Positions 1-27,516 of a stretch of DNA of 27,516 nucleotides are shown piece by piece. Where the stretch lies: positions 1 to 27,516 of IMG/VR virus record IMGVR_UViG_3300037852_000054, one strand, 5' to 3'. The stretch is from a virus. Positions within the stretch are counted from its first letter, which is position 1. The number at the start of each line of letters is the position of its first letter. Made by a program: the position numbers and the translations under genes. A model generated the notes under the pieces. It made no database searches. It had not been told where the DNA came from and saw nothing but the letters and a program-made list of their open reading frames with translations.

Positions 1-50
1 CAACGCAAAAGCTAACTTTACGGATTTGCCCGATTTGAATTGAGCCATTT

Positions 51-515
51 ATGCCACGCCAGTCTGCAGAATCGCGCGCCGCCGCCTCATATTTGGCCGG
101 CAGCGCACCGCCGCCGCCGCCAAAACACCTGAGTAAGGCGGCAGGCGCGATCTGGATCGAAATTGCCGCCTCGAAGCCGGCCGATTGGTTCGATGCCGGC
201 TCACAGCCGCTGCTCGAGCAATATTGCGTCCTGATCGTCCACATGCGGGCGCTGAACCGGCGCATCGATCGCTTGATGAAGGCCGGATCCTGGGAGGAGC
301 TCAAGCCATACGAAAAACGCCGCAACCAAATGAGCGCGACGCTCGCGACCCTGGCGACGAAGCTGCGCTTGAGCGTCCAGGCGGTCGTCGAATGGCATTC
401 CAGGAAACTAGACGAGCGCGGAGCGCAGCCGGAGGCCAAAGCAAAGAAGGCTGATCCGCTGCTCGGCGGCCGCGCGGTCTGGGCGAGCGATAAGCCCGGT
501 GCCAAGCCGAATTGA
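51..515 (+). CDS. Phage terminase small subunit (P27-like)
   Basis: This is a 154-residue protein directly upstream of the large terminase, the usual place for the DNA-recognition subunit of the packaging motor. After a Pro-rich stretch (residues about 20-25) come a KHLSKAAGAIWIEIA segment and helices containing LLEQYCVLIVHMRALNRRI and a KRRNQMSATLATLATKLRLS stretch. That pattern is typical of P27-type small terminases, which bind phage DNA and regulate the large subunit. The C-terminus is basic and disordered-looking. The ATG at 51 is the first start available; upstream there is only a weak purine stretch, and bases 1-50 hold no convincing promoter. The stop overlaps the next start as TGATG. 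The family call rests on pattern and position, not a search. Confidence 0.85.
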   Translation: MPRQSAESRAAASYLAGSAPPPPPKHLSKAAGAIWIEIAASKPADWFDAGSQPLLEQYCVLIVHMRALNRRIDRLMKAGSWEELKPYEKRRNQMSATLATLATKLRLSVQAVVEWHSRKLDERGAQPEAKAKKADPLLGGRAVWASDKPGAKPN

Positions 516-2071
516 TGGGTGCTGCTGTTCGCAAGGCGCGAGCGCCGCGCCGGGACTTGAAGCGCGCCGAAGACGTGATTACCTTCATCGAGCGCTATCT
601 GCGCGTGCCGAAGGGCGGCATGGTTGGTCGTCCCGTACGCTTGCGCGAATGGCAGAAGAAGGCCATCCGAAAAATCTATTGCACGCCGACGCGTCAGTGC
701 ATCCTCTCGCTCGCTCGTAAGAATGGCAAAACGGCATTGATCGCCATGCTGGTGCTCGCGCACTTGGCGGGCCCCGAGTCCAGACGCAATGCCGAGATCT
801 ATTCTGCAGCCCAGGATCTCAAGCAAGCGGCGATCGTGTTCGATATGGCCGCGAAGATGGCGCGGATGAGCCCCGAGCTCAATCGCATGGTGATCGTGCG
901 CCAGTCGGCCAAAGAATTGTTCTGTCCGAGCACCGGCGTGCAGTACAAGGCGCTCTCCGCGGATGCGACAACGAAATATGGCTTATCGCCATCGCTCGTC
1001 ATTCACGATGAGCTCGGCCAGGTGCGAGGGCCGCGCTCGGATCTGTACGATGCACTCGAGAGCGCAATGGGCGCCCAAGCGGATCCCATGTCCCTCGTGA
1101 TCTCGACCCAGGCGCCGACGGATGGTGATCTTCTCTCGAAGCTGATCGACGATGCGCTGGCAGACAACGACGATAGCCGCAAAGTAATTCTGTTCGCAGC
1201 CCCTCCGGAAGCCGATCCATGGGCTGAGGCGACCTGGCGCCTTGCCAATCCCGCACTTGGGGATTTTCTCGACATCGAGGAGTTTCGCAACTCCGCGCGC
1301 ATGGCGCAGCGGCTCCCAGCCCAGGAAGCAGCGTTTCGAAATTTACGTCTGAATCAGCGCGTAGCCGCTGAGGATCATTTCCTGTCGCCGGCGGTGTGGG
1401 CGCTCAATGAGGGGGCACCTGACCTTTCGGTGCTCGAGGATGGCGAAGTATTCGCCGGTGGCGACCTGTCGGCTACGCAAGATCTTACCTCGATCGTTGC
1501 TGGTGCGACCGATGCGGATGGCGTCTGGCATATCCGACCTTGGTTCTTTCTGCCGGAGGATGGGCTCGTGGAGCGCGCGCAACGGGACCGCGTGCCATAT
1601 GACCTGTGGCGCGAACAGGGGTTTCTGATCACGACGCCGGGAAAGTCCGTCGACTACGATGCGGTGGCGGAAATTGTCGCGCCCGTCTTGAGTAAGCTCA
1701 ATGTCCGCGGCTTCGCCTACGACCGCTGGCAGTTCGAGAGCTTGAAAAGGGCATTCGCGCGTCACGGCTGGGAGCCGCCTTTCCTCGAGGACTTCGGGCA
1801 GGGTTTCAAAACGATGACGCCGGCGCTGCGCGCGGTCGAGACCATGGCACTCGACGGGAAACTGCGGCATGGCAAGCATCCGATCTTGCGGATGTGCGCG
1901 GAGAACGCGCGCGTCATCATTGATGACGCGGGCAATCGCAAACTGACCAAGCGCCGATCGACCGGACGTATCGATGGAATGATTGCGTTGGTAATGATGA
2001 TCGGCGCGGCCGCTGGCATAGTGCCGCCGGAAGATTCGGTGTACGAGACGAGAGGGCTGTTATTGGTATGA
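515..2071 (+). CDS. Phage terminase large subunit (ATPase/nuclease)
   Basis: This 518-residue protein is the packaging motor that pumps DNA into the prohead and cuts the concatemer. The N-terminal ATPase has a variant Walker A motif ARKNGKT (residues 67-73), Walker B SLVIHDE (160-166) and the coupling motif VISTQAP (195-201). The RNase H-like nuclease follows, with likely metal-binding acids in GGDLSATQDL (Asp317), FAYDRW (Asp403) and GRIDGM (Asp487). ARKNGK-type P-loops are common in HK97-like large terminases. I chose the ATG at 515, which overlaps the small-subunit stop as TGATG; a TTG one codon earlier is possible but less likely. The length is normal and all motifs look intact. The 3' end overlaps the next gene as ATGA. 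Confidence 0.95.
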   Translation: MGAAVRKARAPRRDLKRAEDVITFIERYLRVPKGGMVGRPVRLREWQKKAIRKIYCTPTRQCILSLARKNGKTALIAMLVLAHLAGPESRRNAEIYSAAQDLKQAAIVFDMAAKMARMSPELNRMVIVRQSAKELFCPSTGVQYKALSADATTKYGLSPSLVIHDELGQVRGPRSDLYDALESAMGAQADPMSLVISTQAPTDGDLLSKLIDDALADNDDSRKVILFAAPPEADPWAEATWRLANPALGDFLDIEEFRNSARMAQRLPAQEAAFRNLRLNQRVAAEDHFLSPAVWALNEGAPDLSVLEDGEVFAGGDLSATQDLTSIVAGATDADGVWHIRPWFFLPEDGLVERAQRDRVPYDLWREQGFLITTPGKSVDYDAVAEIVAPVLSKLNVRGFAYDRWQFESLKRAFARHGWEPPFLEDFGQGFKTMTPALRAVETMALDGKLRHGKHPILRMCAENARVIIDDAGNRKLTKRRSTGRIDGMIALVMMIGAAAGIVPPEDSVYETRGLLLV

Positions 2072-2358
2072 AGCGCCGCGATCTTTTTAAAGCTCTACTC
2101 GGAATTATCGCCGCGCCGGCAGTCTTCGCTGCTGATCGCACTATCCATATGAATTTGTCGAAGTTCACGCCGGAGGGCTTTGAATCGTTGATCTGTTCGA
2201 ATCGGTTTCGCAGTCAGATGAGACAACTTGCCGCCGAGGCCTACGCGGAGGCCTACACAGCGAGAATTCCATACATCGGACCGGAGTTATTGCCTGCAGA
2301 GGCAGCTAAGGCGTTTGCTGAGGTATCAAAAGGCTTCGTCTATCATTTGCATTTCTAG
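2068..2358 (+). CDS. Small Tat-signal protein with permuted tape-measure C-terminal segments
   Basis: This is a 96-residue protein. Residues 1-23 look like a twin-arginine export signal: MKRRDLFKALL, a hydrophobic stretch GIIAAPAVFA, and a possible signal peptidase site after VFA. A periplasmic or membrane location is therefore inferred. Residues 26-51 (IHMNLSKFTPEGFESLI...FRSQM) match the tape measure C-terminus at its residues 805-830 (LHLNMSAFDASGMDRLV...FRDAV). Residues 54-87 (LAAEAYAEAY...IPYIGPELLP...AFAEV) match tape measure residues 720-756 (LAAEAFAGAF...IPYIGPELAP...AYAAV). The two segments are in opposite order, and the protein ends in YHLHF, which recalls THLHLN just before the first segment in the tape measure. 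It overlaps the terminase stop as ATGA and converges with the minus-strand HNH gene, sharing four bases. Function is unknown; interference with genome injection is one possibility. Confidence 0.75.
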   Translation: MKRRDLFKALLGIIAAPAVFAADRTIHMNLSKFTPEGFESLICSNRFRSQMRQLAAEAYAEAYTARIPYIGPELLPAEAAKAFAEVSKGFVYHLHF

Positions 2359-2675
2359 CCGCTATTCTCGAACGGCAGTTCAAACTGCGCATCATTCGCT
2401 GGCTCGTAGTTGAGCCAATGAGTGGGCATTCGCTTCCAGCCGTGGCTCTGGCCGTGATGGCGCGCGCATAGGACTAGCAGGTTCGTGGGCTCAAGTGCGA
2501 GCAGTGGATGGCGCCAGCGACCTTTGACGTGGTGAATATGCTGGCCGCGTTCATCGCAGCCAGGCCATTCGCATACGTAATGCGCTCGATGCAGCGCTTC
2601 GAAGCGTGCCTTTTTCCAGTCGTCGGAATGGAGGAATAGATCGGAGCGAACCCAGGCGACGAAGGATTGAGTCAT
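2355..2675 (-). CDS. HNH endonuclease
   Basis: This 106-residue protein is of the small HNH nuclease type. The core has a zinc knuckle CEWPGC, then HIHHVKGRWRHPLLALE, NLLVLC and ARHHGQSH, which supply the beta-beta-alpha-metal His and Asn residues and the second zinc pair. Such proteins nick or cut DNA and are either free-standing homing endonucleases or packaging helpers; HNH genes near terminase are needed for packaging in some HK97-like phages. Here the gene runs against the late genes, so a mobile or separately controlled role seems more likely than an obligate packaging role. Its ATG overlaps the stop of the upstream minus-strand gene as ATGA, so the pair is probably cotranslated. No terminator lies between its stop and the facing forward gene. 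Confidence 0.85.
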   Translation of the reverse strand: MTQSFVAWVRSDLFLHSDDWKKARFEALHRAHYVCEWPGCDERGQHIHHVKGRWRHPLLALEPTNLLVLCARHHGQSHGWKRMPTHWLNYEPANDAQFELPFENSG

Positions 2676-3343
2676 TCTTGAGCGTCGTTTATTAAAAAAG
2701 AGCTCCCTCGCCGCATCATGCTCGCGGCGAGAAAGAAGAAATTCTGCATTGCGCGCCGTATTGTGCGGTCACAATCCCCTGGCCAAGCGGAAGGTTTGAG
2801 ATTTTCAACAGTCGGCTTCTCATGCAGAACGAGACGATCTGTGATGAGGCGCGCGATTAAATAATTTCGGACATGCACTTTTTGTCCCTTCTGTGCTCGA
2901 TGGTTCCTCTTGTGTCGTCCCGCGCCAGCAAGGAACCTATAGCTCCATTCAAACGATTGGATGCATTCGGCTTCCCTGGCCGTCAGCGTCGGTTCGCAAT
3001 ATTGGAGAGAGATGCCGTTGGCAATGCACCACCGCTGTATGCCGGAAAGAGCCGATGGTTGGGGCCGTTTGATTGAGATGTATGGTTCACTCCGCGCAAA
3101 AAGATAGCGTAGGGCCATGGCATAGCGTTCAGCTATTCCGATTTCGGATTTGGGACCTACGGGACGCTGCATGATCTCTATCAAATAATCGAGACTTTCA
3201 ATTTCTTCGACGACGAGATCGAAGTCGACTGGGCTGTCGATGAGCGATTGAAGTTTGTTTGCCAAATGAGCGCGTCGCGCGCGGGCTTCGGGGAGTGCCA
3301 TAATTGTTTGGGCGTCGTCCATATGTGCGCCATGTTTTATCAA
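2672..3343 (-). CDS. Unknown minus-strand protein with a capsid-delta-like N-terminus
   Basis: This is a 223-residue protein of no family I recognise, first gene of the minus-strand pair. Residues about 19-61 resemble the first 45 residues of the major capsid protein encoded at 7797: EARARRAHLANKLQSLID here against ELRQSRAELAVKIATLID in the capsid, then EIESLDYLIEIMQ against EISDLDALIERAQ. About 20 of 42 positions are identical by eye without gaps. In HK97-type capsids this N-terminal region is the delta domain, which acts as internal scaffold and is cut off. The remainder is basic, with Cys-containing stretches (IQRWCIANGISLQYCE, WPGDCDR) but no motif I can name. The TTG at 3343 has GAGGG just upstream; the ATG at 3322 (residue 8) is an alternative with a poorer site. 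Base composition looks more AT-rich than its neighbours. Confidence 0.7.
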   Translation of the reverse strand: MIKHGAHMDDAQTIMALPEARARRAHLANKLQSLIDSPVDFDLVVEEIESLDYLIEIMQRPVGPKSEIGIAERYAMALRYLFARSEPYISIKRPQPSALSGIQRWCIANGISLQYCEPTLTAREAECIQSFEWSYRFLAGAGRHKRNHRAQKGQKVHVRNYLIARLITDRLVLHEKPTVENLKPSAWPGDCDRTIRRAMQNFFFLAASMMRRGSSFLINDAQE

Positions 3344-3366
3344 GCACCCTCAAAATGCAATAAAAA

Positions 3367-3398
3367 AAGTGGACAACTTGCGAAGAAGTGGACAACTT
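3367..3398. promoter_or_regulatory. Tandem 13-bp dyad, possible operator
   Basis: AAGTGGACAACTT occurs at 3367-3379 and again, identically, at 3386-3398, a 19-bp period. Each copy is an imperfect palindrome (10 of 12 positions symmetric about the centre). The pair lies between the divergent starts of the minus-strand gene (3343) and the forward membrane-protein gene (3427), beside an A/T run at 3361-3368. I saw no further full copies in the window. The arrangement suits a dimeric DNA-binding protein acting as repressor. A minus-strand promoter could overlap it, but no clear -35/-10 pair is visible. Confidence 0.5.
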
Positions 3399-3426
3399 CC
3401 CAGAAAAAACGACCCGAGGTTCCGGC

Positions 3427-3624
3427 ATGGTTATCGCAAGACACATTGGCTCGGCATTGCGTGCCTTGGGCCCTGGATTCTCATCGCTGATTGAGACGCT
3501 ATTGCTCTTAGGAGGCGCCGCCCTGATCGCATTCGGTGCCTGGCAGGCCTACCCGCCCGCGGGACCGATCGTCGGCGGCGTCCTCCTTATCGTCGGCGTG
3601 ATTCTGCGCGCTAAAGGTGCTTGA
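3427..3624 (+). CDS. Small two-helix membrane protein
   Basis: This 65-residue protein has a short positively charged N-terminus (MVIARHIGSALRALG) and two hydrophobic helices, IETLLLLGGAALIAFGAWQ (about 21-39) and PIVGGVLLIVGVIL (about 46-60), joined by a Pro-containing turn and ending RAKGA. It should lie in the inner membrane as a hairpin. The start is fixed by GAGG at 3416-3419, seven bases before the ATG; an in-frame GTG at 3388 lies in the operator repeats and lacks a site. The stop overlaps the portal start as TGATG. Small membrane proteins between terminase and portal occur in other siphoviruses. Holin-like or superinfection-exclusion roles are possible, but nothing in the sequence decides between them. 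Confidence 0.75.
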   Translation: MVIARHIGSALRALGPGFSSLIETLLLLGGAALIAFGAWQAYPPAGPIVGGVLLIVGVILRAKGA

Positions 3625-5024
3625 TGGGACTCGCTCAGTCCATCGCGCGCGGCCTGGGCGCGACAATATCGCGCACAACCGATACGACCAGTGACGCGCT
3701 GAACTGGAACGACTTCGGCTGGTCGGTACCGACGGCCGCCGGCGTCGCGGTCAATCAGGCCTCGGCGATGCAGGTCTCAGCGGTTTACGCCTGCGTCTCA
3801 TATATCGCCTACAACATGGCGATGATGGGCGCGACGATATTCCGCGGCGAACGCAGCGGTGGAAACGCCAAGCGACAGAAAGCCACCAATCATCCGCTCT
3901 ACCCGCTGCTGAAGATCCCGGCGCCGTGGCTTACTTGGTTCGAATTCTGCGGCATGATGCAGACGGCCGTGCTACTGCGCGGCAATGGATATGCCGTGAT
4001 CCTGCGCGATTACGCCGGCAAACCGAAGATGCTGGTGCCCATCAATCCAGATCGTGTCGCATTGTGGGAAGCGCCGACCGGCGAGCTGTTCTACATGGTG
4101 ACGCGCTCCGGCCTGCACGAGATGGCCGTGCTTTCCGGTGAGCCGCTGCTGATCGCATCCGAGGATATTTTTCATCTCAAGGCCTTGACGATGAACGGCC
4201 TTCTGGGTCTTTCACCGATCAGCCTGGCGCGCGAATCCATTGGTCTTGCGATCGCCCAGGAGCAGCTCGCGTCGCGGTGGGCCGGCAACAGCGCCAAGCC
4301 CAGCGGCATCTTGACGACCGATCAGAAACTGAGCCCCGAGGCTGCGACGCGACTCGCTGCGGACTGGAAAACGCTCAACACCGGCCTATTCAACGCCGGC
4401 AAGACCGCGATCCTCGAGCAGGGCTTGAAATGGCAGTCCCTCGCGATGACATCGAGCGACATGGAATTCATCGCGTCCCGCGATTTCCAGCTCTCGGAGA
4501 TTGCGCGCATCTATCGGATGCCGCCGCACATGCTCGGCGTCGCGGCGCGCGCCACTGGCAACAGCATCACCCAGCTGGCGCAGGAGTATCTGAACTACAC
4601 GCTCTCCACGTGGATCGAGATGTGGGAACAGCGAATAGCGTTCACGTTCAATCTGGATCCGGACGAGATGTTCATCGCGTTCGACGTCGATCGTCTGCTC
4701 CGTGCAGACATCTCCACGCGCTTCGCGGCAAATCGCATCGCGCTTGGCGGCACGGGATGGCGGACGGTGAACGAAGTGCGCGCGGACGAAGGTGCGGAAA
4801 AGGTCGAGGGTGGCGACACCGTCTTCCGTCCCGTCAATACGGCACCGGTGGATTCCGATGTATTTGCAGGCATGGCGGATCCGAATGACCCGACGGTGCC
4901 GGACGATGACAATCCAGGCCAGACGCAGCAACAGCCGCGCCTCGCAGCTCCAGGGAGCGATCAGACCGGCGATAAAGGCGAAGGCGGCGGGCGGCCGCCG
5001 AAGAAGGGGATATCGAAAACATGA
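3624..5024 (+). CDS. Phage portal protein, HK97 family
   Basis: This 466-residue protein forms the dodecameric ring at the capsid vertex through which DNA enters and leaves. Recognisable stretches are VSAVYACVSYIAYNMA (near 55-70), HPLYPLL, the WLTWFEFCGMMQTAVLLRGN segment, VPINPDRV, IFHLKALTMNGLLGLSPIS, SRWAGNSAKPSGIL, FQLSEIARIYRMPPHMLG and NSITQLAQEYLNYTLSTW, in the order usual for the HK97-type portal family. The C-terminal 60 residues are Gly/Pro/Gln-rich and acidic, probably disordered. The ATG at 3624 has AAAGG upstream and overlaps the previous stop; a TTG one codon earlier is less likely. The end overlaps the next gene as ATGA. Confidence 0.95.
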   Translation: MGLAQSIARGLGATISRTTDTTSDALNWNDFGWSVPTAAGVAVNQASAMQVSAVYACVSYIAYNMAMMGATIFRGERSGGNAKRQKATNHPLYPLLKIPAPWLTWFEFCGMMQTAVLLRGNGYAVILRDYAGKPKMLVPINPDRVALWEAPTGELFYMVTRSGLHEMAVLSGEPLLIASEDIFHLKALTMNGLLGLSPISLARESIGLAIAQEQLASRWAGNSAKPSGILTTDQKLSPEAATRLAADWKTLNTGLFNAGKTAILEQGLKWQSLAMTSSDMEFIASRDFQLSEIARIYRMPPHMLGVAARATGNSITQLAQEYLNYTLSTWIEMWEQRIAFTFNLDPDEMFIAFDVDRLLRADISTRFAANRIALGGTGWRTVNEVRADEGAEKVEGGDTVFRPVNTAPVDSDVFAGMADPNDPTVPDDDNPGQTQQQPRLAAPGSDQTGDKGEGGGRPPKKGISKT

Positions 5025-5323
5025 ACACTACCGATCGGCGGCTGGGCCGCTTCGTCATTCCCATGAGTTTTGTAAACAGCGATCCGGCCAGCGTCCGTGA
5101 AGCGCTTCGTGGCGTGATAGTCGTGGACGCACATTACCGAATCGTCTACGACGACATTGAGTATGTAGGTATCTGTGACAACTTCGAACAGGTGCCGCTC
5201 GGCAATGCGGTCTCAAGCTATAAGGCGGTAATGCAAAGAGAAGCGGATGGCGCCACCAAACTGCTTCGCTGGGATCTGGGCGTTCATTGGGACATCTATC
5301 TGGGCCGACAAAAGGTCGGCTAA
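5021..5323 (+). CDS. Conserved-looking small phage protein, unknown
   Basis: This is a 100-residue soluble protein between portal and protease that I do not recognise. It reads as a compact alpha/beta domain: REALRGVIVVDAHYRIVYDD, then YVGICDNFEQVPLG, then a C-terminal KLLRWDLGVHWDIYLG. There are no signal peptide, membrane helices or catalytic signature. It starts ATGA-overlapped with the portal stop and AAGGGG lies about 12 bases upstream. Its place in the head operon suggests a role in prohead assembly, but that is positional inference only. Forward-strand overlaps on both sides support it as real. Confidence 0.7.
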   Translation: MNTTDRRLGRFVIPMSFVNSDPASVREALRGVIVVDAHYRIVYDDIEYVGICDNFEQVPLGNAVSSYKAVMQREADGATKLLRWDLGVHWDIYLGRQKVG

Positions 5324-5325
5324 AT

Positions 5326-5805
5326 ATGAGCGTCACCGAGGACATGTGCGAGATGCATGACGATTTCGCCGGACTACTTGAGCGCCTGATGGTTCTCGTA
5401 GCGAATCGCAGCGCCTGGGCCGATGGTATCGCAGGCGGCCGCGAGGCCTTGGCCGTGATGAGCGATGCCACGGCGAAATTGACGTCGGTCATCGAGACTG
5501 TGAATCAACAGGAATTGGACTTAACGACCGCTCGCAAGGAGTGCGAGAGCTGGGCGAAGATTCACGCCGACTTGAGTCTAGTCGAGGCTGATCTACGCAC
5601 CGAACGCGACTCCTATCGCGCCGAACTCTCACCACTCAAAGCGGAGCTTGCACGTCTGAAGAAAAAGCAGATCGAATGGATGGCCGCAGAGAAAAAGTTG
5701 CGCACAGAGGTTGACCAATATCGGCAGGCGTTCGAGCAGCAGGAAACTTTGGTCGCCAATGCGAGAGGGCTGGCTAAACGTATGATCAGCGAGACAGCTC
5801 AATGA
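5326..5805 (+). CDS. Coiled-coil protein of the head operon, unknown
   Basis: This is a 159-residue protein, mostly helical and charged. Residues about 55-150 hold long heptad-like runs (LTTARKECESWAKIHADLSL, AELSPLKAELARLKKKQIEW, EKKLRTEVDQYRQAFEQQET). It starts at the ATG two bases after the previous stop; AAAGG lies about ten bases upstream, and an upstream in-frame GTG at 5287 would lie inside the previous gene. It ends ATGA-overlapped with the protease. A coiled-coil protein next to the protease could be a scaffold or an assembly accessory, but I cannot identify a family. Confidence 0.7.
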   Translation: MSVTEDMCEMHDDFAGLLERLMVLVANRSAWADGIAGGREALAVMSDATAKLTSVIETVNQQELDLTTARKECESWAKIHADLSLVEADLRTERDSYRAELSPLKAELARLKKKQIEWMAAEKKLRTEVDQYRQAFEQQETLVANARGLAKRMISETAQ

Positions 5806-7694
5806 AGAAATTTGATAAACCAATCCGCCGCCTTGCGCCGACCGTCGAGGAATGGCCGACGCAGACAGACACGGACACCTTCAGTTTCGTGTTCAGCAAT
5901 GAAAACGTCGGCCGCGATGGCTTCATTGTGCGCAACAGTGCAATAAATCATAAGAACTTCGACCGCAATCCAGTGGTGCTGTTCGCGCACGATGACACGC
6001 AGCCACCGATTGGTCGCGGCACCAACATCGTGACAAATCGTCCGAATTGCACGATTGATATCACGTTTGTGCCGCGCGAAGTATTGCCATTCGCCGGGAC
6101 GATCCGCGATCTCGTTGCAGGTAAATGGCTTCGCGCAGTCAGCCTTTCCTGGCAGCCGATCGAATACAAGCGATCGACCGATCCTGACATTGCGGCGATC
6201 TTCACCGAAGTCGACATGCTCGAATGCAGCATCGTGCCGCTGCCGGCGCTGCCCGATGCATTGCTCGATGCCAGGTCGCATGGCGTCGACACCGCTCCGC
6301 TCTATCAATGGGCCGAGCGACTGCTGGACAAGGGCGGCATGCTGATGGTGCCTCGCGATGAACTCGAGCAGCTTCGGAGGGCCGCTAAAATGCCAGCCAA
6401 GAAACGCGCCGAAGCCGCCGCAGAATGGAAGGTCGGCGCATCCAAGGATTTGCCGATCGAGGATTCTGATTCCTGGGACGGCGCGGCCGCGGAGGCGTCG
6501 ATTTTCGAGCATGCCGGCGGCGATGATTTCGACTCGACCGTCGCGCGCAAAGGCTTCCTCGCTTACAACGCAGCGGAACCCGACAAGCGCGGCTCCTACA
6601 AATTGCCCATCGCGCACGTCGTCGATGGTGAGATGAAAGTACCGAAGGGCGCGATCCGCGCGGCCGCCTCACGGCTGTCGCAAACGGATATCCCTGACGA
6701 TGTGAAGAAATCCGCTGGCGCCGTCCTTGACCACTACAAGGAAAAGGCCGGCATTGGCGATGACGATAAGGAGCGAGCAGTGAAACCAAAGCGAGCATTT
6801 TTGCGAAGCAGTGCAGATCCCCTGTTCAAACGCGGACTCTATGACGTCGGTCGACTGTGTTTTCTTCTCGAGGAGCTCGGCTACGCGCACTTCTCTGCTG
6901 CATGTGAGGCGGAGATGGAAGGCGATGGTAGCAAAGTTCCAGCTATGCTGTTCGAGGTGCTCGAGGCGGCTGCCGAGGCCTGCAAGGAAATGGCTGACGA
7001 GGAAATCGGCGAGCTGCTGGCTGTGCATGGACCAGGCGACGACAGTGACGACGATGATGAGGAAATGCGCGCGCTCAAACCGTCAGCTCGCGCCTTCATC
7101 GCCGCTGGAAAGACACCGCGCAGCCGCGCCCTTCGCCGCGGCATTGCGATTGCACGTGCCGGCAAGGAGCTCTCGGTCGCCAACAAGGATCAGCTCGAGG
7201 CAGCCCAAGCTCATCATGAGCGAGCGCTCAAGCATCACAGTGAGATGCACGAGCGAACCGAGGCTGGCGCGGAACATCTCGCTACCGCGCAGGAGCGATC
7301 CCGGGCGGCGAGCCAAACCCTTGCGGAGTTCGGCGAGCATGTGCGTGCCGCTCAGGACGATCCCGCCAAGGCCAAGGATCACATGGAAGCTGCCGACAAA
7401 GCCAAAGGCGAGACCGAGAAGCATTTGGCGGCCGCCGACGAAGCTCATGATGACGCGAAAGACGCTCATGAGGACGCGGATGATTCACATCGCGCAGTTG
7501 GCCGAAGAATCAGAGCCGCGAAGCGATGCGTCCGGACCGTTCTTTCCGGCGCCGTCACCAGCGAGGCCGACGACACCGATGCCGACAGCCAGGAGAAAAA
7601 ACAGGCTGCCGATGAAGAAAAGGCGCGGGCCGCCCGCGCAGCGCGAGCGAAAGAGCTGGCGCGCAAGGAACCGATAACTCTCACCCTCGATTGA
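5802..7694 (+). CDS. Prohead protease with long scaffold-like C-terminal extension
   Basis: This is a 630-residue protein. Residues 1 to about 190 match HK97-type prohead serine proteases: FIVRNSAINHKNFDRNPVVL, FAHDD with the likely catalytic His63, RAVSLSW with likely catalytic Ser114, and LECSIVPLPALP with a likely Glu141. These enzymes remove scaffold segments during capsid maturation. Residues about 212-317 (SDSWDGAAAEASIF ... YKLPIAHVVDG ... AIRAAASRL ... HYKEKAG) resemble the small domain that follows such proteases in many phages. Then come a helical region (330-405), a very acidic linker (DDSDDDDEE) and a long Ala/His/Glu/Asp-rich helical region (about 445-590), resembling scaffold. 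In-frame internal starts with strong ribosome sites occur at 6390 and 6780. Most related proteases are 200-400 residues, so this is unusually long. Confidence 0.9.
   Translation: MKKFDKPIRRLAPTVEEWPTQTDTDTFSFVFSNENVGRDGFIVRNSAINHKNFDRNPVVLFAHDDTQPPIGRGTNIVTNRPNCTIDITFVPREVLPFAGTIRDLVAGKWLRAVSLSWQPIEYKRSTDPDIAAIFTEVDMLECSIVPLPALPDALLDARSHGVDTAPLYQWAERLLDKGGMLMVPRDELEQLRRAAKMPAKKRAEAAAEWKVGASKDLPIEDSDSWDGAAAEASIFEHAGGDDFDSTVARKGFLAYNAAEPDKRGSYKLPIAHVVDGEMKVPKGAIRAAASRLSQTDIPDDVKKSAGAVLDHYKEKAGIGDDDKERAVKPKRAFLRSSADPLFKRGLYDVGRLCFLLEELGYAHFSAACEAEMEGDGSKVPAMLFEVLEAAAEACKEMADEEIGELLAVHGPGDDSDDDDEEMRALKPSARAFIAAGKTPRSRALRRGIAIARAGKELSVANKDQLEAAQAHHERALKHHSEMHERTEAGAEHLATAQERSRAASQTLAEFGEHVRAAQDDPAKAKDHMEAADKAKGETEKHLAAADEAHDDAKDAHEDADDSHRAVGRRIRAAKRCVRTVLSGAVTSEADDTDADSQEKKQAADEEKARAARAARAKELARKEPITLTLD
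6390..7694 (+). CDS. Possible internally initiated scaffold protein (in frame with protease)
   Basis: Codon 197 of the protease gene is an ATG preceded by GGAGGG at 6376-6381 with eight bases between, as good a ribosome site as any in the window. It falls exactly between the protease domain and the C-terminal part. Initiation there would give a 434-residue protein without protease, starting MPAKKRAEAAAEW. A second in-frame candidate is the GTG at 6780 (codon 327) with AAGGAG at 6768-6773 and six bases between, giving 304 residues. Lambda makes its scaffold Nu3 by internal initiation inside the protease gene C, so the logic has precedent. Whether either start is used cannot be told from sequence. 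Confidence 0.5.
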   Translation: MPAKKRAEAAAEWKVGASKDLPIEDSDSWDGAAAEASIFEHAGGDDFDSTVARKGFLAYNAAEPDKRGSYKLPIAHVVDGEMKVPKGAIRAAASRLSQTDIPDDVKKSAGAVLDHYKEKAGIGDDDKERAVKPKRAFLRSSADPLFKRGLYDVGRLCFLLEELGYAHFSAACEAEMEGDGSKVPAMLFEVLEAAAEACKEMADEEIGELLAVHGPGDDSDDDDEEMRALKPSARAFIAAGKTPRSRALRRGIAIARAGKELSVANKDQLEAAQAHHERALKHHSEMHERTEAGAEHLATAQERSRAASQTLAEFGEHVRAAQDDPAKAKDHMEAADKAKGETEKHLAAADEAHDDAKDAHEDADDSHRAVGRRIRAAKRCVRTVLSGAVTSEADDTDADSQEKKQAADEEKARAARAARAKELARKEPITLTLD

Positions 7695-7755
7695 TCTTTG
7701 CGGGATAGCCCGCGAACGCCCTTTTATTCGCCGCTTGGGCAACGGCCGACCCCCG

Positions 7756-7777
7756 AGGCGCCTAGCGGCGCCTTTTT
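7756..7777 (+). terminator. Hairpin plus T-tract before capsid gene
   Basis: A perfect 7-bp stem, AGGCGCC (7756-7762) with GGCGCCT (7767-7773), has a TAGC loop and is followed by TTTT. The capsid ribosome site GGAG starts only eight bases after the T-run, so no promoter fits in between. It may be a leaky terminator or a 5' mRNA stabiliser for capsid. Confidence 0.7.
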
Positions 7778-7796
7778 CATTTATGGAGCCCTTCTT

Positions 7797-9164
7797 ATGA
7801 AAATCAGCGAGCTCCGCCAGAGTCGTGCCGAACTGGCGGTCAAAATTGCGACCCTTATCGATAAGCCGGAGGAATTCGGCAAGTGCGAAAAGGAAATCTC
7901 GGATCTGGACGCATTGATAGAACGCGCTCAGAAGGTGACCAACCTGGCGCGCGGCGCCGCTCGGCCGGTCGGAGAAGCCGCGGGCGACGCGGTCAACGAC
8001 AATACGATGGCGCCGAACACGCTGCTGCGCTTCCAGAATGGAAACAGCAGGGAGCAGCGTTCCGTCTCCTGGGGTGCGCAGGATTACGTCGCTCATGCGC
8101 GTGGCGTCATGGGATTCCAAATCGATCAGCAGAAGCATTTTCGCAGCTTCGGTGAGCAGTTAAGCGCAATCGCGCAGCACTATTCCGGTGGCGCCACGGA
8201 TTCACGTCTGGTTCGTGCGCCATTCGGTGCCGGCGAATCGGACGCTTCCGCCGGCGGCTTCCTTGTGCAATCTGATTTTGCGTCGGCCGTATGGACGCGC
8301 GCCTATGACATGGGCGATATCTTAGGCCGGGTATTCAAGCTTCCAATCTCAGCGAACGCCAACGGAATCAAACTGCCGGCCATCGACGAAACGAGCCGCG
8401 TCACGGGCAGCCGCTGGGGCGGTGTGCAGTCGTACTGGCTCGCGGAAGGCGACCAGCCGACGGCGACCAAGCCGAAGTTCCGTTTGATCGAACTGGACTT
8501 GAAGAAGCTTTTTTCGGTGATGACTGTCACGGATGAATTGCTTCAGGATCAGACCGCGCTTGAGACGATCGCGACAACGGCCTTCTCCGAGGAAATCATG
8601 TTCATGACGGAGGACGGCATCATCGAGGGCGATGGTGTCGGCAAGCCGCTCGGCATCATGAATGCCCCGGCCCTGGTGACGGTCGCCAAGGATAACGGCC
8701 AGGCGGCCGCGACCGTGTCCTTGAACAACATCGTCAACATGTGGTCACGTATGTGGATCCGCTCGCGCAAGAATGCAGTGTGGTACATCAACCAGGACGT
8801 CGAGCCGCAGCTCTACCAGCTCAGCCAAACGGTTGGCACTGGCGGTCTACCGATGTTCATGCCGGCGGGCGGCATCAACGCAGCGCCGTACTCGTCGCTG
8901 TTCGGACGGCCGATCATCCCGATCGAATACGCATCGACCTTGGGTACGCCGGGCGACATCATCCTCTCGGACTTCAGTCAGTACGTGCTGGCGGATAAGC
9001 GCGGCGTGCAGGCGGCAACGTCCATGCATGTGCGCTTCCTCACGGATGAGATGGTGTTCAGGTTCACGTACAGAGTTGATGGGAACCCCCTCTGGAACGT
9101 CGCCCTAACTCCTTTTAAGGGTAGCAATACGAAAAGTCCCTTCGTGGTGCTCGCTCAGAGGTAG
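7797..9164 (+). CDS. Major capsid protein, HK97 fold
   Basis: This 455-residue protein builds the icosahedral shell. Residues 1-45 form a charged helical segment (ISELRQSRAELAVKIATLID and EISDLDALIERAQ) equivalent to the HK97 delta/scaffold domain, normally cut by the prohead protease. From about residue 150 the fold signature is visible: GGFLVQSDFASAVW, IKLPAIDETSR, WLAEGDQPTATKPKF, KKLFSVMTVTDELLQD, EDGIIEGDGVGKPLGIMN, NAVWYINQDVEPQLYQL, LFGRPIIPIEYASTLGTPGD and ILSDFSQYVLADKRGV. The ATG at 7797 is preceded by GGAG with eight bases between. An upstream in-frame extension to 7698 would read through the terminator hairpin and has no ribosome site. Hairpins flank the gene on both sides. Confidence 0.95.
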   Translation: MKISELRQSRAELAVKIATLIDKPEEFGKCEKEISDLDALIERAQKVTNLARGAARPVGEAAGDAVNDNTMAPNTLLRFQNGNSREQRSVSWGAQDYVAHARGVMGFQIDQQKHFRSFGEQLSAIAQHYSGGATDSRLVRAPFGAGESDASAGGFLVQSDFASAVWTRAYDMGDILGRVFKLPISANANGIKLPAIDETSRVTGSRWGGVQSYWLAEGDQPTATKPKFRLIELDLKKLFSVMTVTDELLQDQTALETIATTAFSEEIMFMTEDGIIEGDGVGKPLGIMNAPALVTVAKDNGQAAATVSLNNIVNMWSRMWIRSRKNAVWYINQDVEPQLYQLSQTVGTGGLPMFMPAGGINAAPYSSLFGRPIIPIEYASTLGTPGDIILSDFSQYVLADKRGVQAATSMHVRFLTDEMVFRFTYRVDGNPLWNVALTPFKGSNTKSPFVVLAQR

Positions 9165-9170
9165 AATGCG

Positions 9171-9204
9171 AACAGCCGACGGTGCGTCAACACCGCCGGC
9201 TGTT
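9171..9204 (+). terminator. Strong hairpin after major capsid gene
   Basis: AACAGCCGACGGTG (9171-9184) pairs with CACCGCCGGCTGTT (9191-9204): 13 of 14 positions pair, with one A/C mismatch and a six-base loop. It begins seven bases after the capsid stop. There is no good T-tract, so it may act as an mRNA 3' stabiliser or processing site as well as, or instead of, a terminator. Confidence 0.65.
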
Positions 9205-9233
9205 CTAACCACCATCCGCGTGAGGCGCGAGCA

Positions 9234-10016
9234 ATGGCTGACTCAATATATTCCAGATTTGGAAGCGCAAACGCGAATTTTCGCGGCGGCTTCGAGACGC
9301 GATGCAATCAATGTCGGGCGACCGTTTGGGTTAGGCCATCGCGCAAGAGGTTCAAGCGACATTTCTGCACGGCGACCTGCAGGAATTCATGGTTTTCGGA
9401 AAATCTGCGTGGCGCATCGACTTCCAATTTTAAAGGTGGCCAGGTCAAACGACGTTGCCTTGTCTGTGGCGGCCGTTTTATGGCTCATCGGGCTGAAGTC
9501 GCGCGCGGCTGCGCCAACTTTTGCTCGCGGGCATGCTTTTTCGAGAGCATACGAAAGATCTCAGAAAAGGCCTGCGCGGTATGTAAGAAGAAATTCACCG
9601 TTCGTCCGTGGAATGCGGCGATAGCGAGATTCTGTTCGCAGAAATGCAAACATGCATCGCAGCGCAAGACCCGCACAGCCCGCGAGATCGCGCAGCGCCG
9701 CCTCGAGGTCCGCATTGCCTCGCTAATGGGTTACTCACTGAAAGGTCGCAAAGCCGGCTGCCGATGGGAATCTCTGGTCGGCTACACGCTCACCGATTTG
9801 ATGGCGCATCTCGAATCGAAGTTTTCGCCCGGCATGTCTTGGGCGAACATTGGCGAATGGCACATAGATCACAAGCGGCCGCGTTCGGCCTTCAAGTACG
9901 ATTCGCCGAGCGATCCGCAGTTCAAACGCTGCTGGGCGCTGAAAAATCTGCAGCCACTCTGGGCTGTCGACAACATGGCTAAGGGCGCGCGCCTCAACTG
10001 GCGCAAAGCCGCTTAG
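9234..10016 (+). CDS. HNH endonuclease with three treble-clef zinc fingers
   Basis: This is a 260-residue protein. Residues 20-140 hold three tandem zinc-finger units, each CxxC followed by FCxxxC: C24/C27 with C45/C49, C75/C78 with C97/C101, and C114/C117 with C134/C138. The C-terminus carries an HNH nuclease core, WHIDHKRPRSAF then NLQPLWAVDNMAKGAR, preceded by a VGYTLTDLMAHLESKF segment common in free-standing phage HNH homing endonucleases. The fingers probably set DNA target choice. The start has GAGG at 9222-9225, eight bases ahead of the ATG. Hairpins lie both upstream (9171-9204) and downstream (10097-10129), and it sits between capsid and decoration genes, as expected for an inserted homing-type gene that does not disturb its neighbours. 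Confidence 0.85.
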   Translation: MADSIYSRFGSANANFRGGFETRCNQCRATVWVRPSRKRFKRHFCTATCRNSWFSENLRGASTSNFKGGQVKRRCLVCGGRFMAHRAEVARGCANFCSRACFFESIRKISEKACAVCKKKFTVRPWNAAIARFCSQKCKHASQRKTRTAREIAQRRLEVRIASLMGYSLKGRKAGCRWESLVGYTLTDLMAHLESKFSPGMSWANIGEWHIDHKRPRSAFKYDSPSDPQFKRCWALKNLQPLWAVDNMAKGARLNWRKAA

Positions 10017-10096
10017 CTCCCGATTTCCTGGTCATCGTCCTGGCGCAGCGCTAGGCGATCTTCGAGACTGTGTCATCCCCGCAGTCCCGATGCTTA

Positions 10097-10129
10097 ATAG
10101 GCGCGGTTCCCCAACCGCGCCTATCTTTT
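10097..10129 (+). terminator. Rho-independent terminator
   Basis: A perfect 12-bp stem, ATAGGCGCGGTT (10097-10108) with AACCGCGCCTAT (10113-10124), has a CCCC loop and is followed by CTTTT. The 80 bases between the HNH stop and this stem show nothing else. The ribosome site of the next gene (GGAG, eight bases before its ATG) follows about 30 bases later. Confidence 0.8.
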
Positions 10130-10169
10130 CCACCGAATTCGCCGCAATGGGGGGCGGCTGGAGCGCGAA

Positions 10170-10661
10170 ATGAGTAAGCAATTTCAATTTTCCTATCAGT
10201 GCCCGCCGATCGGACTGATTCCGCCGCAGGCGCAGGCCTCCCTCACGGGGCCGTACAAGTCGCTGCGCAATTCGAGCGGCAAGGTGGCGATCGTTGTTCA
10301 CATCAACCAGGGCAATGCCGCGACCGTTACCCTGACGCCGCTGCAGGCGCAGAATTCCGCGGGCCTGAATTCCAAGGCCGTCGGCACGAATGCGAGTCCG
10401 CCGATCTTCTACAATTCCGCGACGACCGTCTCGGACACGCTGGTTGCGCAGGCCGCGGCGAATAGTTTCACGACGGATGCGAGCGTCGCGGACAAGATCG
10501 TGGTGTTCGAATTCGATCCGGCCGATGCTCTGGATCTCAATAACGGGTTCAACCATATCGCCCTGCAGATGAACGCCGGCAACGCCGCGAACATCGTCGA
10601 GGCGCATATGGAATACCTCGGCCGGTTCCAGGGCCAAACGCCGCCGGCGTCTGAAGTCTGA
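10170..10661 (+). CDS. Probable head decoration/structural protein
   Basis: This is a 163-residue beta-rich protein without signal peptide. The pattern of GKVAIVVHINQGNAATVTLT in the first half, then TVSDTLVAQAAANSFTTDAS, DKIVVFEFDPADALDLNNGF and HIALQMNAGNAANIVEAHME, ending near a YLGRFQG, matches a class of phage virion proteins often found just downstream of capsid. Function is inferred from that pattern and from position. The start is well set by GGAG eight bases before the ATG. It stands alone between two terminator hairpins, so it could be expressed at its own level, as fits an abundant decoration protein. Confidence 0.6.
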   Translation: MSKQFQFSYQCPPIGLIPPQAQASLTGPYKSLRNSSGKVAIVVHINQGNAATVTLTPLQAQNSAGLNSKAVGTNASPPIFYNSATTVSDTLVAQAAANSFTTDASVADKIVVFEFDPADALDLNNGFNHIALQMNAGNAANIVEAHMEYLGRFQGQTPPASEV

Positions 10662-10685
10662 TCCTGGGTTAGTTCAGGAACTTGA

Positions 10686-10714
10686 CGGCCCTCAGAAATG
10701 GGGGCCGATTTTTT
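10686..10714 (+). terminator. Rho-independent terminator
   Basis: CGGCCCTC (10686-10693) pairs with GGGGGCCG (10700-10707), eight base pairs including one T-G, with loop AGAAAT, followed by A and six T. It lies in the 76-bp gap after the putative decoration gene and just before the GAGGAAA ribosome site of the next gene. Confidence 0.8.
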
Positions 10715-10737
10715 ACCGAAAACGAGGAAACTAGCTC

Positions 10738-11499
10738 ATGGGCAGCATACTTCAATTGCGCTCGCGCAATGCCGCGAGCGGCGACGCGCAGTCGGAATTC
10801 GACAACGCGACTGGCGAGACGGTCACGCGTTACACGACCGCCATTCTTGATGAGGACTTTTGCGGTCCCGGTCACACGACAATTCCGACACAAGGCGCGC
10901 CGGCATCCGGCTATGCGTGGGTGCAGAGAATCGTCGGCGCGGCGCCGCCTACCTGCTCGATTGTCGCCAACTATCCTGGCGGCCTGATTCGTCTGGCGCT
11001 CGCGGCGACGTCCGAAGCGGAAGAGGCCGATCTCTACGCAAACGACATGCTCAACTGGGACATGACGAAGTCCGCGAACTTCGAATGCCGGGTATCGAAT
11101 CACGTGCTGCCAAGTGTGGCTGGCGTTGAATTCGTGTTCGGCCTGCAGAGCGCGTGGGTATCGGGTCCTGACAACGCGAGCTTCTATGCTCAGTTTCAGG
11201 AGAGCGGTTCCGGCGTGGTCAACATGCGAACCAAGGATGGCGTTAATACGCTCGCGGGCGCGACCGGCACCACGATGGTCGTCGACACGTTCCACATCTT
11301 CCGCATCGACGCGACGGATCCGACCAACGTGTGTTTCTACGTCGACAACGTCCAGCAGAACACGCATGGTCAGTTCACTTTCGCAGCGACTGGCGCGAAC
11401 GCGATCCTGCAGCCCTACTTCTCTGTGTACAAGCCCTCGGGCACCGGCGTCGGGACGATGGACATCGACATGGTGCAGGTCGGGATGAATCGCTCGTAA
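10738..11499 (+). CDS. LamG/jelly-roll-like virion protein
   Basis: This is a 253-residue protein. From about residue 35 onward it looks like a concanavalin/LamG-type jelly roll: LDEDFCG, LANDMLNWDM-like segment (YANDMLNWDMTKSANFECR), GVEFVFGLQSAW, SFYAQFQESGSGVVNMRTKD, DTFHIFRIDATDPTNVCFYV with DNVQQNTH, then LQPYFSVYKPSGTGVGTMDI and a final MVQVGMNR. Such domains bind sugars or decorate capsids and tails. Being directly after the first decoration protein, it may be a head fibre or an outer capsid protein; a structural role without sugar binding is equally possible. The ATG follows GAGGAAA about ten bases upstream. Confidence 0.6.
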   Translation: MGSILQLRSRNAASGDAQSEFDNATGETVTRYTTAILDEDFCGPGHTTIPTQGAPASGYAWVQRIVGAAPPTCSIVANYPGGLIRLALAATSEAEEADLYANDMLNWDMTKSANFECRVSNHVLPSVAGVEFVFGLQSAWVSGPDNASFYAQFQESGSGVVNMRTKDGVNTLAGATGTTMVVDTFHIFRIDATDPTNVCFYVDNVQQNTHGQFTFAATGANAILQPYFSVYKPSGTGVGTMDIDMVQVGMNRS

Positions 11500-11517
11500 G
11501 CGAATTAGGAGCGAGTC

Positions 11518-11877
11518 ATGGCAGAAGTTGACAACATTGCGTGTCAGATCGCGTCCGGCCAGTCGTTGTCTGCCGAAATCGATATCGGCAATAAGTCACT
11601 CGTCGGAATTCTCATTCCGACGAACTGGACCACGGCCGGTATTTCGATTCAGGTATCGCCGGACGGCGGGGTGACCTGGGCGGAGTTGACGGTAGTCGCG
11701 GGCACGCCGTATGCGATTGGATCCGTCACCGGCGGCACGCTTGCCTATTATGTGGCGGTGGATCCAACGACCCTGCGCGGTGCGCTCGCGATCAAGATCC
11801 GTTCCGGGACCCAGGCTGCGCCCGTGAATCAGACCAATACGGTAAATCTGCAGCTCATCACGCGTCTCGCATTTTGA
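11518..11877 (+). CDS. Small beta-sandwich virion protein
   Basis: This is a 119-residue protein with a pattern common in phage head operons: ACQIASGQSLSAEIDIGNKS, LVGILIPTNWTTAGISIQVS, PDGGVTWAEL, YYVAVDPTTLRGALAIKIRS and a final VNLQLITR. It reads as a small beta-sandwich of the carbohydrate-binding or decoration type. The start has AGGAG about seven bases upstream. It is followed after one base by the connector gene. The exact role is unknown; the family resemblance is from memory of similar phage proteins. Confidence 0.6.
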   Translation: MAEVDNIACQIASGQSLSAEIDIGNKSLVGILIPTNWTTAGISIQVSPDGGVTWAELTVVAGTPYAIGSVTGGTLAYYVAVDPTTLRGALAIKIRSGTQAAPVNQTNTVNLQLITRLAF

Positions 11878-11878
11878 A

Positions 11879-12847
11879 ATGCAAAGCCAGACTGCGAGCT
11901 ATGTCCTCTCGACGCTGATCGCAGCGCCTGGGACCTCGGCACTCGCATCGCTTGCAAACGTCAAGGATGAACTCTCCATCACGGACGATTCAACAGACGA
12001 GCGCCTCACGCGCTGGATCAATGAGGAATCCGCATCCATTGCACGTTACTGCAATCGCGTCTTTGGCCTAGCAACCTGGCAGGATGAATTCCGGCCGCAG
12101 CATGATGTGCGCGGCGAGGGCGTGCGCGGCGCGAATAATCCTTTGAAGCTGGTCAAATGGCCGCTCGCGGCTGGCGCGGTGCTTTTCACCGGCAACACGT
12201 CGATCGGGAATCTGTACATCACTGGAATACCGTCGACGGCCGGGCTCTATGAAGGCATGCCGGTATTCGGGACTGGCCTACCAGGCACGCAGATAACGCC
12301 GATTTTCGCGTCTGGGATCCAGCCGGGCACGGTCATACAGACCGTGAATCCGACCAGCGTCCTGCTGTCGCTGGCAGCGACAGCGGCCAATGTCGGCAGC
12401 TCATTCACGGCCGGGATCTCGGTCATCGAGATTGTCGCCAACGTCACGACGCAGCTGATCGCCGGCCAGGACTACGAGATCGAGACGGGATCTTTACAGC
12501 CCGGCGATGAAGGCGCGGCGAGGCTCTATCGCTTGAATGACCTAGGTCACCCGCGCACCTGGCCGTCGGCGCAGATACTCGTGACCTATCAGGCGGGCTA
12601 TGCGCTGCCGAACGATGATTATGGCGACAACATCGCCACATTGCCGATGGATCTGCAGAGCGTCTGCGAACGCCTGGTCGTCTGGCGCCAGGCCGCGCGC
12701 GGCCGCGATCCGATGCTACGCGGAAGACAGCAGCCGAATCTCGGCACGGAACAGTTTTGGGTAGGAGCCACGCCAGGACAGACCGGCCCGTGGCCGAACG
12801 ACATCATGGGCGTGGTCAACGCCTATCGTGTGCCGGTGGTTGCGTGA
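11879..12847 (+). CDS. Head-tail connector (gp6-like) with inserted beta-domain
   Basis: This is a 322-residue protein. The N-terminal helices (LASLANVKDELSITDDSTDE, LTRWINEESASIARYCNRVF) and the C-terminal part (QILVTYQAGYALP, LPMDLQSVCERLVVWR) are the usual head-tail adaptor pattern. The adaptor binds under the portal and closes the packaged head. Between them, residues about 102-187, is an insert containing STAGLYEGMPVFGTGLPGT, GTVIQTVNPTSVLLSLAATA and GSSFTAGI, a small beta-domain also found in the gene at 14159. Adaptors without the insert are usually under 220 residues, so the insert explains the size. There is no clear ribosome site, so coupling to the gene one base upstream is likely. 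It ends GTGA-overlapped with the next gene. Confidence 0.8.
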   Translation: MQSQTASYVLSTLIAAPGTSALASLANVKDELSITDDSTDERLTRWINEESASIARYCNRVFGLATWQDEFRPQHDVRGEGVRGANNPLKLVKWPLAAGAVLFTGNTSIGNLYITGIPSTAGLYEGMPVFGTGLPGTQITPIFASGIQPGTVIQTVNPTSVLLSLAATAANVGSSFTAGISVIEIVANVTTQLIAGQDYEIETGSLQPGDEGAARLYRLNDLGHPRTWPSAQILVTYQAGYALPNDDYGDNIATLPMDLQSVCERLVVWRQAARGRDPMLRGRQQPNLGTEQFWVGATPGQTGPWPNDIMGVVNAYRVPVVA

Positions 12848-13323
12848 GCATAGTCACCCGCGGCGATCGGGAAATCTCGCTGCGCTTCGATACCTTTCCT
12901 GCGCGTGCACATAAGCGGCTCGAGGAAAAGATTGGCATCTTGACCGAGCAACTCGAAGCGAGAGTTCAGGCGGCTACGCCGGTGCTGACCGGACTTTTGC
13001 GCAGTGAGGTCACACCGCGCGATTTTGCTGACAATGTGAATCGTGTAGCCGGCTATGTATCAATATTCGCGCACAGCTCGAATGAATATGCGAAGGCCGC
13101 GACGTTGGAGTATGGCTCCAATAAGCCGCGCCACACATCTCAACGCGCATCGAGCGGTATCCTCTCGCGCTTTGGCTTAAAGCAGCGAATCGCCGATCGC
13201 ATGAGCAAGCCGGTGATGATCAAGGCCTTCGAGTACCTGCGCGGCCCGCTCGCGCAGATGAAGCCTGAAATCGAGGCCGGTTTGAATGAGGCACTCGCAG
13301 AGGCGGCGGCGGAACAAGAGTGA
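12844..13323 (+). CDS. HK97 gp10-like head-tail connector/tail completion protein
   Basis: This is a 159-residue basic protein starting at a GTG that overlaps the previous stop (GTGA). The pattern of LEEKIGILTEQLEARVQAAT, PVLTGLLRSEV, VAGYVSIFAHSSNEYAKAATLEYGS-type stretch (TLEYGSNKPRHTSQ) and a C-terminal helix is that of HK97 gp10-like proteins, which join the completed head to the tail. The LEYG element near residue 83 is characteristic. An upstream in-frame extension to 12757 would lie inside the adaptor gene and is unlikely. The 3' end overlaps the ParB-like gene as GTGA. Confidence 0.8.
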   Translation: MSIVTRGDREISLRFDTFPARAHKRLEEKIGILTEQLEARVQAATPVLTGLLRSEVTPRDFADNVNRVAGYVSIFAHSSNEYAKAATLEYGSNKPRHTSQRASSGILSRFGLKQRIADRMSKPVMIKAFEYLRGPLAQMKPEIEAGLNEALAEAAAEQE

Positions 13324-14162
13324 TAGCCGTCGCGCCGCTTGAGCGATCGCGGGCAGAATCGGCCGTAAGTTATACGATGCGTCAGATTCCCATCGAGCGC
13401 ATTCGCGCGTTTGCTTTTCAGCCGCGCAAGTGGTTCGACGCGGAGGAGATTCGCGCTCGCGCTGAGAGCATGAAGGCGTTAGGTCAGCAAGATCCCGTGA
13501 CGGTCGAGCCAGTGTACGGCGATCCTGATCATGACTTTGAACTGATTAACGGCGAGTCGCGCCTGCGCAGTGCACGCAAAGCCGGCATGAATACGTTGTG
13601 GGCCGCGGTGCGCTCGGTGCCTTACGGCTCCAAGCTGGACAAGCACCTCGCCTCCCTGGTCGCGAACTTCAATCGCTCCGATCACACGCCGATGGAGATC
13701 AGCGAGGCGCTGCGCATTCAAGTCCAGGAGGGCGGCAAGACTCAAGCCGAGGTGGCCCGCGCACTCGGCAAGCATCAGCTCTGGGTAGGCCATTTTCTTT
13801 CGTTGCAGAAACTGCATCCGGACTTGCAAGCGCTGATGCATCCGTCGATTCCAAAGGCGCAACGATTGGCGCCGGCGACCGCGTTCGAATTGGCGCGGCT
13901 TCCACTTGATAAGCAACTCGAAATTCTACGTCTGTCACGCGACGCGAATGGCCAAGTCAGTGTGATCCGCGTGCGGATTCGCGCCTTGAAGTCTTGCGGG
14001 AAAGAGACTGAGCCGTCAGCGAGGGAAAACGCCTATGTCTGGACAATGGAACGCGAACAGCGACACCAAGAGTTCAGCCGCCCAATTCCTGAGCATGTCG
14101 CACATTTGCGCGCCGGCATCAAAGAATTTCGCTCGCTGCTGAATTACAGGCATCTTAGATGA
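13320..14162 (+). CDS. ParB-like DNA-binding protein
   Basis: This 280-residue protein has a ParB/Spo0J-type N-terminal domain: MRQIPIERIRAFAFQPRKWF (20-39), then LINGESRLRSARKAG (75-89, the counterpart of the GERR CTP-binding box) and LVANFNRSDHTPMEISEAL (113-131, the counterpart of the ENLQR box). A helix-turn-helix follows at TQAEVARALGKHQLWVGHFL (141-160). The last 75 residues are charged and not recognised. ParB proteins bind a palindromic site and usually work with ParA, but no ParA is present here. The gene overlaps both neighbours (GTGA at the front, ATGA at the back), inside the head-tail connector set, so it is made with late structural proteins. A GTG at 13320 or an ATG at 13377 (residue 20) could be the start; coupling favours the GTG. 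Confidence 0.85.
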   Translation: MIAVAPLERSRAESAVSYTMRQIPIERIRAFAFQPRKWFDAEEIRARAESMKALGQQDPVTVEPVYGDPDHDFELINGESRLRSARKAGMNTLWAAVRSVPYGSKLDKHLASLVANFNRSDHTPMEISEALRIQVQEGGKTQAEVARALGKHQLWVGHFLSLQKLHPDLQALMHPSIPKAQRLAPATAFELARLPLDKQLEILRLSRDANGQVSVIRVRIRALKSCGKETEPSARENAYVWTMEREQRHQEFSRPIPEHVAHLRAGIKEFRSLLNYRHLR

Positions 14163-14785
14163 GCGGTAGACCTTCGCGCGAAAGCATCATGAATGCCCTG
14201 TTCGCCGTGCTGCAAGCCTCCGTGCAAGCGTCGTTCACGGCCAACACTGGCGCGGAATCCGAGACGCTCACGAATCCGAGCAGTACCGCCGGGCTCTTCA
14301 TTGGCCTACCGGTGCTTGGCGGCAGCATTCCGCGCGGCGCCGTCATCACGGGTCTATCGCCGCTGACGATGTCCCTACCGGCGACAGCGAACGCAGTCGG
14401 CGTGCCGCTGACCACCGGCTTTCTGACCTTCTCGCGGCGTCTGCAGCATTGGAATCAAGTCGCGTCGCAGCCGGCGTTGTTTCTTCGCGATGGCGATGAG
14501 GAAATGGAATACACGAATACTGTGTACCAGCGCCAGACGCTCAAATGCGAAGTCTGGATTTATAGCAATGCCGGCCAGGATCCAAACATCGCGCCTGGCA
14601 CTGCGCTCAATAATCTGCTCGACGCTGTGCAGGCCGCATTCAGTTCGGACAGCCCACTAGAGGCCAGATTTACGTTAGGCGGTCTAGTGGAATGGTGCCG
14701 CATCGTCGGCAAGATCATGAAAGAACCCGGCGACATGGATGGCCAGGCCATCGCGGTCGCCGATGTAGAAATCACTGTTCCTTAA
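14159..14785 (+). CDS. Probable tail terminator protein with beta-insert
   Basis: This is a 208-residue protein between the connectors and the tail tube gene, the place of the tail terminator (lambda gpU-like). The N-terminal helix (SRESIMNALFAVLQASVQAS) and the C-terminal half (ALFLRDGDEEMEY, LKCEVWIYSNAGQDPN, ALNNLLDAVQAAF, DMDGQAIAVADVEITV) fit tail-terminator or tail-completion proteins. Residues about 35-87 hold an insert, STAGLFIGLPVLGGSIPRGA then SPLTMSLPATANAVGVPLTT, closely related to the insert in the connector at 11879. The start overlaps the ParB-like stop as ATGA. Confidence 0.7.
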   Translation: MSGRPSRESIMNALFAVLQASVQASFTANTGAESETLTNPSSTAGLFIGLPVLGGSIPRGAVITGLSPLTMSLPATANAVGVPLTTGFLTFSRRLQHWNQVASQPALFLRDGDEEMEYTNTVYQRQTLKCEVWIYSNAGQDPNIAPGTALNNLLDAVQAAFSSDSPLEARFTLGGLVEWCRIVGKIMKEPGDMDGQAIAVADVEITVP

Positions 14786-14803
14786 ACTCGGAGAGCTCTT
14801 TCC

Positions 14804-15583
14804 ATGTCAAATACCAATGTGGTTCCGCAAGGCCTGTTCGGCCCCGGCATCCTGTTCCTCACGCGAACCGACATTGCGAACGGCACGCCGTACAACGTCG
14901 GATTCGTGAATGAATTCTCCTATGATTTTTCGTTCGACACGAAAGAGCTCTATGGCCAGAATCAGTTCGCGCTGCTCGCAGCTCGCGGCACTGCGAAGGC
15001 GACGGGGAAGATCAAGGCCGCGACACTTTCCGGCCAGGCACTGAATTCGTTGCTCTTGGGCGGCGCGTGGACCGCCGGCACGCAGTACGATCTTTTCGTC
15101 AATCCGTCGACGGCGATCCCGACGACGCCTTACCAGATCACGCCACCGCCGCCCAACAGCGGCACGTGGAATTCGGATCTTGGCGTGGTCAATGCCGCGA
15201 CGCTCGAGCCATTGACCCAGGTCGCGAGCGCTCCCGCCGCCGGACAGTATTCAGTCGCCGCCGGCGTCTACACGTTCTCATCCGCTGATCACACGGCCGG
15301 CGTATCGGTGATCATCAGTATCTCCTACAGCTATACCACCGGCGCGACCGGCATGAACCAGGTCGTGGCGAACTCGCTGATTGGCACCACGCCGACGTTC
15401 CAGCTCGACTACAGGACGATCCTGTACGGCGCCAGCTATTACATCCGCTTCTACAATTGCATCGGCGGGAAATGGGGCATGGCACACAAGATCACCGATT
15501 TCGCGATGCCCGAATACGATTTCCTGTTCTTCGCCAATGCGGCGCAGAACATCATGCTGATGAGCACGGCCACTCAAGCCTAG
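14804..15583 (+). CDS. Major tail tube protein
   Basis: This 259-residue protein polymerises into the tail tube. Features are NEFSYDFSFDTKELYGQNQF, ALLAARGTAKATGKIKAATL, SGQALNSLLLG, an internal beta-rich section with ITPPPPNSGTWNSDLGVVNA, then TFQLDYRTILYGASYYIRFY and KITDFAMPEYDFLFFANA. This order is usual for siphovirus tail tube proteins of this type, and it lies directly before the chaperone pair and tape measure as expected. The ATG has GGAGAG about nine bases upstream. Confidence 0.8.
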   Translation: MSNTNVVPQGLFGPGILFLTRTDIANGTPYNVGFVNEFSYDFSFDTKELYGQNQFALLAARGTAKATGKIKAATLSGQALNSLLLGGAWTAGTQYDLFVNPSTAIPTTPYQITPPPPNSGTWNSDLGVVNAATLEPLTQVASAPAAGQYSVAAGVYTFSSADHTAGVSVIISISYSYTTGATGMNQVVANSLIGTTPTFQLDYRTILYGASYYIRFYNCIGGKWGMAHKITDFAMPEYDFLFFANAAQNIMLMSTATQA

Positions 15584-15661
15584 TTTCGATTCATCCGGCC
15601 CGGCAGCCGGCTTCGTCCATTTCCTTTCAATGGGGCGTCGGCGGCCAAAAACCGTCGATGG

Positions 15662-15687
15662 GCGAGCGGAATGCCGGTTTCGCTCGC
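15662..15687 (+). terminator. Hairpin before tail chaperone gene
   Basis: GCGAGCGGAA (15662-15671) pairs with TTTCGCTCGC (15678-15687), ten base pairs with one G-T, loop TGCCGG. A smaller stem, TCGGCGG with CCGTCGA, lies shortly upstream. There is no proper T-tract (TTACCCC follows), so termination is doubtful; it resembles the other boundary hairpins in position, just before a ribosome site. Confidence 0.45.
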
Positions 15688-15713
15688 TTACCCCATCCCA
15701 TTGAGAGGCTTAT

Positions 15714-16046
15714 ATGGATTCAATCACAGTCAAACTCGGCGACAAAGACTACACGATCGGCCAGCTCGATCTTGGGCAGCTGCGCGATATGGCGATCGGC
15801 GTCACGTTGCCGGATGCAGACGATCAACAGGAAAGGGTTCGCCGCTCTTACGATCGCGCGGTCGCTGTCATCTCGGCCGGGCTACGCCGAGATCACCCGG
15901 AGATGACACCGCAGGAAATCTTCAAGATTCGCGGACTGACCAACACGCAGATGCGTGAGGCCAATGACGCGATTCTGCAGTACTCCGGCTTGGTGTCGGT
16001 CAAGACTGATGGAGCGCCGGCGGGGGAAGCGGCGGGAGCGGCATAG
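15714..16046 (+). CDS. Tail assembly chaperone (lambda G-like)
   Basis: This is a 110-residue acidic protein between tail tube and tape measure genes. It starts MDSITVKLGDKDYTIGQLDL and has a helical middle (RRSYDRAVAVISAGLRRDHP, MTPQEIFKIRGLTNTQMREA), the pattern of gpG-like chaperones that coat the tape measure during tail assembly. The ATG follows GAGAGG by about five bases. Its C-terminus, APAGEAAGAA, covers a G-rich slippery stretch (16022-16028), and the -1 frame is open from 16010 into the next ORF, so a fraction of ribosomes probably make a longer G-T fusion. Confidence 0.75.
   Translation: MDSITVKLGDKDYTIGQLDLGQLRDMAIGVTLPDADDQQERVRRSYDRAVAVISAGLRRDHPEMTPQEIFKIRGLTNTQMREANDAILQYSGLVSVKTDGAPAGEAAGAA
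16022..16028 (+). other. Candidate -1 frameshift site
   Basis: The heptamer G GGG GAA (zero-frame spacing) is the only good slip site inside the overlap (16010-16046) between the chaperone frame and the open -1 frame. The P-site codon re-pairs perfectly; the A-site codon re-pairs with one mismatch, so it is near-canonical rather than ideal. A slip here would give a 233-residue fusion. Confidence 0.5.
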
Positions 16047-16057
16047 ATTGGCCGCAC

Positions 16058-16414
16058 ATGTTCGGTCGACTCTGCACGGCGCTCAAAAAAACGCCGAGCG
16101 AAGTTCGATCCATGACGCTCCCGCAGGCATTCGAATTGTTTCACTACTGGGAAGCCTTTCCGCCAGAGCACGAAATGATGGCGATGTTTGCGCGCGTCTA
16201 TACGACGTGGAAACCGAAGACCAAGCAGCTGACCGAGCAAGAGCAGCGACTCGCGCATCAGGCTTCGCTCGAAGCTCGCTGGAAGGCCGGCGCGATGAAC
16301 GCCGCGCAGATCATGGCCGCTATGGGAGGGGCGCAGGCCGTAGCTGTTGGCGTCGACGGTTTGCTGCGCCCCGCGTCGATAGCGGATATGGGTAATGCTG
16401 GGGCGGCGTCCTAA
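16058..16414 (+). CDS. T part of tail chaperone G-T (frameshift product)
   Basis: This is an open frame, -1 relative to the chaperone gene, of 118 residues from its first ATG. Upstream of that ATG the frame stays open to 16010 and reads GIDWPHMFGRL, a Trp-containing start that looks like coding sequence. No ribosome site precedes the ATG. Features such as LPQAFELFHYWEAFPPEHEM and MMAMFARVYTTWKPK are typical of the T extension, which recruits tail tube protein to the tape measure. It is therefore better read as the 3' half of a frameshifted fusion than as a separate gene. The stop codon lies in the loop of the terminator hairpin at 16400. Confidence 0.7.
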   Translation: MFGRLCTALKKTPSEVRSMTLPQAFELFHYWEAFPPEHEMMAMFARVYTTWKPKTKQLTEQEQRLAHQASLEARWKAGAMNAAQIMAAMGGAQAVAVGVDGLLRPASIADMGNAGAAS

Positions 16415-16439
16415 CGGGCGCTGCCCCCTCTTTTTTTTT
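16400..16439 (+). terminator. Rho-independent terminator
   Basis: GGGGCGGCGTCC (16400-16411) pairs with GGGCGCTGCCCC (16416-16427), 12 pairs including two G-T, loop TAAC, followed by CTC and nine T. It is the strongest terminator-like structure in the window, yet lies directly in front of the tape measure gene and overlaps the end of the chaperone frame. Confidence 0.85.
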
Positions 16440-16452
16440 GGGGTATTAATCC

Positions 16453-18990
16453 ATGGCGGATTCGAACCTAAGTGTCAAGATCACGGCGGACACGACGAAT
16501 TTCACCGCGGCCATGGCTGTTTCCAAGGCTGCGCTGAATGATCGCGCGGCTGCCTTGCGGGAAGCGATCAAAGCTGAAACCAGTTTTGGTACCGCGAACA
16601 TCGCTGCCGCCCAGGCCGTACAGCAGGCGGCGGAGAATGTCGCCAGAGCGCAGGCGCAGGTCCGAGGCTTAAACGAGCAACTCAAGGCCACGAGCGCGAC
16701 GAGCAACGCCATGGGCGGCTCGCTTCAAGGATTGAATGCCACCCTATCAAAGGCCTTCGCGGTCACGGGTGTTGGGATCGCTCTCGAAGGGATCAATAAG
16801 CTCGGGCAGGCCATAACGACTCTCGGCGACCGTGCGATTGAGATCCGTACGATGAGCGAGGTCTTGGGCGTCACAACCTCGCAATTCCAGGCAATGAGCG
16901 TCGCCGGCGAGGAGGCCGGCGTATCGGCACAGGTTTTCGCGCGCGCCAGTGAGCGCTTAACAAATCTGCTCTCGGAAGCCCGCGACGGGGCAGGGAAAGC
17001 CGTCGAGAAGCTGCATGAGCTTGGCGTATCGACCCAGGATATCGCTAATAAAAATTTCCAGCTGAATGATGTGCTCGCGGTGTTGAAAACGCGGCTGGAA
17101 GATGTCAACACCAAGGATGATACGAGAAAAGCACTTCTTCAGGAATTAGGCGCGCGGACGGCGCTCGCGATTGAAGCCATCAAAGAATATGACGGCAGCG
17201 AGCGCGGCGTCTCATCGGCGATGACGCGCGTCAATGGCCTTTTGCCTGAGCAGGTGGAACATCTGAAGGAGGCAAAAACCTGGTGGTCAGAGATGGGGAC
17301 CGCCGCCGCGAATACTGCTTCTAAAATGGTGGCGGCCGCCGCGGGCATGCTCGATGCCTACAAGAACGCGGTGCTGGCGAAAAATCCGCAGTTAGGATCG
17401 GCGGGACCAAGTTCCGGCCCTGGCCACGATGCCTCCTCCACCGGCGAAGCGCGGGCGGCCGAGGAGAGCGCTCGCCAGCAGGAAGCCGTTCATAACGAGG
17501 TCCTGCACAGCGAGATGGAATCAGTCAAGGAGGGCGTTGCAGCCTTTGCGTCTGGCACAGCCGAGCGTCTGGCGGCGCTGCAGCGATACGCCAGTCTTGC
17601 GAAGCAGTATTACGGCGCCGGCAACGTCGATGAGGTCAGGAAGGCGAATAGCGAGGTCCTTGCGGCGGAACGTGAATTCCACGACACGCAGAGCCGCGAA
17701 GCGATCACCTCTGCAAAAGAACAAGCACAAGCCGTAATGGCGGACACCAGCTTGAGCTTGAGTCAAAGGCTCGATGATGAGCGAACGATCTGGAGCGGCG
17801 TTCTCGCCAGCGACAAGCTCGGCAATGCGCAGCGCATCGAGGCGGCCCGCGAGTTCTCTCGCGAGTACACCGAGGTTGCCAAGCAGACGGCCGCCCAGGC
17901 CGCTGCGGTTTCGCGCATCGATGCCTCGACGGATATCGCCATTGAGAAAATCCAATTGGATGCCAAGCGCAGCGCGCTTGAGCAAGAGCTGCAGGCGAAC
18001 CAGGTTACAGCTGCCCAAAAGCTCGCCATCATGCGTCAGCTTGCTTCGGAGTCCTTTTCTCTGGACCTGCAGGCGCTCACCAGCGAGCTGCAGACGCTGC
18101 GGGAGGGAACCGCGGAATACGAACGCGTCTACAGCCAAATAAGGGAGCTGAAGGCCAGACTTGTTGCGGATCTCGAGGGCTACGACTCGCAGTACCAGAA
18201 GGATCTCGCGAAGCAGCTCAAGGAGCAGAGCGCGCTGTGGAAAAGCACTGTCGGGGAAATAGAGAGTGTCGAAGGAACATTGGTCACCGATGTGCTCACC
18301 AAGCGCAAAACGTTGGCCCAGACCCTAATTCAAGTATCGAGCGATTTGATAACGAAGGAAATCGCGAACGACATCAAAGCGTTCACCACGAAACTGCTGC
18401 TCAATGATCAAACAAAGGCACTCGAACAGGGCGGCCTTTTGTATCACGCGCTATTCCAGACTCAGAAGACGGCTGCCACGGTCACCGCCGAGGCGGCGCA
18501 GACCAGCGCCGTGGTCTCTGGTCAGGCCGCGCAGAACGCCGCACTGACATCAGGCGCGGCGGCTGGCAAGGCTGTGCAAGCGTCCACCGGCCCAGCCGAG
18601 GTGATGGCGCTGGCCGCCGAGGCCTTCGCGGGAGCTTTTGCAGCCACGGCGGCGATTCCTTATATCGGGCCGGAGCTCGCACCGGCGGCAGGTGCGGAAG
18701 CCTATGCGGCAGTGGCGTCGATGTCCGGCCCCGCGTCTCTCGACGTCGGTACCAACTACGTTCCGCGCGACATGATCGCGCAATTGCACGAAGGCGAATC
18801 AGTGCAGCCAAAGGCCTATAACCCGGCGGCAGGCGGCAGAGACGGCGGTGGCGGCGATACCCATCTGCATTTGAATATGAGTGCTTTCGACGCGTCTGGC
18901 ATGGATAGGCTCGTTCACAGTCAAGGCTTTCGCGATGCGGTTGCATCGAGCATGAACAAACACATCAATCGCGGCGGGCGCTTAGGCTAA
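16453..18990 (+). CDS. Tail tape measure protein
   Basis: This 845-residue protein sets tail length and leaves the tail during genome injection. The N-terminus (SVKITADTTNFTAAMAVSKA) and long helical coiled-coil stretches throughout (for example RAAALREAIKAE, ARAQAQVRGLNEQLKA, LDQALTS-type repeats and LRQLASESFSLDL-like regions near 510-580) are typical. At about 1.5 angstrom per residue a tail near 125 nm would be expected. The C-terminus has an Ala/Gly-rich hydrophobic segment with IPYIGPEL at 735, then NYVPRDMIAQLHEGESVQPK and LHLNMSAFDASGMDRL (805-820). Two of these C-terminal segments recur in swapped order in the Tat-signal protein at 2068. The ATG has only a weak G-rich stretch upstream. 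The stop overlaps the next start as TAATG. Confidence 0.92.
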   Translation: MADSNLSVKITADTTNFTAAMAVSKAALNDRAAALREAIKAETSFGTANIAAAQAVQQAAENVARAQAQVRGLNEQLKATSATSNAMGGSLQGLNATLSKAFAVTGVGIALEGINKLGQAITTLGDRAIEIRTMSEVLGVTTSQFQAMSVAGEEAGVSAQVFARASERLTNLLSEARDGAGKAVEKLHELGVSTQDIANKNFQLNDVLAVLKTRLEDVNTKDDTRKALLQELGARTALAIEAIKEYDGSERGVSSAMTRVNGLLPEQVEHLKEAKTWWSEMGTAAANTASKMVAAAAGMLDAYKNAVLAKNPQLGSAGPSSGPGHDASSTGEARAAEESARQQEAVHNEVLHSEMESVKEGVAAFASGTAERLAALQRYASLAKQYYGAGNVDEVRKANSEVLAAEREFHDTQSREAITSAKEQAQAVMADTSLSLSQRLDDERTIWSGVLASDKLGNAQRIEAAREFSREYTEVAKQTAAQAAAVSRIDASTDIAIEKIQLDAKRSALEQELQANQVTAAQKLAIMRQLASESFSLDLQALTSELQTLREGTAEYERVYSQIRELKARLVADLEGYDSQYQKDLAKQLKEQSALWKSTVGEIESVEGTLVTDVLTKRKTLAQTLIQVSSDLITKEIANDIKAFTTKLLLNDQTKALEQGGLLYHALFQTQKTAATVTAEAAQTSAVVSGQAAQNAALTSGAAAGKAVQASTGPAEVMALAAEAFAGAFAATAAIPYIGPELAPAAGAEAYAAVASMSGPASLDVGTNYVPRDMIAQLHEGESVQPKAYNPAAGGRDGGGGDTHLHLNMSAFDASGMDRLVHSQGFRDAVASSMNKHINRGGRLG

Positions 18991-19625
18991 TGGGCATTCT
19001 ACTTTTTACCGGCGGCTCGCCGGCTCCTTCGCTGATATTTCCGTACACGCTGCCAGGCATTCAGTTTGATTACATTCGTTATTACATGCCGTCCACCGGC
19101 GTGCAGACCGCACTATCCGGCAAGCAGTCCACGATTGCCTATCGCGCGTATCCGTTGGTGCATTGGGAATATTCTTTCGAGTTCCTGCGCGACAACGTGA
19201 ATACGGAGGTTCAGCAGCTGGTCGGACTGCTCAATGCGGTGCAGGGCCGCGCCGGCACCTTCCTGCACACGGATCCGGATTTCAACGCGGTATCGGCGCA
19301 GCCGTTCGGCACCGGCGATGGCAGCACGCTGCAATTTCAGCTGGTTGCGACCTACAATCCTAGCGGCGCGTCCGCGCCGGAGCTGGTGCAGAATTTCAAC
19401 GGCTCTCCCAGCATCTATATCAATGGCACGCTGCAGTCATCCGGCTATTCCGTCGACGGCCAGGGCATCGTTCATTTTTCGACGCCGCCGAGCTCCGGAG
19501 CCGCGTTGACCTGGTCCGGGCAATTTTATTATCGCTGCCGCTTCGATGAGGATCATTTCGAGTTCAAGAAATTTATGAATCATTTGTGGAAAGTCGAAGT
19601 AAAGTTCACAAGTGTCACGTTATGA
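18990..19625 (+). CDS. Distal tail protein (DUF2460, GTA gp12-like)
   Basis: This 211-residue protein begins the tail tip set. Motifs such as TLPGIQFDYIRYYMPSTGVQ, YRAYPLVHWEYSFEFLRDNV, LVGLLNAVQGRAGTFLHTDP, TGDGSTLQFQLVATY and a C-terminal YRCRFDEDHFEFKKFMNHLW are those of the DUF2460 family, the distal tail protein of the Rhodobacter gene transfer agent. It connects the tail tube to the hub. It overlaps both neighbours (TAATG at the front, ATGA at the back), so the tail tip genes are tightly coupled. Confidence 0.85.
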   Translation: MGILLFTGGSPAPSLIFPYTLPGIQFDYIRYYMPSTGVQTALSGKQSTIAYRAYPLVHWEYSFEFLRDNVNTEVQQLVGLLNAVQGRAGTFLHTDPDFNAVSAQPFGTGDGSTLQFQLVATYNPSGASAPELVQNFNGSPSIYINGTLQSSGYSVDGQGIVHFSTPPSSGAALTWSGQFYYRCRFDEDHFEFKKFMNHLWKVEVKFTSVTL

Positions 19626-20635
19626 AGAACGCCTCTGCTTCGACGGTTGCGATTTTATCGAGCGGCCGGTGGACTCTCGCTGAACTGTATGACTTCACGC
19701 TCGCGAGCGGCCAGGTCTACCATTTCACGAATTTTGACGTTCCTTTGTTGGCCTCGATCTATTGGCCGGCCGCGGGCCCCTTCACCTATCGGACCGGACT
19801 GACCATCAAGCGCGGCGCGAAAACGCAAAAGGCCGGCACGGATGGCGGCAGCATGAAGCTCACCATCTCGCCACAGGCCGATTCGCCCCAGGCGCCGGTG
19901 CTGATCAACGGTTATCCTTTTCTAAAAGCCTGCCGCTTGGGATTTTTCGACAACGCGACGATCCAGCTATCGAAGCTGTTCATGAATCAGCCGACGGCAA
20001 CGCGCGGCGTGGATCCCTCGCCCGGTGCCGTGGGTGATTTCAAAGGCGTCGCCCAGGACGTGCAGGCCGGCAGGCTGTCCGCCGAAATCACGGTCGATAA
20101 TTATCTTGCGCTCTTAGGCAATCAGCAGATGCCCCGCCAGCTGTTCGGCGTCGGCTGCTGGCATCAGGTGTATGACGCCGGCTGTACGCTTCTGAAGGCT
20201 GCGTTCACATCGACCGCCCGCGTAACCGCGGTCACGGATGGCGCGCATTTCAATACGAGCCTGGCTGCGCTGGATGCTTACTTTCAATTGGGCGTTATTC
20301 AATTCTTGACCGGTCCGAATGCCGGATTCTCGGCGAATGTCGCCAATTCATTCAACGCTGGCGGCGCGATAGTTACGCGGTATCCGTTTCCAATCGCGCC
20401 GAATGTCGGCGATCAATTCACGATTTACCCTGGCTGCGATTTGCAGGAGAGCACCTGCATCAACAAGTTCAACAATCTTGCGCATTTCGGCGGTCAGCCT
20501 TATGTGCCGGTGCCGGAGACGATCATCGATGGCGGCACGAACGCACCGCCAGCGCAGGTAGCAGGCGCCCAGGCCGGTCAGTTGATAGGCAGTCTGCCGA
20601 GCGGTACCGGCGGGTATGGACCCTACAAGACATGA
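19622..20635 (+). CDS. Tail hub protein (DUF2163/BR0599, Fe-S type)
   Basis: This is a 337-residue protein of the DUF2163/BR0599 type. The N-terminal half (LAELYDFTLASGQVYHFTNF, YWPAAGPFTYRTGLTIKRG) is the hub domain. The C-terminal half has four cysteines in the expected pattern: FGVGCWHQVYDAGC (Cys179, Cys188) and YPGCDLQESTC (Cys272, Cys279), then INKFNNLAHFGGQPYVPVP. Related proteins (lambda gpL, gene transfer agent gp13) carry an iron-sulfur cluster, so the same is likely here. The start is the ATG overlapping the previous stop; an in-frame upstream extension is unnecessary. The end overlaps the peptidase gene as ATGA. Confidence 0.85.
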   Translation: MKNASASTVAILSSGRWTLAELYDFTLASGQVYHFTNFDVPLLASIYWPAAGPFTYRTGLTIKRGAKTQKAGTDGGSMKLTISPQADSPQAPVLINGYPFLKACRLGFFDNATIQLSKLFMNQPTATRGVDPSPGAVGDFKGVAQDVQAGRLSAEITVDNYLALLGNQQMPRQLFGVGCWHQVYDAGCTLLKAAFTSTARVTAVTDGAHFNTSLAALDAYFQLGVIQFLTGPNAGFSANVANSFNAGGAIVTRYPFPIAPNVGDQFTIYPGCDLQESTCINKFNNLAHFGGQPYVPVPETIIDGGTNAPPAQVAGAQAGQLIGSLPSGTGGYGPYKT

Positions 20636-21069
20636 CGCGCAAGCCGGATCCAATTGCGACCGCGAGACAGCGCGTGGTCGAGGAGGCGCTCAGCTGGTGC
20701 TCGACGCCGTTCCACGATGCGGCCCACGTCAAGGGCGCCGGCGCCGACTGCTTAGGACTACTGATCGGCGTCTATTCCGCGGCGGGACTGATTGAGGATT
20801 TCAGGCCGGATCCATATTCGCCGCAGTGGTTCGAGCATCGCGATCAACCGCGATTTCTGCAGGGCCTCGAGCAATATGCACATCGCGTGCAAGCGGCGCT
20901 GCCAGGCGATCTGGCCATGTACAACTTCGGCAGGCATGCGGCGCATGGCGCGATCATCATCGATGAACTGACCATCGTGCACGCCTGGAAGCCGGGTGGC
21001 TGCGTCACGAAGGGATCGTTTGCAGATATGCTGCCGCGCCTGCATTCGCTCTGGTCAGTGTTTCCATGA
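20632..21069 (+). CDS. Tail tip NlpC/P60 cell-wall peptidase
   Basis: This 145-residue protein has the NlpC/P60 core: GADCLGLLIGVY with the catalytic Cys40 and RHAAHGAIIID with the catalytic His105, followed by a VHAW strand carrying a polar third residue. In phages and gene transfer agents this protein sits on the tail tip and opens peptidoglycan during injection (lambda gpK-like). No signal peptide is present, as expected for a virion component. It lies between hub 1 and the large hub gene, overlapping both as ATGA. Confidence 0.9.
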   Translation: MTRKPDPIATARQRVVEEALSWCSTPFHDAAHVKGAGADCLGLLIGVYSAAGLIEDFRPDPYSPQWFEHRDQPRFLQGLEQYAHRVQAALPGDLAMYNFGRHAAHGAIIIDELTIVHAWKPGGCVTKGSFADMLPRLHSLWSVFP

Positions 21070-24000
21070 GCGGCTTATTCAGCAGGCCGGCGTCGGCGAC
21101 CCCCGAAGTCTACGTTGGCATGCAGGTGTCGGGAAGTCTGCAGGGCCAGGTCATACCCTACGTGACCGGCCGCACCCGCATCAGCTCTAATCTGGTCTGG
21201 TATGGAAATTTTCAGTCGCATGGATCTGGCGGCAGCAGCAAGGGCGGCGGCGGAGCCCCCACGAGTTACACCTACACGGCAGCATTCATCGCGGCCCTGT
21301 GCCTAGGTCCCATCAAGGGAATTTTCACCGTCTATCACGATCGCTCGCTGGTGACTCTGACCTATGAGGATCTCTCGTACGCTCTAGGCACGACCGGTCA
21401 GCCCATATGGGCCGGTTATCCGAACGGGACGCCTGCTATCCAGCAGATTCCGTATTCGAACATCGCCTATGTCGCCTGCCCCAACTACAACTTCGGCGGC
21501 TCGGCCTCGATGCCGAATCTCACCTATGAAGTCGAAGGCGGTGTGGGCGGCTATTCGGATGCGAACGGAATTTTAGATGCGGACATTTCCGCCGTCATTG
21601 TCGATTACCTGACGAATCCGATAACTGGCGCAGGATTCATCGGCACGATAGATATGCCGTCGCTGCAGGGGCCAACGAACACGTTCCAGGCCTACTGCAT
21701 GTCGCTCGGGCTCATGGTCTCGAACTACGAGAACAATCAGCGCGCCGCGACCGATTTCATGAAAGAGATCATGCAGGTCGCAAACAGCGACTTCGTGCTC
21801 TCTTGCGGAACGCTGCGGGTGGTGCCTTATGCGGATGTGCCGGTGTCTGGCACGACGGCCGACGGGCAAAGCTGGTCGTACGCACCGAAGCTGACGCCCA
21901 TTTACATTTTCAATGACGGCGATTATTGCCCGAAAGAGGGCGATGAGCCCGTGAAGCTCAAGCGCAAGGCGCTGAGTGATACCTACAACATAGTCAACAT
22001 CGAATTCCTCGATCGCTCCAATTACTACAATCCGTCGCCGGCGTCTGCCTCGGACAACTGGGACATCTCGATACGCGGGCCGCGCTGCATGGCGACGGTG
22101 ACGCTGCATGAGATCACGAGCGCGACGGTGGCCAAAACCGTCTCCCAGCTGATACTCAATTGGCAGCTCTACGAGCGCAATACCTATCAGTTTCGCGTGC
22201 GCGCGGACTACTGGCTGCTCGACCCGATGGATTACATTGGGATAAACGATTCCGGCCTCGGCATCGCGAATCAGGTGTGCCGCATCATTCAGATTGACGA
22301 TGATGAGGATAACTATCTCACCTTCACGGTGATGGAAGTCCCCGGCACCATCCGCAACACGCCGCAGTACAACTGGGATTCGGCTCAAGGGTATTTTTTG
22401 AACTTCGATGCGGCACCTGGCAATGTGCAGCCGCCGGCGATCTTCGTCATGCCGCCTGTCGCTGCGGCGATATCGGATGGCATCACCATCGGCATTGCCG
22501 TTTCAGCTCCGACGAGCGGAACATTTTGGGGTGGCTGCAACGTCTACGCATCGGTCGACGGGGGCAGCACTTACGGATATGTCGGTGTCATTGGCTTCGC
22601 GAATGGCGAGGCGCGCTATGGCACGCTCACAGCTCCAATAGCGGCACTCGCTGATCCGGATACGACATCGACGCTCGCGGTGGCGCTCTGGAACACGAGT
22701 CTGCAGCTTTCAACCACCGTCACGCCGGCCGACGCCGATGATTGTCAGACGCTGATACTCGTCGGCAGCGGAGCTACTGCCGAGGTCATGAGTTATGGCA
22801 ACGGAGCGCTGGTATCAGCCGGCAATTACGATTTGTCCTATCTGCGACGCGGGCTTTACGGCTCGCAGCCCCAGGCGCAGGCCTCCGGGGCGCTATTCGT
22901 GCGGCTCGACAGTTCAATATTCCAGATAGCTTTGGATCCTGGCAGCGCCGGTCAGCAGATATTCTTCAAGTTCTGTTCGTTCAATACGGTCGGTCGCAAT
23001 CTGCAGGAACTTTCAGCGGTCACAGGATACCCATACACGATACCGGCGGCGCTTCCGGTATCAGGCGGCAACATGTGGACCGTGCAGGGCACCAATGTCG
23101 GCGTGAATGCCAACGGCACGCAAATTTACAAAAGCGGCGGCGTCAATGCGTGGGACTCGGCCGCTTATTCTCCACAGCCATTTTTGAATGGATGCTTTAT
23201 CACCTGGACGGCGGCAGGGAGTCTGGCGGCCAGCCAGATGATCGGCCTGTCCTATAATCCGGCCGTTGTTGCAAGCTACACAACGCTTAACTTCGGCCTG
23301 GAGTTGAATGCCGGCGCTCTCGATATCTATGAATCTGGTGTTCAGATTATAGGTCCAGGCACCGGGGGCAGCTTTGGTGCTTACGCGATCGGAGACACGT
23401 TCGAAGTCCGCTACGACGGAGTGACGGTAAGATATTTTCAGAATGGCGCACTACTGCGCGCGACGCGCGCCGCCGGTCTTAAATTCTCTCCGAAGGTTTG
23501 CCTTTACAGCGCAACTTCCGTTGTCGGTGCTCTTTCCTACGGGCCATCGTCCGCGGTGAATCAGCCGACCGGCAGTTTGATCAACACGTATTCTTGGATC
23601 ATTGGGACACCCGGGAGTCAGGGTAACTTCATAGATGAGTCTGCACCTGGATTACCGTCGCGGATCGTACTAGCCGGCAGCGGTTCGGCACCCCTGGGGC
23701 CGTACGGGAATAGCGAAGCGATTTGGCAGGGGCAGGCGAGCACAGATTCGAATCCCTCTGGCGGATGGGAGAACCGCGGGGATCTGTATGGCTATGATCC
23801 GACGAAAACCTATCGCTCGATTGCCTGGTTCCAGTGGAACGGATTCGGTAACACGGCGCATCTTTATTTCGGTTGCGATCCTGCTACCACCAATAATCTT
23901 AACGGCACGAACAATCTCAATCCCTATTTCGTCGGAGGCCTTGCGTTTTCCGGCAATCTATCGCCTGGCAAGTGGTATCTAGCGGTCGGCTTCATTCACG

Positions 24001-25130
24001 GCGCCGGATATCCAGGGGCTGATTCAGGTCTGTCCGGTGTCTACGATCCTGTCAGCGGGAATCAGGTTTACGTCGGCACAGATTACGTCTCGATAGCGGG
24101 TGCGCCCTATCAGATGCATCGCGCCTTCAATTTCTACGATGGCAGCGATAGCCGCAGCATTGTCTGGATCGCGAAGCCACGATTTGAGGAAGTGAACGGT
24201 AACGAGCCGACGCTGCAGGCCATCATGGCCCCGGCCTCCGCGCTGCAGGGATTCGTCTCGACCGGCGAGGCGGTCATGACCGGCACGACAGTTTCCAAGC
24301 TGTCGGGCCCCTCCGCCTGGGACTCCTGCGCATACTCGGTGAACGGGTATGACGTGTGCCATATCGCCGGCAAGCCGATCGCTGGCCACTTCGAGATGCT
24401 AGGACTTTCGTCGCACCCCGCGCGTGGTAGTTCGTACACCAACGGTGATTATCTTTGGTATTACGGCAACGGCACTTGGTACATTTTTGAAAGTGGTGTC
24501 GATATCGGCAGCTATGGCCCGGCGCTCGCGACGGATCTTGTCGAGGTCCTCTGCGACGGGACGAACATCAATTATCTTCTGAATAAAGTAGTGATGCGCA
24601 CGGTGGCCGCCGCAGCGCTGCCGCTGTACGCCTTCATGCCGCTCGAGGACGTGGGAGGCGGTTGGAATTCTGTGGACTTTGGGCCGACGGGAATCACCGG
24701 CGTGATAGACACCACCGGCCTCGGCGCGAATGCGGCGACGAATACGTCGCAGGTGACTATCTCCGCTGTAAGCGTTCCTAATTCCAGTATCGGTGTAAAT
24801 ACCGCGATCGCCCAGGTTACGGTCGGGCCGTTTCCGGTGGCGTGTACGGTCGTGATAACCGCGTCCGGTCAATGGACCGGAGATCCGACGGTATCTGAGA
24901 GCGTCAATTTTTGGTTCTCGAAAGTCGGAAGCACCAGCCCCACCAATTTTGCGACAGTGCAGATCAGTGCGATTGCGGCCGCGACCGGAGTACTTGCACT
25001 CGAAGCGACCGATTCACTTGCCGCCAACACCACGCAAACCTATTACCTCGTCGGCGTAGGTTTGGGCTCGGTGGGCCATGGATGGACCGCGACGGCTGCA
25101 ATGCTGAAGGCGGAGGCGATCAAGAAATGA
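21066..25130 (+). CDS. Central tail hub/host-specificity protein (J-like) with duplicated binding module
   Basis: This 1354-residue protein caps the tail tip. The N-terminal 450 residues (VGMQVSGSLQGQVIPYVTGR, ALCLGPIKGIFTVYHDRSLV, YEVEGGVGGYSDANGILDAD, MKEIMQVANSDFVLSCGTLR, DEPVKLKRKALSDTYNIVNI) are the hub region of the phage-tail-3/GTA type. Residues about 670-825 and 1062-1208 are two diverged copies of one module, sharing AWDSxAYS, GLSxxP, SGV after YE or FE, and EVxxDGT/V. Between them is another beta-rich section with YDPTKTYRSIAWFQWNG and LYFGCD. The last 120 residues form a final beta-rich domain. The outer modules probably bind the host receptor. It overlaps the peptidase stop and the next gene as ATGA. 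Confidence 0.9.
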   Translation: MSGLFSRPASATPEVYVGMQVSGSLQGQVIPYVTGRTRISSNLVWYGNFQSHGSGGSSKGGGGAPTSYTYTAAFIAALCLGPIKGIFTVYHDRSLVTLTYEDLSYALGTTGQPIWAGYPNGTPAIQQIPYSNIAYVACPNYNFGGSASMPNLTYEVEGGVGGYSDANGILDADISAVIVDYLTNPITGAGFIGTIDMPSLQGPTNTFQAYCMSLGLMVSNYENNQRAATDFMKEIMQVANSDFVLSCGTLRVVPYADVPVSGTTADGQSWSYAPKLTPIYIFNDGDYCPKEGDEPVKLKRKALSDTYNIVNIEFLDRSNYYNPSPASASDNWDISIRGPRCMATVTLHEITSATVAKTVSQLILNWQLYERNTYQFRVRADYWLLDPMDYIGINDSGLGIANQVCRIIQIDDDEDNYLTFTVMEVPGTIRNTPQYNWDSAQGYFLNFDAAPGNVQPPAIFVMPPVAAAISDGITIGIAVSAPTSGTFWGGCNVYASVDGGSTYGYVGVIGFANGEARYGTLTAPIAALADPDTTSTLAVALWNTSLQLSTTVTPADADDCQTLILVGSGATAEVMSYGNGALVSAGNYDLSYLRRGLYGSQPQAQASGALFVRLDSSIFQIALDPGSAGQQIFFKFCSFNTVGRNLQELSAVTGYPYTIPAALPVSGGNMWTVQGTNVGVNANGTQIYKSGGVNAWDSAAYSPQPFLNGCFITWTAAGSLAASQMIGLSYNPAVVASYTTLNFGLELNAGALDIYESGVQIIGPGTGGSFGAYAIGDTFEVRYDGVTVRYFQNGALLRATRAAGLKFSPKVCLYSATSVVGALSYGPSSAVNQPTGSLINTYSWIIGTPGSQGNFIDESAPGLPSRIVLAGSGSAPLGPYGNSEAIWQGQASTDSNPSGGWENRGDLYGYDPTKTYRSIAWFQWNGFGNTAHLYFGCDPATTNNLNGTNNLNPYFVGGLAFSGNLSPGKWYLAVGFIHGAGYPGADSGLSGVYDPVSGNQVYVGTDYVSIAGAPYQMHRAFNFYDGSDSRSIVWIAKPRFEEVNGNEPTLQAIMAPASALQGFVSTGEAVMTGTTVSKLSGPSAWDSCAYSVNGYDVCHIAGKPIAGHFEMLGLSSHPARGSSYTNGDYLWYYGNGTWYIFESGVDIGSYGPALATDLVEVLCDGTNINYLLNKVVMRTVAAAALPLYAFMPLEDVGGGWNSVDFGPTGITGVIDTTGLGANAATNTSQVTISAVSVPNSSIGVNTAIAQVTVGPFPVACTVVITASGQWTGDPTVSESVNFWFSKVGSTSPTNFATVQISAIAAATGVLALEATDSLAANTTQTYYLVGVGLGSVGHGWTATAAMLKAEAIKK

Positions 25131-25552
25131 AAACATTTTCTTTTTACCACAAGGATTCCGGTGCGATTGCGCCGACCGTATTCTCGACCGACGATGACTC
25201 GCTGCAACATCTTGCGAACAACACGCCTCCCGATCACATCGCCATCGAAGGCAAATACGATCACTTGAGCAGCCGCTTTAACGTTGCGAATGGCGCAGTC
25301 GAGGACTACCAGCCGCCGGCGCCGTCAGCCGATCACGAATGGAATGCAGCGACGAAACGCTGGCAATTCAAATCAGAGATAGCCGCGAAGATTGAAGCAC
25401 GCCGCGCGGCGCTCGCGGAAATCGTGCGCCTCGAGGATCGATCACTGCGCTGCATGCGCGAGATGCTGCTGGGCGACACGATGGCAGTGACTCGGCTGAA
25501 GTCTATCGACGATGAAATAAAAAAGGCGCGCGCATTTTTGAGGTCAGTATGA
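25127..25552 (+). CDS. Probable tail fibre accessory/assembly protein
   Basis: This is a 141-residue protein directly after the central hub. The first half (MKTFSFYHKDSGAIAPTVFS, DHIAIEGKYDHLSSRF, VEDYQPPAPSADHEWN, TKRWQF) resembles phage tail-fibre accessory proteins with a PPxPxxxHxW linker. The C-terminal half is helical (IEARRAALAEIVRLEDRSLR, LKSIDDEIKKARAFL) and could form a coiled coil. It starts ATGA-overlapped with the hub. Fibre chaperone or short fibre component are both possible. Confidence 0.6.
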   Translation: MKTFSFYHKDSGAIAPTVFSTDDDSLQHLANNTPPDHIAIEGKYDHLSSRFNVANGAVEDYQPPAPSADHEWNAATKRWQFKSEIAAKIEARRAALAEIVRLEDRSLRCMREMLLGDTMAVTRLKSIDDEIKKARAFLRSV

Positions 25553-25553
25553 A

Positions 25554-25730
25554 ATGTTGCTTCTAATGAGCTCACCGGCGCCCCCTGCGCCGCCCCCGTT
25601 GCCTTCGCCGCCCGCGAGCGCAGGTCAGATCACGGTCACGATGGTCATGACCGATGCCCAGGGCAACAGCTCAGTAGTCGGAACAATCGTCCTGCCGTTG
25701 TCGGCAATTCCTAAGTCAATTACGCAGTAG
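25554..25730 (+). CDS. Small Pro-rich protein, unknown
   Basis: This is a 58-residue ORF starting MLLLMSSPAPPAPPPLPSPP, followed by a beta-like QITVTMVMTDAQGNSSVVGT and ending KSITQ. GAGG at 25540-25543 lies ten bases before the first ATG; a second in-frame ATG is at 25566. It fills the gap between two forward genes almost exactly, and its stop overlaps the ribosome site of the next gene. These facts support it, but there is no recognisable family. Confidence 0.5.
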   Translation: MLLLMSSPAPPAPPPLPSPPASAGQITVTMVMTDAQGNSSVVGTIVLPLSAIPKSITQ

Positions 25731-25739
25731 GAGAAAATC

Positions 25740-26855
25740 GTGGCAGGTAAAACAGGCACTGGATATACAGCCGGCGCGGGCACTGAGATTGCCGTTTGGC
25801 TGGACAACGAGACGGAAGTCCATCAACTCACTGTGATGGAGTTTCTGCCATCGAGCAGCGGTACGGCCGATCCCACAATGGTCAGTCCGCAGAATCCATT
25901 GCCGGTAGTGGTCGAAAGTGAGGCGTCAAACATGGCGCTCGAGACCGGCGGCAATCTGGCATCAATTGCGACCTCGAGCACCACCATCGCCACCGACATT
26001 GCGGCGGTTGAGACCTCCACTGCAACGACGGCGACCGCAATGGGCGCGGCTGGCACCGGCATCTCCCAGCCCACCGGCGGTAGCGGCATCATCGGATTCC
26101 TGTCCGGCATTTTCAAGGCGCTCGTCGGCGGCGTGCTGGCGGTATACAACTCAACGCCACCGACGCTGACGAATGGCCAGGTCAACGCGATGCAGCTCGA
26201 CTCAGCCGGCAATTTGCTGGTGAATATCAAGGCTGGCGCCGCGGCCGGCGGCACATCGATTGCTGACGGCTCTACCTTTACCACCGGCACGACGCCTGAG
26301 ACGCCGGTGGGCATGCTCGTGGCTTCGACTGCTCCGACCTACACAGCCGGCAAGGTGAATGCGCCGACGCTCGATACGTCCGGTAATCAGTTTGTGAATG
26401 TGGCCGCCGGCGGCGTCCAGGCGGGTACCGCCGGCACGCCATCAGCGGACGTTGTGACGGTTCAAGGCGCGAGCAACATGACGCCGATTCAAGTCGCCTC
26501 ACTCGCGAGCGGCGGAGCGAGCTACAACAATGCGATCGCGCCGGCGACCCCGGCGGTTACGAGCGTGAAAGGAGCGGCGGGGACAGTTCTCGGCATCCGA
26601 TGTTTCAATCTGCTATCGACCCCGGTGTATTTGAAGATGTTCGATATCAGCGGCGCGATTGGCTTAGGCACGAGCAATGCCAACTATCAGTTCATGATTC
26701 CTGGAAATACCGGCGGCGCTGGATTTGTCGTCCCAATGCCGGAAGGACGTGCACACGCAAACTCGATCAAGTACGCGGTCACTGGCGGCATCGCAGTGAA
26801 TGACGACACTTCGATAACGGCGAGCTCGGTGATTGTCGATATCTCCTACAATTAA
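25740..26855 (+). CDS. Phage tail/virion protein with internal repeats, unknown receptor role
   Basis: This is a 371-residue protein starting at a GTG with AGGAGA seven bases upstream. It is Ala/Gly/Thr-rich. A hydrophobic stretch (GIIGFLSGIFKALVGGVLAV) lies near residue 118. Two repeats spaced 58 residues apart read STPPTLTNGQVNAMQLDSAG (from 138) and STAPTYTAGKVNAPTLDTSG (from 196). The C-terminal 110 residues (GTVLGIRCFNLLSTPVYLKM, FMIPGNTGGAGFVVPMPEGR, SSVIVDISYN) look like a compact beta-domain seen at the end of various phage virion proteins. The place after the hub suggests a tail tip or fibre part; this is inference. Confidence 0.55.
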   Translation: MAGKTGTGYTAGAGTEIAVWLDNETEVHQLTVMEFLPSSSGTADPTMVSPQNPLPVVVESEASNMALETGGNLASIATSSTTIATDIAAVETSTATTATAMGAAGTGISQPTGGSGIIGFLSGIFKALVGGVLAVYNSTPPTLTNGQVNAMQLDSAGNLLVNIKAGAAAGGTSIADGSTFTTGTTPETPVGMLVASTAPTYTAGKVNAPTLDTSGNQFVNVAAGGVQAGTAGTPSADVVTVQGASNMTPIQVASLASGGASYNNAIAPATPAVTSVKGAAGTVLGIRCFNLLSTPVYLKMFDISGAIGLGTSNANYQFMIPGNTGGAGFVVPMPEGRAHANSIKYAVTGGIAVNDDTSITASSVIVDISYN

Positions 26856-26867
26856 GAGGATCGGCAA

Positions 26868-27516
26868 ATGGCGCATCGTTTAATCGTTCGCAAGCATCCG
26901 CAGGGCACAGTGCATCCGCCCGCACCTTCGCAACAACTGAAGTTTGTACCGGGGCACTGGTACATGACTGAGAACTGCGAGTTCGGCACCAACACTGGAA
27001 GCGGTGGGCCGAATCAGATGACCACGGAGGTTGCCGCTGTAAAAGCGAGTCCTGCGATGGTGGCGTACATACCGTGTATGCACGCGAAGAATACGGAGGA
27101 TTACACGCAGACGACAAATCTCGCATTGACGCTTGCTGCTGGGGCAACGGGTGCGGCGCTACAGAACGCCATTAATATGCAGTATCCAGGCTTCGCGACC
27201 TGGGAAAGTTGGTTCTACTATTTGCAATCTCAGTTCCCGACAACGGGAATGTACACCGGACTGATCATAAATTTCGTCGGTCTAAATACAGCTATCACGC
27301 AGTCACAGCTAACCGGTGGCACCACCTGGGCCGGCATTATCCCGAAGGATCTTTTGCAGTGTGGTGGCTCGATCACGGTTCCAAATGTCTACGGCTCTAC
27401 TGCAACCACCACTTATCCCGTCGCGCCAATCTACTCTGGCTCAAGTTATTACGGTATGGGATTCTGCTCCTTCACCGGGCAGCCGGCGTGGGTGTCAGGA
27501 AACTCGTATGCGCTGA
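26868..27516 (+). CDS. Partial unknown protein, probable tail/fibre gene, cut by window end
   Basis: An ATG at 26868, with AAGAGGA about eight bases upstream and 12 bases after the previous stop, opens a frame that runs off the window without a stop (216 codons visible). The product begins MAHRLIVRKHPQGTVHPPAP, then FVPGHWYMTENCEFGTNT, MVAYIPCMHAKNTEDY, NMQYPGFATWESWFYYLQ and TGGTTWAGIIPKDLL. It is rich in aromatic residues, Gly and Thr. I do not recognise a family; an enzyme-like or adhesin domain at the tail tip are both possible. Other short ORFs in this stretch are out-of-frame shadows. Confidence 0.6.
   Translation, partial: MAHRLIVRKHPQGTVHPPAPSQQLKFVPGHWYMTENCEFGTNTGSGGPNQMTTEVAAVKASPAMVAYIPCMHAKNTEDYTQTTNLALTLAAGATGAALQNAINMQYPGFATWESWFYYLQSQFPTTGMYTGLIINFVGLNTAITQSQLTGGTTWAGIIPKDLLQCGGSITVPNVYGSTATTTYPVAPIYSGSSYYGMGFCSFTGQPAWVSGNSYAL

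Follow-up and report, generated by a model that had tools for sequence, protein, structure and literature searches.

A 96-residue protein of an HK97-type siphophage resembles two C-terminal segments of the phage's tape measure protein in swapped order

In a 27.5-kb IMG/VR fragment of an HK97-type siphophage (IMGVR_UViG_3300037852_000054, analysed over its full length and hereafter called the window), a gene adjoining that of the terminase large subunit (terL) encodes a protein of 96 amino acids, in which a leader is followed by two segments resembling the C-terminal part of the phage's own tape measure protein (TMP). The homology of one of these segments, a hairpin, to the TMP is firmly established. 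The homology of the other, which corresponds to the C-terminal tail of the TMP, is probable and held with moderate confidence, as it is significant in pairwise comparison against the phage's own TMP only. The features concerned are the following:

2068..2358, plus strand: gene of the small protein, 96 aa, comprising the leader, the TMP tail-like and the TMP hairpin-like segment
2068..2133, plus strand: leader MKRRDLFKALLGIIAAPAVFA/A, residues 1-22, a putative Tat/Sec-like signal or membrane anchor as judged from sequence
2134..2220, plus strand: TMP tail-like segment, residues 23-51, corresponding to TMP residues 802-830 (pairwise match only)
2212..2331, plus strand: TMP hairpin-like segment with the IPYIGPEL turn, residues 49-88, corresponding to TMP residues 715-755 (HMM match)
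16453..18990, plus strand: TMP, 845 aa (PHROG 9483, E=7.3e-10; PHROG 2854, E=2.4e-6)
18595..18723, plus strand: hairpin region of the TMP matched by the small protein, residues 715-757
18856..18942, plus strand: C-terminal tail region of the TMP matched by the small protein, residues 802-830

Residues 49-88 of the small protein and residues 715-755 of the phage's TMP are identical in 23 of 41 alignment columns, with a two-residue gap, and share the octapeptide IPYIGPEL (residues 67-74 and 735-742, respectively). Identity to the TMPs of two other contigs, L042 and L052, is higher (27/41). A hairpin HMM built from the TMPs of 13 other phages, with the window TMP left out, recovered the small protein at E=1.6e-7 among ~12,200 ORFs, the next-best short ORF outside this phage reaching E=0.44. 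With an HMM made from the two closest TMPs (L042 and L052), the E-value was 7.8e-11 in a search of the same size (~12,200 ORFs).

The tail-like segment is shorter and more divergent, with 9 of 23 residues identical between positions 26-48 and TMP positions 805-827, or 10 of 26 when the alignment is extended to positions 23-48 and 802-827. It scored 54 against the phage's own TMP; the next window protein reached 27, and 1,500 shuffles run against the whole proteome reached 44 at most. Profiles of TMP tails matched it with E~0.17 at best, or not at all. For both segments, none of 20,000 composition-preserving shuffles scored as high against the phage's own TMP, and of 1,533 background ORFs from other phage loci, none but TMPs reached both scores. 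Since the shuffling kept composition, alanine content was controlled, and a low-complexity alanine artefact is ruled out by the shuffles together with the profiles. The match of two segments to the TMP C-terminus, as proposed in the first-pass annotation, is thus borne out, and for the hairpin it persists at the profile level after this control.

Within the small protein, MKRRDLFKALLGIIAAPAVFAA is followed by the tail-like residues 23-48 and then by the hairpin-like residues 49-88, the two segments standing back to back without a linker. The hairpin precedes the tail in every TMP that carries both (~15 distinct TMPs checked); the reverse order was seen in the small protein only, and in none of the TMPs compared. 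The circular permutation suggested earlier is thus supported as a swap of order that is unique against these ~15 TMPs, with the caveat that the tail is the weaker of the two segments. The protein matches a TMP C-terminal profile through its hairpin, the tail doing so pairwise only, and it differs from a full TMP in its length of 96 aa, in the position of its gene next to terL, and in its reversed segment order.

At the DNA level, the shared identity that had been adduced in support of the relationship adds no weight to it. Identical residues of the small gene and the TMP gene use the same codon in 9/22 and 6/9 cases, whereas 8.1 and 3.7 are expected from random draws from the phage's codon usage, so that the agreement is no higher than protein similarity and codon bias predict. 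With codon agreement at chance, the small gene is not a recent copy of the TMP gene, and recent duplication of TMP DNA is ruled out. The TMP-like copy would, on this evidence, be old or derived from a relative; the persistence of the similarity despite chance codon agreement indicates that the protein was retained while its sequence diverged substantially.

The small gene carries the phage's coding signature in frame, with a codon score of 0.076 per codon and negative scores in all five other frames. Its start overlaps the terL stop by 4 bp (ATGA, 2068-2071), a possible ribosome site, GAGAGGG, lies 11 bases upstream of the start, and its 3' end overlaps a convergent HNH gene by 4 bases. The leader has a hydrophobic core (KD 2.35). 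It was earlier designated a Tat-type signal, and MKRRDLFKALLGIIAAPAVFA/AD has a Tat/Sec-like look, but none of the Tat models of Pfam and NCBIfam match this N-terminus. Leaders of the form MKRR(D/E)(L/F)FK are common to many otherwise unrelated small phage proteins (pattern matches L009-L032), some of them encoded immediately before a portal, head-tail adaptor or terminase gene, which suggests a modular signal for export or anchoring. The mature part lacks a TM-like stretch (best 19-mer 0.62), and the GRAVY of its hairpin is 0.35, compared with 0.87-1.01 in TMPs. AlphaFold models of the protein, alone and with seven TMP hairpins, were of low confidence (mean pLDDT 54 and 53).

No homologue of the small protein was found in 50,697 phage records and 72,556 plasmid records (E up to 10), or in the PDB. 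In the IMG/VR viral contigs, it occurred only in the same phage of another assembly (L003), which is 100% identical to the window over a 3,090-bp overlap; these scans used short exact peptide patterns, by which distant relatives could be missed. Matches in 73 whole records, including those with related TMPs, were TMPs or short leader stretches only, and alignment-guided rescans returned the same phage or full TMPs only. A match in L004 was rejected as it has the leader alone in common, and the single match to a genome contig, from Dawidia soli (L006; 39% over residues 21-61), was taken as a chance match. In the collections searched, therefore, no relative of the small protein was found outside this phage population. 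The other assembly, L003, also encodes upstream of terS an 862-aa protein (1400-3988, plus strand) with many repeats around (P)QIDxxxNxA.

The phage itself has a TerL ~46% identical to that of HK97, and the tail end of its genome encodes a DUF2460 protein, a baseplate-hub attachment domain, an NlpC/P60-like protein and a tip protein with a domain that takes its name from the gene-transfer-agent protein Rcc01698. In the phage collection, Bradyrhizobium and Caulobacter phages, along with Streptomyces phages, are among the best matches of its major capsid protein (MCP), which makes an alphaproteobacterial host likely. A ParB-like gene (13320-14162, plus strand; ParB_N, E=9.3e-13, and HTH_ParB) lies within the neck/tail module and is not present at the corresponding position in the related contig L042. 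Directly 3' of the major capsid gene, a 260-aa protein (9234-10016, plus strand) has a zinc-finger/HNH look by eye and matches no Pfam family.

The small gene belongs to a cluster between terL and the portal gene, whose features, together with the MCP domain discussed below, are:

512..2071, plus strand: terL, overlapping the small gene by 4 bp (Pfam TerL_nuclease, E=7.3e-36)
2355..2675, minus strand: HNH endonuclease-like gene, convergent with the small gene, 4-bp overlap (PHROG 119, E=6.6e-14)
2672..3343, minus strand: p223, 223 aa, no known family, overlapping the HNH gene by 4 bp
2703..2735, minus strand: terminator-like 13-bp stem with a U-run near the 3' end of p223 (site count not above shuffles)
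3164..3304, minus strand: N-terminal part of p223 resembling the N-terminal domain of the phage's own MCP (two-sequence E=3e-8)
about 3364-3398, no strand assigned: two exact palindrome-like AAGTGGACAACTT copies upstream of p223, a possible operator
3427..3624, plus strand: small hydrophobic protein gene before the portal gene, with a counterpart directly after terL in contig L058
7797..7934, plus strand: N-terminal domain of the MCP, source-like for p223 (Phage_capsid Pfam, E=4.1e-42)

Contig L058, whose TerL is 75% identical to that of the window, has neither the small gene nor the HNH gene nor p223, and its small hydrophobic protein gene directly follows terL; the three genes thus constitute an insertion of ~1.35 kb relative to L058. 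Residues 14-60 of p223 match the N-terminus of the phage's own MCP with a score of 88, reached by none of 20,000 shuffles, whereas other MCPs score 26-29 against p223 and the best of ~12,000 other ORFs scores 49. An all-against-all comparison of the window proteins gave three clear matches: the small protein with the TMP, p223 with the MCP, and a connector with a tail protein. Two of the three inserted genes hence carry a piece of this phage's structural proteins. The connector pair consists of the head-tail connector (11879-12847) and a later tail-module protein (14159-14785), which have a ~78-residue module in common (36% identity, E~1e-5). From its sequence, p223 is possibly a capsid-targeting or capsid-interfering protein.

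GC content is 0.51 in the small gene and p223, compared with 0.58-0.62 in five structural genes. The AAGTGGACAACTT copies, separated by 19 bp, lie in the interval from p223 to the following plus-strand gene, and at up to two mismatches three matches were found against 0.23 expected, which makes the pair a possible operator. No sigma-70-like promoter was found upstream of p223. The 13-bp terminator-like hairpin falls within the final codons of p223, ahead of the HNH gene. Among the PADLOC defence models, none match the small protein or p223, and the HNH gene receives weak HNH-type matches only.

Of the explanations considered for the small protein, the one that we prefer, tentatively and with less than even confidence, is that it mimics the TMP C-terminus and competes for the binders of this region, likeliest at the inner membrane or in the periplasm. 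Such a protein would be a more soluble version of the TMP tail and hairpin, with the order of the two exchanged, and would compete for whatever binds the TMP C-terminus. At its likeliest site of action, its targets might be the channel-forming TMP of a related superinfecting phage, which it would poison, or the host partner of that TMP, which it would occupy. The lower hydrophobicity and the lack of a TM-like stretch in the mature part fit a soluble competitor. On this reading, the protein would be exported, expressed late, bind in this manner and exclude related phages. The first-pass annotation had already read the protein as a TMP mimic, and had named as evidence to the contrary a profile match that disappears once alanine content is masked or homologues devoid of TMP similarity; neither was found, and the similarity is significant with composition controlled, which supports the mimic reading as such.

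The part of the TMP that is copied has been linked to infection and assembly in several phages. In JBD30, the TMP C-terminus forms a trimer held in the baseplate and proposed to be first out at infection (PMC11445458), and in TP901-1 infectivity depends on the last 60 residues of the TMP, which are thought to contact the initiator complex (PMC5099701). Phage exclusion by Ltp, an exported lipoprotein, works via interaction with the TMP C-terminal region (PMC3952083), hybrids with the tail tube and TMP genes of HK022 escape exclusion by HK97 gp15 (PMC10883804), the SNIPE nuclease is found in association with TMPs at the inner membrane (PMC13190303), and Tab blocks tail assembly with a specificity that maps to the TMP C-terminus (PMC10884400). 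Taken together, these data place the mimicked region where known inhibitors and partners act.

Given that it overlaps terL (ATGA) on the late strand, the small gene is probably a late lytic gene rather than one expressed by a lysogen. Late lytic expression would be less useful for the exclusion of other phages by a lysogen, and the exclusion reading is therefore partly at odds with the anatomy of the locus. The failure to find homologues in the collections searched, the low confidence of the AlphaFold models and the missing Tat-model match also count against the preferred reading, as does the fact that the TMP-targeting exclusion proteins are not known to be copies of a TMP. By analogy, the layout would be matched about as well by a counter-defence gene that is expressed late and adjoins one on the minus strand. 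The mimicry most likely acts at the envelope, and the main rival is a self-protection decoy like anti-Tab: p223, the HNH protein or both would form a prophage-expressed block of virion production, and the small protein would, during the lytic cycle, sequester a blocker that binds the TMP, encoded by the phage itself or by another prophage. In JBD26, anti-Tab likewise overlaps a terminase gene on the late strand, with tab convergent on the minus strand (13377-13628, plus, and 13582-13833, minus; PMC10884400), and tai/ati of phi80 forms a comparable non-contiguous operon (PMC11364771). Sensitivity to Tab maps to the very part of the TMP that the small protein mimics, p223 starts with a capsid-protein domain and looks aimed at virion assembly, and the twin palindrome AAGTGGACAACTT lies upstream of it. 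However, the small protein, p223 and the HNH protein show no sequence similarity to anti-Tab, Tab, Ati or Tai (scores at shuffle level), the small gene lies between terL and portal rather than between terS and terL, and a promoter-like site for p223 was not found. An export-type leader would also be odd for a cytoplasmic decoy, and p223 resembles the MCP, not a TMP binder. Moreover, anti-Tab and Ati do not resemble their own targets, so that target mimicry as a general property of counter-defence proteins is unsupported. All told, we consider the decoy possible, if rather unlikely.

That the inserted genes have no selected function, HNH-driven insertion and illegitimate recombination having stitched ORFs together from pieces of structural genes, is unlikely in our judgement. 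Fragments of this kind are held by two of the three inserted genes (of the TMP in the small gene, of the MCP in p223), and the lower GC of these two, the missing genes in L058 and the failure to find homologues anywhere searched would all agree with a chance assembly. Yet the frames have stayed open and the TMP and MCP residues recognisable through a divergence long enough to bring codon agreement to chance, and in its reading frame the small gene shows the phage's coding signature. The leader, the contiguous joining of the segments and the ATGA overlap likewise look organised.

Phages often make small late envelope proteins, and the small gene is on the late strand, which would suit another late role in the envelope or in assembly, either as a membrane-active helical hairpin for lysis or as a cytoplasmic regulator of tail initiation with an uncleaved leader. 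The need for the last 60 TMP residues and their presumed contact with the initiator complex (PMC5099701) point the same way. Nonetheless, the mature part is not membrane-like, and the gene is missing at this position in L058 and so is not generally required, which leaves such a role improbable. About as improbable is that the insertion forms a virion-mimic interference cassette of the phage's own structural pieces, in which the small protein, as an exported and circularly permuted tape-measure end, would jam the injection or tail initiation of rivals and p223 would enter their capsids via its copied capsid-scaffold domain, alongside an HNH nuclease.

The TMP is emerging as a target in two settings, namely the passage of siphophage DNA through the envelope (Ltp, gp15, SNIPE) and tail assembly (Tab). 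To our knowledge, none of the TMP-targeting exclusion proteins known so far is a copy of a TMP, and our literature search found no phage that makes a rearranged mini-version of its own TMP end with an export-type leader. If the small protein competes with the TMP as the preferred mimic reading has it, it would provide the TMP C-terminus in a minimal and genetically separable form with which to look for its binders in the envelope. It would also indicate that fragments of structural genes can be recruited as interference or counter-interference genes.

Compared with known systems, the small protein is closest to those siphophage TMPs that combine an Ala-rich hairpin, the motif (L/F)DVGTNYVP and a C-terminal tail (PHROG 2854/9483/9570; L042 and L052). 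It resembles these in the hairpin with its IPYIGPEL turn, and this phage's own TMP in the tail segment, but it has 96 rather than ~400-1000 aa, an export-type leader and the reversed order; the VGTNYVP region is missing, and the gene adjoins terL. JBD26 anti-Tab is similarly encoded by a small late-strand gene that overlaps a terminase gene and faces a convergent minus-strand gene, and Tab targets the TMP C-terminus mimicked here. In contrast to Tab/anti-Tab and Tai/Ati, with which it has no sequence homology, the present locus is placed after terL, has two minus-strand genes including HNH, and encodes a late protein that is itself a TMP mimic. We read this link as a likeness of layout, not membership, because sequence similarity is lacking and anti-Tab and Ati are unlike their targets. 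Ltp of the Streptococcus phage TP-J34 is likewise small and exported (a prediction in our case), and acts on the TMP C-terminal region at injection (in our case by model only). However, Ltp is a repeat-domain lipoprotein whose partner is the TMP of the superinfecting phage, and it has not been reported as a TMP copy. HK97 gp15 and P22 SieA, inner-membrane proteins by prediction and by demonstration, respectively, differ from the small protein in this respect and in not being TMP copies, and they resemble it in the proposed block at DNA injection through conduit proteins.
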